Shown: piece after piece, positions 1 to 64,000 of the stretch
Layout of the letters: each line of letters starts with the position of its first letter
How positions within the stretch are numbered: the stretch's first letter is position 1
Notes under the pieces: model-generated
The model's database searches: none
What the model saw: the letters and a program-made list of their open reading frames with translations, nothing else
Told to the model about the DNA's origin: nothing
Position numbers and translations under genes: made by a program
IMG/VR virus record: IMGVR_UViG_3300044796_000229
Coordinates: 1-64,000 of that record
Direction: 5' to 3' (one strand)
DNA: 64,000 nucleotides
Source: a virus

Positions 1-71
1 TACCGCCCAACCCTAGCACAAGCACAATCCGATCAACACGCCGCCGATCTGCTGGAATATGGAGCGGGACG

Positions 72-440
72 GTGACCCGCCAACCCCTCCCCAACTGGCG
101 CCGCAGCGAAACCCACGTTGTCCAGCATGGCAACCACGAATTCTTGGTGGGATTTGGCTTTGGCGAGGATGGCCGGGTGATGGAGGTATTCTGCTCCAGC
201 GGGAAAACCGGCGTGGACATGACGGCGCTGGTTACGGACGCATGTATCTTGGTTTCGCTTTTGCTCCAGCATGGCGAGAGCGTCACGGCGTTAGCGGAAT
301 CGATGGGCGAGAACCGTGCGGAAGGCGAGAATTCGGGACCGCCAGCAAGCTTAATAGGCGCTATCGTAAGAGTTGCGGCTTGGGTGGATGCGCAGCGGAC
401 GGTGCTGGAATTGATGCCGGAACCGCCGCCAAATTCTTAA
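72..440 (+). CDS. TSCPD-like small phage protein
   Basis: This 122-residue protein starts at a GTG (72) preceded by a GGAG ribosome-binding site. The pattern of an N-terminal RxxETH stretch, a short beta-rich half (EVFCSSGKTG) and a helical half (LLLQHG) resembles small phage proteins with a TSCPD-like domain, which are related to a C-terminal region of some ribonucleotide reductases. Its function is unknown. It converges on the HTH gene, and the two stop codons overlap at 437-440. The family assignment is from memory and is moderate. Confidence 0.6.
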   Translation: MTRQPLPNWRRSETHVVQHGNHEFLVGFGFGEDGRVMEVFCSSGKTGVDMTALVTDACILVSLLLQHGESVTALAESMGENRAEGENSGPPASLIGAIVRVAAWVDAQRTVLELMPEPPPNS

Positions 441-664
441 TCCGCTTTGATCGGCCATTCTGGCGGTCGATAACCCGCCAACAGCCATTCGAGAACCCGG
501 CAAGCGATAGGATTCGGCGGACGTCCACTAGCACTATCTTCATCTTCCCAGCGCCGAATCGTCCGAGGGTCGGTATTGAGGATACTGCCCAATTCTGCCG
601 CCGAAAGGCCAAGGTTGTGTCGCTTGGCCTTAAATTGTTTCCCCGTAATTGCGTTGTCGCTCAT
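437..664 (-). CDS. XRE-type helix-turn-helix protein
   Basis: The 75-residue product carries one helix-turn-helix. LGLSAAELGSILNTDPRTIRRWE (about residues 18-40) fits the Cro/CI-type fold, with the recognition helix around RTIRRWE. Proteins of this kind bind DNA and can act as phage repressors or local regulators. It lies just downstream of the methylase gene (2 bases between them) and is probably the last gene of the leftward operon fed by the promoter at 2632-2661. It could bind the palindrome in that promoter, which is an inference. Confidence 0.75.
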   Translation of the reverse strand: MSDNAITGKQFKAKRHNLGLSAAELGSILNTDPRTIRRWEDEDSASGRPPNPIACRVLEWLLAGYRPPEWPIKAD

Positions 665-666
665 TT

Positions 667-2184
667 TTATTTCCTCTCTGGAAATGGATCACGGCCATAC
701 CGATTGCTTCGTCCGGTGCCGTTCTTCCAAACGTAAAGCGCTCCCGTATTGCAGTGGGTTCCTACGCTAGAAAAACTACTAGCTGGGAGATCGCGCCACT
801 CCGCTCCCATGCTGTTCATCAGATTTCGGAACGCTTCGCTCTTGCGGGTGCTGCGCACTTCAGTCCCAGCAGACATGATCGCGGAAAGATGACCGTCCGA
901 CTTCAAGAACTTCAGTGCGTGCATGACATGATCTATATCGCGCTCTCGATCAAACGGGGGATTCATCACAATCCGATCGTAAAGCCCTGTTGCCGTTGGA
1001 TCGAGTTTCAGAAAATTTGCAGTATGAACGCGTCCGTAAACGCCTTCGGCGCGCAGAGCGTCCGCAAGCGCTGGCTGCACTTCTACGCAATCGACCACCG
1101 GGCGGCCCGTCAGGCGCTCCGGATAGCTATGCTGATCTCTCGACGGCTTACATAAAACCGCGCGCGCAAGATTGCCTGTGCCGGCAGATGGTTCCAGAAC
1201 ACGCAATGATGCTTCGCCAGATTCTTGCCAAAACCAGCGATCCCGCAGAAATATCTCCGCAGCAGTTTGCGGTGTTGGGAAAAACCCATAGCGCTTAGCC
1301 GGAGTGTGTTTCACTTCAGCAAAAGGATCTGTTTCGGCTTCGCACTCTTCAGGGATCGGTGCCCCATAATATTCTCCGAGAAGCTGGTTTACTTTTCCCA
1401 GCAAATCATCTCGCTTAAACCAGACGTGGGCATTTCCGTTCTTCCGCACAAGGAAATAATCCGTTTCCACTTCTGTTTGCCGCGCACCAAACTTCTGCTT
1501 CCCTCGCGCCTCTTCGAGCGCCGCGTTGAGTGTGCAATATCCCGGTTTGTTGCCGTCCAGCACGGAAAATACGCGCTCGATGTCCTGAAATGTGTCGCGG
1601 TGATTGCCGTGATAATTCCACCAGCCATTTCCATCGAACACGTAAGTCAGAATGATGCGGCTACCAAGTTTCCAGCCATCATGTGAACGGAATCGACGAT
1701 CCAGCTTTGAAAAGCAGGTAGCAATCCCACGCTTAAATATCGTTCCGGCGTCAGCCATAAACTGCTGAAGCGTGGCCATTACGTTATCTTCGGTGAATTC
1801 CGGAGGGTCGGCTAAAAGCTGCGTGTTGAATTGATCTTTCGCCGTCTTATCCATCATCGTTTCAAGATCGGTGAGCGTGATGACGTGCGCCCAGCAATCC
1901 GTGTCCACCATGCGTCGAACGCGCGCCAGATAATCGGAGCGTTCCGGAATATTGATGCTCCGAAGAATGTGGGTCTTCTCGTCCTTCTGGTGAAAGTTAT
2001 AGCGATTCACGCCATTGCAGGCGTCGTGCGATGCCTTACAAGCCAGTGTGAGAGACGCCTCCGCAGTGAGAACACAGGAATGCGCTTCCCCAAAAGCGGT
2101 CAGTGCAGCGTTCCGTTGGTTGACCAAATCCTGAACGGTCTTGCGGCGGGCGATGTCCGTCCCGCCGCCGAAGGCGGCGTTCAT
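667..2184 (-). CDS. DUF4942 / N6-adenine-type DNA methyltransferase
   Basis: The start at 2184 is chosen because AAGGAGG sits just upstream and the ATG overlaps the previous stop codon. The N-terminal two thirds resembles DUF4942. The C-terminal third is a class I SAM-dependent methylase: VLEPSAGTG is the SAM-binding motif I and MNPPF is the NPPF catalytic motif of N6-adenine methyltransferases. The likely role is methylation of phage DNA to avoid host restriction. No restriction partner is adjacent, so an orphan methylase is most likely. The protein is 505 residues and looks intact. Confidence 0.8.
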   Translation of the reverse strand: MNAAFGGGTDIARRKTVQDLVNQRNAALTAFGEAHSCVLTAEASLTLACKASHDACNGVNRYNFHQKDEKTHILRSINIPERSDYLARVRRMVDTDCWAHVITLTDLETMMDKTAKDQFNTQLLADPPEFTEDNVMATLQQFMADAGTIFKRGIATCFSKLDRRFRSHDGWKLGSRIILTYVFDGNGWWNYHGNHRDTFQDIERVFSVLDGNKPGYCTLNAALEEARGKQKFGARQTEVETDYFLVRKNGNAHVWFKRDDLLGKVNQLLGEYYGAPIPEECEAETDPFAEVKHTPAKRYGFFPTPQTAAEIFLRDRWFWQESGEASLRVLEPSAGTGNLARAVLCKPSRDQHSYPERLTGRPVVDCVEVQPALADALRAEGVYGRVHTANFLKLDPTATGLYDRIVMNPPFDRERDIDHVMHALKFLKSDGHLSAIMSAGTEVRSTRKSEAFRNLMNSMGAEWRDLPASSFSSVGTHCNTGALYVWKNGTGRSNRYGRDPFPERK

Positions 2185-2588
2185 GCCGCCTCCTTCTGCT
2201 GTTCGCGGATGAAAATGAATGGTTTGTTCCACTGACCAATCTGAAGATCGACATACCAACCAACATCAAAATAATCGGTCGAGATGTCGCTGCGATCATG
2301 ATTACCGCTGTTGAGCGCGGCGCTAATCTTTGAGAAAATCTCGACCATTGCCTTGTCCGTGAAGGCCCGGTCAATATTGTGATGATTGACATTCGCATGG
2401 CCATTCTCGGCCTTATATTCGGTGCGGGCCTCGTTGATCTTGGCAATCAGATCAACCGGCGCGCTGCGGATCGTCATGACGATCGTGGAATGATGGCGGA
2501 CTGAAAGGGTCCATTTCCAATTGGCCGGAACGACCTTCTTGAGTTCAGCGGCGATAAGGGCTTTTTTCTCTTGGTTCATCCAGGCCAT
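2181..2588 (-). CDS. LPD29-like protein of unknown function
   Basis: The 135-residue product begins MAWMNQEKKA and has a Sxx-STxxxTI-type beta stretch followed by YFDVGWYVDLQIG. This resembles the domain called large polyvalent protein-associated domain 29, found in phages and mobile elements as a stand-alone protein or fused in giant polyvalent proteins. The biochemical role is unknown. It is the first gene of the leftward cassette and overlaps the methylase start by 4 bases (ATGA), so the two are probably translationally coupled. Confidence 0.55.
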   Translation of the reverse strand: MAWMNQEKKALIAAELKKVVPANWKWTLSVRHHSTIVMTIRSAPVDLIAKINEARTEYKAENGHANVNHHNIDRAFTDKAMVEIFSKISAALNSGNHDRSDISTDYFDVGWYVDLQIGQWNKPFIFIREQQKEAA

Positions 2589-2631
2589 TTGTCTAACTCC
2601 GTTTGGCGGGCTTCATTGCCCTGACAAGGAA

Positions 2632-2661
2632 GAATATAGGGCCAATGGCCCGTTACCGTCA
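2632..2661 (-). promoter_or_regulatory. Leftward sigma70-like promoter with operator
   Basis: Read on the minus strand there is TTGACG (2661-2656), an 18-base spacer and TATATT (2637-2632), close to the bacterial housekeeping consensus. The spacer contains the perfect palindrome GGGCCAATGGCCC (2638-2650), placed where a bound repressor would block polymerase. A further GGGCC lies just upstream (2662-2666). The promoter would drive the gene at 2588 and the methylase and HTH genes. The other 300 bases between 2589 and 2962 hold no convincing gene. Confidence 0.6.
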
Positions 2662-2962
2662 AGGGCCTATGTGCCGATATTTTCGCGTCGGTTCCCGTTC
2701 CCCGCCCGTTCCATCTTGACACCAACAGAGTGTGATTCGCTGTGTGGCGGACGCTAGAGTTAGGGACTTGCGGAAAATTCCGACCCGTCGCAATCTTGCT
2801 GCGTTGGAAGGGGGTTCGCCCCAAAAACAAAATCCCCCGCGCGGTTGTCAAGACCGGCAGGGGCAGCCGATGTAACCCCATCGGGTAGGTGCAGATTATC
2901 TAGCGATTCCGCTGGTCTGCGTCAACTCCATGCGCCAAATCGGCCTTGAAACCGGAGGCGTT

Positions 2963-3337
2963 ATGGCATCGAAACTCTATCATTTAATGCGGGAAATGCG
3001 CGCTCAGCTTGAATTTGCGCATCCAGGCATGTTTTCGCTTGAAGCACCCAAGCCGTTCTGGCTTGGCTTTCGCAAAGAACTACGCCTTGCCCATCCCGAT
3101 CTCAACTACGGCGTCATGCAGGCAATGTTAGGCTGGCTCACTAACCGCCGAGCATATCTGGCGCGCTGTACTCTTGGCGCGGCCCGATTCAGCTTTGAAG
3201 GGCCAAACGGTACCGTCACCGAAGATCAGGCCGCTCATGCCATCAAACGGCTTGGCGAACGAGAGGCCCGTGCGGTCGAAATTCGTGCGCGGATCGAAGC
3301 CAAAAAACAGGCCAAGGCGGAGCGCGCTGCGGCATGA
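2963..3337 (+). CDS. ProQ/FinO-family RNA chaperone
   Basis: Start 2963 is preferred because GGAGG lies 5 bases upstream; an ATG at 2930 lacks a good site. Residues about 30-95 match the ProQ/FinO fold (PFWLGFRKEL, then a helix with WLTNRRAYL), and a Lys/Ala/Glu-rich basic tail follows, as in ProQ-type proteins. The family binds structured RNAs and helps pair small RNAs with targets or controls RNA stability. In a phage it may protect or regulate phage transcripts. It opens the rightward accessory region. Confidence 0.75.
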   Translation: MASKLYHLMREMRAQLEFAHPGMFSLEAPKPFWLGFRKELRLAHPDLNYGVMQAMLGWLTNRRAYLARCTLGAARFSFEGPNGTVTEDQAAHAIKRLGEREARAVEIRARIEAKKQAKAERAAA

Positions 3338-3742
3338 TTATTACGCTTTTCCTGTCCCTCCCAAACAACCCGGCTATGCCGATTGAGTTGAAGGAAGGGC
3401 TTTGGAAAGCGAAACCCCGCCGTTGCTTGAGGGCATCCGGCGGGGCTTGCGACGCCATGCAGAGGGGCAAAAACACGGGAAGCCCCTTTATGTCACGATT
3501 GCTGCCCCATCGCAAGCCGATTTGTCCTCAACGGGAATATCCGGCCCCTTTTGCCGGAATAGCCATTGGGGGAACTTCCCCGTAAGCCTGTCCGCCGTTT
3601 CAGGACAGAAACACGGGACTTCCGCCCCTCCGACTGCGCCCGCGCGCTGAGGAATATACCCGGCTCACTTACCCCCTGACGCCCGTAGATTCGGGCAGGG
3701 GAGCGGATGGGCCACGATACGGTCGCCGGGGTAAACAGTGGT
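3338..3742 (+). other. Gene-free stretch with hairpins
   Basis: No convincing gene is seen here. A strong inverted repeat (CCCCGCCG near 3416 against CGGCGGGG near 3441) and a smaller one around 3540-3557 could form hairpins, but neither is followed by a T-run. The short motif AAACACGGGA occurs twice (about 3473 and 3608). Confidence 0.4.
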
Positions 3743-3796
3743 TTGAAAGCGGATTGAAGGTGTTGAAAGGGCTAATTTTAGTTTCAACGCTTTCAA
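3743..3796. promoter_or_regulatory. Nested inverted repeats of TTGAAA half-sites
   Basis: TTGAAAGCG (3743-3751) is the exact reverse complement of CGCTTTCAA (3788-3796). Inside it, GTTGAAA (3762-3768) pairs with TTTCAAC (3782-3788). The arrangement could be a multi-site operator or a two-tier hairpin upstream of the gene at 3882. No matching regulator can be named. Confidence 0.45.
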
Positions 3797-3881
3797 GGTG
3801 CCGTCTAACGAACCTCGCTCAGGCCATGGGCCAGGGGAGTTAAACGGAAGTAGACGCACGGGAAAAATTTAGAAGGTAGCT

Positions 3882-4127
3882 ATGGGCGACGAAGATTACG
3901 TTTCTATCAGTGCTGACATCGTTGCGGCCCCTCGCGGCAAAGGTGCCATATTCGTTCTTTGCGGCGATGGTGTTCGGCGATGGATTCCTCGGTCATTGAT
4001 CTTTGGACCGCATGAAAAGCAAGCCGCTGAGATGGTCGGCCAAATTATGGAAATGAAAGTGTTTCGCTGGTTTGCCGAAAAAGAGGAAATTCCTCGAATG
4101 CGATCTGAGAAAAACAAATCGTTGTGA
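3882..4127 (+). CDS. Small hypothetical protein
   Basis: The 81-residue product has an AAGGT-type ribosome-binding site upstream. It looks like a small beta-rich domain (VFVLCGDGVRRWIPRS region) followed by a charged helix. I do not recognise the family. It lies between the inverted-repeat region and the minus-strand tRNA. Confidence 0.5.
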   Translation: MGDEDYVSISADIVAAPRGKGAIFVLCGDGVRRWIPRSLIFGPHEKQAAEMVGQIMEMKVFRWFAEKEEIPRMRSEKNKSL

Positions 4128-4166
4128 CGCATTCGGAGTCCGGAAAGCGGTGGAGCTATGGAGAAT

Positions 4167-4243
<77 letters not shown>

Positions 4244-4275
4244 GGTGGATATTGGCATAACAAGGTTTGAAAGTC

Positions 4276-4512
4276 ATGGCGTTGCATTTTGTGGGATTCA
4301 AGGACGATAGAATTTGGAACGCACGAAAGATTTGGGGCAACCCGGATTTTTGGCATCGGAATTGGGATTATCATGCGTGGCAGGAATCGTCTGTACCAGG
4401 TGATATAGTGATCTTTGCCACCGGCACGATAAATGACGCGCCAAAGCTGACAGGATGGGACGATAGTCAGGCCGACATCATGGCCTACGCGACAAAGGAA
4501 CAAATGAAATGA
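4276..4512 (+). CDS. Small conserved phage protein
   Basis: Start 4276 (ATG) is chosen over an in-frame TTG at 4267. The product (78 residues, MALHFVGFKDDRIW start, then FWHRNWDYHA and PGDIVIFATG) resembles a small protein common in alphaproteobacterial phages whose function is unknown. It overlaps the nucleotidyltransferase start by 4 bases, so the two are likely co-translated. Confidence 0.65.
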   Translation: MALHFVGFKDDRIWNARKIWGNPDFWHRNWDYHAWQESSVPGDIVIFATGTINDAPKLTGWDDSQADIMAYATKEQMK

Positions 4513-5480
4513 ATATTGTCACGCGCATGATTTTCGGCTCGCATCTTTATGGCACCGACACGCAGCAATCGGATCGAGACTTCAAGAGCGTTCATATCCC
4601 AGAATCACGGCTCATCTTGCTTGGCCGCGCAAAAGGATCGACTTCGACGCAGCGTCCCAAAGATCAGGGCGAAAAGAACTACGCCGGCGAAATCGAGGAA
4701 GAAAAGTTCTCGCTTCAACGCTATCTCGGCTTGCTCGCAGAAGGACAAACGGTCGCGCTCGACATGCTATTCGCGCCCGACTACGCAATTCTTGAAACAT
4801 CCGACTGCTGGCGGGAGATCAGGGAAAATAAGCATCGACTGCTCACGAAAAAGAGTGCTGCGTTTGTCGGATATTGTCGCCAACAGGCCAACAAGTACGG
4901 CATCAAAGGTTCCAGAGTTTCTGCGATGCGAAATGCCAGAACGCTTTTGGAGCGGCTTGGAGATGAAAAGGGCTGGCACACGAAATTGAAGGATTGCGCG
5001 CAGGAGTTTGAAAATTTTGTGCGTGAAAATCCTGATCATTCTGCGCTCATAGACATGGAAAGCGCGGGGCAGGCATTACGGCATTTTGAAGTGTGCGGTC
5101 GCAAGATTCCGTACAGCGTTCATCTCAAGGTAGGCTTTGACCTCTGCGACAAGATTTTCAAAGAATACGGAGCGCGCGCGTTACTTGCCGAACAGCAAAA
5201 CGGTATCGATTGGAAAGCCCTTTCTCACGCCGTTCGTGTAGCGCAAGAAGCAATCGAATTGCTTGAAACGGGAAATGTCACTTTTCCACTTCCCAACGCC
5301 GCGCATATTCTTTCGATCAAAAAGGGGGAATTGCCTTATGCGACCGTAGCCGCAGAAATTGAGCGATTATTAGTCGAAGTCGAATCGGCTTCGGAACGAT
5401 CATCGCTTCCCGAAAAACCGGACTTCGGCTTCATCGATGACTTCGTGGTCGCCAAATATGGAAAAATTGTCCGTGGGTAG
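4509..5480 (+). CDS. Pol-beta-type nucleotidyltransferase (RlaP-like)
   Basis: The 323-residue protein has the nucleotidyltransferase signature FGSHLYGTDTQQSDRDFK at residues 9-26. GS and the paired SDRD acidic residues form the metal and nucleotide site, as in predicted nucleotidyltransferases associated with RNA ligases (RlaP-like, PF10127 type). The helical C-terminal half would hold a substrate. Such enzymes are predicted to add nucleotides to RNA ends or to act in RNA repair; the exact reaction is not known. The TAG stop codon (5478-5480) is formed by positions 8-10 of the following tRNA-His gene. Confidence 0.75.
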   Translation: MNIVTRMIFGSHLYGTDTQQSDRDFKSVHIPESRLILLGRAKGSTSTQRPKDQGEKNYAGEIEEEKFSLQRYLGLLAEGQTVALDMLFAPDYAILETSDCWREIRENKHRLLTKKSAAFVGYCRQQANKYGIKGSRVSAMRNARTLLERLGDEKGWHTKLKDCAQEFENFVRENPDHSALIDMESAGQALRHFEVCGRKIPYSVHLKVGFDLCDKIFKEYGARALLAEQQNGIDWKALSHAVRVAQEAIELLETGNVTFPLPNAAHILSIKKGELPYATVAAEIERLLVEVESASERSSLPEKPDFGFIDDFVVAKYGKIVRG

Positions 5481-5546
5481 CTCAGATGGTGAGAGCGCCG
5501 GGTTGTGGACCCGGAGACTTTGGTTCAATTCCAAACCTACAGTCCA
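5471..5546 (+). tRNA. tRNA-His (GTG) lacking G-1
   Basis: The sequence folds with D-stem GCTC/GAGC, anticodon arm CCGGG-TTGTGGA-CCCGG (anticodon GTG), T-arm TTTGG-TTCAATT-CCAAA and an encoded CCA end. The acceptor stem CCGTGGG/CCTACAG has one C-A mismatch and one G-T pair. The base before position 1 is T and position 73 is T, so the usual G-1:C73 pair of tRNA-His is absent. Loss of G-1 is known from a clade of Alphaproteobacteria, which supports such a host. The first 10 bases are also the end of the nucleotidyltransferase gene. Confidence 0.88.
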
Positions 5547-5569
5547 ATCGCAAAAGAAGAGGCTTTCTC

Positions 5570-5728
5570 ATGGGCGATGACGACGATCCGTTCGAAGATG
5601 ACGGCGAGGATTTCAAATGCCCGACCTGCAACGGTCGCGGTACTGTGAATCCACTAACGGTGCCGCCGGGCTTTTTCTGCACTGGCATAACCGATTGTCC
5701 TGACTGTGATGGAACGGGAGAGATTTGA
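5570..5728 (+). CDS. Small two-knuckle zinc protein
   Basis: The start at ATG 5570 gives a 52-residue product. An acidic N-terminus (DDDDPFEDDGEDF) is followed by CPTCNGRG and CPDCDGTG, the CxxCxGxG pattern of DnaJ-type zinc centres. Two such knuckles can bind one zinc. The role is unknown. It ends with a 1-base overlap on the next gene (TGATG). Confidence 0.7.
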   Translation: MGDDDDPFEDDGEDFKCPTCNGRGTVNPLTVPPGFFCTGITDCPDCDGTGEI

Positions 5729-6618
5729 TGGCTGAGAAAACCGAAATCTCTTGGACAGATTCCACATTCAATCCCGTCATCGGCTGCACGAAAGTTGGGC
5801 CAGGTTGCGACCATTGCTATGCTGAACGCGATTTTGCGCTGCGCCGAAAGGTTGTTATTTGGGGTGATGAGGGCGAACGCCACGTCACAAAGACATGGAA
5901 TGATCCTGTCAAATGGCAGCGCGATGCGGCGGCATTTTACGCCAAGTATGGTCGCAAGCGTCGCGTATTCTGTGCCTCGCTGGCCGATGTATTCGATAAA
6001 CGTTGGCCGGAAGGTGTGCGTGACCGGCTATGGAATCTAATCCGCGAAACACCTGATCTCGAATGGCTGATCGTGACGAAACGCATCATCAATGCGGCTC
6101 GCATGTTGCCGGAAGATTGGGGTGACGGATACGACAATGTCGTATTGATCGCCACGGTCGTAAATCAGGAGGAAGCAGATCGAGATGTTCCTCGCCTCTT
6201 GAATACGCCCGCACGGCGCCGGGGATTGTCGATTGAACCTATGCTGGGACCGATTGACCTGACCGAGACAATTCCAGACGCACTGATCGGAAGTCACATT
6301 ACAGAACAGGTAGGCGTGGATTGGGTTGTGTGTGGGGGTGAAAGCGGACCGCATGCCAGACCGATGCATCCCGATTGGGCGCGTTCGCTTCGTGATCAAT
6401 GCGCGGCAGCGGGCGTCCCGTTTCATTTCAAGCAATGGGGTGAGTACGCGCCACCGGAGGTACTGGAGGAAGACTCTAAACCGGCATTGCGATGCATGCG
6501 TGGCGACCGCGCCTATGTTTTCGATGACAACCAACAAATGGGCCGTGTTGGCAAGAAAGCTGCCGGTCGCAAGCTGGACGGCATTGAGCACAATGGCTTT
6601 CCGAGGGTTATAGCATGA
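5728..6618 (+). CDS. Gp37/Gp68 family protein (DUF5131)
   Basis: ATG 5728 is preferred to an in-frame TTG at 5725. The 296-residue protein begins with EISWTDSTFNPVIGCTKV and the cysteine motif CTKVGPGCDHCYAE. Later conserved stretches are LEWLIVTKR, LSIEPMLGPID, VVCGGESGPHARPMHPDW and PFHFKQWGE. These mark the phage Gp37/Gp68 family, whose three clustered cysteines recall radical-SAM iron-sulfur sites. The reaction is not established. It is adjacent to the tRNA/nucleotidyltransferase group and overlaps the next gene by 4 bases. Confidence 0.85.
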   Translation: MAEKTEISWTDSTFNPVIGCTKVGPGCDHCYAERDFALRRKVVIWGDEGERHVTKTWNDPVKWQRDAAAFYAKYGRKRRVFCASLADVFDKRWPEGVRDRLWNLIRETPDLEWLIVTKRIINAARMLPEDWGDGYDNVVLIATVVNQEEADRDVPRLLNTPARRRGLSIEPMLGPIDLTETIPDALIGSHITEQVGVDWVVCGGESGPHARPMHPDWARSLRDQCAAAGVPFHFKQWGEYAPPEVLEEDSKPALRCMRGDRAYVFDDNQQMGRVGKKAAGRKLDGIEHNGFPRVIA

Positions 6619-7142
6619 TCGGTTTAGATGTTCCATGGAATGCAGGATGGTCGAGCGAACAGCGGTATGAAATCCGCCCATGCCGATGGGTCGGCGGAGC
6701 GTTGGCGTTATGGATGCCGCACTCGCCTGGTATCGGACATCCAATTTTTGCCAAACCCCACATGGTCCGCCAACGTCGATCAATCGCGCAAATGCTTTGC
6801 ACTGTTTGCGGAGAACCTACAGAACCGGATGACCGCTGGTGGTTCGGCCTCGGCGAGTACCGGGAGAATTGGTACATGACGACGGAATCGCCCGTGCATC
6901 GCAAATGTGCCGAACTTGCTCTCGAAAAGTGTCCAAACCTGAAACGCAATAACTGTGCTGGCGATCTTTCCCGCTTCCCAGAATGCTATTCCATTCTCTC
7001 TTCAATCGTTGGCGGCGCGATCACGGATGAAGATTTTGGTGTGAAAATTGGCGGTCGCCGTGTCATTGGTCATTTGAAACTTGCATGGCCGAAAGACAGA
7101 ATTCGCGTTAACCGCCGCGAACCAGTTTCGAGGGCCGCATGA
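6615..7142 (+). CDS. Hypothetical zinc-finger protein
   Basis: The 175-residue product has a probable zinc site CTVCG (about residues 62-66) completed by PVHRKCAE (about residue 95). The rest is of no recognised fold. Overlaps of 4 bases at both ends place it in one translational unit with the Gp37/Gp68 gene and the replication-associated gene. Confidence 0.6.
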   Translation: MIGLDVPWNAGWSSEQRYEIRPCRWVGGALALWMPHSPGIGHPIFAKPHMVRQRRSIAQMLCTVCGEPTEPDDRWWFGLGEYRENWYMTTESPVHRKCAELALEKCPNLKRNNCAGDLSRFPECYSILSSIVGGAITDEDFGVKIGGRRVIGHLKLAWPKDRIRVNRREPVSRAA

Positions 7143-7741
7143 TCGATTCCGACTTTGCCACAGAAGCCAAACGCCTATCCGATCTTGGCCCAGAAGGTTT
7201 GCCGGCGCTTCGCGAACATCTTAAAGGACAAATGCCGCGGCTAATCGAACTGGCGGTGCGCGGTGCGACAATCAACAAACCGCGCGCGACAACACACAAA
7301 CTCAAAAACGAACCGGAAGGATTTGCAGAATGGTATGCAGCCTATCCGCGCCATGTCGCAAGAGACGCTGCGGCAGCGGCCTATGCGAGAGCGACAAAAC
7401 GTGTCTCCGGCGAAATGCTACTGGCTGGCGCCAAACGCTATAAAATGGAATGTGCAGGAAAAGAAAGTCATTTCATCGCTCACCCTGCCTCATGGCTTAA
7501 TGCTGGCCGCTGGGCAGATGAACCGCAGGGCCTCGCACTTGTGCATGTCGCAAGCACCCGATTCGAAAACGTCACTCTTTCAGCGTGGATTGCTTATTTG
7601 AAAGCCTATCATGGTCTTGATGAAGATTTTCCAAAAGGATATTGGCGGCCTGAACTCGGCGCTAAACCTGGCGAACCCGGTTGTCGTGTGCCGCAGGAAG
7701 CCTTCGCCGTGTTCGGGCCATCAAAAGCCAGCACCGCTTGA
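7139..7741 (+). CDS. Replication-associated phage protein
   Basis: The 200-residue product contains FAEWYAAYPRHVARDAAAAAY, then GAKRY and FIAHPASWLNAGRWADE (about residues 61-125). This block is typical of the C-terminal region of phage replication initiators and DnaT/primosome-like proteins (pattern F-W-x-AYPR...HPaxWLNxxxW). It lacks an obvious DNA-binding N-terminal domain, so it may be a loader-type accessory factor. The function is inferred from that motif only. Confidence 0.55.
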   Translation: MIDSDFATEAKRLSDLGPEGLPALREHLKGQMPRLIELAVRGATINKPRATTHKLKNEPEGFAEWYAAYPRHVARDAAAAAYARATKRVSGEMLLAGAKRYKMECAGKESHFIAHPASWLNAGRWADEPQGLALVHVASTRFENVTLSAWIAYLKAYHGLDEDFPKGYWRPELGAKPGEPGCRVPQEAFAVFGPSKASTA

Positions 7742-7801
7742 CAATATTGGCGAAGCGCCATTAATATCACCCATCAGATTGAGCCACCGGAGCCGGAAAT
7801 A

Positions 7802-9103
7802 ATGTCAAAGATCATTCGCACTCCATCACGCGCCAAAGGCGGCATTACCGATGCTGAAAAAGCGGCAATGGCTGCACATTCCAGGCTCTGGATTGAGCGC
7901 GCTTTTCGCACTGCACCGATTGAACCGGACAAGATCATCCCGGCCATTGAAGGCATCTATGCCGCTGCAGGATTGAAAAAACCGCGCATTGTAATTGTGC
8001 CGTCTCCGATGGTCATGGCGTTTGCTTATGGTGCGTCGGCGGCGATCTGGTGCGAACGACAGGCCAAAATGCTTTCGGACAGCGCCACGTACAGCGCCAC
8101 GGACATCGCCACGTACAGCGCCACGCGCAGCGCCACGCACAGCGCCACGGACAGCGCCACGCGCAGCGCCACGCACAGCGCCACGGACAGCGCCACGCGC
8201 AGCGCCACGGACAGCGCCACGCACAGCGCCACGTACAGCGCCACGTACAGCGCCACGCACAGCGCCACGGACAGCGCCACGCGCAGCGCCACGTACAGCG
8301 CCACGGACAGCGCCACGCGCAGCGCCACGGACAGCGCCACGGACAGCGCCACGCGCAGCGCCACGGACAGCGCCACGCGCAGCGCCACGCGCTTGGCGAT
8401 ACCAGAAAAAGGCGCAGCATCGGCCTGCCAAGAAATGGCCGGTAAATTCGGACTCGAATGCGCAATGCGCTGGAATAATGTCTATCAGGGCGGCAATATG
8501 TGGGCGCCGTGGGAATGCTATCTTTCAGCAGCGCGTGACATTCTTAAATTAGACCTGCCATCTCACACTGCTTATGCGCATTGGGAGCAGGCTGCGATCC
8601 ATGGTGGGTTCCGCGTCATGCATCCAGAATTCTGCATGGTCAGCGATTTTCCCGAAGTGTTTAAAGTTGACGATCAGAATCTCCCGCATTGCGAGGATGG
8701 ACCATCGCATCGCTGGCGCGACGGTTGGAGCCTCTATCATTGGCACGGCGTGCGCATTCCCACTGAATGGATTGAGAACAAGGCTGGCCTGACAGCTAAG
8801 ACGGCGCTGACATGGGCGAACGTTGAGCAACGTCGCGCGGCCTGTGAATTAGTCGGGTGGGACCGCATCTTGTCGGAACTGAAATCCAAAACTATTGATC
8901 GTGACGAAGATCCGATGATTGGCGAGCTTGTCGAAGTTACGCTTCCGGACATCGGAAAAGAGAAGTTTTTACGTGTAGTTTGTGGCACAGGCCGAAAATT
9001 CGCCTTACCTGTTCCTCCCCAGATGAAGACCGCGCTGGAAGCGAACGCATGGTCCTACGCGGTCGATACCAAAGTGATTCGCTCTCTGGAGGCGCGTACT
9101 TGA
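7802..9103 (+). CDS. DUF6745-like protein with SATx repeat insert
   Basis: GGAG precedes the ATG. The 433-residue protein has an ordinary N-terminal part (residues 1-93), a block of 26 tetrapeptides Ser-Ala-Thr-x (residues 94-197) and an ordinary C-terminal part with LPHCEDGPSHRWRDGWSLYHWHG, which resembles DUF6745. The variable fourth residue is Tyr, Asp, Arg or His. The function is unknown. The repeat sits between conserved parts and remains in frame because each unit is 12 bases. It ends in a TGATG overlap with the HNH gene. Confidence 0.7.
   Translation: MSKIIRTPSRAKGGITDAEKAAMAAHSRLWIERAFRTAPIEPDKIIPAIEGIYAAAGLKKPRIVIVPSPMVMAFAYGASAAIWCERQAKMLSDSATYSATDIATYSATRSATHSATDSATRSATHSATDSATRSATDSATHSATYSATYSATHSATDSATRSATYSATDSATRSATDSATDSATRSATDSATRSATRLAIPEKGAASACQEMAGKFGLECAMRWNNVYQGGNMWAPWECYLSAARDILKLDLPSHTAYAHWEQAAIHGGFRVMHPEFCMVSDFPEVFKVDDQNLPHCEDGPSHRWRDGWSLYHWHGVRIPTEWIENKAGLTAKTALTWANVEQRRAACELVGWDRILSELKSKTIDRDEDPMIGELVEVTLPDIGKEKFLRVVCGTGRKFALPVPPQMKTALEANAWSYAVDTKVIRSLEART
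8081..8392 (+). repeat. 12-base tandem repeat array, 26 units
   Basis: The unit is AGCGCCACG followed by one variable codon: TAC, GAC, CAC or CGC. Only unit 3 departs from this in its fixed part (Ser to Ile). Unit order by residue begins Y, D, Y, R, H, D, R, H, D, R. All variable codons end in C and differ only at their first two bases. Confidence 0.95.
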
Positions 9104-9918
9104 TGAGCACCAAGGGTATCTGCAGCCCCATTTTGGAAAGACTTGAGAGCCGCCTCGACAAATCTACGCCCAACGGATGTTGGGAGTGGATAGGCTGGAG
9201 ACACGAACAAGGTTATGGGCGAATCCGCGCTCACGGTTCTGGGGAAAGTAAGTTTCTCAGGACGCATCGGGTCTCTTGGGAAATTCACAAGGGGCCAATT
9301 CCGGCCGGAATGGATGTGCTGCATCGGTGTGATAATCCGCCGTGCTGCAATCCGGCACACCTATTTTTCGGAACGGATTTGAACAACATGCAAGACATGG
9401 CCGCAAAGGGGCGCGGCTATAGCCACAACAAGTTCAAAACGCACTGTCCGCAAGGGCATCCTTATTCTGGCGACAATCTATATGTCGAAAGAAACAGCGG
9501 GACGCGCCGCTGCCTCATCTGCAAACGCGCCAAAGACAAACGCCGCATCAAACCCACGGAGAAATCTATGACCAAAATAATGACCGACAGACCAATGGCC
9601 CAAGGCGACATGCTCATCATTCCTATCGTTTCAATGCCGGCAAACGTGAAAGCCGCAACAGCCGATGGTGGTTACTACATCGTGGCACACAGCGAAACCG
9701 GTCACCACCATGTGATCGAAAAGCGCCGTGCTGAAGTTTTCGAATCCGCAGACGATCAATTCGTCGCCTATATCCGCACGCTCGGTGACGGCGCGGACAT
9801 CGAGCACAAGCGCGACTTTCATACTCACGAAACGGTTCATCTCCCGCCGAACCAAAACTTCGAAATCCGCCGGCAACGCGAATATGTGCCGGAAGGGTTT
9901 CGTCGCGCGCAGGATTGA
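9103..9918 (+). CDS. HNH endonuclease fused to a small phage protein
   Basis: The start at 9103 overlaps the previous stop. Residues 1-155 are an HNH nuclease of the homing type: HRVSWEIHKGPIP, then LHRCDNPPCCNPAHLFFG (the core H-N-H with its zinc cysteines) and a second zinc knuckle CPQGH...CLICKRAK. Without a stop codon the frame continues into MTKIMTDRPMAQGD and a 117-residue protein ending FRRAQD. ATG 9568, with GGAGA just upstream, can start that second protein alone. The nuclease would nick or cut DNA to spread its own gene. Whether a fusion is made, two proteins, or both is open. Confidence 0.75.
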   Translation: MSTKGICSPILERLESRLDKSTPNGCWEWIGWRHEQGYGRIRAHGSGESKFLRTHRVSWEIHKGPIPAGMDVLHRCDNPPCCNPAHLFFGTDLNNMQDMAAKGRGYSHNKFKTHCPQGHPYSGDNLYVERNSGTRRCLICKRAKDKRRIKPTEKSMTKIMTDRPMAQGDMLIIPIVSMPANVKAATADGGYYIVAHSETGHHHVIEKRRAEVFESADDQFVAYIRTLGDGADIEHKRDFHTHETVHLPPNQNFEIRRQREYVPEGFRRAQD

Positions 9919-9925
9919 GCGAAGA

Positions 9926-10177
9926 GTGACCCTCGGTGAATATCTGAAACTCGGCCGCCAAATCAAAAAACTGTCCCTGCGCGATCTGGAGAAAAAGACC
10001 GGCGTTTCAAACGCTTTGCTTTCGCAATGGGAAACGGATGAAGGACGCGCGATCAAAGGCGGATTCGCCAGAATAGCAAAGGTGGCCGATGTCTTGGGTC
10101 TCTCGATTGCAAAATGCGTCGAACTTGCTCTTGCAGAATATGAAAAGGATGGCGCCGATGCTCCCACCGAAATGTAA
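9926..10177 (+). CDS. XRE-type helix-turn-helix regulator
   Basis: The chosen start is GTG 9926. The 83-residue product has a clear HTH: LSLRDLEKKTGVSNALLSQWE (about residues 16-36), followed by FARIAKVADVLGLS. It is a DNA-binding regulator of the Cro/CI type. Targets are unknown. The 3' end overlaps the start of the next small gene. Confidence 0.75.
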   Translation: MTLGEYLKLGRQIKKLSLRDLEKKTGVSNALLSQWETDEGRAIKGGFARIAKVADVLGLSIAKCVELALAEYEKDGADAPTEM

Positions 10178-10373
10178 ATTGTGCGGAACCCAGCATTGGG
10201 TTCGCGTGTGTCCAAAGCCGAAAACAGATGTCGCCCTTGCGCGTGTAAAAGAGATCGAGGCGCGTCCGGTAAAGGTGAGCGAGAAGGCAACGGCGAAGAA
10301 ATCCAAAAAGGCCGCGCGCGTGAAAACCAAAACCGCGAAGCGCAAGAAACAGGCGAAGAGGATTGAGCTGTGA
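10149..10373 (+). CDS. Zinc-knuckle protein with Lys/Ala-rich tail
   Basis: ATG 10149 is chosen (10158 is an alternative). The N-terminus holds CKLCGTQHWVRVC, a short cysteine/histidine knuckle, and the C-terminal half is lysine- and alanine-rich (AKKSKKAARVKTKTAKRKK), like histone H1-type tails. Nucleic-acid binding is likely but not shown. It is translationally coupled to the next gene, whose GTG overlaps its stop. Confidence 0.6.
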   Translation: MAPMLPPKCKLCGTQHWVRVCPKPKTDVALARVKEIEARPVKVSEKATAKKSKKAARVKTKTAKRKKQAKRIEL

Positions 10374-10825
10374 CCGCTGCTGTTCTCGATTTTAAGGCGA
10401 TCAAAGCCCGACTGGATGAGATCCAAAAGGCATCGATTGAGCAGAAATCGTCCATCGTCAACATTACGGTTTCCGTCACGCCCGAATCAAAAGAGGATTA
10501 TCAGCCAATTTTACAAGAACAAATGCGTGAAGCATGGATGTCCTTGGCTGCTCGACACGGAGTTTCGGAACCATGGGTGTCGGGGTTTATTGATGCGCAG
10601 TGGACTTCTTATCAAAATATGACGGCACACATCGAAACCATGATGCCCGTCAGTTCAACATCAGGAACACACGTCGCATTTTTGGAAGACGACGCCTCAT
10701 TACGAACTCGCTTTCTCGACACTAATCCGCCAGCCAAATACGCGCATGATGCGGAAGTCGCGTCAGGTCTTGCGCTTGACGCGATTCTGGGGCCGTTTGG
10801 GATTTTGCGGAGGGGATTCGTATAA
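10370..10825 (+). CDS. Hypothetical protein
   Basis: This gene starts at a GTG overlapping the upstream stop and encodes 151 residues. There is a predicted helical N-terminus and a Gly-rich C-terminus (LGPFGILRRG). No family is recognised. It is the last rightward gene before the opposing operon. Confidence 0.5.
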   Translation: MTAAVLDFKAIKARLDEIQKASIEQKSSIVNITVSVTPESKEDYQPILQEQMREAWMSLAARHGVSEPWVSGFIDAQWTSYQNMTAHIETMMPVSSTSGTHVAFLEDDASLRTRFLDTNPPAKYAHDAEVASGLALDAILGPFGILRRGFV

Positions 10826-10834
10826 AAACGGGCG

Positions 10835-10993
10835 TCACCATTCTCGGCTTTTAGCGATGGCAACCGCAATAATAAAAACCGCGAGCGGAAGCGCAAACTT
10901 CACGATAAACGCTATCCCGACAATCACCGCAATGAATATCCCGATCCACCCGAACATCAGGAAGAAGAGGATTAGAAAAAGCAACGTTCTCAT
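10835..10993 (-). CDS. Small two-segment membrane protein
   Basis: A 52-residue protein was read directly on the minus strand. It begins MRTLLFLILFFLMFGWIG and contains a second hydrophobic run (AFIVKFALPLAVFIIAVAI), ending SREW. Two membrane segments are likely. Its ATG overlaps the stop of the preceding small reading frame, so it is the last gene of the leftward 13.7-10.8 kb operon. The function is unknown; a holin-like or envelope-acting moron protein is possible. Confidence 0.65.
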   Translation of the reverse strand: MRTLLFLILFFLMFGWIGIFIAVIVGIAFIVKFALPLAVFIIAVAIAKSREW

Positions 10994-11218
10994 GCGTTGT
11001 CGCCTGCGATGTAAAGTTGGCCTTTGCGTTTCACCTTCCCGCTTTGCAGCAGAATATCCATCAGCTTTTCAAATTGCGCATAGGTGCAGCCATGTGCCAT
11101 GAGCCCCCGCATAGATTGTGCCGCCTGGTATTCCCAGCGGTCCCGCTTCCTTGACAGCCGCGACGATGGAAAGCCCGATCAATGCGACGGCCTGCAGCTT
11201 TTGATCGTCCGTGGTCAT
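10990..11218 (-). pseudogene. Small conserved phage gene split by a one-base shift
   Basis: Frame one (11218 to a stop at 11069) begins MTTDDQKLQAVALIGLSI and runs to GGTIYAG. The frame offset by one then continues LMAHGCTYAQFEKLMDILLQ and ends IAGDNA at 10990. Joined, they form one coherent protein of about 75 residues. The junction is a run of five G on the coding strand (11104-11108), where one G fewer would restore a single frame. The downstream part has its own ATGs (11112, 11100). It may be a real mutation, a sequencing indel or a programmed +1 shift. Confidence 0.7.
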
Positions 11219-11433
11219 TCCGGGATCTCCCGAATCCGAAGCCCATAAAGGCTGGAGAACTGCATGATGGCGAGACTAGCGGTCGCTTCGTCCGGAAACC
11301 GAATCGCTTGCGCTATCTTTCCTTCCAGAACGTATTGCGCTCGGCGCCGCTGCGTTTTGGCGAGGCACACGTAGAGCATGATGCCTGGATGAGTGGGCGG
11401 CGTCTCTGCGATGAAATAGCCTGCCATCGTCAA
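11215..11433 (-). CDS. Small hypothetical protein
   Basis: This 72-residue product has no recognised domain (features: MTMAGYFIAETPP, then EGKIAQAIRFPDEATAS). The 4-base overlaps at both ends with its neighbours support it as a real member of the leftward operon. Confidence 0.5.
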   Translation of the reverse strand: MTMAGYFIAETPPTHPGIMLYVCLAKTQRRRAQYVLEGKIAQAIRFPDEATASLAIMQFSSLYGLRIREIPE

Positions 11434-11639
11434 AGGCTGTGGAGAGCGCGGCGGATTCGTACTGATAGCCGCGCATGACGCTCTAGGTAGGCATTTGCGG
11501 CAGCTTCGCGCGCCGGCAGATCGTCTCCAAAGACTGCCGACAGATTGCCGAAGCTGTAGGCCATAACATCGGCATTCGTGGCACTTATCCGCCCTGTGGG
11601 GCAGAGATTGGCCGGCCGCAGATGAAGTTTGATCGTCAT
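11430..11639 (-). CDS. Small hypothetical protein
   Basis: The 69-residue product has an Ala-rich helical C-terminus (AREAAANAYLERHARLS). The function is unknown. Short overlaps with both neighbours indicate translational coupling. Confidence 0.5.
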   Translation of the reverse strand: MTIKLHLRPANLCPTGRISATNADVMAYSFGNLSAVFGDDLPAREAAANAYLERHARLSVRIRRALHSL

Positions 11640-11932
11640 GTCCGGGCTCCCCGTATGGCGCGTTTCAGCCCTCGGATTGCTTCCGTCAGATCCGCATCGC
11701 CCTTCACCGATAGAGCGAAAGTCTCGAGCTGGTCGATCGCTAGACGTCCAGCGTCGAGCAATGCGGGCTGGGAGTTGAACCGGCGGACGAAAGCTTTGGC
11801 CTTGCGGCGTTCAGCTTTATCTTGGCAGCGGCCAAAATTTACCGTTGCGGCGTTATGGGATTCTCCCGGCAGCGTGGCCACGGTATAATCTTGGCCCATA
11901 TAGAGCGTTAAATCCGTTTTGCGCGTCCCCAT
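11636..11932 (-). CDS. Hypothetical protein
   Basis: Start 11932 is preferred because it overlaps the lipoprotein stop by one base (TGATG); the frame itself extends upstream to 12040. The 98-residue product has a basic helical middle (CQDKAERRKAKAFVRRFN) and a helical end. No family is recognised. Confidence 0.55.
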   Translation of the reverse strand: MGTRKTDLTLYMGQDYTVATLPGESHNAATVNFGRCQDKAERRKAKAFVRRFNSQPALLDAGRLAIDQLETFALSVKGDADLTEAIRGLKRAIRGART

Positions 11933-12129
11933 CACCAGCCCCATCCCGCACCCGGATACCGCTGGTCGAGAAGTTTCCCCGTCAGCGCATGGCAATAGGC
12001 AGCGTTTGACGGTTTCGTGGCTTCGTCGAAACTGGAACACCGTGGATTGTTTGTCGGGGTGTAAGCGAATTGTGTGCCACAGCCAGTAAGGGCCAGAAGG
12101 CCAAAAATGGCGAAAGCGCGCGTTCTCAT
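11932..12129 (-). CDS. Small lipoprotein
   Basis: The 65-residue product starts MRTRAFAIFGLLALTGCGTQ, a type II signal peptide with lipobox LTGC (Cys at about residue 17). After lipidation about 49 residues would face the periplasm. It may alter the host envelope as a moron protein or act in lysis. It overlaps the Cys-rich repeat gene by 4 bases. Confidence 0.7.
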   Translation of the reverse strand: MRTRAFAIFGLLALTGCGTQFAYTPTNNPRCSSFDEATKPSNAAYCHALTGKLLDQRYPGAGWGW

Positions 12130-13076
12130 GTGCGTTCCGCCAGCGCCTTCATGTCGGCGAGTGCATCTTCGTTCTGGTCGTAGAACCGGCCCGGATTGAT
12201 CTTGAAACCCGGTGCGCTGGCGTCATAGATCATCATGGCGGCAAGCGGCGTGTTGTAGAACGCCTCCAGATCGCGACCCGCTTGGCCTGCCAGCGTCACG
12301 GCCCATCCAGCACGGCAATGCGTATTCTCGCATTTGTGCCACCTTCTCATGTCGAGAGCGCCCGGAGCCGACACAGCGGCATAGATCGTTTTGTGAATGT
12401 CGGGGATGACCGGAACTGGCGGAGGGCCAAGCCTACGCAGCGCTTCGCCTTTTGCAGGCGGAATGGCCTGGATGTTTTCCTTGTCGTCAGCCCATGCCAG
12501 ATTGGAGCAGTCCGAGCAGCGCGAGCAGCGCGAGCAGCGCGAGCAGCCCGAGCAGTCCGAGCAGTCCGAGCAGCGCGAGCAGCGCGAGCAGCCCGAGCAG
12601 TCCGAGCAGTCCGAGCAGCCCGAGCAGCGCGAGCAGTCCGAGCAGCCCGAGCAGCGCGAGCAGCGCGAGCAGCCCGAGCAGCCCGAGCAGCGCGAGCAGC
12701 GCGAGCAGTCCGAGCAGTCCGAGCAGTCCGAGCAGTCCGAGCAGCCCGAGCAGCGCGAGCAGCCCGAGCAGTCCGAGCAGCCCGAGCAGCGCGAGCAGTC
12801 CGAGCAGTCCGAGCAGCCCGAGCAGTCCGAGCAGTCCGAGCAGCGCGAGCAGCGCGAGCAGCGCGAGCAGCGCGAGCAGTCCGAGCAGTCCGAGCAGTCC
12901 GAGCAGCCCGAGCAGCGCGAGCAGTCCGAGCAGTCCGAGCAGCCCGAGCAGCGCGAGCAGTTGGTGCAATTCTTACAGTTTTTCAGGCTGTCTAGCGCCG
13001 CCTGCGCGGCTTCGAGCGAGCCAAAATATTCAACCGAACAGCGATTGCCGTTCGCATCTGTGAGCCAAGTTATCAT
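12126..13076 (-). CDS. Protein with 51 Cys-Ser-x tripeptide repeats
   Basis: AAGGA precedes the ATG at 13076. The 316-residue protein has an N-terminal 39 residues (MITWLTDANGNRCSVEYFGS start), a solid block of 51 Cys-Ser-x units (residues 40-192) and a 124-residue C-terminal domain with CENTHCRAGWAVTLAG and FYDQNEDALADMKALAE. That C-terminal domain resembles a stand-alone protein of alphaproteobacterial phages. The variable residue is Asp, Arg or Gly. More than 50 cysteines spaced every three residues could bind metal ions, form disulfides or stack along one face of a repeat fold. No function is known. Confidence 0.75.
   Translation of the reverse strand: MITWLTDANGNRCSVEYFGSLEAAQAALDSLKNCKNCTNCSRCSGCSDCSDCSRCSGCSDCSDCSDCSRCSRCSRCSRCSDCSDCSGCSDCSDCSRCSGCSDCSGCSRCSGCSDCSDCSDCSDCSRCSRCSGCSGCSRCSRCSGCSDCSRCSGCSDCSDCSGCSRCSRCSDCSDCSGCSRCSRCSRCSDCSNLAWADDKENIQAIPPAKGEALRRLGPPPVPVIPDIHKTIYAAVSAPGALDMRRWHKCENTHCRAGWAVTLAGQAGRDLEAFYNTPLAAMMIYDASAPGFKINPGRFYDQNEDALADMKALAERT
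12501..12959 (-). repeat. 9-base tandem repeat array, 51 units
   Basis: On the coding strand each unit is TGCTCG plus one codon chosen from GAC, CGC or GGC (Asp, Arg, Gly); the final unit is Cys-Ser-Asn. The first six bases are essentially invariant while the third codon varies irregularly. A flanking CKNCTN suggests that the array grew from an older Cys-x-x motif. Confidence 0.95.
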
Positions 13077-13115
13077 TTCAGTAGTCCTTTTCTTTGGTTT
13101 AGGGGGGCAGAGAAG

Positions 13116-13451
13116 CTAAGCCGTTTTTTTGTGCAGCGCGGGCGTGCAGGAAGGCATTGGTGGCCCTCTAACTTTCCGCCCGTGCGATACGGCTGCGACA
13201 ACTTCAAGCCAAGGTCCAAGTGGGCCGCTGTTTTCAGTCCGCAACCCCGCATTCGCTAGGCTTTTGATGTTTCCAGCCGTCGTTTTAAGCGCGGCAAGAA
13301 GCACCTTTTTCTCGGCATACAAGGCGTCAACTTGACGAAGGCGGTCTTGGTAAAGCTCGTCAAGGCGAGCGTAGCCTTCTTCCGGGGTGTCCCCGAAGCG
13401 GCTCCAATTGGGAGCCGCCGGGTTCTTGGAACGGTTCGGGTGGTTGATCAT
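13116..13451 (-). CDS. Hypothetical coiled-coil-type protein
   Basis: Start 13451 (MINHPNRSKN) is preferred within a longer open frame. The 111-residue product has a charged helical middle (YARLDELYQDRLRQVDALYAE) and a Gly/Pro-rich end. No family is recognised. Confidence 0.5.
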   Translation of the reverse strand: MINHPNRSKNPAAPNWSRFGDTPEEGYARLDELYQDRLRQVDALYAEKKVLLAALKTTAGNIKSLANAGLRTENSGPLGPWLEVVAAVSHGRKVRGPPMPSCTPALHKKTA

Positions 13452-13452
13452 G

Positions 13453-13662
13453 TTACACCCACGCCCATCCGCCCTGATCGGGATCATATTTCTCGCCAGT
13501 TGCTTCTTCTCGGCTCCAAGAACGTCCGCGCTCTGGATCCATAATCCAGCCGTGTCGGTATTCGGGAACAACGATTTCGACGGCCGGGCCATTATGGAAG
13601 TCTTCCTCGATCATCGCGGCAGTGACTTTTGCGAAGAGGGCGGCGGCCTGTTCTTTGGTCAT
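13453..13662 (-). CDS. Small hypothetical protein
   Basis: ATG 13662 has GGAGA upstream. The 69-residue product begins MTKEQAAALFAKVTAAMI and ends with an acidic, Trp-containing tail (DPDQGGWAWV). It is the first gene of the leftward operon that includes the Cys-repeat protein. Confidence 0.55.
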   Translation of the reverse strand: MTKEQAAALFAKVTAAMIEEDFHNGPAVEIVVPEYRHGWIMDPERGRSWSREEATGEKYDPDQGGWAWV

Positions 13663-13717
13663 TTCTGGTCTCCGGCCCCTGAAACCGCCGAGGCGCGCGG
13701 TATTTACCTGAGAGAGT

Positions 13718-13723
13718 ATTATA
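13718..13723 (-). promoter_or_regulatory. Candidate -10 box for the leftward operon
   Basis: The minus strand reads TATAAT at 13723-13718, 56 bases upstream of the first start codon. The -35 region (about 13741-13746, CGCTTT) is weak, so activation or an extended -10 would be needed. Confidence 0.4.
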
Positions 13724-13845
13724 CAAGGTTTTACCAAAGTAAAGCGAACAAACTGGCGGAAACTATGGGTTTTCTAAAATAATTTGCACAATAAAATGCC
13801 GGTGGCTGGTAATTCTCCGAATTTCTCCCGGTATAATTCTGGCGC

Positions 13846-14097
13846 ATGTCGATTATCCACTTTCCATCCATCGCAAAATCGGATAATATTAAGTTCTGGG
13901 TGGCAGAGGGGTGTCCCTCTGATGATTATGAAACGGAGATCAGTGAAGCTTCACTCCTTCGCGACATGATTTTTCGCTGGTTCGAATCCAGGCCACCCGC
14001 TACGTTCCACGTGAAACATTTGTTCCCCATTGCTTTCATCGGTGACCGATATAAGTTTTGCCCCGATGCAGCGGCGGTGAAGGAACCGCAGGCATAG
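13846..14097 (+). CDS. Doubtful small protein
   Basis: An open frame of 83 residues begins MSIIHFPSIAKSDN. A perfect TATAAT (13832-13837) lies only 9 bases before the ATG, which would give a leaderless transcript. The frame also covers a stretch with a T-arm-like sequence (13976-13992), so it may not be coding. Confidence 0.3.
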   Translation: MSIIHFPSIAKSDNIKFWVAEGCPSDDYETEISEASLLRDMIFRWFESRPPATFHVKHLFPIAFIGDRYKFCPDAAAVKEPQA

Positions 14098-14281
14098 GCT
14101 GAAGTCAGGGGATTTTTACGGTCGCCGCCAGTCAGCACGGATGAAGCATCGGGCTACGGCTTGTACGGTGTGGACGAAACTGACAACGACCGCCCCAGTT
14201 GGTATCGAACCCAACCTGCATCGCTTGCCAATCCCCTCCCGCCATGCATAATATACTTTGCATAACCGCACGGAGCCTTCC

Positions 14282-14479
14282 ATGCCCGCTCGCCCCTCCA
14301 ATACGTATCGCGCAGCCCGAAAACGCATCGCAAAGGCGAACCACATCCTCTGGCGGTATATCCCGCTGATTCCGAAGGGCGGCACCGATCATGCCAAAGC
14401 ATTTGACGTCGCCCAGCCTATTCCGAAAGTGTCGGCGGCCGGTCGCGTGACGTTCATCAAACGGGTGGCGATTCCGTGA
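14282..14479 (+). CDS. Small basic protein
   Basis: GGAG lies seven bases before ATG 14282. The 65-residue product is basic (TYRAARKRIAKANHILWRY) with a proline-rich middle. Nucleic-acid binding is possible. No family is recognised. Confidence 0.45.
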   Translation: MPARPSNTYRAARKRIAKANHILWRYIPLIPKGGTDHAKAFDVAQPIPKVSAAGRVTFIKRVAIP

Positions 14480-14519
14480 AGACGGGTGCCAAAGAAAGCA
14501 AAGCAAAAAAAGATACCCG

Positions 14520-14699
14520 ATGAAACTGAAGCTGCTTGATTGGGTTTTTATAGGTGTTCTGTCATCTACAGGCCCGTTACCTGGAGCGTTTTTAGCCGGA
14601 TATGGTCTCAACAACCTGGGAGTGGTTTGGCTAACTTGGTCCGTGTTCGGTGGCGGAATGTTTTTATGGGCAATTTGGTGCTGGGAAAAGGAAAAATGA
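14520..14699 (+). CDS. Small membrane protein
   Basis: A 59-residue protein was read from the bases. It begins MKLKLLDWVFIGVLSSTGPL and ends CWEKEK, with two hydrophobic stretches (about residues 8-28 and 33-52). The GXXXG-like glycine content and short loop suit a small holin-like or inner-membrane protein. The function is unknown. Confidence 0.6.
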   Translation: MKLKLLDWVFIGVLSSTGPLPGAFLAGYGLNNLGVVWLTWSVFGGGMFLWAIWCWEKEK

Positions 14700-14715
14700 G
14701 CCGGTGCATCCAGCC

Positions 14716-15045
14716 ATGACCGCGGCCGAACACTTAGCCATCGTGATCGGCGATGCCGTCGAAAAGGCTTGTATTCAGCCTGTCGGACCGCCACGTTTGC
14801 CATCGGTTGATGCTTTGACCGCCATGGTGATGAAGGCGATTCCAGAGCCGAACATCGAAGACCATATTGCGGTTACGCTTGAGCCTGATTCCTCAAATCC
14901 GCAGGCGGTAATTGCGGTCCTGAACCCGTTGACGCGGCACGGCTACGAGGTGCTGCGCAAGATGTTTCCTGATCTGCCACCGCCTGTCGAAACCATCACC
15001 ATTGATCTCATTGTCACGCCGGATGGAGAGGTAAGAAGTGCATGA
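14716..15045 (+). CDS. Hypothetical protein
   Basis: ATG 14716 is chosen; GTG 14704 is an alternative. The 109-residue product starts MTAAEHLAIVIGDAVEKA and ends in a beta strand pair (ETITIDLIVTPDGEV). It overlaps the next gene by 4 bases. No family is recognised. Confidence 0.5.
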   Translation: MTAAEHLAIVIGDAVEKACIQPVGPPRLPSVDALTAMVMKAIPEPNIEDHIAVTLEPDSSNPQAVIAVLNPLTRHGYEVLRKMFPDLPPPVETITIDLIVTPDGEVRSA

Positions 15046-15227
15046 AAAACTTAACACTCGACAAAAGCATGGAAGGATACAGCGGGCGTATTCCCGGAAA
15101 TTTTGTTCTTTCAGGACAAATCGTCATTGAAAACGGAATCCCACATTTCGAATGCGAACCCTTCGATTATGTCCTGCATCGGGAAGTGCGAGACGGGGTC
15201 GAACGCTTCTGGCTTACCTGCAAATGA
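15042..15227 (+). CDS. Small hypothetical protein
   Basis: The 61-residue product (MKNLTLDKSMEGYSG start, GVERFWLTC end) is coupled by overlap to the gene before it. It has no recognisable domain. An 18-codon frame follows at 15224 but cannot be supported as a gene. Confidence 0.45.
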   Translation: MKNLTLDKSMEGYSGRIPGNFVLSGQIVIENGIPHFECEPFDYVLHREVRDGVERFWLTCK

Positions 15228-15371
15228 CCGAAGTTCAGACGGCAGTACCTACACGGAAACCTCTTCCGACAAATCTGTGATCGAAAACTGGTATCACCGC
15301 ACCATATCCCCTTGACCTACAACCAATAGTGCCTCATCAATCGGTTTCTCACCGAATATGGGGCACACCGT

Positions 15372-16031
15372 TTGTCAACCGACGAAGGTAAAGTCCAGGC
15401 TCGCCGCCAAAAGGTCGAGCAGATCCTTGTCCGTACCTATCACGCCCGATTGCGCGGATCGCTTCCTCCACGCGGCGCCGTTCAAATGGCCGACGCCCCC
15501 ACCGAAGCAGAACTATCAACACTCGATATCGCCCCGCGCGGTCCCGGTGTAGACCCGATCATCGAATCCCAATCCTCCGGTTCCTATGGACGAACCCTCC
15601 GCTGGCGTAACTCAGGGGAGCACCCCCTTACCCTTGCCTATGAGCGCGGCCAGATCACCGCCAACCATTTTGCCGCCGGCGAAAACCTGCGTGTTCTTGT
15701 CGAAACTCTTTACCGTTCCTCCAAAGACAGCACCGACATCGAACGTATCAGCGGTGGCGGCTCTTCCACCCCATGGTCGCAGCGCCAGGCCGATGCCGTT
15801 CGCCAACTCGCCCAGATCGAGAAGCGTTTGCGCAAGGCAGATTGGATCATCTGTAGAAAATTTTGTGGTGAGGGATACAAGATGTTGGAGGCCGTCCGCG
15901 CGGCAAACATAAGTTTCAATAAATTCCGTGTAGTTTCAAGGGTTTGTGTCGCGCTCGATTATCTCGCCGGAAACCGCAAGAAACACGCGCACAAACCTCA
16001 TCGCTCCAGAAAGCCTGCCGCAACCATTTGA
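15372..16031 (+). CDS. Hypothetical protein upstream of the terminase
   Basis: The frame opens at a TTG (15372); ATG 15486 is the conservative alternative and gives 181 residues. The region LAYERGQITANHFAAGENLRVL and a later helical block (RQADAVRQLAQIEKRL) suggest a DNA-associated all-alpha protein. Its position just before the terminase genes suits a late regulator or packaging accessory, but this is inference. Confidence 0.45.
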   Translation: MSTDEGKVQARRQKVEQILVRTYHARLRGSLPPRGAVQMADAPTEAELSTLDIAPRGPGVDPIIESQSSGSYGRTLRWRNSGEHPLTLAYERGQITANHFAAGENLRVLVETLYRSSKDSTDIERISGGGSSTPWSQRQADAVRQLAQIEKRLRKADWIICRKFCGEGYKMLEAVRAANISFNKFRVVSRVCVALDYLAGNRKKHAHKPHRSRKPAATI

Positions 16032-16127
16032 CATGGCGGGCAATTCACCATAACGATTTGGGCATTCTCAATTATTGCCACCGAGATTTTTCGGTTCTGC
16101 CGATCCCGGCGGCGCTGAAAAGGCCCC

Positions 16128-16583
16128 ATGCCAACGCCTCGAAAACCCAAGGAATTGCACAAACCACCTGGTCGGCCGTCGCATGTCCCGACCAAGGCGA
16201 CCATTGCCAAAGTCGAGGATTTTTTGCGGGCCGGGTTCAGACATTCGGTGATCGCTAAATATCTGCAAATCGACCAAGACACGTTCTCCAAGCACTATGC
16301 TGAACCAATCCGTCTCGCGCGGCTGGAATTCATGGGAGAGGGCGTCAGCAAATTGCATCTGGCGGTTAAGAAAGGCGAGGATTGGGCGCTTCGGTTCCTG
16401 TTGCAGATGCAGGCTCACGGCAAGGACTTCGAACATCCGTGGGGCAACCAAACGGCACTTACCGGCGCAGGCGGCAAAGACCTTTTCGCTGGGATGGAAC
16501 TAAGCAGGTTGACCGATGAGCAATACACGCAGCTCAAGTCGATCCTCGCCGCTGGCGGAGCTGCTATCCCGGATAGCGATTGA
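16128..16583 (+). CDS. terS: Terminase small subunit (probable)
   Basis: The 151-residue protein has a basic Pro-rich start (MPTPRKPKELHKPPGRPSHV) and a helix-turn-helix-like segment (AKVEDFLRAGFRHSVIAKYLQIDQDTF, residues about 25-52). This is typical of small terminase subunits that recognise the packaging site. Placement directly before the large subunit, overlapping it by 68 bases, supports the call. Confidence 0.65.
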   Translation: MPTPRKPKELHKPPGRPSHVPTKATIAKVEDFLRAGFRHSVIAKYLQIDQDTFSKHYAEPIRLARLEFMGEGVSKLHLAVKKGEDWALRFLLQMQAHGKDFEHPWGNQTALTGAGGKDLFAGMELSRLTDEQYTQLKSILAAGGAAIPDSD

Positions 16584-18654
16584 AGACCGGCGCCGCAAAG
16601 CGCTTCGCGAAGAACATCTGAACAAGACCAAGCAGGAACTACTCGACGAAAGCCGGGCGCGCTGCAAAACTCTAGCCGGGTTCGTTCGGGAAGCATGGCA
16701 TGTGCTGGAACCGCGGGCGCGTTATGTCCATGGACCGCATATCGATGCTATCTGCCAGCATCTTGAGGCAGTTTCGACCGGACAGATAAACCGGCTGCTT
16801 ATGAACGTCCCGCCTGGGGCAATGAAATCTCTGCTCACCAGCGTATTTTGGCCTGCCTACGAATGGGGTCCGCTGGGCATGTCGTCCATGCGCTATCTGG
16901 CGACGGCCTTCAATGACGGACCAGTCAAGCGCGATAGCCGCAAATGCCGCGATCTGGTCCTATCCGAGTGGTATCAGGAACGCTGGCCTTCGATTGTACT
17001 GACCCGCGCCGGCGAGACGTCTTTCGCCAATACGGCTACCGGTTCGCGAGAGGGCGTTGCCTTCGGGTCTTTGACCAGCCAGCGCGGCGATCGCCTGATT
17101 ATCGACGATCCGCAATCGATCAAAACAGCGGAATCGAAACTGCAGCTTGTCGAAACCACGCGCCTGTTTCGAGAAGGTGCGCTTAATCGTTTGAACGACC
17201 AGACGCTTTCGGCATTAATCTGCATCATGCAGCGTCTTGCGGTAAACGATATCAGCGATGCCTTTCTTGAGGTCGTGGCTGGCACGGTGCATCTTCGCCT
17301 CCCGATGGAATTCGAACGGTCCGCATGCTGTTACACGCGCATCGATTTTAAGGATTGGCGGACCGAAGAGGGCGAATTGCTGGAGCCGGTCCGCTTCCCG
17401 CGCCAAGTTATCGACGATCTCAAACGAGGCATGGGTGCTCACGCATACGCCGGGCAATATCAACAGCGCCCGACCGCCCGCGCTGGTGGGATGTTTCAAC
17501 GCGATTGGTTTGAAGGAAAGATCCTCGACGCTTTGCCAGCCGGTCTCACTCGCCGCGTGCGCAGTTGGGATTTGGCGGCTTCGGCTCCCGATGATAGCGC
17601 CGATCCAGATTTTACCGTTGGCGCTAAGATCGAGACCGACGACAAGATTTTCGTTATCAGCGACGTTGATGAGTTTCAGAAAAACCCCGGCGGCGTGCGC
17701 AAGGCGATCAAGGACAAGGCCAGGGCCGATACTGCCGCCTGCGACATCGCGATACCGGAAGATCCGGGCCAAGCTGGCAAGGACCAAGCGCAAAGCATCA
17801 TTTCGGAGAATGCCGGATATCGCATTACGGCCATTCGACAGACCGGCGACAAGGGAACGCGCGCCGATCCGTTTGCGGCCCAATGCGAGGCTGGAAATGT
17901 TTTCCTGCTCAAAGGGCCATGGAACGAATCCTTTATCGACCAACTCTGCGGATTTCCAAAGGGGCATGACGACCAAGTAGACGCGGTTTCGCAAGGCTTC
18001 AATTATCTCGCTGGTCAGCCCGCATCGTCATTCTTCGATCTGAACAGGATGCTTCTGCAAGGCTATCCAGTTCCAATGCCCGGACGTATCGACAGCATAT
18101 TCGCTGTCGTTTGCACCGCCATCAAAACCGGCAAGGAAAGCGATACGGCTGGCGTTGTGTATTTCGGGCGCCGCGAGTTTGGTGGATATCCGGTCACAAT
18201 CTTGGATTGGGACATCGCGCCGGTTGATGCAACGCTGATCGACGGCTGGTTCAAACAGATATTCGTCCGTGCCGAAGAGTTGGCAAAACAGTGTGCAGCG
18301 AGCGCGGGCTTTGTCGGCGCTTTCGTCCGCAACAAGGACAGCGGCGCGGTTCTGTTTTCCCAAGGCGAAAAACGCGGCCTCCCGGTCGTGGAGATCGAAG
18401 AGGATTTGGCCAAGCTGGGCGTAACCGAGCGCGCCATGAACGTTGCCCCTTACATCGACCAGGGCTCGGTAAAGATCGCAGGCCCCGCTTTCGAGAAGCG
18501 TATCGAACTCGGCGGCCAGATAAGGAACCATTTCGTGGACCAGTTGACCGCGTTTCGCCTCGATGACAAGGACGCGGCCAAGACGTCGGGCGATCTGCTT
18601 GATTGTCTGGTGTTCGGTATCGCCCTCGCGTTGGGCAATGCGGATGGACGGTAA
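16516..18654 (+). CDS. terL: Terminase large subunit with extra C-terminal domain
   Basis: This is the packaging motor (712 residues). The ATPase part has Walker A NVPPGAMKS (97-105) and Walker B LIIDDP (194-199). The nuclease part has RSWDLA (Asp352) and GHDDQVDA (483-490). Large subunits usually stop soon after the last motif, at about 480-560 residues. Here about 200 more residues follow, with DSIFAVVCTA (Asp526), a beta-rich centre and GDLLDCLVFGIALALG (692-707), which look like a second RNase H-type fold. The portal follows immediately at a GTG. Confidence 0.85.
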   Translation: MSNTRSSSRSSPLAELLSRIAIEDRRRKALREEHLNKTKQELLDESRARCKTLAGFVREAWHVLEPRARYVHGPHIDAICQHLEAVSTGQINRLLMNVPPGAMKSLLTSVFWPAYEWGPLGMSSMRYLATAFNDGPVKRDSRKCRDLVLSEWYQERWPSIVLTRAGETSFANTATGSREGVAFGSLTSQRGDRLIIDDPQSIKTAESKLQLVETTRLFREGALNRLNDQTLSALICIMQRLAVNDISDAFLEVVAGTVHLRLPMEFERSACCYTRIDFKDWRTEEGELLEPVRFPRQVIDDLKRGMGAHAYAGQYQQRPTARAGGMFQRDWFEGKILDALPAGLTRRVRSWDLAASAPDDSADPDFTVGAKIETDDKIFVISDVDEFQKNPGGVRKAIKDKARADTAACDIAIPEDPGQAGKDQAQSIISENAGYRITAIRQTGDKGTRADPFAAQCEAGNVFLLKGPWNESFIDQLCGFPKGHDDQVDAVSQGFNYLAGQPASSFFDLNRMLLQGYPVPMPGRIDSIFAVVCTAIKTGKESDTAGVVYFGRREFGGYPVTILDWDIAPVDATLIDGWFKQIFVRAEELAKQCAASAGFVGAFVRNKDSGAVLFSQGEKRGLPVVEIEEDLAKLGVTERAMNVAPYIDQGSVKIAGPAFEKRIELGGQIRNHFVDQLTAFRLDDKDAAKTSGDLLDCLVFGIALALGNADGR

Positions 18655-20172
18655 GTGAGCGCCGTTCCGTCTTCCGGCATTGATGTTCAGGGGGCAGGAC
18701 TTGGCACAGCGCTAACGGATTTGCTGTGCGTTGACGACATTCAGCCAGGTTCGGAACCGTCATATCAAACGTGTCGCGAAATATATCTCTACCATCCGCT
18801 CGGTGCGAAGATGGCAGAGGCGCCGATCAAGCTGGCGCAATCACAGAAGCGCGAGATCACGATCTCCGCAGCCTCCGGTATCGAAGAGCGCCTTCGCAAA
18901 GCCTTTCTCGAACAATGGAAGCTTCTGGACGCGGACGGCAATATCCTGAACCAGCGCACACTCGCGCGGGTTTACGGCATCAGCACCATCATTATGATGG
19001 CCGAAGGCGTGAAGCCGGAAGAGCCGATTGATTACGCGAAACTGCATGAGCTGAATATCAGCTTCAATATCCTGGACCCGCTGAACACCGGCGGCAGTCT
19101 GGTTCTCGATCAGAATCCGAACAGCATCACGTTCCAGAAGCCGGTAGCGGTCGCAGTCTCAGGACAGTCCTATCATCGTTCGCGCGCCCTTGTGGTGATG
19201 AACGAAAAGCCGTTTTACATCAGCTACACAAGTTCGGCGTTCGGATTTGTTGGCCGGTCGGTTTACCAGCGTGCGCTTTTCCCTCTGAAGAGCTTCATCA
19301 ACACGCTTGTTACTGATGACATGGTGACGAAAAAGGCCGGTCTTTTGATCGCGATGATCAAGATCGTGTCTTCCGCTGTGGACCGACTGCAGAAAGCGTT
19401 CGGTGCCATCAAGCGCAATCTGCTCAAAACGGCTGTGGTCGGAAACGTCCTGCAGGTGGGCGAAACCGACAAGATCGAGAGCCTGAACTTCCAGAACTTG
19501 GACGGCCCCTACGCACTGGTTCGCAAGAATATTCTGGAGAACATTGCAGTTTCGGCCGACATGCCGGCGGTGATGCTCAATAGCGAAACATTCGCGCAAG
19601 GCTTTGCGGACGGTTCGGAAGACGCCAAGAACGTCGCGCACTACATAGACCGTTGCCGCGAAGAGATGGCACCGCAATATTCGTGGTTCGACCTGATTTG
19701 CATGCACAAGGCATGGAGCCCGGCGTTCTACAAATCCATCCAGCACGAATTCCCGGAACGCTACGGCAAGGTGTCTTACGACCAGGCGTTCTACGAGTGG
19801 AAGAATTCGTTCAATGCAGCATGGCCGAATCTGCTCACCGAGCCGGACAGCGAAAAGGTCCGCACACAGGAAGTGAAACTGAAAGCCGCAGTTGCCGTGT
19901 TTCAGGTAATGGAACCGATCTGCGATCCAGAAAACAAAGCGACGATTGCTGGCTGGTTGGCTGACACCGTCAATAGCAACAAGGAGATGTTCCAGGTTCC
20001 GTTGACGCTCAATCTGGACGCGCTGGAAGCCTACGTGCCGCCGAAACAGGAAAGCGAACCGGAAGCAGGCCATCCATTCGCAGCGCAGGATTCGGTAACG
20101 GAATGGGCGCGCTCGCCATCTAGTCTGGCGCAGAAAGCCGCGCGTGCACCGCTCCGGCTTGCCGCCGAATAA
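18655..20172 (+). CDS. Portal protein (DUF1073 type)
   Basis: The start is a GTG placed right after the terminase stop. The 505-residue protein has the DUF1073-type portal pattern: YHPLGAKMAEAPIKLA, LARVYGISTIIM, FNILDP and AVSADMPAVMLNSETFAQGFADG. A dodecameric portal forms the DNA channel at the head-tail vertex. The same domain has been annotated as Acb1-like in some databases, but no phosphodiesterase motif is evident here. Confidence 0.8.
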   Translation: MSAVPSSGIDVQGAGLGTALTDLLCVDDIQPGSEPSYQTCREIYLYHPLGAKMAEAPIKLAQSQKREITISAASGIEERLRKAFLEQWKLLDADGNILNQRTLARVYGISTIIMMAEGVKPEEPIDYAKLHELNISFNILDPLNTGGSLVLDQNPNSITFQKPVAVAVSGQSYHRSRALVVMNEKPFYISYTSSAFGFVGRSVYQRALFPLKSFINTLVTDDMVTKKAGLLIAMIKIVSSAVDRLQKAFGAIKRNLLKTAVVGNVLQVGETDKIESLNFQNLDGPYALVRKNILENIAVSADMPAVMLNSETFAQGFADGSEDAKNVAHYIDRCREEMAPQYSWFDLICMHKAWSPAFYKSIQHEFPERYGKVSYDQAFYEWKNSFNAAWPNLLTEPDSEKVRTQEVKLKAAVAVFQVMEPICDPENKATIAGWLADTVNSNKEMFQVPLTLNLDALEAYVPPKQESEPEAGHPFAAQDSVTEWARSPSSLAQKAARAPLRLAAE

Positions 20173-20173
20173 C

Positions 20174-20398
20174 ATGGCGCTTTCTGGAGAAGATTTCTTC
20201 ATTGGCGTTCAAGAAATGCTCGGCAGCAAGGCGAAGTTCGAAGATGCCTGCAACCGCTATCGTCTAGCGTGTGCTGCACGGAATTGGGCTGCGGTTGATG
20301 TCTTGCAGCCCGAAGTCCTGGACGCCTGCGAAACCATGATGGACGCAGTAGCCATGGCGTACCGGCGTATCGAGGAAGCAGGACGCAATGGTCGATAA
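20174..20398 (+). CDS. Small hypothetical head-region protein
   Basis: The start is ATG 20174. The 74-residue product is all helical (GEDFFIGVQEMLGSKAKFEDA). It sits between portal and morphogenesis genes and overlaps the latter by 11 bases. The function is unknown. Confidence 0.5.
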   Translation: MALSGEDFFIGVQEMLGSKAKFEDACNRYRLACAARNWAAVDVLQPEVLDACETMMDAVAMAYRRIEEAGRNGR

Positions 20399-21224
20399 GG
20401 CGTTCGATTCGCTTTTGAAGGACGCCATAGACGATTTGGCCGAGCACGGATTCGACTCGGCAGAACGTGTCGCTATGTGGCAGGAACGCCTTCGCGATGC
20501 TGCGGAAACCGCGATGCGCTCGCCAGACGCTATCGACCAGATGGTCCGGGATGCCATGGTGGCGATCTACCGCAAGATGGTCGAACAGGGCGTTGTCCTG
20601 AAATATCATCCGGGCGTGAAGCGCTACACCGTGGATATGCTGAACGCACAGATGCGTAACGATCTGGACAAACGCATTCTCGCTGCGGCGGACCTAATCA
20701 AACTCAATCGCAAGCAGGCAGTGGAAAAAACGCTGCAACGATTTTCGGGATGGTCAACCAGCATTCCAAAGGGCGGCTCCGGCGTCATCGACAAACGCGA
20801 AGTTCGCGCGAACATCAAGAAGCCGGTGGCGCAAGAGAAGTTTGAAACGAACCGCGTTTTGATCGATCAGGGGCACAAACTCAGAGCGTCGATCTCGGAA
20901 GTGATTGCGCAGGACAACAATGCGCTCGCAATGCGCTGGTCAAGTCATTGGCGTCAACCAAACTATGACTACAGAGTTGAGCACAAAGAGCGCGATGGTC
21001 ACGTCTATGCAATCCGAAACAACTGGGCACTGAGTAAGGGACTCATGAATCCGGGACCGGATGGCTACTATGACCAAATCACTGCGGTTGCAGAGGAACC
21101 CTACTGCCGGTGTAATGCGGTGTGGTTGTACAATCTGTCGTCGCTTCCGTCGGAGATGCTAACCGTCAAAGGTCGCGCTGTCTTGGACGCCGCGCAAAGT
21201 CAACTCGAAAGACAATCCGCATGA
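20388..21224 (+). CDS. Mu gpF-like head morphogenesis protein
   Basis: The 278-residue protein is helical for the first 160 residues. It ends in a Mu gpF-like minor head domain with YRVEHKERDGHVYAIRNNWA, GPDGYYDQ and the Cys pair PYCRCNAVW. Members are minor capsid proteins that help head assembly. The position after the portal is typical. Confidence 0.75.
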   Translation: MVDKAFDSLLKDAIDDLAEHGFDSAERVAMWQERLRDAAETAMRSPDAIDQMVRDAMVAIYRKMVEQGVVLKYHPGVKRYTVDMLNAQMRNDLDKRILAAADLIKLNRKQAVEKTLQRFSGWSTSIPKGGSGVIDKREVRANIKKPVAQEKFETNRVLIDQGHKLRASISEVIAQDNNALAMRWSSHWRQPNYDYRVEHKERDGHVYAIRNNWALSKGLMNPGPDGYYDQITAVAEEPYCRCNAVWLYNLSSLPSEMLTVKGRAVLDAAQSQLERQSA

Positions 21225-21379
21225 CGCCGGACTTCATTGACCGCGCGATGTCAGATATTGCCGACGCGATTATTGGACGTACAAACTGCCCGAATGTTTT
21301 GCCCGATGCGGTGTGCGTCGATCCAGAATGTCCCTATTGCAAAACGCGCGAACCCGAAACTGAGGAACAGGCAGAATGA
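21221..21379 (+). CDS. Small Cys-rich protein
   Basis: The 52-residue product has four cysteines (NCPNVLPDAVCVDPECPYC), a possible zinc site. It is coupled by 4-base overlaps to genes on both sides. The function is unknown. Confidence 0.5.
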   Translation: MTPDFIDRAMSDIADAIIGRTNCPNVLPDAVCVDPECPYCKTREPETEEQAE

Positions 21380-21708
21380 CGAACGACCCGACCCGCGCGC
21401 CAGCCTATGCCATGCCTGTCTATATCGCGCCGGCCATCGGTTCGGTTCCGACAAATCTGGCCACCAATGCATCGACGCTGATCTATACTGGTCCGGGCTA
21501 TGTGGCGAGTTTGAACGTCAACACCGCCGGTACGACAAGCACGATCAAGATTTACGACGGCACGGATAATACCGGGATTTTGCTCGGAACGTGGTCAACA
21601 ACGGCGCAAGGATCGTTTCCGATCAATCTGCCGTTCGTGACTGGACTGTTCGTTATCACGGCGGGCGGCGCGGCTGCGGATCTAACCATTTCCTACGTTC
21701 CAGGCTGA
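21376..21708 (+). CDS. Beta-rich structural protein
   Basis: This 110-residue all-beta protein (TGPGYVASLNVNTAG, then STIKIYDGTDNTG) has no charged coiled parts. It resembles the C-terminal half of the product at 29333-29914 and may be a small virion decoration or fibre subunit. Its place in the head cluster supports a structural role. Confidence 0.5.
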   Translation: MTNDPTRAPAYAMPVYIAPAIGSVPTNLATNASTLIYTGPGYVASLNVNTAGTTSTIKIYDGTDNTGILLGTWSTTAQGSFPINLPFVTGLFVITAGGAAADLTISYVPG

Positions 21709-21709
21709 C

Positions 21710-23770
21710 ATGCCACTGCATGAAGGGGCAAAACCGGGCTCGAAGGAATTCGGCGAAAACATCGCGACCGAAATAAAGGCCGGAAAAAAACCCGCGCAAG
21801 CCGAAGCGATTGCATACCGTGAGTCGGGTGAGCACCGTTCCGATTCCGAAGCGCCCATTCGTGCTGCGGGCATTCTGTTTTTGACACCTGAGAACCAAGC
21901 GCTGTTTTTGAAGCGCGGTCTGGGAGGCGATTTTCCTGGGTTTTGGTGTTTACCAGGCGGCAAGCACGAAGGCACTGAAACGCTGGAAGAGACAGCGGTG
22001 CGCGAGGCGACGGAAGAGGCCAAAGGCTTCCCAGATGGGTCGCGCGAGGAACTGGCCCGCACGATCTCGAAAGGATTGCCCGCACCGCTCAATGCCGATC
22101 TGCCCGGTGAAGCCGCGCCATCGCAAAGCGTGGATTTCACGACGTTCGTTCAGCGGATCGACAAGGCATTCGAACCCGCACCGGATGAAGAGCATGTAGG
22201 TCATGCTTGGACACCAGCATCACAGCCGCCCGAACCGCTTCATCCCGGCGTAGCGATTGCCTTGCGCCGCCTGACCGCAGATGAACTCGGTATCGCGCGC
22301 ATGATGGCCCAAGGCGAGCTGACAAGCCCGCAGCGCTATATGAACGTGTCGCTTTTCGCCTTGCGCATCACTGGCACTGGCGCTGCAATCCGCAAGGAAA
22401 AGAAGGACAAGAAAACTGGCGACGTTATTCGCCCCGAAGAGTATGTCTGGCGCAAGCCGGAAAACTATCTGAATCCAGACTTCGTGGCCCGGTGCAATGG
22501 GCTGTCTGTTATCTGGGACCATCCTGAAGGCGCAACGCTCGATAGCGACGAATTCGGTCAACGCATCATCGGTTCGGTGATGTTGCCGTTCATCGGCGAC
22601 GGGGTTCATTTCCCAGCAGACGAAGTTTGGGGAATTTCGAAAATCTATGATGCGCCAGCCGCGCTCGTCATGGAGAAAATGCAGCTTTCAACTTCGCCAA
22701 CCGTGGTGCTCGGCAGCGAAGACGATCCGGACATCCGGCTCATTGCGGAAGATGGGAAAACGATTCTCATCGAAGGCACACCCAAACTCTTGGACCACGT
22801 GGCAATCGCAGGACGAGGTGTGTGGGATAAAGGCGGCAAACCAACAGGCGTTCTTTCAAACACAATCTATGGAGACGGAGAAACCGAAATGACCGAAGAA
22901 GAGAAGGCCGCTGCGGCCGACAAGGCACGCAAGGACGCCGAGGAAAAAGAGGCCAAGGAAAAGGCTGATCGCGAAAAGGCGGATGCCGACCGCAAGACGA
23001 TGGCCGACGCCATGGGTAGCATGGCCGATTCCTTGAAAAGCCTGAAAGAGCGCATGGACAGCATCGAAGGCAAGGCCGACAAAGCCTGTGCCGATGCGGA
23101 AGAGGCCAAGAAGAAGGCCGAAGGCACGCGCGAAGACGCCCGCAAGGACGGCGAGTCCGAAGAGGACTGGAAAGAGCGCATGGACAAAAAGCGCAAGGAC
23201 GCCGAAGAGGAAGAGGCGAAAGCCAAAAAGGACGCCGAAGAGAAGGCGGAAAAGGAAAAGGCGGACGCACAGGCGAAAGCCGACGCCGCGGCGGGCATCG
23301 GTGAAATCCGCAAGCAGGTCCAGGACTTGGTCATGCGCACACAGCCGCGTTCAGCCGAAGACAAGGCGAAGTTCGCAGATGCGCAGGCACGCGCCGATGG
23401 TGCCTATATCATGCTCGGCAGGCAGGCCCCGGCGCCGATGGATGGCGAATCCCTTCCCGACTATCGCCGCCGTCTCGCGACCGGCCTGAAGGCTCACAGT
23501 CCGTCATGGAAAGACGTCAAACTCGACGCCATCGCGGACGACGCGGCGTTCACGCCCATCGAGAAGCAGATTTTCGATGACGCGATCAGCTATGCCCGCC
23601 GTCCGGCGGAACATGGCAGCACCCAGCTTCGCACCGTCACCCGCAAACTCGAAAGCGGTCATACCGTCAACGAATTCTATGGACCGCCGGGCGACTGGAT
23701 GAACCGTTTTGCCGGCAATCGCCAGCGTGCGACCGGGGACTTCAAGAAGAGCGTCGGAGGCGCACGTTAA
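21710..23770 (+). CDS. Nudix + DUF2213 maturation protease + scaffold fusion
   Basis: The 686-residue protein is modular. Residues 1-40 (MPLHEGAKPGSKEFGENIAT) resemble DUF6496. Residues 50-170 are a Nudix hydrolase with box G84-x5-E90-x7-REATEEAKG, where an extra Lys shifts the final Gly by one. Residues about 205-390 (NPDFVARCNGLSVIWDHPEG) resemble DUF2213, a maturation-protease-like domain. Residues about 395-550 are a long Lys/Glu/Ala coiled coil suited to scaffolding. The position upstream of the capsid genes fits a protease-scaffold. Confidence 0.75.
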   Translation: MPLHEGAKPGSKEFGENIATEIKAGKKPAQAEAIAYRESGEHRSDSEAPIRAAGILFLTPENQALFLKRGLGGDFPGFWCLPGGKHEGTETLEETAVREATEEAKGFPDGSREELARTISKGLPAPLNADLPGEAAPSQSVDFTTFVQRIDKAFEPAPDEEHVGHAWTPASQPPEPLHPGVAIALRRLTADELGIARMMAQGELTSPQRYMNVSLFALRITGTGAAIRKEKKDKKTGDVIRPEEYVWRKPENYLNPDFVARCNGLSVIWDHPEGATLDSDEFGQRIIGSVMLPFIGDGVHFPADEVWGISKIYDAPAALVMEKMQLSTSPTVVLGSEDDPDIRLIAEDGKTILIEGTPKLLDHVAIAGRGVWDKGGKPTGVLSNTIYGDGETEMTEEEKAAAADKARKDAEEKEAKEKADREKADADRKTMADAMGSMADSLKSLKERMDSIEGKADKACADAEEAKKKAEGTREDARKDGESEEDWKERMDKKRKDAEEEEAKAKKDAEEKAEKEKADAQAKADAAAGIGEIRKQVQDLVMRTQPRSAEDKAKFADAQARADGAYIMLGRQAPAPMDGESLPDYRRRLATGLKAHSPSWKDVKLDAIADDAAFTPIEKQIFDDAISYARRPAEHGSTQLRTVTRKLESGHTVNEFYGPPGDWMNRFAGNRQRATGDFKKSVGGAR

Positions 23771-24628
23771 ATGACCGCACAAATCCCGTTCAATCCCAGC
23801 GCCACCACGGTCGCTGCAGGCGCGTTCGGCGTAGATTCGCTTGGCTTGGTCCAAGGCGATGCCTATCCGGATCCCGCAATCATCTACAAACGCGCTTCCG
23901 GCACGTTGGCGCAATCCGAAACGCTTCCCATGTGGGGCGGCGTTGGTATCTCGACCGACGTGGGCGGCGCGGCAGGCGGTCCCAATGGTGCGCTTGGCAC
24001 GATCATCACGCGCGCAACCTCGGAAGCGAACCTGATTGCGTTTTCGACCTGGTCCTATGGCCAAATCAATTCGCCGCAATCGCCGGTTCCGCTCGCCGGT
24101 TCCGGCATGCAGGTGGAATACTTCCGCCTCGGTTCCGGTGCACGCATCGTCCTTCAAGCCGATCCGTTGCTGGTCTCATTGCAGGGCGGTCTCACCACGC
24201 AACAGGTCGCGTGGGATTTCACCAACCAGCTTCTGGTTCCGTACATCGGCGCACTGACTGTCAGTTCGGGTTCCTATAACAACACGACTGGCATCGTCAC
24301 GCTGGTCATGTCGGCTCCGGTAACGTTCAGCCCCGGCGATTCGATTACCGTCGTGGTGACCGGCCATACGGGCAATGGCAATCTGCTTGCTGGCACCTAT
24401 ACGGCGCTCACCGCATCTGGAACGTCCGTGACCTACAACGCGGGTGCTGGCATCGGCGCGTCGGCCATCACGTCCGGCACGCTTACTGTCGGTGGCGCGG
24501 CCAGTTCGGCACTGGACGTTCAGGTGCTCGACATCGTCCCAACCAACTGCATGACCGTCGATTATCCGGTGGTCGGCGGCAACGCAACGTGGAACTTCAA
24601 CGGCGCCGCCGCTGTCGTCCTGATCTAA
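23771..24628 (+). CDS. Capsid-associated structural protein
   Basis: The 285-residue protein follows the protease and precedes the major capsid gene, the usual place of a decoration or accessory head protein. It is beta-rich, with GINSPQ-type surface loops, and contains an inserted Thr/Gly-rich beta-domain (about residues 158-245, GSYNNTTGIVTLVMSAPVTF) of the FCCH-like type also seen in tail genes. Confidence 0.6.
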   Translation: MTAQIPFNPSATTVAAGAFGVDSLGLVQGDAYPDPAIIYKRASGTLAQSETLPMWGGVGISTDVGGAAGGPNGALGTIITRATSEANLIAFSTWSYGQINSPQSPVPLAGSGMQVEYFRLGSGARIVLQADPLLVSLQGGLTTQQVAWDFTNQLLVPYIGALTVSSGSYNNTTGIVTLVMSAPVTFSPGDSITVVVTGHTGNGNLLAGTYTALTASGTSVTYNAGAGIGASAITSGTLTVGGAASSALDVQVLDIVPTNCMTVDYPVVGGNATWNFNGAAAVVLI

Positions 24629-24638
24629 GGAGAACGCC

Positions 24639-25661
24639 GTGATCCAGGCATCGAGTTATATTCTTACCCATCCGTCGTTCGTCGAACCGGAAATCCTCAA
24701 TCAGATTAACCAATCCAGCGGGTTCATCGACTTGCTGGCGGACAGCGAACTTCGCGTGCGCTTGGCCGAGGATGATCTGTACGTCTACATGAAGACGCTG
24801 AACATTCGCACCAAGGCGGCGGCAGGCCAGACAGGGTTCAATGAATTGCCCGGCGTCGACATCGCGGCATCGATGATCAGCACAGCGACCTATCTGTTGC
24901 AGGTCGCCGCGCAATACAATCATCACGATACACGCGCGGGCGCGAACTGGGGATTCAGCGTTCCCGAAGCTTATCGTCTCGGCATGCGGCAGGCTAACTT
25001 CCTGCTCGCGCGCGATGCGTGCCTGTACGGCCTGAACCCGCAGAACGGTGAAGGTCTCATTCACGCTGCCGGTGCCGTCTCGACCAATCTGCCGCCGGAC
25101 AGCTACGGCAATACGACCGTCCTGACCTACGATAACGGCCAGATGGCGTTCTATCTCGCCCAGCAGATTCAGCAACTCAAAACCCGTACCTTCCAGATGG
25201 GTCTGGGCCGCGAGTTCACGATCTTGGGTCCGCAGCGCACCCTCGGCTCATTCGAATACAATGTGGTCGAATTGGTGCAGTTCCAGCGTGAAGGCGCTGG
25301 CACGGCTTCCACCAAGGAGACGCTGGAAAAGATCATCATGGCCAATGGCGACAAGCTGAATTGGGTCTATGACGATACCTTGATCGGTCAAGGTTATGGC
25401 GGCACGGATTTGGTTATCCTCGACATGCCGAAGGTCGAAACGCCGAAGAAGATGGGCGCCGTCGATACCAACGTGTTCAGCGGCATGACGCCGAACAACG
25501 ATCTGTGCGTCACGCAGTATTCGGACATGGCGGCCCCGCGCGAAATCCTGTCGCCTGGCCCCCGCGGTTATACCGATGTGCTGCAGGAATGGCGCATTTC
25601 GTCTGGATGGGCGCCGCGTTCAACTTGTATCTCTCTTATTTCGATGCCTTATTCGAGTTAA
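24639..25661 (+). CDS. Major capsid protein (DUF2184 type)
   Basis: AAGGAG precedes the GTG start. The 340-residue protein carries stretches typical of DUF2184 capsid proteins: TYLLQVAAQYNHHDTR, GMRQANFLLARDACLYGLN and GPRGYTDVLQEWRISSGWAP near the end. It would form the HK97-type icosahedral shell. Confidence 0.8.
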   Translation: MIQASSYILTHPSFVEPEILNQINQSSGFIDLLADSELRVRLAEDDLYVYMKTLNIRTKAAAGQTGFNELPGVDIAASMISTATYLLQVAAQYNHHDTRAGANWGFSVPEAYRLGMRQANFLLARDACLYGLNPQNGEGLIHAAGAVSTNLPPDSYGNTTVLTYDNGQMAFYLAQQIQQLKTRTFQMGLGREFTILGPQRTLGSFEYNVVELVQFQREGAGTASTKETLEKIIMANGDKLNWVYDDTLIGQGYGGTDLVILDMPKVETPKKMGAVDTNVFSGMTPNNDLCVTQYSDMAAPREILSPGPRGYTDVLQEWRISSGWAPRSTCISLISMPYSS

Positions 25662-25688
25662 GCCACTCGCAAACCGGAGAAAATCCCA

Positions 25689-26231
25689 ATGAAACTTTAC
25701 ATCGCGGTCTGTGTTCGCCAGAAACAGCGCATCTACTTCCGCATGGATCACGACAATAAGGGCCAGCAGATTCCGCAGCTTGGCGTTCTGCCGCGTCATC
25801 AGGACGTCGAACCTGGCCGACAGGAAGCCATCGGCGGCGATCTGAACGAGGCTCAGAAGAACTCGATCATCAAACAGCTTTCGGTGTTCGGATTGCAGCC
25901 GGCCGAAGAAGTCAATCGCCTGAACGGCCTGACGCCCTACATCTACAGTGTCGACAGGCCGGTTTCGAAGGCGCAGATCGACAAAGCGTTCAATCACAAT
26001 CAGGGCATTCTTGCCAAAGATGGCCGCCAACGCCGTGAGCGCGCCGCAATCGCAGCCGGTGCGGCTATCGAAAGCGATGAAGTGAAAATCGCTTACGAGC
26101 AGATCACCGAAAGCGAATTGGGCGGTCCGCAGGTCGCGGAAGGCTATCAGGTCGACAAGGCGGGCGATCCGGGTCCGGCGCGCGGCGGCAAGGGGCGCCG
26201 TGGGCGTAGAGGCCAGAACGCTCAGGCGTGA
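25689..26231 (+). CDS. Head-region protein with basic tail
   Basis: The 180-residue protein has a beta N-terminus (MKLYIAVCVRQKQRIYFRMD), a mixed centre and a disordered Gly/Arg tail (RGGKGRRGRRGQNAQ). It lies directly after the capsid gene. The function is unknown; a head-completion or DNA-contacting role is possible. Confidence 0.5.
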   Translation: MKLYIAVCVRQKQRIYFRMDHDNKGQQIPQLGVLPRHQDVEPGRQEAIGGDLNEAQKNSIIKQLSVFGLQPAEEVNRLNGLTPYIYSVDRPVSKAQIDKAFNHNQGILAKDGRQRRERAAIAAGAAIESDEVKIAYEQITESELGGPQVAEGYQVDKAGDPGPARGGKGRRGRRGQNAQA

Positions 26232-26701
26232 CATCTCAATATACGCCGACGCTCGCGGGGTTTCAGGCGTGGGCCAATGTGGCAATGGGAGTTACGTCAA
26301 CTATCTTGCCGCTCAATAATCCGGCATGGAATTGGGCATTCACAGTCGCCATCAATCTAGTCGATCCGCTGTGGTGCCAAGTCTCGCCGCCGATTTACCA
26401 ACTCATGGTCTATCTTGTTTCGGCGTCGAACTTGCTGAATTGGGCGCAGGATCCGGTCGGTGCGCCGATCTATAAAAACAACATGACGTACTTCGAATAT
26501 TGGCGCGACAAGTGGAATTTGCTTGGCCCAGTATCCGGCGTCGTCAGTGCTGCCAGCGATCAAGGTTCGGCGACAAGTCTTGAAGTGCCGGAAGCGTTGA
26601 AGAACCTGACGCTGTTGGACCTTCAACACTTGAAAGACCCATATGGTCGCCAATACACCGCCTTGGCCCAATCGCAGGGCGATTTGTGGGGGCTTTCATA
26701 G
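26228..26701 (+). CDS. Head-tail connector region protein
   Basis: The GTG start overlaps the preceding stop. The 157-residue product is Trp-rich and helical (FQAWANVAMGV, YQLMVYLVSASNLLNWAQ, FEYWRDKWNL). It falls between capsid and tail genes, so a neck or completion role is probable. It is followed by the structured RNA and the broken GIY-YIG gene. Confidence 0.5.
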   Translation: MTSQYTPTLAGFQAWANVAMGVTSTILPLNNPAWNWAFTVAINLVDPLWCQVSPPIYQLMVYLVSASNLLNWAQDPVGAPIYKNNMTYFEYWRDKWNLLGPVSGVVSAASDQGSATSLEVPEALKNLTLLDLQHLKDPYGRQYTALAQSQGDLWGLS

Positions 26702-26927
26702 TTATCGAAAATCACATAACATCTTAATGCTGCAGAGTATTGAGGCCGTGCGAACGCTCAACTGATCGCCCTACGACACGAAAGTGTCCGAACATTCCTC
26801 GGAATGCACACCTGACGATAAGCCGGATGAGGGTATAGCGTAAGTTACTCTGCAGCGCTTATAGCGAAGCCCCGATGCGTTGCCACGCACCGAGGCTTCT
26901 AACCACAAACCTACTGGAGATAGGAAG
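26702..26927 (+). ncRNA. Structured RNA leader before a GIY-YIG gene
   Basis: No gene is seen, but the RNA would fold strongly. GCTGCAGAGTA (about 26731-26741) is the exact reverse complement of TACTCTGCAGC further downstream. That stem encloses TTGAG...CTCAA with loop GCGA, GACAC-GAAA-GTGTC and CATTC-CTCG-GAATG. A long hairpin GAAGCC...GGCTTC follows. Finally CCTA-CTGGAGA-TAGG holds the ribosome-binding site in its loop. A group I intron fragment, a regulatory leader or another mobile RNA are all possible. Confidence 0.55.
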
Positions 26928-27802
26928 ATGGCTGAATACAAACTACCGCCAAACCGATTCTACATCTATGTCTTTTCCGACCCAACGGCATTCCCTGTTA
27001 CGTCGGGAAAGGAAGTCGTGATCGTCAAGGTCGCGAACGATGGTCGCGCCACTATGAAAAGAGCAAGAATACAAATCGGCATCTGAAAGCGATGTTGAAG
27101 AAATTTGGCTCCTTGCCGTGTGTAATAATCCGTTCTGATTTGCTGGAAACTGAGGCCTTCGAGATCGAGATTGCTTTAATTGCTGCGATAGGCAGGGAGC
27201 CCAATGGCCCTCTAGTCAATTTGACTGCTGGTGGAGAGGGTCTTTCTGGAAATAAACGTTCGCCAGAAGTTATTGAGAGAGATCGAAAAAATATGTTGAA
27301 ACTCTATGCAGAGGATTCAACGCTTCGTCTTCGTGTTAGCGCAGGAACAAAAGCGGCAATGGCGCATCCCGAAGTTCGGAAGCGTGTCAGCGATGCTCAA
27401 AAGCGAAGGTTTGAAGATCCAGGTCAACGAGCGGCTTATAGTGCGGCGCGCAAAGGGATTCCAAAGAAAACGCCAGTAAGTGCCGAAACGCGAAAGAAAC
27501 TCAGTCTCTGGCAAAAGGGCATTTTGCGAGGTCCGCTGTCTCCTGAATCGCTTGCAAAGCGTAGAGCCGCCATCGCATTAAGTAATGGACCGGCCAGTAT
27601 CAAACTTAATGACAAAAAGCCAAAAGGCACATATAGCCGTAGCAAGACTTGGCGTGAGAGAATTTCTTTATCTTTAAAAGGCAAGGAAAAAAGCCAAGAA
27701 CAACGCGAAGCTTATAGCCGGGCACAGAAAGCGGCATGGGACAAAAAGCGTGAGATAGCAGCACAACGCGCCATGAAAGATAAAAATGTCTCTGATTCTT
27801 AG
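26928..27802 (+). pseudogene. Frameshifted GIY-YIG homing endonuclease
   Basis: The first frame from ATG 26928 gives MAEYKLPPNRFYIYVFSDP and then loses similarity. In the next frame from about 26982 the sequence continues PNGIPCYVGKGSRDRQG and then NRHLKAMLKKFG, EAFEIEIALIAAIGRE and repeated NUMOD3-like DNA-binding segments. One extra C in the CCC run at 26981-26983 would restore one frame. The intact relative is at 31699-32592. The last bases overlap the start of the next virion gene, typical of a homing nuclease inserted between genes. Confidence 0.8.
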
Positions 27803-28298
27803 CCTTGGCGTCATCGAAATTCCCTATGCCAATGAGCCGAAGGAACAGCGCAAGGTTGTCAGAACCGTTCGCGGTGTGAAGGCGCGCGCGAAAGCGAAGT
27901 CTGCGCCGAAGCCTGCCGTTGATGCCGGAAAGACAACCGGTGATGTCGCGACGATCCTCGAAGCCAAATATCATATCATGGAAAACTTTGCGCATCGCTA
28001 TAATGGCGAGATCGTGAAGGCGGCCGAGACGGCACTTGTCGGGCAACTTGAAAATCTGATCGCGGGTGTGCCGACGAATGGTGTGCATTACGGCGAGGCG
28101 GAATCTGCCATCGAAGACAGTTTTCGAAAGTTTCTCGACAACCGCGAACTTGATGGAACGCCCGGTGTACCCACGCTTGCGGCATTGCGTGGTGTGAGCC
28201 ATCGTTTCAAACACCCATACGCAAAACGTCCGGAGCGTCCGAGTTTCATCGACACGGGCTTAATGCAGGCGGCATTCGTCGCCCAGATCAAAGAATAA
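27786..28298 (+). CDS. Tail or neck protein
   Basis: The 170-residue protein has a basic linker (VKARAKAKSAPKPAVDAG) after about 20 residues and a folded part containing YGEAESAIEDSFRKFLDN and HPYAKRPERPSFIDTG. It is probably a head-tail joining or tail-terminator protein by position. The first 17 bases overlap the GIY-YIG gene. Confidence 0.5.
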   Translation: MSLILSLGVIEIPYANEPKEQRKVVRTVRGVKARAKAKSAPKPAVDAGKTTGDVATILEAKYHIMENFAHRYNGEIVKAAETALVGQLENLIAGVPTNGVHYGEAESAIEDSFRKFLDNRELDGTPGVPTLAALRGVSHRFKHPYAKRPERPSFIDTGLMQAAFVAQIKE

Positions 28299-29321
28299 AT
28301 GCCAACCGTCGAAGAGGCTGGTCCCGATCAATCACCGATGAATGCCGCGCTCAAGCAGGGCATTGGCGCGATCTCGGAACAGCAAACCGTAACTTTCACG
28401 CTTTACACGCGCGTTTCGCTTCCTATCGATGGATCGTTGTTCTGGGTGAAGTCCGAACTTCTGAGCAAGTCCGCGATCTTCAATGCGTTCGCGCTGAACA
28501 CCGTACCCTTCAACGAAGGAATTTCAGTCGAAACGCCGGCACCGACGTTCACTGTTCAAGGTTCGCTGCACTATAGCGCCGACAGAAATCAGGACGAATC
28601 CCAGAACTATGCGATTAACCGCATGGTGTTCACATCGGAAAAGCCAGTCGAGCCGCTGAATAAGATCGGCCCTGCCACGTTGTGGATTGCAGAGTTCAAT
28701 GGCTTGAAGTTCGCTTTTGGAAGTCACGCCTTTTTGTATCAGGCGGCTGGGCTTTGGCATTATTCGGGGAACGCTGTTTATCCCGACATGGAGCCGCAGG
28801 TTATTGACAGCCTGAATGGTTTTTCGAACAAGCAGATCGTTTCTAATAGCTTGCCGATCTGGCTCAGCATGAATCGGTACAGAGCAAAGCCTTGGGAGCC
28901 GTTTGGAAACAGCCTGCCGCTCTATGCATCGTATCTGTTGCCGGCGAACATTCCGCCGCCCTGGGGTTCGGTTCATATCCCGCCGGAAAGCACGACAGCC
29001 ATCGCCGCAGCACCGACATTCGGGAAGACCTATAGCCGCCAGCAGTTCGTGCAGGAAACGGTTCGCGTCTCGATCTATGGTTATCGGAACGAGGACGCAC
29101 TCGATTTTGCCGACTTCGTGCAGCAATACGCTGAAAGCACGCAGCTATTTGGGATTATGAACCAGCCTGTGATCCGGGATGAAAAGCGCACACAGGTCGA
29201 ACTCTCGACGTTGTCGCAGAAGAAGACCATCGACTTCCAAATCAACTATTACCAACAGCGCGTCAATGACATCGCGCGCCAACTCATTCTCTCCGCGATT
29301 CCCACCTACATCTTCAACTAG
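28299..29321 (+). CDS. Virion structural protein
   Basis: This gene encodes 340 residues of mixed beta structure (TVTFTLYTRVSLPIDGSLFW, YVVNRMVF-type stretches, YYQQRVNDIARQLILSAIP at the end). It sits immediately upstream of the fibre-like and sheath genes. No specific family is recognised; a tail-completion or sheath-initiator role is possible. Confidence 0.5.
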   Translation: MPTVEEAGPDQSPMNAALKQGIGAISEQQTVTFTLYTRVSLPIDGSLFWVKSELLSKSAIFNAFALNTVPFNEGISVETPAPTFTVQGSLHYSADRNQDESQNYAINRMVFTSEKPVEPLNKIGPATLWIAEFNGLKFAFGSHAFLYQAAGLWHYSGNAVYPDMEPQVIDSLNGFSNKQIVSNSLPIWLSMNRYRAKPWEPFGNSLPLYASYLLPANIPPPWGSVHIPPESTTAIAAAPTFGKTYSRQQFVQETVRVSIYGYRNEDALDFADFVQQYAESTQLFGIMNQPVIRDEKRTQVELSTLSQKKTIDFQINYYQQRVNDIARQLILSAIPTYIFN

Positions 29322-29332
29322 AGGAACCTCCA

Positions 29333-29914
29333 ATGCCCCAGAACAACGGTATCGTTCTTACGGAAGGCCCGTCCGGCACGCAGCCGCTGCAATCGGACGC
29401 TGACGGGAATCTCAAGGTCGCCATCGAATCGGAAATCGCGGTTGGCGCTGTCTCCATTGCCGCTGGCGGTGTTGTATCGGGGGCTTACCTTGATGGCGCC
29501 ATTGTCACGCTTGGCACGGAAGCCGATGCTGCCTACACGACAGGCAGTGGCACGGCGATCTCGGTCCTGAAGGGCATTTTCGGCAAGGTTGCAGCCGTTC
29601 TCGGCGTCAAATTCTCTGGTCTCAAGTATTACACCGTGGCTGCATCGCAGACAAAGCAAACGCTTGGCACCGGCGCGGTCGGCGATACGCTGAACTCCAT
29701 TGTCATCGTTCCTGCAACGACAACGCCTGGTGTCGTCGAGGTCTACGACAGTTCCGGTGGAACGGCCATCGTTCTCTTTGTTGGCGGCGTAACATCCGTT
29801 GCCGATCTCAAGCCGATTACGATCTCACTCAACATGGTGAGCGCAACAGGCGGCTGGGAAGTTACGACCGGCGCGGATGTTTCCGTCATCGCGATTGGTC
29901 AGTTCACGCCGTAA
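29333..29914 (+). CDS. Small fibre-like structural protein
   Basis: A GAGG-type site precedes the ATG. The 193-residue protein has an N-terminus typical of head fibres or virion decorations (EGPSGTQPLQSDADGNLKVA) and a C-terminal beta-domain (GVVEVYDSSGGTAIV) similar to the protein at 21376-21708. A virion surface location is likely. Confidence 0.5.
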   Translation: MPQNNGIVLTEGPSGTQPLQSDADGNLKVAIESEIAVGAVSIAAGGVVSGAYLDGAIVTLGTEADAAYTTGSGTAISVLKGIFGKVAAVLGVKFSGLKYYTVAASQTKQTLGTGAVGDTLNSIVIVPATTTPGVVEVYDSSGGTAIVLFVGGVTSVADLKPITISLNMVSATGGWEVTTGADVSVIAIGQFTP

Positions 29915-29945
29915 TTCTGTCTTCCAAGAGAAAGGCTATTAGGCC

Positions 29946-31592
29946 ATGTCGACAGAAATTGTCGTCGTAAACGTCGCTGAACAGTTCGCGCCAAAACCGG
30001 CGACTTTGCAGCAGAGCGGCGCTTTCATTAGCCAAGGCGCTACAACGCTTGCGCCCGGCACATGGGCATCTCTCCCACAGTCATCGACGCTCGCAACGCT
30101 GCTGAACTCTCCGCTTGCTCTTTCCGGGATTTCGCAATCGGCGGGTACCGCGACCGCGACCACTGCTGCCACGACGGCATCGGCCGGCACTTATAATAGC
30201 GTATCGGGTCTCGTTACTTTGACCTTGAGCGCCGACATCGGGCTGACTGAGGGAAGTTCGGCGGTTGTCAGCGGCGCGACCGGGACGGGAACCGTTTCTG
30301 ATATTGACGGAACGTTCGTCGCCGCTGTCGGCACGGGCGGAACTACTCTCACCTATACCATCGCGGAAAGCCTGACGCTGACAATCACAGGCGCCAATGT
30401 CGGGATTGGTCACGGCATCACGGTTTCCGATACGTGGCTGACGACCATCGCAGGCGCGGTTCCTGCGGCCTACAACGGGACGTTTCTGGCGACGGCGGCA
30501 TCCGCAACCACATTCACCTATTCGGTGCCGAGCGCGACATCATCGCCTGCTACCGGTTCGCCGACTTATACTGGCCGGAATGTCGTCGAACTGGTTTCTA
30601 TGAACACGACGTGGTGGGCGCAGCAGAACGCGGGAAATCTTTCGCCCTATGTTCTCGAACTTGGGCCTGTGGAAGACACGGCGGCGATCACGGCGCTCGG
30701 AACCTACATCGCGAACAACCCGAACTCGGCATACACGCCGGGCGCGGAAGGGTTTTTCTACTCCTATCTCGTTCCGCGGGCATGGGCTTCGGAAAGCAGC
30801 TATCTGACGTTTGTCTCGCAATTCAATTCTCCGACTTCGCGCACGAAGTTCTGGACGACGATGACGACGTCCAACTATACCAGCTTCACCAACCTGAATT
30901 CCTGTGTCATAGGCCTTGTCGAAGCGCCTGGAATTCCTGCAACCGAATTCAGTCTGTGTTCCGGCTTCTACGTCACGCTGAACTATGGTCCGACCACGAC
31001 AAACAAGGTTCCGCCACTCAACAATTCCTATGTGTTCGGCGTCACGCCTTATCCGGTGGCTGGAAATACGGCGTTGCTCAACGCCTTCAAGGCGGCCGGC
31101 GTCAACTGGATCAGCACCGGGGCGCAAGGTGGCATCACCCTCACCACATTCGTTTACGGCACGACGATGGATGGGAAGTCGTTCAACATCGGCTATTCTG
31201 TCGATTGGGCGCAGATCACCACGAAGATCGTGGTCGCGAACGCGGTCATCAACGGATCGAACGACCCCACGAATCCGCTCTACTACGATCAGGATGGTAT
31301 CAATCGGCTGCAGTCGGCCGCCGCCGGAAATCTTCAATCTGGTATCGGATCGGGGCTTATCCTCGGCACGCTGAACCAGGTCGAACTCGATCCGACGACA
31401 TTCCTGAACAACTTCAATAATGGCGTTTATGCGGGGCAGTGCGTCATCAATGCTGTGCCGTTCCAGACATGGCTCAATGCAAACCCTTCGACTTATGCGG
31501 AAGGTGTTTACGGCGGCTTCACTATCGTTATGACGCCACAACTCGGATTTACCCAAATAATTTTCAACCTAGACGTAACAGAATTCGCGTAA
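29946..31592 (+). CDS. Tail sheath protein (DUF3383 type)
   Basis: The 548-residue protein ends in a sheath-like C-terminal half: AQNAGNLSPYVLELGP, then YVFGVTPYPVAGNTALLNAF, GGITLTTFVYGTTMDGKSF and DQDGINRLQSAAAGNLQSGIG. This matches DUF3383-type contractile sheaths. Two Thr/Gly-rich beta-modules (about residues 78-145 and 140-215) are inserted in the N-terminal part and would probably be exposed on the tail surface. A GIY-YIG nuclease lies between it and the tube gene. Confidence 0.75.
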   Translation: MSTEIVVVNVAEQFAPKPATLQQSGAFISQGATTLAPGTWASLPQSSTLATLLNSPLALSGISQSAGTATATTAATTASAGTYNSVSGLVTLTLSADIGLTEGSSAVVSGATGTGTVSDIDGTFVAAVGTGGTTLTYTIAESLTLTITGANVGIGHGITVSDTWLTTIAGAVPAAYNGTFLATAASATTFTYSVPSATSSPATGSPTYTGRNVVELVSMNTTWWAQQNAGNLSPYVLELGPVEDTAAITALGTYIANNPNSAYTPGAEGFFYSYLVPRAWASESSYLTFVSQFNSPTSRTKFWTTMTTSNYTSFTNLNSCVIGLVEAPGIPATEFSLCSGFYVTLNYGPTTTNKVPPLNNSYVFGVTPYPVAGNTALLNAFKAAGVNWISTGAQGGITLTTFVYGTTMDGKSFNIGYSVDWAQITTKIVVANAVINGSNDPTNPLYYDQDGINRLQSAAAGNLQSGIGSGLILGTLNQVELDPTTFLNNFNNGVYAGQCVINAVPFQTWLNANPSTYAEGVYGGFTIVMTPQLGFTQIIFNLDVTEFA

Positions 31593-31698
31593 ATTCGAAA
31601 ATTCAGTTACGATGTCTTGCGGCTAGGGGGATACCCCGAAGAGTCGGCTATCCACCGGCCTGCCGCGCTTTCAAATTAGATCGAGAGGGATACTCGAA
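31593..31698 (+). ncRNA. Structured leader before the intact GIY-YIG gene
   Basis: The sequence can form GCGGC...GCCGC (outer), enclosing GGATA...TATCC with CCGA-AGAG-TCGG at its tip. TCGAG-AGGGATA-CTCGA follows, with the ribosome-binding site in the loop just before the ATG. This parallels the leader of the other GIY-YIG gene. It is likely to regulate translation or to be a remnant of a mobile RNA. Confidence 0.5.
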
Positions 31699-32592
31699 AT
31701 GGACAATGCCGGAAATTATCATCTCTACATCTATTTCCGTCCGAACGGTGTGCCTTGCTATGTGGGGATAGGAAGAAACAAACGATGGTTGGATCATCTG
31801 AAGAAAGGTAGCGGCAATAGACACCTCAAAGCTATTATAGCTTTGGCAGGCGGAACTACACCGCATGTGAAAATACGAGATGGTATGACGAAAGCGCAAG
31901 CGATCGAAGCAGAGATTGCTCTAATCGCTGCCATCGGACGGAAAGATTTAGGAACCGGCCCATTGGTCAATCTGACAGATGGCGGAGACGGTCCTTCTGG
32001 ATTCATTGTGGGCGAAGATGTTCGTCGAATCATTGGACAAAAATCAAAAGAGAAATGGAATGATCCGGCCACGCGAGCACGGATCATCGAGGCTCAAAAT
32101 AAAGGGCGAGCGACACCCGAATATAGAAAAAAGCGGAGTGAAATCTCAAAAGCTAACGCATCAAATAGTGATGTACGCGCTCGCTCCGCTGAAACGAAGA
32201 GAAAAACTTTATTAAATCCTGAGATTCGGAAAAAAATATCCATCGCAACACGGAATGCGATGGCTCGTCCTGAAATAAAATGCAGGATGAGTGAGGCCCA
32301 AAAGAAACGCTTTGAATCTCCAGAAGCAAGAGCGAAATTGGGTAACAACACGCGCGGTCGTAAATTATCTTTGGAACATAAACAGAAAATCGCGGCAAAA
32401 CATCGTGGCCAGAAACGATCCAAAGAAGCGAGAGCCAAGATGAGTGCTTGGCAAATAGGACGAAAAATGTCGCCCGAGACCAAGAAAAAATTAAGCGTCG
32501 CAAAACTTGGAAAACCTCTTTCGTTAGAACATAGAGCCAAGCTCAGCGAGGCTCAGAAACTAAGGCAGGCTAGAATCCGAGGCCACATCTAA
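31699..32592 (+). CDS. GIY-YIG homing endonuclease with NUMOD3 repeats
   Basis: The 297-residue enzyme has the nuclease core LYIYFRPNGVPCYVGIGRNKRW (about residues 9-30), with its Tyr, Gly and Arg residues, and the later catalytic Glu in AIEAEIALIAAIGR. The remaining two thirds consists of repeated short NUMOD3-like DNA-binding motifs (GRKLSLEHKQKIAAKHRGQK, GRKMSPETKKKLSVAKLGKP). It would cut DNA of related phages that lack it. It sits between the sheath and tube genes. Confidence 0.85.
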   Translation: MDNAGNYHLYIYFRPNGVPCYVGIGRNKRWLDHLKKGSGNRHLKAIIALAGGTTPHVKIRDGMTKAQAIEAEIALIAAIGRKDLGTGPLVNLTDGGDGPSGFIVGEDVRRIIGQKSKEKWNDPATRARIIEAQNKGRATPEYRKKRSEISKANASNSDVRARSAETKRKTLLNPEIRKKISIATRNAMARPEIKCRMSEAQKKRFESPEARAKLGNNTRGRKLSLEHKQKIAAKHRGQKRSKEARAKMSAWQIGRKMSPETKKKLSVAKLGKPLSLEHRAKLSEAQKLRQARIRGHI

Positions 32593-32603
32593 GGATCATA
32601 TTT

Positions 32604-33056
32604 ATGGGAACAGTACCCGCCACCCCACAGGGCACGCTTAATCGGATTCGAGCTTCGGTTGTGGTTCCGCTCAATCCGCTTTTGAACGTCTCGGCACAAT
32701 ATCTCGGCTCGGAAGGAATTTCCTTCACGCCGACCGGCAAGAGCGTGACCTACATCAAAACGCTTACAGGCGCGGTGCGCTCGGAAGAGCCGTACATGAT
32801 GCTGGAAGGCTCGATCCATTTGCTCCGGACGCAAAGCCTCGCCAATCTTTACAAGGCTGCGATGGAGACCGATTGCTATCTTGGGCCGCTCACGGTGCGT
32901 CCCGATACGTCAGCACTCAATCCCTACCAGTACACGAACTGTTCGATCACAAGCGTCGAGACATTGAAGTTCAACGGAACGGACGCCGGGTTCATTATCG
33001 GCATCGAGGGCATTTATCTCTCGAACTCATTGCTTTTCGCGCTGGCGCCGGGCTAA
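32604..33056 (+). CDS. Tail tube protein (DUF3277 type)
   Basis: The 150-residue protein shows NPLLNVSAQYLGSEGIS, MMLEGSIHLLRTQSLANLYKAA and a final beta strand GFIIGIEGIYL, consistent with the beta-barrel inner tube of a contractile tail. It follows the sheath in the usual order. Confidence 0.7.
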   Translation: MGTVPATPQGTLNRIRASVVVPLNPLLNVSAQYLGSEGISFTPTGKSVTYIKTLTGAVRSEEPYMMLEGSIHLLRTQSLANLYKAAMETDCYLGPLTVRPDTSALNPYQYTNCSITSVETLKFNGTDAGFIIGIEGIYLSNSLLFALAPG

Positions 33057-33062
33057 CCGCCA

Positions 33063-33638
33063 ATGAAAATCAGCAAGACGCTTCATCTGGTTATTCCCAT
33101 TGAAACGGAGGCTGGAGAACTATTTGCTCATTCGACGCCGATCATGCCGGAAACTTTCAAGTTTTACGCGCGCGTCATGGCCACGGCCTTCAAGGAAATC
33201 TATGTGGATGGCCCCGGCCTTCTCGGAGGTCCGCGCATCGCAGCCTTCATTCTCGAAGAAGTCGCCAAGCGGATGGGAATGTGGGACGGCGACACAGGCG
33301 TACAGGTCGGGCTAATCGGAGAAATCAATCGCCGCACGAACATCATGGTGCCGAGTCCGAAGGGTTGGATGATGGTGCCTTTGGAAGACGCTGTTCGGGA
33401 TGGAACGATCGATAGCCAAGACGCTTCGGAGGTCGAGAACGCCATTTGTTTTTTTACGTTGGCCTCTTCGATGCACCGCAGGTCGGAACTTCTGCCGATC
33501 ATGGAACAGGTTTCGAGAATTTGGGGCGGGCGCATGGAATCCTTGACCTGTTCGGAATTCATGAATTCCTTGCCGACGTCGAAAGGGATCGTCAGTTCTA
33601 CCGCGAAGAGTGCGGAGGGATTGTCGGTGCCATCCTAG
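33063..33638 (+). CDS. Tail assembly chaperone, short form
   Basis: The 191-residue product follows the tube gene and precedes the tape measure gene, the standard position of the chaperone gene. Its last 50 residues (RIWGGRMESLTCSEFMNSLP) resemble chaperone C-termini. An alternative longer product can be made by slipping back one base at the seven-T run at 33449-33455. Confidence 0.65.
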   Translation: MKISKTLHLVIPIETEAGELFAHSTPIMPETFKFYARVMATAFKEIYVDGPGLLGGPRIAAFILEEVAKRMGMWDGDTGVQVGLIGEINRRTNIMVPSPKGWMMVPLEDAVRDGTIDSQDASEVENAICFFTLASSMHRRSELLPIMEQVSRIWGGRMESLTCSEFMNSLPTSKGIVSSTAKSAEGLSVPS

Positions 33639-33754
33639 ACTGGGCGGCGAATGAGGGATTTGCAGACGTGATGCGCCGATACGATTTCAAATTCGTATCG
33701 GCGCATCAATTTCGTCAGCGGCATCTTTTGGAAATACTCCGGGCAAGGCGCTAA
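33449..33754 (+). CDS. Frameshift extension of the tail assembly chaperone
   Basis: The -1 frame is open from the seven T (33449-33455, T TTT TTT in the correct phase) to 33754. It reads YVGLFDAPQ and ends GFADVMRRYDFKFVSAHQF and LEILRARR, which looks like a genuine chaperone C-terminus. There is no good start codon for a separate gene. A ribosome shift either at the T-run or closer to 33590 would make the long form, as in lambda G/GT-type genes. Confidence 0.6.
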   Translation, partial: FFYVGLFDAPQVGTSADHGTGFENLGRAHGILDLFGIHEFLADVERDRQFYREECGGIVGAILDWAANEGFADVMRRYDFKFVSAHQFRQRHLLEILRARR

Positions 33755-33759
33755 AGCGA

Positions 33760-35508
33760 ATGGCAATCAAGCCTATCCTCGACATCGACATAGACCCGAC
33801 CAACAAGCTCGGTGCCTATGTCGCGAAGTACAAGGAATACGAAGCTGCCCTGAAAAAGACGCCCGGCATCTGGGCAAAGGCTGGCGCGGAGGCGGAAGGC
33901 GCGGCAACATCCTTTGAAACCGGTGTCGCGGCTCTTTTGGCCATGCTTGATGCCGCTCAGCAACTTGGCGACCAGCAGCGCAAGGTGAAGAAGGATTCCG
34001 ACGACATCGGCGTGAGCTGGAAAACCGCCGCGACTTGGTCGAAGAATTTTGCCTCGAATATCGCAGGAGCGACGATCTCTCTGGCCAAATGGGTAGGCAT
34101 AGGCTCCGCCATAACCGGTATCGTGGGCGCTGGCGGCCTCTGGGGCCTTGACCGGCTGGCAGGCGCGGTCGGGGCTGGACGCCGCTCAGCGCAGGGCTTG
34201 GGCCTCTCCTATGGCGAGCAGAAGGCATTTGGTATCGACTTTGGCCGCCTTGTGGACACGAACCAGTTTCTTGGCGGAGTAAGCGAATCCCTGTCGGATG
34301 TCACAAAGCGTCGCTTCCTGTATGCCGGCGGCCTTTCGAATACGGATATCGCAGGCAAGGATACCGCGCAGGTTTCGGTCGCGTTGCTTTCCAGCATTAA
34401 GCATTTGGCCGACAACACCGATCCGCGACTTTTGGGACAGGTTCTCGCGGCCCGCGGCCTTGGTCAGTTTGGACTTAGCGTCGAAGATTTGCGCCGGTTA
34501 CGCGCCACGCCGGAAAGCGAAATCGGCGAGTTTCTGAAACAGTATCGTCAGGACAAGTCCGCTTTCGGCTTCGATGATGCGACGCAAAAGAAGTGGCAGG
34601 ATCTGGACCGCACGCTGGAGGCATCGAAAACAAAGATTGAAGCCGCGTTCATCAAGGGCCTCTCTGGGGTGGCACCTGAACTTTCACATCTGTCCGATGC
34701 GGTAGCGGACGCCATTACGATATTCTTGGGTAGAAAATCTCTGAAAGAGGGCATCAAAGATTTCGCTGGCGGGATCAAAAACTTCGCCGGTTATATCTCA
34801 TCGCCAAAGTTTTTGAGCGATATGCAGACCTTCGTAACCGATATCGGATTGGTTGCTCAAGCGACGGTGAATGCACTTCGCTTTTTCGGGCTTATTCCGG
34901 CCGCTCAGGTGACGAACACCGAAGCAGATGTCGCGTCAGGAACGGATGTAACACAACGGAATTTCCGGGGCAGCAAGCCAGGTTTTTTCGCAGCACATCA
35001 AATGAATAATCGCCTTCAGGCTTTAGGCTTGGATCCTATGTCCGCTGCCGCTGTTGAAGGAAATGCGGAATGGGAGAGCGGTCTCGATCCAAATCGCTGG
35101 GGCGACTACGATAAAAATGGAAAGCCGGAAGCATATGGACTTTTCCAGATGCACAAAGCGTGGCGCAAAGAATTTGCGAAGTGGGCAGGACATCCAATTT
35201 TCGGCACATCCGCGCAGGAACAAGAAAGGTTCATCGTTTACGAACTGACACAGGGAAAAGCGAAGGCGCTTGGCGATAAGATGCGGGCGGATAAAACGCT
35301 TGCTGAAAAAGTATGGGACTTCAATCACGACTTAGAGGCGCCAAGGGACAGAGAAAACAGGAATGGAAGTTATAAAGGCCGTCTCGCACTCGCTTCCAAA
35401 ACGCTGAACCACAATGTCAAATCGCACGTGACCGTGAAGGTCGTTGTCAAAACACCTCCAGGTTCCAATCCGACCGTCAACGCTTCAACACTTTCGCTGC
35501 CACAATGA
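33760..35508 (+). CDS. Tape-measure-like protein with tail lysozyme domain
   Basis: The 582-residue protein starts with helical segments, has a hydrophobic region (about residues 100-145, AKWVGIGSAITGIVGAGG) and ends in a peptidoglycan-degrading domain. This domain has AVEGNAEWESGLDPNRWGD, AYGLFQMHKAWRKEF and FIVYELTQG, as in phage tail lysozymes. It would set tail length and open the cell wall during DNA injection. It is short for a tape measure, which suggests a short tail. Confidence 0.75.
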   Translation: MAIKPILDIDIDPTNKLGAYVAKYKEYEAALKKTPGIWAKAGAEAEGAATSFETGVAALLAMLDAAQQLGDQQRKVKKDSDDIGVSWKTAATWSKNFASNIAGATISLAKWVGIGSAITGIVGAGGLWGLDRLAGAVGAGRRSAQGLGLSYGEQKAFGIDFGRLVDTNQFLGGVSESLSDVTKRRFLYAGGLSNTDIAGKDTAQVSVALLSSIKHLADNTDPRLLGQVLAARGLGQFGLSVEDLRRLRATPESEIGEFLKQYRQDKSAFGFDDATQKKWQDLDRTLEASKTKIEAAFIKGLSGVAPELSHLSDAVADAITIFLGRKSLKEGIKDFAGGIKNFAGYISSPKFLSDMQTFVTDIGLVAQATVNALRFFGLIPAAQVTNTEADVASGTDVTQRNFRGSKPGFFAAHQMNNRLQALGLDPMSAAAVEGNAEWESGLDPNRWGDYDKNGKPEAYGLFQMHKAWRKEFAKWAGHPIFGTSAQEQERFIVYELTQGKAKALGDKMRADKTLAEKVWDFNHDLEAPRDRENRNGSYKGRLALASKTLNHNVKSHVTVKVVVKTPPGSNPTVNASTLSLPQ

Positions 35509-36236
35509 GTATTCAAGATTTCCAGATGTCCTACGAGTGGTCTCCGATCACTCTAATAGGCGGCATAGCGCAGAACATGAATGGCGGCGCGTTGCCGATT
35601 TTGTATTTGCTTCAGCCCGGTGCCTTCCCGAACGGCATCTTGAGCGGCGGAAACAACATCAATCCCGATGACATCTTCGCACATTTCCAACCCGTGCCAG
35701 GCGGCAAGTTAATCGACAACGAAATTGCAGAATTCCCGTTGGCGAACCAGATCGTCGCCGCGAATGCAGTTATCGTGCAGCCGTTACGCATCTCGCTTGT
35801 GATGAAAGCGCCAGCACAGGGTGAAGGCGGATACGCATCGAAACTTTCGACGATTACGGCATTGCGAACGGCACTCGCCTCGCACACGACGTCGGGCGGC
35901 ACGTACAATGTCTCGACGCCGTCCTACATATACACGAATTGCCTTCTGCTCGACCTTGTCGATGTTTCTGGTACTCAGACGGCGCAAGTTCAGACTGAAT
36001 GGCAGTGGAATTTCGAACAGCCATTATTGACGATTGCACAGGCGCAACAGGCTCAAAACAATCTTATGAGCAAGATGTCGTCAGGAACGCAGGTTTCAGG
36101 AACCGATGGCGCGGTGAATTGGACAGGCCCAGACAATACCGTCAACCAGCCGCAAAGCCTCGCGATGCCATCCTATGTGCCTTCCGGTTCTGGAACGAAT
36201 AGCTCGGCAGTCGGCGCATCGTCGGGACTAGTTTAA
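35505..36236 (+). CDS. Tail/baseplate protein
   Basis: The 243-residue protein overlaps the tape measure stop by 4 bases. Its features are EWSPITLIGGIAQNMNGGAL, NPDDIFAHFQPVPG and a Gln/Ser-rich C-terminus. By position it should be a hub-proximal baseplate protein. The function is not recognised in sequence. Confidence 0.55.
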   Translation: MSIQDFQMSYEWSPITLIGGIAQNMNGGALPILYLLQPGAFPNGILSGGNNINPDDIFAHFQPVPGGKLIDNEIAEFPLANQIVAANAVIVQPLRISLVMKAPAQGEGGYASKLSTITALRTALASHTTSGGTYNVSTPSYIYTNCLLLDLVDVSGTQTAQVQTEWQWNFEQPLLTIAQAQQAQNNLMSKMSSGTQVSGTDGAVNWTGPDNTVNQPQSLAMPSYVPSGSGTNSSAVGASSGLV

Positions 36237-36237
36237 G

Positions 36238-36729
36238 ATGACGACCTTGACGCTATTCCAGCCATCGGTGGGTTCGGTATTTAGCTTCCAACCGACGCTT
36301 GACGGTCAGCAATACATCGTATCGGTGCCTTGGGGGCTGGCCGGACAACGTTGGTATATTTCCTGTACCGAACTAAATGGCACATCTGTTTTCTATAAGG
36401 CGCTCACCGGCTCACCAAGCGGCGTCGATATAGAAAGCATTTTGTGGTCATTGGGCGTTGTGACAATCGTTACGTCGGAGGCCCACGGCTATAAAATCGG
36501 TAGAACAGTTTCACTTTCAATCTCAGGCTGTTCGCCGGCTGCATACAATGGGCAGTTCGACTGCAATATCATCGATCCGATGACGTTCTCGTATGCTCTG
36601 GCGAGCAATCCAGGATCGGCAACCGCACTCGGCATCGCGAACTATGACATCAATCTCGCGCAAGGATACTTCACAACGTCCACGCTAGTTTTTCGGGAAG
36701 CCTCGCAAACGTTCGAAGTGAATCCTTAA
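36238..36729 (+). CDS. Baseplate-region protein with FCCH-like module
   Basis: The 163-residue protein has an N-terminal beta sandwich-like part and a module (about residues 60-140) with VVTIVTSEAHGYKIGRTVSL, NGQFDCNIIDPMTFSYAL. This pattern (V-T...HG...G...NG...F) is the FCCH-type domain common in phage proteins. By position it is part of the baseplate. Confidence 0.55.
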   Translation: MTTLTLFQPSVGSVFSFQPTLDGQQYIVSVPWGLAGQRWYISCTELNGTSVFYKALTGSPSGVDIESILWSLGVVTIVTSEAHGYKIGRTVSLSISGCSPAAYNGQFDCNIIDPMTFSYALASNPGSATALGIANYDINLAQGYFTTSTLVFREASQTFEVNP

Positions 36730-36731
36730 GG

Positions 36732-37733
36732 ATGCGCGCCTATGCGATCTCGATAACAGATCCGATGTCTGGCAAATTGTGGGTGCCTCCAAGTCTGGCA
36801 TCGATCAACACCGGCTTCAGTTACGCGAGCATGTTGAACGGCAAGCCGCTTGATGGCGCCCTGAATGTCGAAATGGATATTCAGGTCGCAACCTACGCGC
36901 AACCTGCCGGGGGATCGTTCATCGAGATTTCCGGCGTCAGCGTCCAAGAGATCAGCCAAGCGTACAATCTGAACGGCTTCAACATCGCAGTATATGGCGG
37001 TATGCAGGCTGGGTTACCGCTCGCGACCGCAGACTATAACCAAAAACAGTACGGCTTGCTCGTTCAGGGTTCGATCTATCAGGCATACGGTAACTGGATC
37101 GGAACGCAACAGACATTGGATTTGTCGCTGCAGCCTCCGATGGGAACAAATAGCGCGCCGGTAAATCTGACATTCGATTGGGCGTCGGGCGTGAAGTTAT
37201 CCGATGCGCTCACAAGCACCTTTACCGCGGCCTATCCAAACTTCACACCTACGATCAATATCAGCTCGAACCTTGTCCTGCCGCAGCGCCAAGTCGGCTA
37301 TCACTACACGCTCAATCAATTCGCCCAATATGTGAAGAAGATGAGCGCTGCCATCATTGGCGGCTCGTATACCGGCGTGAATATCGCCGTGCAGGGCGCG
37401 AAGATCCTTGTCGATGACGGAACGGTTCCGGCAACGCCGAAGATGATCAACTTCTACGATCTGATTGGTCAGCCGACATGGCTTGATGATGCGACGATCC
37501 AGTTCAAATGCCCGATGCGCGCCGATCTAAACCAACTCGACTATATCCAGTTTCCAGCCGCTGCGGTCATCTCTGGCGTCAATGCACCATCGCCGTTTAC
37601 GAATGCGAAGGCGACATTTCAGGGACAGTTTCAGGTCAGTAACATTCGCCATGTCGGCAATTTTCGTCAACCGGATGCCGATAGTTGGTGTTCGGTAATC
37701 GACTGCTTCACGAATCCAGTGGCGGCGTCTTGA
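36732..37733 (+). CDS. Baseplate hub protein
   Basis: The 333-residue protein has MRAYAISITDPMSGKLW, GFNIAVYGGMQAGLPL, GVKLSDALTSTFTAAYPN and PMRADLNQLDYIQFP, which suit gp44/gp27-like hubs that hold the spike. It lies between tail and spike genes in the expected order. Confidence 0.65.
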   Translation: MRAYAISITDPMSGKLWVPPSLASINTGFSYASMLNGKPLDGALNVEMDIQVATYAQPAGGSFIEISGVSVQEISQAYNLNGFNIAVYGGMQAGLPLATADYNQKQYGLLVQGSIYQAYGNWIGTQQTLDLSLQPPMGTNSAPVNLTFDWASGVKLSDALTSTFTAAYPNFTPTINISSNLVLPQRQVGYHYTLNQFAQYVKKMSAAIIGGSYTGVNIAVQGAKILVDDGTVPATPKMINFYDLIGQPTWLDDATIQFKCPMRADLNQLDYIQFPAAAVISGVNAPSPFTNAKATFQGQFQVSNIRHVGNFRQPDADSWCSVIDCFTNPVAAS

Positions 37734-37734
37734 A

Positions 37735-38379
37735 ATGGCGAACAATACCCAGAAAACACCGTTTGCATCTGCCATGGAACGGTTCGCGCAACAACGAGCG
37801 CTCGACGCCTACAATCTGACGGGCAAGGGATTGCCTTGTACTGTCGCGTCGGTAAGCGGATCGATTGTGACGGTGAATTTTGAAGTCTCTGCCGCGCCGT
37901 TCACGTTGCCACAGTTGGCCGTTCCCATGGTTGGACCGGAATATATCCGCTATCCGACACAGGTAGGAGACAAAGGCGTCGTTATCCCATTCGATGTTCT
38001 GCTCGGCGCCATCAGCGGCATGGGTGGAAACATTGCGAATCTGAACCTGCCTCCCAGCAATCTCGGTGCGCTGGTCTTCACGGCGATCTCGAATGTGAAT
38101 TGGTCCACGACCGATGATGAAAATGCCGTTGTCATCTATGGGCCTAATGGTTTCATCCTTCGCGACACCGGCAAGAACTGCACGATCACTGGCGACACCG
38201 AAAACATTACGATCAACGCCAAAACAACATTGACGCTTGAGGTCGGAGGAAATTCCATCGTGATCAACTCATCGGGCATCACGATCACCGGCACTTTGAC
38301 CATCAACGGTGTCGCATACCTCGCGCACATGCACACAGCGGTTCAAAGTGGCAGCGACATTTCTGGACCGGTTTCGTGA
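37735..38379 (+). CDS. Baseplate spike protein
   Basis: The 214-residue protein has an OB-like N-terminal part (GLPCTVASVSGSIVTVNFEV, VGDKGVVIPFDVLLG), a beta-helix-like centre with repeats (NITINAKTTLTLEVGGNSI, ITITGTLTINGV) and the tip motif HMHTAVQSGSDISGPV. The closely spaced histidines suit metal coordination at the membrane-piercing tip, as in gpV-type spikes. Confidence 0.75.
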   Translation: MANNTQKTPFASAMERFAQQRALDAYNLTGKGLPCTVASVSGSIVTVNFEVSAAPFTLPQLAVPMVGPEYIRYPTQVGDKGVVIPFDVLLGAISGMGGNIANLNLPPSNLGALVFTAISNVNWSTTDDENAVVIYGPNGFILRDTGKNCTITGDTENITINAKTTLTLEVGGNSIVINSSGITITGTLTINGVAYLAHMHTAVQSGSDISGPVS

Positions 38380-38720
38380 GAACTTGGGGAAGAATCTCGG
38401 ATGGCGCTGGCGGTTTGAAATGGGTTGAAGTCTCGACCGCAGCGAATGGCGATAACAGTGCCGTCTATATCACATGGCTTATCCAGGTTCTCAAACTGAA
38501 CCTCAATGAAAGCCCGTTCTATGCCGATTGGGGAATTCCCGGATATCCAGCCGTTGCGCAACAGGTACCGCCGGATCACTACGTTCAATTAACGCAGCAA
38601 CGATTTGCGCAGTATTTTGCGAGCCTTGTCATCGCGCGGGTTGCCGATAATCCGCCTACCTATTCCGTCAATCTTTTGACCAAACAGGGAGCAGCCTTGT
38701 CGCTGACAATACCGACGTGA
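38376..38720 (+). CDS. gp25-like baseplate wedge protein
   Basis: The start is a GTG overlapping the spike stop codon. The 114-residue product has NLNESPFYADWGIPGYPAV and a final QRFAQYFASLVIARVADNPP, typical of small gp25/W-type wedge proteins. The order spike, wedge, baseplate J is standard. Confidence 0.65.
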   Translation: MRTWGRISDGAGGLKWVEVSTAANGDNSAVYITWLIQVLKLNLNESPFYADWGIPGYPAVAQQVPPDHYVQLTQQRFAQYFASLVIARVADNPPTYSVNLLTKQGAALSLTIPT

Positions 38721-40138
38721 GCGATTCAGGGTTTCCCGTCATCATCGGGCCGGAAGGGCCACAACCGACACCGCCAGCAACGATCAATGCGGAATTGATT
38801 GCGACGGTTGCTGCATCGGACCCCGGCTATACGGTTCTGCCCGGCGGACTGATAGAAGATTTTTCCTCGACGGCAACAGGCGCTCTTGTTGAGACGGATT
38901 CGTACCGCGTCGAGACAATAAATTCTCTGACGCCACTCGGATCGAACGCCTTTCTGACCACACAGCTTGGCGCAATCTATGGCGTGCCAATCGGCGCCGC
39001 GACGAACACAAGCGTCTATGTTGTGTTTCATGGAACGGTCGGATTTCCGATAGCGCAGAGTTTCGTCGTTTCGGATGGCATCTACCAATATGTCATTCAA
39101 GATGGTGGCATTATCGGAGGCGATGGCTATTCGTTGCCGCTTTATGCCGTCGCTGTACAATCCGGGTCATGGGCAATCGCCGCTGGCACAGTGACGATAT
39201 TGGTGACTGGCGTTCCGAGCACGATCACTCTCTCGGTAACAAATCCTTCGCCTGGCACGCCCGCCACATCTGCTCAAACACCTGAAGATTATCGCGCTTC
39301 GGTCCTTCAAGCTGGTTATGCGCCGTCTCAAGGCATGGCGACATATCTGAAAACCCTTTTGGGAAACGTCCCCGGTGTTCAGCGTAATTTGATCGCTGTC
39401 AAACAGGTCTCGACCGGATACGAAATCATCTGCGGAGGTGGCGATCCTTATCAGATCGGCTATGCGATTTTCATGGCCGACTTCTATTTGCCGGGCCTTG
39501 TCGGTTCGACAATCTCCATCACGGGCATAACGCAGGCAACGCTCGGTGTCGTGACGACAAATTTGAACCATGGGCTCGCGACCGGACAGGCGAATGTCTA
39601 TATCGCGGGCGTTGTCGGCATGACGGGTGCGAATGGCGGTCCTTATACCGTAACCGTCATAACAGAAAAGACGTTCACCTTCGGCGTCAATACTTCTGGG
39701 TTTGGTGCTTATGTCAGCGGTGGCGTCGTCACCCCGAACTCGCGCAACATCACCGTTGCGATCAATGATTACCCGGACACATACACGATACCGTTCGTCA
39801 ATCCGCCGGAGCAAACGGTTCTTTTAACCGCGACATGGAACACGACAGCGACCTACAGTGTGTCTGCCGATGCGGTTGCGCAGCTCGTTCTCCAGCCTTT
39901 GACGGATTACATCAACGGGATATTCGTCGGCGCTCCGATCAATATTCTGTCGCTGGAATCCGTATTCAGGGCTGCGATTGCATCCGTTCTGCCACCCGAA
40001 CTTTTGACGCGCATTGTCTTTGAGGTGACAATCAACGGCGTCGTGACAAACCCAACATCAGGAACCGTTATCGTTCCCGGCGATCCTGAATCCTACTTTT
40101 TCACGCAGCCGAGCAATATCACGGTCATTCAAGGATGA
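38717..40138 (+). CDS. Baseplate J-like protein with inserted beta module
   Basis: The 473-residue protein (GTG start) has baseplate J features: FLTTQLGAIYGVPIGAATNT, PGTPATSAQTPEDYRASVLQ and VNPPEQTVLLTATWNTT. An inserted FCCH-like module lies at about residues 270-340 (LGVVTTNLNHGLATGQAN...GGPYTVTVITEKTFTF). It would form a wedge subunit of the baseplate. Confidence 0.75.
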   Translation: MSDSGFPVIIGPEGPQPTPPATINAELIATVAASDPGYTVLPGGLIEDFSSTATGALVETDSYRVETINSLTPLGSNAFLTTQLGAIYGVPIGAATNTSVYVVFHGTVGFPIAQSFVVSDGIYQYVIQDGGIIGGDGYSLPLYAVAVQSGSWAIAAGTVTILVTGVPSTITLSVTNPSPGTPATSAQTPEDYRASVLQAGYAPSQGMATYLKTLLGNVPGVQRNLIAVKQVSTGYEIICGGGDPYQIGYAIFMADFYLPGLVGSTISITGITQATLGVVTTNLNHGLATGQANVYIAGVVGMTGANGGPYTVTVITEKTFTFGVNTSGFGAYVSGGVVTPNSRNITVAINDYPDTYTIPFVNPPEQTVLLTATWNTTATYSVSADAVAQLVLQPLTDYINGIFVGAPINILSLESVFRAAIASVLPPELLTRIVFEVTINGVVTNPTSGTVIVPGDPESYFFTQPSNITVIQG

Positions 40139-41094
40139 CCGTGCAATATGGCGTGTTTATCGGCGCTGCCACAAAAGTCACGACGGGCGGCGTTTCATAT
40201 GTCGCTCTCTACGGTCCAATTTATGGCGGGTTCATAGCAAATCCGTCGAGTCCATCCGATCAGGGGCTTGCTGAGACCGAACCGCTTTATGTGAGTTTCC
40301 TTGGTCCGGCCATCTTAGGCGGCTCCGGAACGACGGTCACGCTAGGGCCGGGTGAGAGCATCTCGGTCCCGACAAACCTGACGACAAATGTCTATGTGAC
40401 AGCCGCGTCGTCCGGTCACAAGTTCAGCGCCGTTGCAATCCAGCCGGTCCAGCCAACACCGACGCCAATACCTGGACTGTTTCCGCCTTCCGGACCTACA
40501 TCGCTCACGACAGTTTTGCCATCGTATCTCTACGAAGAATATGACGACGATCAGAACCTTCAGGCGTTCGTCACGGCAACAAATAGTTTGCAGCAATCGT
40601 ATATCGATTGGTTCAGTCAAACTGGCCTTCCAGTTTACACCGGACTTTCAGGACCACTTCTCGATTGGGTTGGCACAAATCTCTATGGAATTCCGCGGCC
40701 CACGCTTTCTGCCGGTCGCAGCCCAATCACAGGACCGTTCAACACCTATGTTCTGAACAAAGTTGTCTTCAATCCCTATAAGGCGGGAGTCGCGCCTCCG
40801 ATCTTTGTCACCGATGACGACACCTACAAACGGATCATTACGTGGGCTTTCTACAAAGGCGACGGAAAGTTTTTCAACATTCGCTGGCTGAAACGTCGCC
40901 TGAAGAGATTTATGACCGGCATCAACGGAACCGCCGGCGCGGTCGATGAGACCTACGACATCAGCGTGACATTCGGTTCCGGAAATCAGGTGAACGTAAC
41001 GCTCGCGACCTATTCGCCGTTGCTTCAAGAAGCGCTGAACTCCGGAGCACTCGAACTTCCATATCAATTCGACTTCGTCATCACGACGCCATAA
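40135..41094 (+). CDS. Baseplate/fibre-attachment protein (gpI/DUF2612-like)
   Basis: The 319-residue protein couples by overlap to baseplate J. Its C-terminal part (YIDWFSQTGLPVYTGLSGPL, YKRIITWAFYKGDGKFFNIRW) suits tail proteins that follow J and carry fibres. The N-terminal 100 residues (GGFIANPSSPSDQGLAETEP, VYVTAASSGHKFSA) resemble the small protein at 42640-42924. Confidence 0.6.
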   Translation: MTVQYGVFIGAATKVTTGGVSYVALYGPIYGGFIANPSSPSDQGLAETEPLYVSFLGPAILGGSGTTVTLGPGESISVPTNLTTNVYVTAASSGHKFSAVAIQPVQPTPTPIPGLFPPSGPTSLTTVLPSYLYEEYDDDQNLQAFVTATNSLQQSYIDWFSQTGLPVYTGLSGPLLDWVGTNLYGIPRPTLSAGRSPITGPFNTYVLNKVVFNPYKAGVAPPIFVTDDDTYKRIITWAFYKGDGKFFNIRWLKRRLKRFMTGINGTAGAVDETYDISVTFGSGNQVNVTLATYSPLLQEALNSGALELPYQFDFVITTP

Positions 41095-41104
41095 GGAAAA
41101 TAGA

Positions 41105-42613
41105 ATGGCAACGCTTATCTTCGGAAACAATGCGAACACCACGCTTGCGTCTCCTATTGGATCATCGGACACGACATGTACGTTGGTGAGCGCGACGAAC
41201 TTTCCGGTTCCGACTGGCGACGAATATTTTGTCATGTCGTTTTTCGATGCAATCACAGGGCTCATTACCGAAATTGTTCATGTGACGGCGCTTTCTGGAG
41301 TGACAGCAACGATTGTTCGCGCTCAAGAGGGAACGGCGGCGCTTTCATGGAATGCTGGCGACATCGTGGAAAGCGCATGGACTGCCGGTCAGGCAGCGCA
41401 AATGGCGCAGATAGGACAAATTCAGGATCAGACGACGAATTCCGCGAACGATTCTGGCACCGTCAATGCCTATGTCGCCGATCTATCGCCAGCACCGACC
41501 GCTCGCGTTCCAGGAATGCCGATTCGCATCTTGAACATTCTGAACACAAACACGGGTCCAAGCACACTCAACGTCGGCCTTGGTGCATCTCCGATATACG
41601 GTCCTGACGGCTCTGCATTGATTGGTGGAGAATTGCTCGCCGGTTCTGACGCAGAGTTTATCGATCATTCAACGTACTACCAACTATCACCTGTTCTCGC
41701 CACGACAACGCGCGCCGGAACCGTGTTCGTTCCACCTTCTGTTTTAGATTCAGGATCGGCAAACGCGGTCATCATAACAGTCCCCCAATATTTCGCTAAT
41801 TTGTCCGCGATGGTTGGTCAGCGATTTAACGTCATAAAATCGGCGAGCGCGAACACGGGAAGCGTGACTATGACGGTCAATGGGATATCCGCCCCATTGG
41901 TTCGAAGCAATTATACGAACTTCGCGGCTGGCGATCTTCCTGCGACGACACTTCTTTCGGTCGTATGTACTTTAACGCTGGCCGGCCCAGAGTTCGTCGT
42001 TGGGAGTGTTACGGGAACCGCTGGTTACAAGGCGGCGAGTGATCCTACGAAGACAACCGTCGCATCCGTTAGTGGATCAACGACGACTGGACACTTTCTG
42101 ATAGCCGCCGATATCGCAGGCACGGTTGCAGATGGCGGCGTCAAAGGCACCGCAGCGGCCAAAGCGGCTAGCAATAACGCGGACGGCACATTGGCCTCTG
42201 TGACTGGCGCTGTTACGATTGGGCATTACGCGACTTTCGCTGACACAAATGGAAGCGTTCAGGATGGCGGGGCACCAATAATATCGAAGTCGTGGGGGAG
42301 CGGTTACGCGACGACAGTTGCTCTTGGCACATCAAAAACATTTAGCCATTCGCTCGGCGCGATTTATGCCTTCGCCACGATTCAAATGAAGTGCGTGACG
42401 AACGATGGAATATTCAGCGCTGGCGATGTTGTGGTCCCGCCAATGTGGGGGCATTTTTCTACGGAAGACCGCGGGTTCGCAATCACGAACATAACGACAT
42501 CCAACGTTACCGTCACGATTGGTTCAGATCCTCTATACGTTCCCAATGGGGATGGCGTCGGGCAGTCGATTACTCCAGCAAACTGGCAATATCAAATTGC
42601 TCTTTACGCATAA
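41105..42613 (+). CDS. Tail fibre protein
   Basis: The 502-residue protein starts with a tail-fibre N-terminal pattern (LVSATNFPVPTGDEYFVMSF, then VRAQEGTAALSWNAGD) and has a long Thr/Ser/Gly/Ala beta-rich shaft and a compact C-terminus (HFSTEDRGFAITNITTSN). It is the likely receptor-contacting fibre. Confidence 0.7.
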   Translation: MATLIFGNNANTTLASPIGSSDTTCTLVSATNFPVPTGDEYFVMSFFDAITGLITEIVHVTALSGVTATIVRAQEGTAALSWNAGDIVESAWTAGQAAQMAQIGQIQDQTTNSANDSGTVNAYVADLSPAPTARVPGMPIRILNILNTNTGPSTLNVGLGASPIYGPDGSALIGGELLAGSDAEFIDHSTYYQLSPVLATTTRAGTVFVPPSVLDSGSANAVIITVPQYFANLSAMVGQRFNVIKSASANTGSVTMTVNGISAPLVRSNYTNFAAGDLPATTLLSVVCTLTLAGPEFVVGSVTGTAGYKAASDPTKTTVASVSGSTTTGHFLIAADIAGTVADGGVKGTAAAKAASNNADGTLASVTGAVTIGHYATFADTNGSVQDGGAPIISKSWGSGYATTVALGTSKTFSHSLGAIYAFATIQMKCVTNDGIFSAGDVVVPPMWGHFSTEDRGFAITNITTSNVTVTIGSDPLYVPNGDGVGQSITPANWQYQIALYA

Positions 42614-42639
42614 TATCATTTTCTATTTACGAGGTGGCC

Positions 42640-42924
42640 ATGTCTTCTGTCACGCCTGTTGTTGGGATGACTACATCTATTACGGTTGGCGGAACGGCCG
42701 AGCAGGTTTTCCCACCGAAAATCAACGGCGGAATCATAACGAATCCATATTCTGCATCGGAAGTTCTCTACGTTGATGCCGTCAATGCAGCATCCTTGTC
42801 TGCGAGCGCAACGACATTCGCGCTTCAGCCAGGTCAAACGTGGGAAGGTATACCGGGCCAAACAACGCAAACGACCGTCAATGCAGCGTCCAGCGGTCAC
42901 ACATTTTCCGCTATCTATTGGTAG
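42640..42924 (+). CDS. Small fibre-associated protein
   Basis: GAGG precedes the ATG. The 94-residue protein (PPKINGGIITNPYSASEVLY, then VNAASSGHTFSAIYW) is similar to the N-terminal domain of the product at 40135-41094, suggesting a duplicated module. It may decorate or cap a fibre. Confidence 0.55.
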   Translation: MSSVTPVVGMTTSITVGGTAEQVFPPKINGGIITNPYSASEVLYVDAVNAASLSASATTFALQPGQTWEGIPGQTTQTTVNAASSGHTFSAIYW

Positions 42925-42929
42925 GAACG

Positions 42930-45557
42930 ATGAAAAAAATCATTCTTGGTGCGCTTCTAAGTATCATCGTTTCACCATCCGCTTTCGCGCAAGCGGGTCC
43001 GGGACCAGGGCCGACGCCTAATCCGTGGATCGTCAATGGATCTTCGATCTATTACAACAAGGGTGCTGTCGGCATAGGAACATCTGCGCCGAACGCAAAC
43101 AACGCTGCGACCTTGAAAGCGATTGGCACTGGCGCTCCGCTCAATCTTGTTCCAGCATCGGCACCGGCATCCCCAAACAATGGTGATGTTTGGACAACGA
43201 ACATCGGAGTCTATGCACGTATCAATGGTGTTACCGTTGGGCCATTTTCTGCGTCCGGAAATTTGACCACTGAGACCGGAATCGTCGCCGCAGGAACAAC
43301 CCAAGGCACAGCCACGGCGCTTAATTCCGGATACAATGTCCATGCCGTTACGACGGTTTCTTCGGGCACCGGCGTAGAACTTCCAGCGACATCGGCGAAT
43401 AGGTTCGACATCGTTATAAACGCCGGTACGAATGCGCTCAAAGTCTATCCTGTTACCGGAAGTCAGATTGATGCGCTAGGTACGAACGCTGCCTTGACAA
43501 TCCAGCCGGGATCCACAGTCGCTTTTTATGATGTTACCGGAACACAGATATATTCCGGCGCCGCTCCGAATATTGCCGCCGGGACAAATGTCACGCTCTC
43601 ACAAAGCGGTGGCGTAACCACAATTAGTGTTCCCGCTGTAGGTAGCACCGGAAATATCCAGATCAATTCCGGAAGCGGCCAGTTCGGCGCGCTCGGTCAA
43701 GGCGCATCGGTTGCAAATCCAGGCACTGGTTCTCTTGAGGCCCTTCTTCCGACACTTTCTCCCAACCCAGATACTGGAACGAATGTCCCTTTTGGGGCGT
43801 CCACGTTGGAATATTGCGTCCATCGTTCTAACTCTGGAACGCCTATGGCGGACACTTTTCCGGCGTCATCGGTGACAGGACTGATAAACGGTGCGAAGCA
43901 ATGTGTTAAAAACGACGACACGACTGCTGTGGACGTTCTGACAGCGGGCAGCGGGACACAATTTTCCGGTTCATCCAGCACATTTGTTTTGCAACCGAAT
44001 AGAGAAATTGTTTTTTCGTATGACACTACCGGCGCTACGCCAACGTGGCGTGTAAACGGCATTGGTTCTAATGTGGCAGTACCCCCCACTGTCGCGCTAT
44101 TTCCGAACGGCGTCATAAATTCGACGGGCGCTTCCGCGAAAGTGGACAGCACAACGGCTCTCTCGGCAGCATTCACAGCGGCGGGGCTTGGGACAGGCGC
44201 AAGTGCATCAACGGCCCCACAGAATAGCGCATCAGTCGTCTGTCCTGATGCCTATGAACTTTGGGTCAGCAATCAATTTCTTTTGCCAGGGGGTGTTGGC
44301 TTTGGGGCAACGCCGACAGCTTCGGGAAACTGCCAAGTAAATCTCATTTCGACCAATTCGACTATTCAGGCGTCTGGAGTATTTCGTCTCGGTGGCGGCA
44401 CGTACCGAACATATAATCAGACCGTTGATCACGTCGTCATGAATATGGCGGGACTGAACGGGATCGCTTTTGACGGAGTTAGCTGTCAGGACGCATGTGG
44501 GTTTAATTATGACTGGGCTTACCAGGTCATGAACGGCCCCGGCATGAAGTTCGATGGAACTTCGTCTGCCGGATCGGTCAATACCTTCCCGATGACCCAT
44601 AATACTGTGTGGGGCGCCGCCGGACGAACAGCGGGTGGTTCGGCCTACGACATTGAAACAACCACATATCCGGCAGACATCAGTCTAAATGATGCGCTTG
44701 CATATACCGGGCACTCGTTTGCCCAATTTGTTCTTTTCAATAACAACGCGAACGCAGACAGTCGTGATTGGACATTGGAAAATAATGGTAGTGCTGGCGC
44801 GGAGGGTGACATAGGCATCAATGTCACCGGGGCCACTGGGGTATTTCATGTTTCTGGTGTCACCACAAATGGTATTCAAACCGCGATCCAGTTGAACCCC
44901 AGCGGAACAATGGGGGCCGTGGTTGAGGGCCTTTATCGTGATGGCGGCTCGACAAGTATTTTGAATACGACGGGGTATTGTGGGGGTTCTCAGACTGTCA
45001 CGACAGCACAGGTCGCGTTCTACGGTTGCGGCCTTTACGGCTACATGGATTTTACAAATCTTTATCTCGGCACCGGCACCGGGTTTATGTACCGGACAGC
45101 AGGGCTTGTCTCGAACGCGGCGACGACGGGCAGCGGAACGACGATGGTGCTCCAAACGAACCCAACAATAACCCAGCCGACAATATCAGGTGATTTCACG
45201 GCCTTATATCCAGCGGTTGTTACATCGTCCAGCACAGGTAATGCGCCGCTCTTACAGGTTGCCGCGCTCAGTGGAACCACTGGGGGCGCCGACCGTGCTC
45301 ATTTTGAATTGGTTGATAACAATGCCTTTGCTTCACGCAATGGCTGGGATTTTATGAACCTAGGCGACAGCGGAAACACGTTGTACATTTACTCTATCGC
45401 CAGCGGATCTCTGACAAATATAGCGCAACTTACGAGTGGCGGAAATCTCAATCTTTTAACCGGAGCTTACGAGAGCAACGGAACGATTGGTGTAACATGC
45501 AGCGGAAGTCCGACAGCAAGTTTTGCTTCCAAGCTCGGGATTGTCACTCACTGTTAA
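42930..45557 (+). CDS. Large spike-like protein with Sec signal peptide
   Basis: ATG 42930, with AGGA upstream, is the natural start in a frame that is open further upstream. The 875-residue protein begins MKKIILGALLSIIVSPSAFA followed by QA, a typical Sec signal peptide. It continues as a Thr/Ser/Gly-rich beta protein with parallel beta-helix character in its second half (GLNGIAFDGVSCQDACGFNY, GINVTGATGVFHVSGVTTNG). It resembles fibre or depolymerase spikes. A cleavable signal would send it to the periplasm, which is odd for a virion part. Confidence 0.65.
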   Translation: MKKIILGALLSIIVSPSAFAQAGPGPGPTPNPWIVNGSSIYYNKGAVGIGTSAPNANNAATLKAIGTGAPLNLVPASAPASPNNGDVWTTNIGVYARINGVTVGPFSASGNLTTETGIVAAGTTQGTATALNSGYNVHAVTTVSSGTGVELPATSANRFDIVINAGTNALKVYPVTGSQIDALGTNAALTIQPGSTVAFYDVTGTQIYSGAAPNIAAGTNVTLSQSGGVTTISVPAVGSTGNIQINSGSGQFGALGQGASVANPGTGSLEALLPTLSPNPDTGTNVPFGASTLEYCVHRSNSGTPMADTFPASSVTGLINGAKQCVKNDDTTAVDVLTAGSGTQFSGSSSTFVLQPNREIVFSYDTTGATPTWRVNGIGSNVAVPPTVALFPNGVINSTGASAKVDSTTALSAAFTAAGLGTGASASTAPQNSASVVCPDAYELWVSNQFLLPGGVGFGATPTASGNCQVNLISTNSTIQASGVFRLGGGTYRTYNQTVDHVVMNMAGLNGIAFDGVSCQDACGFNYDWAYQVMNGPGMKFDGTSSAGSVNTFPMTHNTVWGAAGRTAGGSAYDIETTTYPADISLNDALAYTGHSFAQFVLFNNNANADSRDWTLENNGSAGAEGDIGINVTGATGVFHVSGVTTNGIQTAIQLNPSGTMGAVVEGLYRDGGSTSILNTTGYCGGSQTVTTAQVAFYGCGLYGYMDFTNLYLGTGTGFMYRTAGLVSNAATTGSGTTMVLQTNPTITQPTISGDFTALYPAVVTSSSTGNAPLLQVAALSGTTGGADRAHFELVDNNAFASRNGWDFMNLGDSGNTLYIYSIASGSLTNIAQLTSGGNLNLLTGAYESNGTIGVTCSGSPTASFASKLGIVTHC

Positions 45558-45570
45558 AAGGAAAAATTCA

Positions 45571-45810
45571 ATGACACGCTTTTTGCTTGCCGCCCTAATC
45601 CTCGGCGCATCTTCTTTTTCAGTAACGGCACAGCCATCATCCTCTCCGGTGCCACAACTCATGCCGGTTACGCTAACAGCAACGGACCTTCAAAAAATTA
45701 CTGACGTTATTGGAAGCATGCCCATTCGCGACACAGCTTATGCCAATGAAATTCTGCAAGTACTTCAGGAAAGGGAGCGGGAGGCGCAAGTTTCAAAGGC
45801 TGGGAAATGA
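45571..45810 (+). CDS. Small secreted protein
   Basis: Start 45571 has AAGGA upstream. The 79-residue product begins MTRFLLAALILGASSFSVTA and continues QPSS, a Sec signal peptide. The mature part is helical (LQKITDVIGSMPIRDTAYAN). It follows the other signal-peptide protein and may be its partner. A 17-codon frame (45807-45860) follows and links to the endolysin gene by overlaps. Confidence 0.6.
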   Translation: MTRFLLAALILGASSFSVTAQPSSSPVPQLMPVTLTATDLQKITDVIGSMPIRDTAYANEILQVLQEREREAQVSKAGK

Positions 45811-45856
45811 CCGACGCCGATCTTCTTGCCCTGAATGTCTATGAGGACGCCGCGCA

Positions 45857-46279
45857 ATGATGGACGACCATTCCGAAGCCTTATTGGCGCATGTGCATCC
45901 TGATCTTGCAAAGGTAATGCGCGCTGCTGCACAGACACCACAACCGTTTCAGATTGTGTACGGTATCCGCACACTTGCCGCCGAAGAGCAAGCCGTTGCT
46001 ACCGGGCATTCGACAACGCTGCATTCACGGCATCTTCCCGACAAAGGCTATGCGACCCCCGAAAATCCCGATGGGGTGGCATGTGCAGTTGACGTTGCTG
46101 CACTAATCAATGGGCAAATCAGCTTTGCACCGGGCGAGGAAGAGCAGGTATTTGGAAAGATTGCAGCGCAGGTAAAAGCGGCAGCACTGGAACTTAACAT
46201 TCTTGTCGAGTGGGGTGGTAATTGGCGCTCATTCAAGGACTGGGGCCATTATCAGTTGCCCTGGAAACAATATCCATGA
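45857..46279 (+). CDS. M15 peptidase endolysin
   Basis: The 140-residue enzyme has the zinc-site pattern of M15 (VanY/CwlK-like) peptidases: SRHLP (His59), CAVDVAA (Asp79) and DWGHYQLP (His131). It cleaves peptide bonds in peptidoglycan and is the likely lysis enzyme. It has no signal peptide, so a holin is needed for release. It overlaps the lipoprotein gene. Confidence 0.85.
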   Translation: MMDDHSEALLAHVHPDLAKVMRAAAQTPQPFQIVYGIRTLAAEEQAVATGHSTTLHSRHLPDKGYATPENPDGVACAVDVAALINGQISFAPGEEEQVFGKIAAQVKAAALELNILVEWGGNWRSFKDWGHYQLPWKQYP

Positions 46280-46683
46280 TCCGCGCTACCGCCATCCTCG
46301 CCGCGCTGGCTCTATCCGGCTGCGCCACACAGGCGGTTCAATCCTTCACACCGTTCGCCCCCAAGGCCGAAATCCGGTCACAGGCGGTCTTTAATGCCGA
46401 TCTGGCGGCCTGCCGGGGCTATGCTTTGGAGTATCTGTCCGATAAGAGCGATTTAGACCCCACAGCCGTGGGTAGCGCTGGCCTACAGGGCGGCCTTTCC
46501 AATCTTTCCGAGGCAGCGGTCAGCCCGGTCACAATTCCCCTCAGCGCCCTTGGGAGCGCGTCTGGTGAGGCGGCTGCGGAAATGGGTTTGAACAGCCATG
46601 ACGGCAAATGCGTCGTCAATCGCTGCATGACACAAAAGGGCGAATCCTCGAAACAATACGCCGTTTACGATCCAACCTGTTAG
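46276..46683 (+). CDS. Lipoprotein of the lysis cluster
   Basis: The start at 46276 overlaps the endolysin stop. MIRATAILAALALSGCATQA is a type II signal peptide with lipobox LSGC. The 135-residue protein has a small-residue segment (SALGSASGEAAAEMG) that could contact membranes and a C-terminal Cys pair. It might be an outer-membrane lysis factor. Confidence 0.6.
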   Translation: MIRATAILAALALSGCATQAVQSFTPFAPKAEIRSQAVFNADLAACRGYALEYLSDKSDLDPTAVGSAGLQGGLSNLSEAAVSPVTIPLSALGSASGEAAAEMGLNSHDGKCVVNRCMTQKGESSKQYAVYDPTC

Positions 46684-46692
46684 GAACTGAAG

Positions 46693-47079
46693 ATGCCAAC
46701 TGACACGTCAGACGCCCAGATCGATTCCGCCCTTTCCGCCCTGCGCGCGGTTCTCATCGCTATTGGCGGCTGGATGGCGAGCAACGGCATGGGCCAATCA
46801 GGCGCTTACCGAATCGTCGAACTCGCCGCCAGTGCAGTGATGATCGTCGGCCCCGCAGTGTGGGGTGCGTATGTCGCCATCATGCGCGTGATCCAGAAGA
46901 AAAAAGCTGTCACGCAAGCCGTTCAAGCGGGCATCAATCTCACCGTGAGCGGGGCGGCCTTAGCGGCCGATGGCAAGTCTGTCGTTTCCTTAAACAACGG
47001 CGCGACCCCACCATTGCCAGTGACTGACCAAACAGCCGCGCAGATCGTCAAAGACTTTGCGCCTGCGAAGGCGACATGA
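46693..47079 (+). CDS. Holin-like membrane protein
   Basis: The 128-residue protein has two membrane segments (about 18-35 LRAVLIAIGGWMAS and 43-65 VELAASAVMIVGPAVWGAYV) followed by a basic stretch and a soluble tail. This suits the Pam3-gp28-like holin family. The position between endolysin and spanin-like genes supports a role in releasing the endolysin. Confidence 0.7.
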   Translation: MPTDTSDAQIDSALSALRAVLIAIGGWMASNGMGQSGAYRIVELAASAVMIVGPAVWGAYVAIMRVIQKKKAVTQAVQAGINLTVSGAALAADGKSVVSLNNGATPPLPVTDQTAAQIVKDFAPAKAT

Positions 47080-47303
47080 TGCCAACGTGGCTTCAATGGA
47101 TTATCAATTTCCTGTTCGGCGGCAACAAACAATCCGGCACCGATCAAGCGCTTGGGAAAGTGCAGCAATCGAACACTGATTTGGCGACGGCAAACAAGGA
47201 TGACCAGCGTGCAAATGAAATTGACCAGCAAGTTAGCCGCGATTCTGATGCTGAGTTGGATGACGAGCTGCGGAACCCCGATGGTTCAAATAGGTCCAGC
47301 TAA
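47076..47303 (+). CDS. Candidate inner-membrane spanin
   Basis: The 75-residue product has an N-terminal hydrophobic stretch (PTWLQWIINFLFGG) followed by a charged helical tail (DLATANKDDQRANEIDQQVS). This suits a short Rz-like protein anchored in the inner membrane. A lipoprotein frame is nested in its 3' end, as in Rz/Rz1 pairs. The hydrophobic part is short, so the call is moderate. Confidence 0.5.
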   Translation: MMPTWLQWIINFLFGGNKQSGTDQALGKVQQSNTDLATANKDDQRANEIDQQVSRDSDAELDDELRNPDGSNRSS

Positions 47304-47484
47304 TGCAGCACCAGCTCCTGCGCCCGTGGTCAACGTCACAGTCGCGTCATCGTGTGGCTGGGAAACCGCGTTCTATCCCGATACCGGATATGAGACGCGC
47401 CTGACGCACAATGAGAAGGTTTGGATCGTGGAACATAATGAAAAAGTGAAAGCATTTTGTCAGCAAGTTACACCGGGACATTAA
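47215..47484 (+). CDS. Candidate outer-membrane spanin lipoprotein
   Basis: The start lies inside the preceding gene in another frame; ATG 47215 is used here, while GTG 47209 and ATG 47200 are alternatives. MKLTSKLAAILMLSWMTSC is a lipoprotein signal with Cys at about residue 19. A Pro/Ala-rich linker (ANAAPAPAPVVNV) and a mature domain follow. Proline-rich lipoproteins nested in an Rz-like gene are typical Rz1 partners. Confidence 0.6.
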   Translation: MKLTSKLAAILMLSWMTSCGTPMVQIGPANAAPAPAPVVNVTVASSCGWETAFYPDTGYETRLTHNEKVWIVEHNEKVKAFCQQVTPGH

Positions 47485-47505
47485 ATAAAACACGGGAAGA
47501 CAATA

Positions 47506-47844
47506 GTGGACACTGGATCAATTCTACCACCTGACAAAGTGCCATTCATCGAAGGCGGAACGGGCGGCACGATCATTCTTATGCTGATGATGGGAAAGCT
47601 GGATTGGCGGCTTACAGCCCTCATCATCGTGGCCGGCATCTTCACCGCCGCTGTATTTGGGGAACCACTTGCTGCTCTCAGCGGTTTAGGACCAAGCTGG
47701 TATCCTGGCATCGGGGCTGTATTGGCCTTCGGAGCGACGTTTTTATTCGGCGGATTGTTGACGTTGCTCAAACAATTCCAGAGTAGTCCGTTAGGATTTC
47801 TGTGGGATTTTTTCGATAGATTCCGTCCGGGACGTAAACCATGA
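47506..47844 (+). CDS. Membrane protein
   Basis: The start is GTG 47506. The 112-residue product has three likely membrane segments (GTIILMLMMG, LTALIIVAGIFTAAVFG and GAVLAFGATFLFGGLLTLL). It overlaps the next membrane protein by 4 bases. It could be a second holin or pinholin; the function is unknown. Confidence 0.55.
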   Translation: MDTGSILPPDKVPFIEGGTGGTIILMLMMGKLDWRLTALIIVAGIFTAAVFGEPLAALSGLGPSWYPGIGAVLAFGATFLFGGLLTLLKQFQSSPLGFLWDFFDRFRPGRKP

Positions 47845-48164
47845 CGTTCTCCGCAGTTCTTTCGATCATCGATTCTCTGGCGCTGCTTGTGCTTGCCATC
47901 ACATCGATCAAGGTTTTCTCGGAAGATTATATCCACGCCGCGCTACCAATGAAGATTGCGATTGCGTGTGTGATATTTGGAGCGATTGCAACGTCAGCCG
48001 ACAGATTAGCAGGGCTTAATCCGGTCGCGGTCTGGAATGTCCATACCTTCATCTGGCGCGTCATGCTCGATTGTGGAATGGCGGCGCTCGGATTGTGGCG
48101 CGCGGTCCATACGCGGCAGCATATCGGTATTCACGAATCGCATTTGATCAAACGCGGTCACTAA
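47841..48164 (+). CDS. Membrane protein
   Basis: The 107-residue product has hydrophobic segments at residues 4-25 (AVLSIIDSLALLVLAITS) and 36-55 (KIAIACVIFGAIATS) and a third weaker one. It is coupled to the preceding gene, and the pair may work together in lysis or exclusion. Confidence 0.55.
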   Translation: MTFSAVLSIIDSLALLVLAITSIKVFSEDYIHAALPMKIAIACVIFGAIATSADRLAGLNPVAVWNVHTFIWRVMLDCGMAALGLWRAVHTRQHIGIHESHLIKRGH

Positions 48165-48217
48165 ATCAGCCGCAATCTCGCAGGGCGTGAGATTATTTTT
48201 CATGGGCGAATTGTATC

Positions 48218-48535
48218 ATGGACGAAGGATCGCAGATAGGGGCTGGTGACATGGCAGATGAGATGACCCGGACGAATTCCAATGACGAAAGCATGCATGC
48301 GACGGGCAGCAACAACGTCACGTCCATTCGGCTCGTCGGATATGATAGGCCATTTTTTACGGCCATGGCCATCGCACTGTCAATTTTAGCTGTTATCCTC
48401 GCATACATGGCGTTCCACGAGGCAACGGTTGATGAATACTGGATGTCTCGTACCGAAGCGTTTCTTGAGCAAATGTCCGCTCAAGGCGTGCATGTTCCAC
48501 CTGATCTTTTACCACACAAGGAGAGATCCCAATGA
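48218..48535 (+). CDS. Single-span membrane protein
   Basis: The 105-residue product has an acidic, Asn/Ser-rich N-terminus, one membrane segment (MAIALSILAVILAYMAF, about 50-66) and a helical tail. ATG 48251 is an alternative start. It overlaps the next gene by 4 bases. Confidence 0.5.
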   Translation: MDEGSQIGAGDMADEMTRTNSNDESMHATGSNNVTSIRLVGYDRPFFTAMAIALSILAVILAYMAFHEATVDEYWMSRTEAFLEQMSAQGVHVPPDLLPHKERSQ

Positions 48536-48714
48536 GCTCAAGCGGCGGCGGCGGTGTGATCCATCCCAGTGAAACGAAGTCTATCGCTGGCAACGGCAAG
48601 ACGATCATCGTCACGAACAATTCGTCGGATGACATGATACTTACCGACGACGACGTGAATGCGCTGACGACCGTACTGCCGGATGGCGCTGCGATCACGA
48701 TTATCGGTTCTTAA
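48532..48714 (+). CDS. Small hypothetical protein
   Basis: The 60-residue product has a Gly-rich start (SSSGGGGVIHPSE) and a small beta-rich domain (TIIVTNNSSDDMILT). It has no signal or membrane segment. The function is unknown. Confidence 0.5.
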   Translation: MSSSGGGGVIHPSETKSIAGNGKTIIVTNNSSDDMILTDDDVNALTTVLPDGAAITIIGS

Positions 48715-48722
48715 GTCTGCGA

Positions 48723-48878
48723 ATGACGGTCCTCGATGCTGCCTATGGCGTGATTTTTGTTATCGGCATGGCAGTCGTCGGGTGGTGCGTTAACAGGATT
48801 GTTTCTCAAGGCGAAAGAATTGCCCGCGTCGAAGAGCATGTAAGAAAGTGCAAGTTACAGGATTGTGACGAAACTTGA
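48723..48878 (+). CDS. Small membrane-anchored protein
   Basis: This 51-residue frame was read from the bases. It starts MTVLDAAYGVIFVIGMAVVG, one membrane segment, followed by a charged helix (SQGERIARVEEHVRKC) and two terminal cysteines. It completes the series of small membrane proteins at the end of the late region. Confidence 0.55.
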   Translation: MTVLDAAYGVIFVIGMAVVGWCVNRIVSQGERIARVEEHVRKCKLQDCDET

Positions 48879-48911
48879 TTCTGTGAGCGTCGATGACTGT
48901 GCCGTCTTGTT

Positions 48912-48945
48912 AAAGAAAAGCCCCAGCCAGTTTCCCAGCCGGGGC
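48912..48945 (-). terminator. Leftward Rho-independent terminator
   Basis: On the minus strand GCCCCGGC pairs with GCTGGGGC (one G-T pair, ten-base loop) and is followed by TTTTCTTT. It lies just after the stop of the leftward gene at 48951-49331 and separates it from the rightward late genes. Confidence 0.8.
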
Positions 48946-48950
48946 AGAAA

Positions 48951-49331
48951 TTAACCGATAACCTTGTTAGAGACGATCTTGCCGATGATCTCTTCCCACG
49001 AATCGCCCTCGGCTTTGACATGAAAGAAAATGCCGTCATTAACGCCTACGGAGATTTTCCGGGAATACATGATGCCAGAAAGTTTCTCTGCGCGGCTTTT
49101 CGCGGCCAGTTCTTGCGTCCGCAGAGATTGATATTCGCCGTCGGCTTCCAATACCGCTTTGTACCGCGCTTCGCGCAATTCGCTGAGGCGCTTGCGCTCG
49201 GCTGCGGCTTCTGGGAATGCGGCTTTCGCCGCCTCTCGATCTTCAGGCGACGCCGCCTTCGGGTTGATCCGCCATGCCAATCGCTTGCCAAGCAATCTCT
49301 CTAGCTTCTTGAGCGCAACTGTGCGTTCCAT
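48951..49331 (-). CDS. Helical hypothetical protein in reverse orientation
   Basis: Start 49331 has GGAGA upstream. The 126-residue protein is mostly charged helix (AAAERKRLSELREARYKAVL) with a beta C-terminus (VGVNDGIFFHVKAEGDSWEE). It is a lone gene opposed to the late genes with its own terminator, as expected of an independently expressed accessory (moron) gene. Confidence 0.6.
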   Translation of the reverse strand: MERTVALKKLERLLGKRLAWRINPKAASPEDREAAKAAFPEAAAERKRLSELREARYKAVLEADGEYQSLRTQELAAKSRAEKLSGIMYSRKISVGVNDGIFFHVKAEGDSWEEIIGKIVSNKVIG

Positions 49332-49647
49332 TGTTTGCTCTCCATCTATGTCAAAGATCGCGGTGGTTCCAGCCACCGCCTCAATCGCATCACGCGATTG
49401 ATGGAAAGCATAGCAAATGAGTTTTCAGCTTTTTGCGGAAATGCCGATTTTATAAGCATTGGAGCGTCGTTTGCTTAGGAAAAAACAAGGCACATGTCGG
49501 GCTTGACACCGATAAACATTGGGTTAGTTGACCACCAACCAATGTGCTGGCGTTCATAAGAGCCTTATAAATCAAGGCTGAAAATAATTTCTCGGACCCA
49601 TAATTCTTTCCCGCGCGTTACCTCTCGCTATCTAGAGGGTAAACGCC
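49332..49647. other. Intergenic region between divergent genes
   Basis: No gene is seen. TTGACA (49503-49508) lacks a good -10 box. CATTGG/CCAATG (about 49517-49544) forms an interrupted palindrome, and AGCCTT-ATAAATC-AAGGCT (about 49561-49579) can form a hairpin. Promoters for both flanking genes should lie here. Confidence 0.35.
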
Positions 49648-49854
49648 ATGGGTATGTTGATTTCTCTGCTTATCGCATTGATCGTGCTTGGGATAGTTTT
49701 CGCGATTGTCCGGGCAATTATTCCGCTGCTCGGTTTGCCGGCGCCATTTTCGACGATCATCTACCTAGTGATGCTCCTGATCGCGCTATTCGTGATCTTG
49801 GACTATGTTGGCGTTCTAGGCGGTACTGGCGGATGTTTCAGGTTGCATTGCTGA
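49648..49854 (+). CDS. Small membrane protein
   Basis: The 68-residue product is almost entirely two hydrophobic segments (MLISLLIALIVLGIVFAIV and IIYLVMLLIALFVILDYV). ATG 49654 is an alternative start. It resembles small holin-like or membrane proteins of phages. Confidence 0.55.
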   Translation: MGMLISLLIALIVLGIVFAIVRAIIPLLGLPAPFSTIIYLVMLLIALFVILDYVGVLGGTGGCFRLHC

Positions 49855-49919
49855 CCTTCTGCGAGCATCGTCCAGCATCGGCCGATCACCGATGCATCAA
49901 ACCCCTATAGGAGAATGAC

Positions 49920-50267
49920 ATGACCTCTCTTTTGCTTCAAACCATCGAAACCGATTTGAAGGCTGGCGAAAGCTGGTTGGAAAATGAAGCCGAGACGGCT
50001 GGCCTTTATCTTTGGAACGCACTCAAGGGCGCGTTTATTGCTCTCGGACCTACGCTCGGAAAGACCCTCACCGACACGCTAACAAGCGCCGTGACGGCCG
50101 CTTCGGAGAATGACACCATCGAACAGATTGAGACGGCGGCGCTCACCACGGCCACGGAGGAAGGCAAAGCGGCGATTGCTGCGGCTGGGTCTGGAATCGT
50201 GCAGACCGTGATTGCCGGCATCAAGTCCAATCTCTCGCCATCTGTGACCGTAAAAACCGCTTCCTAA
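49920..50267 (+). CDS. Helical Ala/Thr-rich phage protein
   Basis: AGGAG precedes the ATG. The 115-residue product starts MTSLLLQTIETDLKAGESWL and is rich in Ala and Thr helices with a moderately hydrophobic centre. The function is unknown. It is the last gene before the late terminator. Confidence 0.55.
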   Translation: MTSLLLQTIETDLKAGESWLENEAETAGLYLWNALKGAFIALGPTLGKTLTDTLTSAVTAASENDTIEQIETAALTTATEEGKAAIAAAGSGIVQTVIAGIKSNLSPSVTVKTAS

Positions 50268-50311
50268 CCGATTTGCAGTCTGGCCGATTCCCCTTTCGCC
50301 CAGAATAACTC

Positions 50312-50348
50312 AGCCCGGCCACCGCGAGGTGTGCCGGGCTTTTTCTTC
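50312..50348 (+). terminator. Late-region Rho-independent terminator
   Basis: AGCCCGGC (50312-50319) pairs perfectly with GCCGGGCT (50333-50340) and is followed by TTTTCTT. It ends the rightward late transcript just before the opposing leftward operon. Confidence 0.9.
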
Positions 50349-50361
50349 GTTTGGAACTGAG

Positions 50362-50664
50362 TTATTTCGCGCCTTTAATCAGCGCATTTTTCCAGCCCTT
50401 CTTTGGCGGCCACGATACGCCAAGCGCGGCAAGATCCTCACGTGTGTATCCGCCATTCTCCGTCATCAAACTTTCGATCCTTGCCTTCATGGCGCGTTGA
50501 GAGGCTGTCATTGGTGATCGGTCAGGTTTTGGCTTCTCGACAATCTCGTAACCGTAACGGCGAAGTTCATAGATGAGCATGTCCGCGAGATCGTTGAAGG
50601 TACTCGTTTCATTATGATGCGCGCCGGCTAGGAAAGTGGAGAGGACATCGTGCGGTGTCAGCAT
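50362..50664 (-). CDS. Hypothetical protein, end of leftward operon
   Basis: Start 50664 has GAGGAAG upstream. The 100-residue product combines a helical N-terminus (TFNDLADMLIYELRRYGYEI) and a C-terminal basic end (WPPKKGWKNALIKGAK). No family is recognised. Confidence 0.5.
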   Translation of the reverse strand: MLTPHDVLSTFLAGAHHNETSTFNDLADMLIYELRRYGYEIVEKPKPDRSPMTASQRAMKARIESLMTENGGYTREDLAALGVSWPPKKGWKNALIKGAK

Positions 50665-51077
50665 TTCTTCCTCATCTTCACTGTTCCCCGCGGCGCCCAA
50701 CGGTTTGCACTTTTCAGTTTCCGCGAACCCCATTTGCGTTTTCGCTTTTGCGAACGCTCCCGCTTGCGCTCTTTCTTGATTTTCCCGGTGTCAGTTCCGG
50801 CGACCGTTGCGCCTCTTCCATGCGTCTTTGCATGGTGACAAGAGATACATAGGGCATCAATGTGGACTGTCGAGTGCTGATGCGGCTCATAGTCCGTAGC
50901 ATCTGCATTGATGTCTCGAAGGCGCAGAGCAGGTTCGTGGTCGAAGTGAGTCCCTGCGCAACGAAGGTGACTAACCGGAACTGTCTTGCAACGCGCGCAT
51001 CTAAAGCCCTGTCGCTCGCAAACAAGGCGCTTGATCCTGACCGGTATCGCTTTGCGTTTCGGGCGATCATGTTTCAC
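50658..51077 (-). CDS. HNH endonuclease
   Basis: The start is a GTG at 51077. The 139-residue protein has a zinc pair CARCKTVP, the core THFDHEPALRLRD and IDALCISCHHAKT, matching the HNH fold with two zinc-binding CxxC pairs. A very basic tail (KIKKERKRERSQKRKRKWG) follows. Small phage HNH proteins act in packaging or as homing nucleases. Here it lies far from the terminase, favouring a homing or early role. Confidence 0.75.
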   Translation of the reverse strand: MKHDRPKRKAIPVRIKRLVCERQGFRCARCKTVPVSHLRCAGTHFDHEPALRLRDINADATDYEPHQHSTVHIDALCISCHHAKTHGRGATVAGTDTGKIKKERKRERSQKRKRKWGSRKLKSANRWAPRGTVKMRKKC

Positions 51078-51162
51078 CGTTTGCCAATCTCTGCTGCGCC
51101 ACGATGATGCGCTTGATGCGCTCCAAAATAGCCTTGCGCTTTGGTCGAATAGAGGCCGTCAT
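51067..51162 (-). CDS. 31-residue basic peptide
   Basis: The frame begins MTASIRPKRKAILERIKRII with ATG 51162 overlapping the previous stop and its own stop overlapping the HNH start. The chain of overlaps supports translation. It may serve mainly as a coupling leader for the HNH gene. Confidence 0.45.
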   Translation of the reverse strand: MTASIRPKRKAILERIKRIIVAQQRLANGET

Positions 51163-51377
51163 CTACTCCGCCTCGTAGGGAGAGGTTGCATAGTGCCGTC
51201 GTCAGCTCGGACACGCCCTCCTAGGACATAGCCTATAGCTGCGGCTGTGTTCGGATCAGGACGTCTGCCATTTTGCCGCAAATATCTTGAGTAAAGATTT
51301 GGGCCATATTCCGCTTCCAAGCCTTCCGCCTCAATTCGCAGGTCCCGCAGTGTCGCGATCTGTATGAACGCGCTCAT
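51159..51377 (-). CDS. Small hypothetical protein
   Basis: The 72-residue product (MSAFIQIATLRDLRIEAEGL, then NTAAAIGYVLGGRVRADDG) overlaps neighbours by 4 bases at both ends. The function is unknown. Confidence 0.5.
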   Translation of the reverse strand: MSAFIQIATLRDLRIEAEGLEAEYGPNLYSRYLRQNGRRPDPNTAAAIGYVLGGRVRADDGTMQPLPTRRSR

Positions 51378-51688
51378 TCCGTCTCACCTTTGTTGGAGAG
51401 GGTGCGTGGCATTTTCGGAAGTGTGGCGCGCAGGCGATCCTCATCTTTTGACCGCCTTTCTTGGGCGGCTCTGATCGCTTCGTAATGCGGTTTGGTATCT
51501 TTTTCGTAGGCAATGTCCAAATCGAACAATTCCGTGTCGATATAGTGTATTAAATCAACGTCTTGAAAAGCCCCAAGAACATTCGCATTTGCGAGGCCAT
51601 AACCGGTTTGACGTTCATAAGATGAAACGAGAAACCCGAACAGCCTTGCTGCGCTCACTTGCAAATTGAAAGTCTTGCGCTCGCTCAT
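51374..51688 (-). CDS. Hypothetical protein
   Basis: The 104-residue product is helical (MSERKTFNLQVSAARLFGFL) with a charged C-terminus. Four-base overlaps indicate membership of the early operon. No family is recognised. Confidence 0.5.
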   Translation of the reverse strand: MSERKTFNLQVSAARLFGFLVSSYERQTGYGLANANVLGAFQDVDLIHYIDTELFDLDIAYEKDTKPHYEAIRAAQERRSKDEDRLRATLPKMPRTLSNKGETE

Positions 51689-51972
51689 TCCCCGTCTCTC
51701 CTATGGGTGGTGGGGCTCGGGAATTTAAGATCGGGATCAATGCTCTCGGTTGGTTCCATGAAAAAGAATGCCGCTTCATGCGTAATGCTATAAACAAAAT
51801 CTGGCGAGACCGGGGACTTGCGCTTTGTGGCGAACCCGCGCGATACAAGATCATCCCAATCCGCATCGCCAATGCAGAAATAACAATTCCGATATGCAGA
51901 CTTTTTGCGGTCCAGCCCTAAAGCATGACGCACTTTATCAACCTGAGAATCCGTGAATGAATGAACTGCCAT
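51685..51972 (-). CDS. Hypothetical protein
   Basis: ATG 51972 is used; a GTG one codon earlier is also possible. The product of about 95 residues contains NCYFCIGDADWDDLVSRG and ITHEAAFFFMEPTESI, resembling small phage proteins of unknown role. It is coupled to neighbours by overlaps. Confidence 0.55.
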   Translation of the reverse strand: MAVHSFTDSQVDKVRHALGLDRKKSAYRNCYFCIGDADWDDLVSRGFATKRKSPVSPDFVYSITHEAAFFFMEPTESIDPDLKFPSPTTHRRDGE

Positions 51973-52265
51973 CACTCATCGCTCCTGTTTGTGGGGCGCG
52001 CGGCAAGCGCTTCTGCCAGAACCTGTTTTAATTCCGGCGCCGTCGTGTCTTGCTTTGTAACACAGGCCGTTTCGCTTGGAGCATCTTCAGCGTCGTAATA
52101 ATCGTAATAATCGTAATAATCGTAATCATCATCTTCACCGAAGCCCTCTCCGCCGCATGCCGCGCATCCCCAATCTTCCTCTTCAATGGACATGAGTTCT
52201 CCGCATCCGGGGCAGAACGCGCCGAATTCGTTGTAGATCAAGTCTGGATTGCGTTGGGTAGCCAT
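51972..52265 (-). CDS. Zinc-ribbon protein with Asp-Tyr-Tyr repeats
   Basis: The 97-residue product has a zinc ribbon (FCPGCGELM, CAACGGEG) followed by an acidic stretch DYDYYDYYDYYD. This stretch is encoded by three exact 9-base repeats (52094-52120) and one variant. The function is unknown. This is the third gene in the window with an in-frame short-codon repeat. Confidence 0.6.
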   Translation of the reverse strand: MATQRNPDLIYNEFGAFCPGCGELMSIEEEDWGCAACGGEGFGEDDDYDYYDYYDYYDAEDAPSETACVTKQDTTAPELKQVLAEALAARPTNRSDE

Positions 52266-52651
52266 CACGCCCTCCCATTCCCGATGGCGGCTTGGGCATC
52301 ACGCTCTAGAATTATAAGTCCGCCTTTAGTCATCCCACATCTCCTCCATCCAGCGGCCATAAAGCAGAATCCCGGATTACGGCTCCGAACTGCTTTCGGA
52401 TTGACCTTGGTGTAGTGCCGCGCACCAACCCATGCGAAATCAGCGTGCAGCCTCTGGGCCAATTCATCCTCGCTGAGTTCGCGGTCTGGCGGGGCGTTAT
52501 TGGGGGCGGGGGATTTGAGGGCATTATGCGCATCCGTCAGGCGGGCCAGCAAGAAACCAGGAGCGCCACCTTTATCGTTGATGAAGGCTTCCAGCGGCGG
52601 GATTAGTTCGATCAGAGCCTGCTTCACCCCATCCCGTTCGTCCTGTGTCAT
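52265..52651 (-). CDS. Conserved phage hypothetical protein
   Basis: The 128-residue product is helical at the N-terminus (MTQDERDGVKQALIELIPPL) and has a C-terminal GFCFMAAGWRRCGMTKGGLI stretch. I associate similar proteins with alphaproteobacterial phages. The function is unknown. Confidence 0.5.
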   Translation of the reverse strand: MTQDERDGVKQALIELIPPLEAFINDKGGAPGFLLARLTDAHNALKSPAPNNAPPDRELSEDELAQRLHADFAWVGARHYTKVNPKAVRSRNPGFCFMAAGWRRCGMTKGGLIILERDAQAAIGNGRA

Positions 52652-53022
52652 GGGCGCTCTCCGTTTTTGAGGGCGGCTTGAAGAGCTTTGCGCGCCAATC
52701 TGGTGGCCCTCATCTGCCGCTGAACGAGTTTGTCGTTTTTGTCTTGAAGCGATGATGGAATATAGGCTGAAGGATCAATTTCCCGCGCAGCCCGCTCTAC
52801 CATCACATCCGTCACCGCGTTTCTATCCTCCCCCGTCATGGGTTTGGCGGGTTGGGGAGAGGCGGAGAGCGCAGACATTCCTTCGACGGAATCTCGCTTT
52901 GCAAATATTGGTTGGTCGTCCTCCATACCAATGAAAATTTCGTCTGGACAAAAAGTTTCACCGTGACATTTGCAACCCCAGCCCATCCGCATGTTACGCT
53001 GTTGCACAGTTTCATTCGTCAT
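52648..53022 (-). CDS. Hypothetical protein with a Cys/His cluster
   Basis: Start 53022 (MTNETVQQRNMRMGWG) is preferred within a longer frame. CKCHGETFC near the N-terminus may bind metal. The rest is a charged helix (RQMRATRLARKALQAALKNG). The function is unknown. Confidence 0.5.
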   Translation of the reverse strand: MTNETVQQRNMRMGWGCKCHGETFCPDEIFIGMEDDQPIFAKRDSVEGMSALSASPQPAKPMTGEDRNAVTDVMVERAAREIDPSAYIPSSLQDKNDKLVQRQMRATRLARKALQAALKNGERP

Positions 53023-53539
53023 CTTCAACCTCATCAATAGCTTTGAAGATATTCTCGAGCTTCTCTTCGTTGGTGAGTTCGCGACCGCGTCGAACGATCG
53101 AAGATCCAAGTAGGTAACCGGACCGCTCTTTAATGTCCGAGTGCCGCATACCAACAGCCCAGAGAATATCTGCTAGCCGATCCCGTTCTGCATCAAACCC
53201 ATCCCCCACACTCACGACAGCATCGGAAGAGGAACGGAGGCGGCGGACTTCTGCTATGAGAGCGGGGATGTCGGAGCGGGCGTGGGCGATGAAACTGACA
53301 TTCGCATTGAATTCGCGCTCTGACTCTAGGGGATCAGCCATGTGACTGAACGGATAACCCAGACTCACTTTCAGAAACCAACCTTCGCCAGCCGGAAGGT
53401 GAAGAATAGCTTCGTGAGGTTCGCAGCTTACGCGATCAGTTTCCCAAGGCACGCGTGTAGCCTTATTCACCCGCGATTCAATCGCTTCTAGGTCCAGCCC
53501 ATCTGCAGAGGCGGGGGATTGAAAGATTTTATCAGCCAT
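53012..53539 (-). CDS. Hypothetical protein
   Basis: AAGGAG lies before ATG 53539. The 175-residue product has a beta-rich middle (EAILHLPAGEGWFLKVSLG) and helical C-terminal part with FIAHARSDIPALIAEVRRLR. That last stretch is common in phage proteins of unknown function. Confidence 0.55.
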   Translation of the reverse strand: MADKIFQSPASADGLDLEAIESRVNKATRVPWETDRVSCEPHEAILHLPAGEGWFLKVSLGYPFSHMADPLESEREFNANVSFIAHARSDIPALIAEVRRLRSSSDAVVSVGDGFDAERDRLADILWAVGMRHSDIKERSGYLLGSSIVRRGRELTNEEKLENIFKAIDEVEDDE

Positions 53540-53729
53540 CGCGGCGCTCCTTTTCCCCGCAGGTATTACAGGTCCGTTCGAGAAAGGTCCGTTCGAGAAT
53601 ATGTGGATGGAACCAGTCTCCGGTATGACCGACCACCTTCCAGACGCTCCAGTCATGTTTATGGGGCAGCCGTTCCACATCGCTTTCTGTTGGAGAGGGT
53701 GAGGCCGCGCTTATCCGGTGATCGCTCAT
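53532..53729 (-). CDS. Small zinc-site protein
   Basis: The 65-residue product has KHDWSVWKVVGHTGDWFHPH and ERTCNTCGEKERR, a possible zinc-binding fold of His and CxxC. Its ATG overlaps the TnpB stop, so it may be translated from the same message. Confidence 0.55.
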   Translation of the reverse strand: MSDHRISAASPSPTESDVERLPHKHDWSVWKVVGHTGDWFHPHILERTFLERTCNTCGEKERRDG

Positions 53730-54784
53730 GCTGCGACCCTCCGGCTTCCTTCAGCAAGAGGCGCAGCGCTGCGCCCGAATTTGAGAATGTTCTTGGCCGC
53801 GTTCACATCGCGGTCGTGACTTTCGCCACAGGAAGAGCATTCCCACTCTCTTATTCCAAGACCTGCGATACCTTTCGGCCTCTCAGGCGGTAACGCACCG
53901 CACGAAGAGCAGGTTTGAGTCGTGAATTTCTCGTCAACCAACACGAACTTTGTCGCCTTATAGGCGAGCATTGCTCGGAAGGATGACCAGCCCGCGTCGT
54001 TTACGGATTTAGCCATCCGTGTTTGCGCCAGCCGTTGTGCATTTATGTCTCCGACTGCGATGAGCGCGTAATCGCGGCAGAGGCGTGTAGATAGTTTGTG
54101 GTGAAAGTCACGGCGAACATTGGCGATCTCGGTGTTGATCGCCGTTGCGCGGCGTTTGTTTCCAGATCGCTGCGCTATAGCCAAGCGTTCGGCGTAGCGC
54201 GAAAGGTGCCGTGGATTTTCAATAACTTCGCCCGTTGAGAGCGTCGCCAGAGACTTCAGACCAAGATCAATACCGATCTCACCCGCCACAGCTTTCGCAA
54301 CTTGCACTTCTACTTGGAAGCAAACAAACCACCGCCCCTGTGAATCTTCACAGAAATATCCGCCCTTGGCATTCTCGGGTACCGGGCGACGCTTAGCGCC
54401 AAAAAACCGAAACCGCTTGCCGCGATAAACCACACTGTTTCCGTCAATTCGTCTGCTTTGCTGTTGGAACGGAACCCAGCCCAAAGATCGTTTTGTACCG
54501 AAACTCGCTCGATACCGAACGGAACGAGATTTTGCCCACTGGTCACAGACGCTTTGAACTGTTTGCTGATGGATGCCGAGTTCCTGACCAATGCCCCTCA
54601 TACTCATGGCGAGGTCAAAGGCTGTGGCCCATTTTCGCTTTCTGGCCCCGGCACGGTACTTGTCGAGAACATTGCGGTGCTGCGCTGCGCACCAGTTCCA
54701 GATTTGGTTGCAAGCATATGCGTGGGCGTTCAAAACCTTCCGGGCAGAGCGATCCTTAATCCGATATTTATAAGTCAGGATCAT
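53726..54784 (-). CDS. tnpB: TnpB-like RNA-guided nuclease
   Basis: The 352-residue protein belongs to the IS200/IS605 OrfB (TnpB) family, RNA-guided DNA nucleases ancestral to Cas12. RuvC I is GIDLGLKSL (Asp173). RuvC II reads ALIAVGDINAQRL, with Gly-Asp where most members have Glu-Asp. The zinc ribbon is CSSCG (292-296) and CSSCG (316-320), and RuvC III is HDRDVNAAKNIL (Asp326). Glu285 in VDEKFTTQ may replace the lost Glu. No TnpA or element ends were found. The 3' end contains a GGCGCAGCGCTGCGCC-type palindrome typical of guide-RNA scaffolds. Confidence 0.85.
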   Translation of the reverse strand: MILTYKYRIKDRSARKVLNAHAYACNQIWNWCAAQHRNVLDKYRAGARKRKWATAFDLAMSMRGIGQELGIHQQTVQSVCDQWAKSRSVRYRASFGTKRSLGWVPFQQQSRRIDGNSVVYRGKRFRFFGAKRRPVPENAKGGYFCEDSQGRWFVCFQVEVQVAKAVAGEIGIDLGLKSLATLSTGEVIENPRHLSRYAERLAIAQRSGNKRRATAINTEIANVRRDFHHKLSTRLCRDYALIAVGDINAQRLAQTRMAKSVNDAGWSSFRAMLAYKATKFVLVDEKFTTQTCSSCGALPPERPKGIAGLGIREWECSSCGESHDRDVNAAKNILKFGRSAAPLAEGSRRVAA

Positions 54785-54809
54785 ATCTCTATTTCCCTTT
54801 CTATAGGTA

Positions 54810-56309
54810 CTACCGAGCCTCGACGATGTTGACCTTCATGCCAGGGACGGCGCGGTAGATATTGCCGTCACAGGTCAGGAATCCGTCCTTGTGCAAGCTG
54901 CCAACGATGGTGCTGATATTGCCGCTGTTCACGTCGGCTCCGGTGCGCTTCAGTTGCGTGCGAACGGCGGTTTGCGTTGCGCCGGCATCGAAGAAACCAT
55001 CTGCTATGAGCCTCGCGATACGTCCCTTCGCGGAAGTGCCATCCATCTGCACAGTCCGGCGCTGGACCGTGATTTCGAGTTCCGGCTTATCGACCAGCAC
55101 TTTCAAAAGTATGTGGTCTTGCATCGCGCGCCTTTTGATCGCATCGTACAGAACCTCGAAATCAGAGATTTCCAATGTGGCGCCCTTGTGCGTTTCCGGT
55201 AGCGGCGCGGCGACAGATGCGGAGCGCGCTTCCAGTGCAGCAAGACGGCGTTTCAGTTCTTCATTTTCCGCGCGCAACGCGGCTGCTTCAGCTTCGGTCA
55301 CTTCTTTCTCCATTTGTTTGCGGTGAACGCTCGGTGCAGGCGGCGCGCTTACACTTACCAAGCCCATTGCCACGGCTCGCGCCTCGTCAGCGCCCATCCA
55401 TTCCGGTTGGACGTAGACCTTGACGACGGTGCGACCGAAGCAGGCGAAAAACTGTCCGCGCTCCAGCAACGCGATTTGGGATGCTGGCGGTTTTGAGATT
55501 CCGGCCGGAATATTCAGAAGGTTGCGCTTGATCTCGTTCGCCTCGCGCTGCACGCCCATAAGCCAGACAGTGCAGCCACGAAGGATTGTCTTATCCACCC
55601 CGGCCATGTCCTGGCTGTCGATCCAGATGTGGTTTCCGATGCCAGAACCCTTGCGGACCAAGGTGATTGCAGATGCTTTGACAGGCGAGCCTTTGCCTTC
55701 CGGGACAAACTCCCACGCCTCAGGGATAACGACGATAGTGTCTCGGCAATGCTCATTCACCCAATCGAGTGCTGATTGGATGAACAGCATCTGCATAGGC
55801 GTAGCGAACCCGCTCACGTCCATGACGTTCAGGCCTTTGTGCAGGTCGAGTTTGTCGGCCAATCGCGCCCGACCAATTTCTGGCACGATCAAATCGAGAT
55901 ATGCGTCGAGCTGGGTATAGACACCTTCGTTAAGGCCCTTGGCGGTTTTTAGCGCCTCGCGGACCCGATCCTGCACTTCCGCGAGCGTCCGCGTAGTCTG
56001 GCAAATCTTCATGATCCATGGCCGCAGGAACTTGTTCTTTTCCTGCAATGTCGCGTCAAGGATTGAAGTCACGAATTGCCAGTCGGCCCGATCGCGGAAA
56101 TACGGCGTCACCCGGCGACCGCGCTCAAAAGATGTCTCGCCGCGTTTGGTGATAAACGTGAGCGCAGTCATGCCGGACCGCGCGACAAGACCTTCCAGCG
56201 TCGTGGTCTTACCGGACTGTTGCGTTTGGCCGGTGACCGCAAGGTGGCGGATCGGAATCCGCACCGGTTCCCCGCTATCAATTTCGTAGCCAAGCAAAAT
56301 ATCGGTCAA
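54810..56309 (-). CDS. HerA/FtsK-like ATPase
   Basis: The 499-residue protein has Walker A GQTQQSGKTT (27-36) and a Walker B-like strand TIVVIPEAWEFVP (about 190-202), as in HerA/FtsK/VirB4-type DNA pumps. A coiled-coil segment (about 335-370, EVTEAEAAALRAENEELKRR) and a C-terminal winged-helix-like part follow. The protein could move or remodel DNA. No NurA nuclease is adjacent. It precedes TnpB in the operon. Confidence 0.7.
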   Translation of the reverse strand: MTDILLGYEIDSGEPVRIPIRHLAVTGQTQQSGKTTTLEGLVARSGMTALTFITKRGETSFERGRRVTPYFRDRADWQFVTSILDATLQEKNKFLRPWIMKICQTTRTLAEVQDRVREALKTAKGLNEGVYTQLDAYLDLIVPEIGRARLADKLDLHKGLNVMDVSGFATPMQMLFIQSALDWVNEHCRDTIVVIPEAWEFVPEGKGSPVKASAITLVRKGSGIGNHIWIDSQDMAGVDKTILRGCTVWLMGVQREANEIKRNLLNIPAGISKPPASQIALLERGQFFACFGRTVVKVYVQPEWMGADEARAVAMGLVSVSAPPAPSVHRKQMEKEVTEAEAAALRAENEELKRRLAALEARSASVAAPLPETHKGATLEISDFEVLYDAIKRRAMQDHILLKVLVDKPELEITVQRRTVQMDGTSAKGRIARLIADGFFDAGATQTAVRTQLKRTGADVNSGNISTIVGSLHKDGFLTCDGNIYRAVPGMKVNIVEAR

Positions 56310-56533
56310 GGCATTTCCCTTTCTATACGGGGTTGTGGGATGGGGAGATCACGGCTTGGTGCTTTCTGAATCGGTTGCGTAATGGTGATCCGCAATACTT
56401 CCGCAGTCGGCGTTTCCGAGATCTGATAGCTGGCGCGCACACTTAGTTCACCGCGACGGGCAAGTTCGCTCAGAATGCGCAGCGACAAACAGACATTGTC
56501 TGAAACGTCGAATTTTAGGGCATCGAGTTTCAT
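56306..56533 (-). CDS. Small hypothetical protein
   Basis: Start 56533 (MKLDALKFDVSDNVCLSLRI) is preferred and overlaps the previous stop. The 75-residue product has a strand-rich middle (SVRASYQISETPTAEVLRIT). The function is unknown. It overlaps the ATPase start by 4 bases. Confidence 0.5.
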   Translation of the reverse strand: MKLDALKFDVSDNVCLSLRILSELARRGELSVRASYQISETPTAEVLRITITQPIQKAPSRDLPIPQPRIEREMP

Positions 56534-56742
56534 ACGAGTTTCTGCCCGCGAAAATCTTTCTCTTCGTGCGTGTAATGGCAGAAGTGTTTCCACACGGCAC
56601 CGCGCTTTCTAAAGCACCAACCATCAGCTTTTACTGATGCGCTCGCTTCGTTAAATTCCCGCTCTCCGGTTTCAACGCTTTCGGTGCATCCTGGCAGATC
56701 GCAGTAGAAGGCGATGCAGCCTTTGATCCGTTCGGTTGTCAT
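56530..56742 (-). CDS. Small Cys-rich protein
   Basis: Start 56742 (MTTERIKGCIAFYCDLPGC) is chosen. The 70-residue product has cysteines and histidines (CDLPGC, HFCHYTH) suited to one zinc site. The function is unknown. Confidence 0.5.
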   Translation of the reverse strand: MTTERIKGCIAFYCDLPGCTESVETGEREFNEASASVKADGWCFRKRGAVWKHFCHYTHEEKDFRGQKLV

Positions 56743-57074
56743 GGCATCTCGTCGCAGTAAAGGAGCATCATATGACACTGCCAATGCGACAATGTTAGGT
56801 GCTTTGCATTATCGTCAATCATTACTACGACTCCTTCTGTAGAAATCTTTGCACCGAATTGGTTATCTTCATTTCCGTAAAGAACAATCCCGGAAATCCA
56901 TGGCGAAGGAACAGACAAATAATCTCCAGCAGCAAACCCCGCGTCGGGCGTCCAGCAAACAAGCCGCATCTCCATGATGCAAAGCGTTTTATTTTTAACT
57001 GGGCTTTCGAAGGTTACGGTTGTCCCGGCAGCAAGTGTTGCTGTTTTTGATTCCCAGCAGATTGTGTTCATCAT
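56739..57074 (-). CDS. Beta-rich hypothetical protein
   Basis: ATG 57074 overlaps the previous stop. The 111-residue product (MMNTICWESKTATLAAGTTV start) is a beta-rich domain with a Cys- and Met-rich end (HWQCHMMLLYCDEMP). No family is recognised. Confidence 0.5.
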   Translation of the reverse strand: MMNTICWESKTATLAAGTTVTFESPVKNKTLCIMEMRLVCWTPDAGFAAGDYLSVPSPWISGIVLYGNEDNQFGAKISTEGVVVMIDDNAKHLTLSHWQCHMMLLYCDEMP

Positions 57075-57331
57075 TTCCAACCTCGGATAAATGCATCTTT
57101 TAGCCTCTTCACGGTTGTCCAAATGCGCGAAACAAACGCCCACCATGTTTTTTCGCGCGCCTTTTGATCTTCCAGCCGCAACGAGCGAACCATCATTCCG
57201 TACTTCCCCGGCATACCGTCTTCGAGTGCGATAAGTGTTTGCGTTTCCGGGTCGATAAAACTTTCTGCATTCTCGATGCGAGCACGCGCGAGAGCCGAAC
57301 TGAAACTGTCTGGTATTTTGTGATCATTCAT
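57071..57331 (-). CDS. Small hypothetical protein
   Basis: The 86-residue product is helical (SFSSALARARIENAESF) with a Trp-rich basic C-terminus (WTTVKRLKDAFIRGW). It is coupled by overlaps to both neighbours. The function is unknown. Confidence 0.5.
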   Translation of the reverse strand: MNDHKIPDSFSSALARARIENAESFIDPETQTLIALEDGMPGKYGMMVRSLRLEDQKAREKTWWAFVSRIWTTVKRLKDAFIRGWK

Positions 57332-57570
57332 CCGCCCGACGCTTTTCTGCGAATGCTGATTGGGAGACGATCAACTTTAACCGTGGAAACAGCGGTACGT
57401 GCTGAGACCTCTACGTATGGCCAGCCATCGGTGTGCGAGACAGGTACGCCCCATTTTGCAACATAGGCGTGATCGCGTTTCTTCCACATATAGTCGAGAA
57501 AATCATCAAGGCTCGCATCTGCGCGTATATCGTCCATGGCGCGGCGGCCGTCTATCGAGATGATGCTCAT
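57328..57570 (-). CDS. Small hypothetical protein
   Basis: Start 57570 (57576 is also possible). The 80-residue product includes DDFLDYMWKKRDHAYVAKWG. The function is unknown. Overlaps tie it into the operon. Confidence 0.45.
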   Translation of the reverse strand: MSIISIDGRRAMDDIRADASLDDFLDYMWKKRDHAYVAKWGVPVSHTDGWPYVEVSARTAVSTVKVDRLPISIRRKASGG

Positions 57571-57893
57571 TTGCATGTCTCGATGGGGATGACACAAGCA
57601 TGTCCGCCAATCACGCAACTCGGAATGGTTGCCGGATTAGTGCGGCAAAGCCGTGCCGGCGCTGCCGATGGCAGAAATACTCCGCCGACAAATCCAATTA
57701 TTGCCAAGATACCAAGGAACATCAGAATCCGAAACCAAAGAGGCGCCGATGTCGGAACGGGTTTATTTGGAATCCCATGTTCATCCATAAAAGCGTCAAT
57801 CTCTGTTTCGGTGAGATAGCGCATCTTCTTTCCTGCGATCACTTCGTATCGGGTGCGTGGAATGATGTTGAGGTATGGTGATGTGGCCTTCAT
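57567..57893 (-). CDS. Single-span membrane protein
   Basis: The 108-residue product has a cytoplasmic helical N-terminus, one membrane segment (LWFRILMFLGILAIIGFVGG, about 52-71) and a Cys-containing tail with four cysteines that could form disulfides in the periplasm. The function is unknown. Confidence 0.55.
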   Translation of the reverse strand: MKATSPYLNIIPRTRYEVIAGKKMRYLTETEIDAFMDEHGIPNKPVPTSAPLWFRILMFLGILAIIGFVGGVFLPSAAPARLCRTNPATIPSCVIGGHACVIPIETCK

Positions 57894-57902
57894 GGCGATC
57901 TC

Positions 57903-58265
57903 CTATTCGTCGTAGTCGTCGTAGACAGGGAATTGGGGTAAAGGTTTCGCGATCACGGCATCAATCATCTCGTAGTAGTCAAGACCACGTCTAATAAATG
58001 AATCTTCGTCTGGCCGTGCCCCGTAATATGAATTTGTATTTGCGGGATCGGCCGCATCATAGCGCATGACTTCTTTGCCGGTTAGGCGATCGATCCATAC
58101 CTTGTCATACATGGATCTGTCAGATGCGTCATAGACGAATTCGTAGCGCATCACCTTGCCTTCTGGGACAGATATTCGCTTACGCTGTAACGCCGCCTGC
58201 GCATAGCGATGCTCGTTTTCAAAATCCTCTTGCGCTTCGTCCCTCTCGTCGCCCATGCCACCCAC
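57903..58265 (-). CDS. Acidic hypothetical protein
   Basis: The 120-residue product is acidic at both ends (GDERDEAQEDFENEHRYAQ; VYDDYDE). Its middle (MRYEFVYDASDRSMYDKVW) looks folded. ATG 58256 is an alternative start. The function is unknown. Confidence 0.5.
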   Translation of the reverse strand: MGGMGDERDEAQEDFENEHRYAQAALQRKRISVPEGKVMRYEFVYDASDRSMYDKVWIDRLTGKEVMRYDAADPANTNSYYGARPDEDSFIRRGLDYYEMIDAVIAKPLPQFPVYDDYDE

Positions 58266-58556
58266 TCAATTAAGACTGTTCGCTTCTGCCCGGCGCCGCT
58301 TTGTTTCCAGCATCGCATAGGCTTCGGATTCCGTCTTCCATTCGCCGAGATTGCTGCCGAGAACCATCAAGGCCCACATCGTGTAGATCGCGAGCAAAAA
58401 TAGCAGGAAACTCACCCAACCATTGTCCGCCAGGTAACGATGGTTCAGATAGTACGCGGCGACGATTACGATTACGTCAATGATCGTGCTTATCCATCCG
58501 ATGACTTGACGTAGCATCGATGGCTTTTTATCGCTCACGAAATAGAACTTTGGCAT
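58266..58556 (-). CDS. Two-span membrane protein
   Basis: The 96-residue product has two membrane segments (VIGWISTIIDVIVIVAAYYL and VSFLLFLLAIYTMWALMVL) and a charged C-terminus. It is likely an inner-membrane accessory protein. Confidence 0.55.
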   Translation of the reverse strand: MPKFYFVSDKKPSMLRQVIGWISTIIDVIVIVAAYYLNHRYLADNGWVSFLLFLLAIYTMWALMVLGSNLGEWKTESEAYAMLETKRRRAEANSLN

Positions 58557-58741
58557 CAGAATTTCACCACTTCATAGGCATATATTTTGTGGAACACCGG
58601 ATCCGGCCAACGCTCGCGCGCTTCTTTGAGCCATTGTGTTGCACCGCTCGATCCTTCCCATGTCTCAGCAAAATAGACATCGGTATTATACGCTTCGCCT
58701 TCGTGACGAGCACGAATGTTGCAGTGTTCGCAGATAATCAT
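58556..58741 (-). CDS. Small CxxC protein
   Basis: The 61-residue product starts MIICEHCNIRARHEGEAYNT. A single CxxC pair could share a zinc in a dimer. The function is unknown. Its last base overlaps the next gene's start. Confidence 0.5.
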   Translation of the reverse strand: MIICEHCNIRARHEGEAYNTDVYFAETWEGSSGATQWLKEARERWPDPVFHKIYAYEVVKF

Positions 58742-58750
58742 CCCGCACTC

Positions 58751-58930
58751 CTATTCTGGCTTCGTATAAAACGATTCAAATGCGATGGCGCGGGCTTCTC
58801 TGGCGATGTAAAGCATATCCGAAACTTTCAACTCTTGCGCCGGAATGAAGCCGAGAAGCCGTTCTATCATTTTGACTTCGACCTCTTGGGACGCTTTCTG
58901 ACATTCCTTGAGATGTTTATCGTCCATCAT
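58751..58930 (-). CDS. 59-residue helical protein
   Basis: This frame was read from the bases: MMDDKHLKECQKASQEVEVK, then FIPAQELKVSDMLYIAREAR and a TAG stop. It overlaps the end of the HTH gene by 14 bases. The function is unknown. Confidence 0.55.
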   Translation of the reverse strand: MMDDKHLKECQKASQEVEVKMIERLLGFIPAQELKVSDMLYIAREARAIAFESFYTKPE

Positions 58931-59204
58931 CCGACCTCCGCTTCGCTTTTATCCCATCCAGAAAATCCGACGCCTTGCATCCGAGCGCTTCCGCGATGCG
59001 TGCCATCACTTCCGGCTTCACCGGTTGATCGCCGCTTTCAAAGCGGGAAATCTGATAAACCGATTGCCCGGAACGGTCCGCCAGTTTGATCGGCGTCATG
59101 TTGCAAAGTTCGCGTTTCTTTCTAATGCGCTCGCCAACCGCCTTGTCGAAAGACGGCGGTTCATTAAGACGCGGACGTCCGGGGCGTTTCTGTTCGACCC
59201 TCAT
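58917..59204 (-). CDS. XRE-type helix-turn-helix regulator
   Basis: The 95-residue product has a basic N-terminus (VEQKRPGRPRLNEPPS) and an HTH (PIKLADRSGQSVYQISRFES, about 40-60), then VMARIAEALGCKASDFL. It is a Cro/CI-type DNA-binding protein in the early operon and a candidate switch regulator. Confidence 0.75.
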   Translation of the reverse strand: MRVEQKRPGRPRLNEPPSFDKAVGERIRKKRELCNMTPIKLADRSGQSVYQISRFESGDQPVKPEVMARIAEALGCKASDFLDGIKAKRRSDDGR

Positions 59205-60382
59205 TTCTTCGCCCTTGCAGCTTTGGCAGCGGCATAGAGTTCGTCAGATCGCGCTTTGCAATCCCTCTCCCACAGCACTTCTTCTTCCGCCGTGAAGACG
59301 CCGACGCTTTTGCCGTTTTCGCAAATGTCCGTGACCTTGCGAATGCTGGTCTCGGCTTTCAGTTCGCGATACAGATCCGCGATGAAATCTATGCGTTCCT
59401 GCTCGCGCGGATCGGCGGTTGACACCGTTTCGGCTTTTGCCGTCGCGGGTTCCAGCGGCATTTGCTGTTGTGCCTTCGGCTCTTCCTTCGGTGCCTCGGT
59501 TTTGGCGATGGGCTTATCGGTCTTCGCTTTTCCGCCATCCTCATGCGCGAATTCGCTGCGAGATGGCTGGCGCGGAACCACTTCGCCGGGTTTCAACTGT
59601 GGGCCGAATGCTTCCTCGACGGTAATTTCGCCATCCTTGATCGCGTTCTGCAGGCCGCGCAAATGAACCAGATGTTCGGTCACCATGTCATCAAGGCCTT
59701 TGATACCGAGCAACTGAAAGATTTGGTCCGGTGTCGCGCCCTGAATACCCAATTCCTTGATCACGCGGTCGCGGCGCGTACCGAACGTCTGCGCTGTTCC
59801 GCCGGCAACCTTCTTCGCTTCGTCGAACAGCTCTTTCCAAAGCGCCTTCGGAATGCCGCGCGTGATGGCGTTGCGCAGCGCGATCGATGATGCGGCATTG
59901 CCAGTTGTCGCGATCATGTCGTCGCCAAAGCGTTTTCCGTTTGGAAAGTCCTTGGTGGATTTGCCGACGATACGTCGCATGGTCTTGGCCTTGATGGCGC
60001 CGTTGGTTTCCAGATCGAAGAAAATCCCCTCCGCCGTGATAAAACGGTCTCCGATATCGGTGACTTCGGTAGCGGCGCGATAGTTTCCCCAGCCGACAAG
60101 CAGGATTTCCGCAAACCGGATGCTCGGCCCATCGATGATCTTGCCGTCGCGGGGAATAGCATAAATGCAGGATTCCGCGGTCTCGACATCCAGGGTCACC
60201 ATTTCATAGACCTTGCGGCGGAATTGCGTGATCGAGCGCGGATAACGATGGGCAGTCGAAATCTGCTGATTGACCTCCGCCGTATTGATGATCGACATGC
60301 CTTCCGACACGCCGTCATCATGCTCTTCAAGAGGGGCCAGATAGTCTTTCTGTGGCTCGGCTGTTTCGGTATTGGCTGACAT
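59201..60382 (-). CDS. Possible recombination-associated protein
   Basis: The 393-residue protein has a conserved-looking N-terminal domain (NQQISTAHRYPRSITQFRRK, IPRDGKIIDGPSIRFAEILL, GNAASSIALRNAITRGIPK). A C-terminal Glu/Lys/Ala-rich tail follows. The arrangement recalls single-strand annealing proteins of phages, but I cannot assign a family. Its neighbours (coiled-coil protein, exonuclease) fit a recombination or replication block. Confidence 0.5.
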   Translation of the reverse strand: MSANTETAEPQKDYLAPLEEHDDGVSEGMSIINTAEVNQQISTAHRYPRSITQFRRKVYEMVTLDVETAESCIYAIPRDGKIIDGPSIRFAEILLVGWGNYRAATEVTDIGDRFITAEGIFFDLETNGAIKAKTMRRIVGKSTKDFPNGKRFGDDMIATTGNAASSIALRNAITRGIPKALWKELFDEAKKVAGGTAQTFGTRRDRVIKELGIQGATPDQIFQLLGIKGLDDMVTEHLVHLRGLQNAIKDGEITVEEAFGPQLKPGEVVPRQPSRSEFAHEDGGKAKTDKPIAKTEAPKEEPKAQQQMPLEPATAKAETVSTADPREQERIDFIADLYRELKAETSIRKVTDICENGKSVGVFTAEEEVLWERDCKARSDELYAAAKAARAKK

Positions 60383-60392
60383 GATGATCTCC

Positions 60393-60755
60393 TTAAATTG
60401 TGATTGGAATGATCCGGCCGGGGTGAACCTTCTCGGTTAACTCCGACATCGGATCGATGAATTCATGCTCATCTTTCGCCAGCGGCTCTACCGAAAGCAT
60501 TTCTCCAAACTGTGCGACGGCGTCTGCAAGACGCGCGCGGACGTTCTCCGGTGTCACGTCATCAACCCATTGTGCGAGTTGCGGATGCTGCTTAAGCAAG
60601 AACGGTTTGCACTCGCGCGCCACGCGCGGAAGTTGGTGCGTGTAGAGATTGTTGCCAGTCATGTAGTTCAAAATTTCGTAGATGTCCGATATCGGCGACA
60701 TTAACGCTTCATGCGTGATTGAAAGGATTGTCCCAATTTGGAAGTCGCGCACCAT
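60393..60755 (-). CDS. DUF7736-like phage protein
   Basis: The 120-residue product has IGTILSITHEALMSPISDIY, NYMTGNNLYTHQLPRVAREC and FLLKQHPQLAQW, a pattern recalled from a widespread phage protein of unknown function. The signature is clear but its role is not known. Confidence 0.6.
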   Translation of the reverse strand: MVRDFQIGTILSITHEALMSPISDIYEILNYMTGNNLYTHQLPRVARECKPFLLKQHPQLAQWVDDVTPENVRARLADAVAQFGEMLSVEPLAKDEHEFIDPMSELTEKVHPGRIIPITI

Positions 60756-60773
60756 ACAAAATCCCCTTATCGG

Positions 60774-60965
60774 TCAGTTAGCTTCATGTACCTGCGGGCC
60801 GTACCGACGACGCAACGCGGCCACGACGCGCAGTGCCTCATTATAGATTTTGTCGGCCATCGTTCCCGGCGCATACGGCTTGTCAAAGTCAATCGACAGG
60901 TCACGGCTGATCGCAAGTGTCTCGGCAATTAGTTTTGCGTCAGTTTCGTTGAAGATTATTTGCAT
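60774..60965 (-). CDS. Small hypothetical protein
   Basis: The 63-residue helical product begins MQIIFNETDAKLIAETLAI and ends in a basic segment. The function is unknown. Confidence 0.5.
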   Translation of the reverse strand: MQIIFNETDAKLIAETLAISRDLSIDFDKPYAPGTMADKIYNEALRVVAALRRRYGPQVHEAN

Positions 60966-60974
60966 GATCCTCTC

Positions 60975-61094
60975 CTATCGTTTCCTGCTGAATGCTATGT
61001 CACACACAGCGCCGACGATCATCAGCCCGATCAAAACGCCAGCTAAGGCTGGGTGATAACCAAGCAACGGCGGATAGAGAACGTGAAGCGGCAT
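60975..61094 (-). CDS. Very small membrane protein
   Basis: The start at 61094 has GGAG upstream, giving 39 residues: MPLHVLYPPLLGYHPALAG followed by a hydrophobic run (VLIGLMIVGAVCDIAF) and a basic end. One membrane segment is expected. The function is unknown. Confidence 0.5.
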   Translation of the reverse strand: MPLHVLYPPLLGYHPALAGVLIGLMIVGAVCDIAFSRKR

Positions 61095-61193
61095 GTCGGT
61101 CTTCTCCAATAAAAGCTGGCGATGATCTAACGCAACTGGACCGCCTACCGTCCTTGTCATCGCCCTCGGCTATCCCGGCCTAGATTTCGCAGA

Positions 61194-62714
61194 TTACGCG
61201 TTTCTCACGCCCTGTTCATAGCAAAAAACGCATCCGGCGAGCGCATCGTCCACACGTTCACGGCCATCCCAACCGCCTTGATGCAGGCGCATCCAGCGAT
61301 AGACGGCGCCGTTCAGATCCTCGCTGTTCAACTGATCGACCAGTTCGGCATAGACCGGAACCGTCATGGCCGCGCGCATGGCGGCACGAAGGGCATCTTC
61401 GTCGGTGACAAAGTGTTTCCAATGGCGGGTGAGTGAACCCGTAGTCCAATCCCCGCGCGTCCGCGACAGATCGGCTTCGGTGCTGTTCTCCAGCCGGTTC
61501 TCGGTCCGGGTTGCACGATTGGCCGCCCGTCCGGCATCCACGATATTGCGCTGGCCTTCCCTGGTCAGATCGCGCGCTTCACCTTCGGCATCCCGTGCCG
61601 CGCCCCGTGCTTCGCGCGCTGCTTTGTTTGCGGCTTCCTTTTCTTCCTTGGCCTTAGCCGCCTTTGCTTCCTCCGCCTCGCGGGCCGCCTTGGCGTCGGC
61701 GAGCCGCTTTTCCTCGGCCTCGCGCTCCGCCTTACGTTTTGCCGCCGCAACGGCTTCCTGTGCCTCATATTCCGCGCGCTCTTTCTCCCGGCGCGTTTGC
61801 TCACGTTTGTTGAGATTGGCGTCCTTGGCGGTGCGTATTTCATTGAGACGGCTGCGGATTGCTTCGATTTCTGTCCGCTGTTCGTCATCTAACAAGTCTG
61901 ACGCCGCGACAGGTCCGGCCAGCAAACCGATGATTCCGCCGTGCCTTACCATGTCTTCAAGCTGGATCATTTCTTCCGGTGTGGCTTCATCAACGCCGTC
62001 GAGTTGGTGCAGCTTTTCAACGGTCTTCATGTGCACGCGGATTTGTTTCAGGCTTTCTGCATTGCGCTCTTTCTCCGCCCGGTCCCGCGCCTTCTTTTCG
62101 TCCGCCAGCCGCTTTTCTTCGGCCAGTCGGGCAGCAGTCCGTGCCTTGGCTTCCTCGGCCTCACGGGCTGCACGCTCAGCCACTTCGCGAGCTTCCTGCT
62201 CCTTCCGGCGTTCCTCGGCGGCGCGTTCTTCGGCGGCGCGTGCTTCCTCTTCCGCTCGCTCGGCAGCTTCACGCGCCAGCCGTTCTTTCTCCCGCTGCAA
62301 TGCCGCTTCTTCCTCCAATCGCCGTGCCGTTTCGGCTCGTTTTTTGTCGAGGAATGCGTGATGGACAGGTTCCCACTTGTCCAACAATGCTTGGGCTTTT
62401 TCCTGGCCCTTGGTGAAGAAATTCCCCACCACTTTCAGCAGCTTATTGAGTGGCGACTTCTCCGCCGCCATATCGCTCTTTGTCCACGCTCGGCTGGTCT
62501 TGCCGATTTGGCCCAACAAATCTTGCAGTTTGCCGGCAACGTCTTCCTGGTCGAGCGACAGATCTTCCGGAAACTCCGCAAGCGCGCCTTCCCATTCTTT
62601 CAGGCGGCTTTCGATCTCAGGATAGCGGCGTTGCAGATCGCCCAGCATGTCCACTTCGCTCGGGATGGTGACGGGCGGGGAATTGTGGCCAATCGGAGCC
62701 GGGGCGTCAGACAT
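61194..62714 (-). CDS. Long coiled-coil phage protein
   Basis: The 506-residue protein has an N-terminal domain (about 1-125, with KSDMAAEKSPLNKLLKVVGN) and a long Glu/Ala/Lys/Arg coiled coil (about 130-430). A small C-terminal domain (VPVYAELVDQLNSEDLNGAV, RMRLHQGGWDGRERVDDA-like) follows. It may act in DNA metabolism as a structural or bridging factor. No enzymatic motif is visible. It overlaps the exonuclease gene. Confidence 0.6.
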   Translation of the reverse strand: MSDAPAPIGHNSPPVTIPSEVDMLGDLQRRYPEIESRLKEWEGALAEFPEDLSLDQEDVAGKLQDLLGQIGKTSRAWTKSDMAAEKSPLNKLLKVVGNFFTKGQEKAQALLDKWEPVHHAFLDKKRAETARRLEEEAALQREKERLAREAAERAEEEARAAEERAAEERRKEQEAREVAERAAREAEEAKARTAARLAEEKRLADEKKARDRAEKERNAESLKQIRVHMKTVEKLHQLDGVDEATPEEMIQLEDMVRHGGIIGLLAGPVAASDLLDDEQRTEIEAIRSRLNEIRTAKDANLNKREQTRREKERAEYEAQEAVAAAKRKAEREAEEKRLADAKAAREAEEAKAAKAKEEKEAANKAAREARGAARDAEGEARDLTREGQRNIVDAGRAANRATRTENRLENSTEADLSRTRGDWTTGSLTRHWKHFVTDEDALRAAMRAAMTVPVYAELVDQLNSEDLNGAVYRWMRLHQGGWDGRERVDDALAGCVFCYEQGVRNA

Positions 62715-64000
62715 TGTCGTATTTCCTTCTACGTTTCGGGGTTGGCACCGGACACCGCGGCGCCGGTAGCTTGGTGATGTCTATGGGAATTCGTGGGTTG
62801 GCCTTCGGATCATCCGGGCGAAATACTTTCGCATGCGCGGCATCGGCCTGTTCGAACGCATATTCGGATTTCTTTATGGGCATCATCGACAGGCGTACCC
62901 ATTCGGCAAACGGATCGCGCGGCTTTCCACCAACTTCGCAGCGCAACAAGTCTTGACCTGTCGGCTTACCCTGCAGATCGACTTCGGGTTCGCGCCAGAT
63001 GCGCGCCGGCACAAAGGGGCCGCCCTTTACCAATTTGCGGCGATAAAATCCACATTGCGGCATGTCTGGGACGGGCTGTCCCGGATGCAAAAGTTCTTCC
63101 CGCCACCATTCCTCTGGATCGGCCATAGGAGGCACCACGCGGACCATTTTCGGATCAAGCTGGAATATTCGCTCGGCGTGAGACGTGGCCTCCAGCACCC
63201 GCAGGATTTCGTCCAGATGGCGGCGCATGATGGGCTGACGTTCGAAGTCTGCCGGCCCGACGTCTAACTCTACGTCCTGACGCAAAGTCACCAATTTCAG
63301 GAATAGTCGCGCCCAATCTGCCCCCGTCCGCGATTCCGCGATTCCGGGATAGCGGTGTTTGCGTTTCAGATAGGTTTTGACCTGGGGCCAATGGATGCCG
63401 TTCGCGCCCTCCAGAACACCCTCCAGACTTCCAAAGCGGCGGATTAATGCCCCGGCGCGCTTAAGCCCGCAGCCATCGACGCCCGGAACGTTGTCCACCG
63501 CATCCCCGGCCAGCGCCTGCACGTCCGGGACTAATTCAGGCCCGACACCGAATTTCTCGATGACATCGGCAGACAGAGATCGGCGTTTGAGCAAGGGATC
63601 GACGATTTCGATTTCGCCATCCACAACCAACTGACCAAAATCCTTGTCTGAACTGACAATCGTAACCCGCATTCCCTCGCGCCGCGCCCGCGCCGCCAAG
63701 GTCGCCACAAGATCATCAGCCTCAAAACCGACCTTTTCGATGGTGCGCAAACCCAAAGCATCCGCCGCCAGCTGCATGACGGGCAGTTGATCGTCCAATT
63801 CCAGTGGCCGCGCGGCGGGGCGATTTGCCTTGTAGTTCGGAAATAGATCATGGCGGAAGTTCTTGCCGGGAGCGTCGAATACTGCGGCGCCGTGCGTCGG
63901 GCGGTCCACTTCCGCCGCGCCAAGGGTTTTCCAGATCATTTGCATGAAACCGAGGGTGGCACCGACAGGGGCGCCATCGCTCTCGCGATATACGGGGTTT
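62707..64000 (-). CDS. 5'-3' exonuclease / flap endonuclease, 5' part missing
   Basis: An ATG at 63945 looks like a start, but the frame continues to the window edge with coding-like sequence (YRESDGAPVGATLGF). The gene is therefore cut by the edge and this ATG is internal. The domain is the PolA-type 5'-3' exonuclease: VGFEADDLVATLAARARREG, VTIVSSDKDFGQLV, ALAGDAVDNVPGVDGCGLKR and a helix-hairpin-helix. About 200 C-terminal residues hold an extra Cys- and Pro-rich part. It would process nicked or primer DNA in replication. Confidence 0.8.
   Translation of the reverse strand, partial: NPVYRESDGAPVGATLGFMQMIWKTLGAAEVDRPTHGAAVFDAPGKNFRHDLFPNYKANRPAARPLELDDQLPVMQLAADALGLRTIEKVGFEADDLVATLAARARREGMRVTIVSSDKDFGQLVVDGEIEIVDPLLKRRSLSADVIEKFGVGPELVPDVQALAGDAVDNVPGVDGCGLKRAGALIRRFGSLEGVLEGANGIHWPQVKTYLKRKHRYPGIAESRTGADWARLFLKLVTLRQDVELDVGPADFERQPIMRRHLDEILRVLEATSHAERIFQLDPKMVRVVPPMADPEEWWREELLHPGQPVPDMPQCGFYRRKLVKGGPFVPARIWREPEVDLQGKPTGQDLLRCEVGGKPRDPFAEWVRLSMMPIKKSEYAFEQADAAHAKVFRPDDPKANPRIPIDITKLPAPRCPVPTPKRRRKYDNV

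Follow-up and report, generated by a model that had tools for sequence, protein, structure and literature searches.

A single codon per unit varies in the tandem zATx arrays of phage DUF6745 proteins: probable concerted evolution with selection for mixed residues

How can a tandem array in a phage gene vary at one codon in every unit and stay uniform elsewhere, even at silent sites? This question is raised by a gene in the window, a stretch of 64,000 nucleotides from a 71.7-kb phage record in IMG/VR. The 433-aa product consists of an N-terminal domain, an array of Ser-Ala-Thr-x (SATx) tetrapeptides and a DUF6745 domain (Table 1). From the sequence alone, 26 SATx units with Tyr, Asp, His or Arg at x had been proposed, and all of them are present: we found exactly 26 in-frame units of 12 bp, and Tandem Repeats Finder reported 26.0 copies with a period of 12 at 8079-8390. 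The x codons GAC (9), CGC (8), TAC (5) and CAC (4) follow each other, unit by unit, as YDYRHDRHDRDHYYHDRYDRDDRDRR. That one codon alone varies is correct for this array with the exception of unit 3, in which a second codon is changed.

Table 1. Features of the array gene and its surroundings in the window.
Feature	Position	Strand	Basis or context
Array-protein gene (N-terminal domain, zATx array, DUF6745)	7802..9103	+	ORF; Pfam DUF6745
N-terminal domain, residues 1-89, family-conserved	7802..8068	+	Alignments of 22 and 20 homologues; AlphaFold2
Array, 26 units AGCGCCACG + GAC/CGC/TAC/CAC, residues 94-197, predicted helix	8081..8392	+	
Unit 3, ATC for AGC (Ile for Ser), sole unit changed outside x	8105..8116	+	
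DUF6745 domain, PF20530 match, residues 257-425	8570..9076	+	Pfam
Small conserved gene, phrog_27831-like, directly 3' of array gene in relatives	9568..9918	+	
Cys-Ser-x array, TGCTCG + GAC/CGC/GGC	12505..12960	-	Inside gene 12126-13076, unrelated protein

The match to DUF6745 (PF20530) scored 73.5 bits against a Pfam cut-off of 27, and in the same search the array itself was matched by no family. The original prediction had described the array as an insert that interrupts DUF6745. Instead, it lies N-terminal of the Pfam match and represents a spacer at the same position throughout the family. The spacer is missing in one relative (L159), which is nevertheless 49 % identical to the window protein, and is reduced to 5 units in another (L189), so the fold can do without the array. 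We disregarded matches to NCBIfam Sdr/Clf adhesins (E about 1e-4, far under the cut-off) and weak PADLOC matches, which lie in the low-complexity array or near it. A pentapeptide-repeat protein was also rejected, as the array has a period of 4 and lacks a Pfam match to such a family. Our literature search found no paper in which DUF6745 is named.

Codon bias alone had been raised beforehand as a possible cause of the uniformity and was refuted by the usage outside the array, where the gene favors other codons. Here, GCC encodes 8 of 43 Ala (GCG 17, GCA 9, GCT 9), ACG 2 of 14 Thr (ACT 6) and AGC 2 of 15 Ser, while TAC accounts for 1 of 7 Tyr (TAT 6) and CAC for 2 of 9 His (CAT 7). Under the gene's own usage, the log10 probability of finding the Ser codon uniform in the array is about -22, that for Ala about -19 and that for Thr about -22.

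Relatives were collected by two types of scans. An exact-pattern scan (same 9-mer at 12-nt spacing) resulted in seven other viral stretches, five of which encode homologues whose arrays number 11 to 72 units and are in part truncated by contig ends; the remaining two, L007 and L013, were left out of the homologue set. The other scan was alignment-based and queried conserved flank peptides, which makes the homologue set independent of the array. It returned 53 viral and 13 bacterial loci, the latter including Mesorhizobium, Aminobacter, Pararhizobium, Xanthobacter and Hyphomicrobiaceae; unlike this alignment-based scan, a scan of genome contigs with one protein as the query had no match. L187 and L188 belong to prophages of the soil strains Mesorhizobium sp. 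B2-3-4 and Aminobacter aganoensis DSM 7051, respectively. In most loci a zATx array occupies the equivalent position; its z residue is Ser, Ala, Gln, Asn, Asp, Gly or Leu. The analysis covered 49 phage and prophage arrays (1,388 units), most of them with alphaproteobacterial hosts. Most arrays derive from metagenome assemblies, which may misorder repeats but cannot invent codons, and isolate genomes have the same array pattern as the metagenome contigs. Many contigs end inside an array (L008, L010, L136, L153, L160, L186 and others), as expected if assemblers break at long or mixed repeats.

More distant members of the family carry other period-4 cores. The Mycobacterium prophage prophiGD102-1 shares the DUF6745 C-terminal domain with the window protein and has, at the corresponding place, an array that follows the same logic (CAGCTC[G/C/T]GGG[A/G]C, 46 units), but differs from the window array in its Gln-Leu core and in its variable residues, Gly/Arg/Trp and Asp/Gly. 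Gln-Val and Ser-Ser-Leu cores were found in DUF6745 proteins of a Nocardia plasmid and phage cta39025, respectively. Microcystis phage LMM01 also encodes a DUF6745 protein with a C-terminal domain as in the window protein, and the members from Streptomyces, Nostoc and Deinococcus that we read are array-free. One Deinococcus DUF6745 protein (L211:874-1875) has a leucine-rich-repeat-like N-terminus, and its gene adjoins STM4011 and STM4012 family radical SAM genes.

The rule proposed for the window, variation at one codon per unit, holds in dozens of independent arrays. Within the 49 arrays, mean pairwise diversity was 0.646 and 0.512 at the first two bases of x (x1, x2) and 0.108 at the third (x3), and 0.011 and 0.032 at the silent third bases of the Ala and Thr codons (A3, T3). 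Extra alleles beyond the first, present in at least two copies, numbered 102 at x1, 68 at x2, 1 at A3 and 5 at T3. Between the array consensuses, diversity at A3 and T3 reached 0.572 and 0.605. Silent sites vary between phages and are uniform inside an array; therefore, they have been swept uniform per array, x3 included. The z position is also variable in some arrays, and most arrays vary at x1 and x2 only. The further claim that x always ends in C did not extend to the family: L137, L153, L166 and L185 have T at this base throughout, prophiGD102-1 has G (TGG/CGG/GGG), and AGA, TTA or GAA are interspersed in some arrays. The third base of x is simply homogenized within each array.

We also observed that an array uses a single codon for each type of x residue. 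Among residues with at least three occurrences per array, this was the case for 159 of 169, compared to 17 expected from the usage of the same gene, and unusual x codons such as AGA, TTA and GAA obey the rule as well. Silent variants at T3 are associated with the x residue in the unit that carries them (combined p 5e-6), and no such association was seen with x one unit earlier (p 0.49). A comparison between strains, suggested at the outset as a check for gain, loss and shuffling of units, revealed gains or losses of units. L162 and L164 share a 3' flank of 3,716 bp with 0 mismatches, and despite this identity their arrays are distinguished by several indels of whole units and by a new unit with His. 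Units thus turn over between phages with identical flanks. In L146 and L162, whose flanks are 92.8 % identical over 1,395 bp, the units differ throughout, being NAT (AAC-GCC-ACG) in the former and AAT (GCC-GCC-ACC) in the latter. Repeated blocks of x were longer than in shuffles when all arrays were combined (Fisher p 2e-7); in the window array alone, block duplication was not significant (p 0.55). The extreme is an array from Hansschlegelia (L196:3001-3969), where Asp and Ser alternate strictly for about 50 units, a case of two-unit homogenization.

The residues at x are always mixed. Asp (31 %), Arg (23 %) and Tyr (20 %) are the most frequent ones in the 49 arrays, followed by Ala, Ser, His and Leu. 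Every array contains at least three different x residues; Asp occurs in 49 of 49 arrays, Tyr in 48 and Arg in 43.

Taken together, we consider it probable that the array represents a tandem spacer with rapid turnover, in which concerted evolution is combined with selection for mixed x residues and which forms a long exposed helix. By slippage or unequal exchange, units would be gained, lost and shuffled far more often than bases mutate, and because turnover would outpace base mutation, silent and structural positions would become homogenized per array. Selection at the protein level would keep x mixed, mostly as Asp, Arg and Tyr, so that variation survives amid homogenization at x1 and x2 alone. 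The array would most likely be a long solvent-exposed α-helix running from the N-terminal domain to DUF6745, with the x residues at i and i+4 as a variable polar stripe. Exchange as the agent, and selection for mixed x as opposed to targeted mutation, are what we infer from this pattern.

We simulated a 12-nt array in which whole units were duplicated or deleted at any offset, and this reproduced most of these features. In runs that favored mixed x (scaled S 100-300) and in which exchange made up 99-99.7 % of events, diversity was 0.00-0.07 at A3, 0.01-0.12 at T3, 0.56-0.67 at x1 and 0.48-0.61 at x2, and one codon per x type was found in 95-100 % of cases; the runs overshot x3 (0.15-0.41 versus the observed value of 0.108). 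The simulation demonstrates sufficiency and is no proof; the strong selection for heterogeneity is assumed without a stated reason.

With regard to structure, AlphaFold2 predicted a long helix for the array of both the window protein and L187 at a low pLDDT of about 43-67 (window 43-64); the flanking domains of the window protein were mostly modeled at 80-93 (N-terminal domain about 77-93). Thr recurs once per unit and has a low helix propensity, which counts against the helix; like its exposure, the helix is predicted. A fold search with the window model gave no PDB match at E<=0.001 and no solved relative was found; in BFVD, it matched solely DUF6745-type or unnamed phage models. Several relatives have a small conserved gene after the array gene, in some cases followed by RecT, exonuclease and NinB genes, and the window's own record had no RecT match. 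Judged from gene order, these neighbors suggest an early, cytoplasmic role rather than that of a virion protein. In the window, the small gene is in the same frame as an ORF at 8980-9918, and an HNH_3 endonuclease frame (9103-9567) lies in frame between it and the array gene. Since the two genes directly adjoin each other in relatives, the HNH_3 frame looks like an insertion.

On the other strand, the window contains a second array, built from Cys-Ser-x units. This type (phrog_15341, phrog_31265) resembles zATx in that variation is found mainly at the first two bases of x; it differs in that the protein is unrelated, the period is 3 and the arrays occur in other phages. Repeats of TGCTCGNNC occur in at least 119 viral stretches, where x is Asp, Gly, Arg, Tyr, His or Asn. 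In 67 listed arrays, a few false positives among them, departures from consensus were 0.36 at x1, 0.38 at x2 and at most 0.03 in the Cys codon; silent-site uniformity is partly built in here, because the scan demanded TGCTCGNNC. A generating process shared by both arrays of the window had been proposed. The pattern is indeed the same, but a shared linked machine is unsupported, because the two arrays co-occur in no other phage examined (0 of 46 and 0 of 44). Both searches were positive in the window's own record; two earlier ones, performed without a positive control, were negative as well. The common logic looks like convergence rather than the product of one linked machine. Gly-x dipeptides form a third array type, detected in L176:2595-2894 (x mostly Tyr/Asp/Ser) and L197:1444-1581 (Tyr/Asp/Asn), with variation mainly in the first bases of x.

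The mixture at x could also serve recognition. A widespread phage strategy in which each unit has one programmable residue and shuffling creates new specificities without a mutator is conceivable, and we regard it as unlikely; the array would then be a minimal TALE-like one, with separate origins on two scaffolds or more (xAT-type and Cys-Ser-x). Slightly less likely is a read-out code, in which, by analogy with TAL effectors, the order of x addresses one partner element per unit, and specificity is retuned through diversity. A constant unit with a variable residue on two scaffolds, with overlapping residue sets, would fit such a code, but the order of x was near random in 54 pair and lag tests and the fold search provided no structural match. 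Among these tests, only a weak excess was seen for Asp with Arg four residues later (i, i+4; z 2.8), the direction that stabilizes helices, and Arg-Arg had a z of -2.7; an ordered code in x was rejected, as adjacency is near random apart from the Asp-to-Arg excess. Charge neutrality was likewise discarded as a rule, with a net charge averaging -0.2 per unit, six arrays without Arg and a correlation of only 0.21 between the Asp and Arg fractions. If the order of x were functional, phages would have a modular array for recognition that is very small and is retuned by unit exchange.

A targeted mutator that rewrites x1 and x2 in each unit, by DGR-like reverse transcription or other local hypermutation, would explain why changes are limited to two bases of one codon and why the constant codons are intact even at silent sites; we nevertheless judge it improbable. 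The search for a mutator or reverse transcriptase that had been recommended came back negative: RVT_1 (PF00078) was absent from the window's own record and 34 relatives, all 35 of them array-bearing and possibly incomplete records, with control genomes positive. The 71.7-kb record holds no template copy of the array, which matches itself only. Of the 16 possible NNC codons, C-ending arrays use some far more than others and lack CCC, TGC and TCC; the unit indels between strains also speak against such a mutator. Because the x types behave as copied cassettes, with one codon each and linked silent variants, targeted mutagenesis of every unit is unsupported; an unknown mutator may have acted rarely, followed by copying.

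Even less probable is an unconstrained x that drifts while purifying selection holds the other residues. It would agree with x being the least conserved and probably solvent-facing residue, but diversity at x should then equal that at silent sites, and we observed 0.65 and 0.51 versus 0.01-0.03. In the simulation, neutral x indeed had a diversity about equal to the silent one and not above it, which fails to match the arrays, and drift does not account for the regular presence of Asp and Tyr. We give the least credence to a constraint at the DNA or RNA level, e.g. a binding or recombination site, that fixes nine bases and leaves x as a tolerated gap: the constant bases are letter-perfect within an array, but silent sites differ between phages (A3 0.57, T3 0.61), the core may be Gln-Leu, Gln-Val or Ser-Ser-Leu and a common DNA-level motif across arrays is largely absent.

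Concerted evolution with selection for mixed x is the best explanation of a pattern that is real and general. Silent, structural and diversified positions adjoin within 12 bases; dozens of phages carry this set in dozens of copies, and for this reason concerted evolution and diversifying selection can be separated cleanly. Our literature searches found no description of these phage arrays. The TAL effector unit is helical and comprises 33-35 residues with a variable di-residue, and a TAL effector-like repeat protein was rejected for the window gene, which has a unit of 4, no 33-35-residue unit and no Pfam match to the array. TAL effector arrays are described as near-identical tandem units with hypervariable residues (PMC4522561); the zATx array has a 4-residue unit, and no sequence relation was seen. 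Diversity-generating retroelements are reported to mutate template adenines (PMC3240598). The zATx array is similar in that diversity is limited to chosen codon positions, and differs in having no reverse transcriptase, no template repeat and x types that are copied cassettes. Single α-helix domains, described as bridges between domains (PMC4183817) and as rich in Arg, Glu and Lys (PMC5347031), resemble the array in its predicted long inter-domain helix with charged residues at i/i+4. In contrast to these domains, the zATx array is not Glu/Lys/Arg-rich; about one quarter of its residues are charged or aromatic, and Thr recurs along its length.
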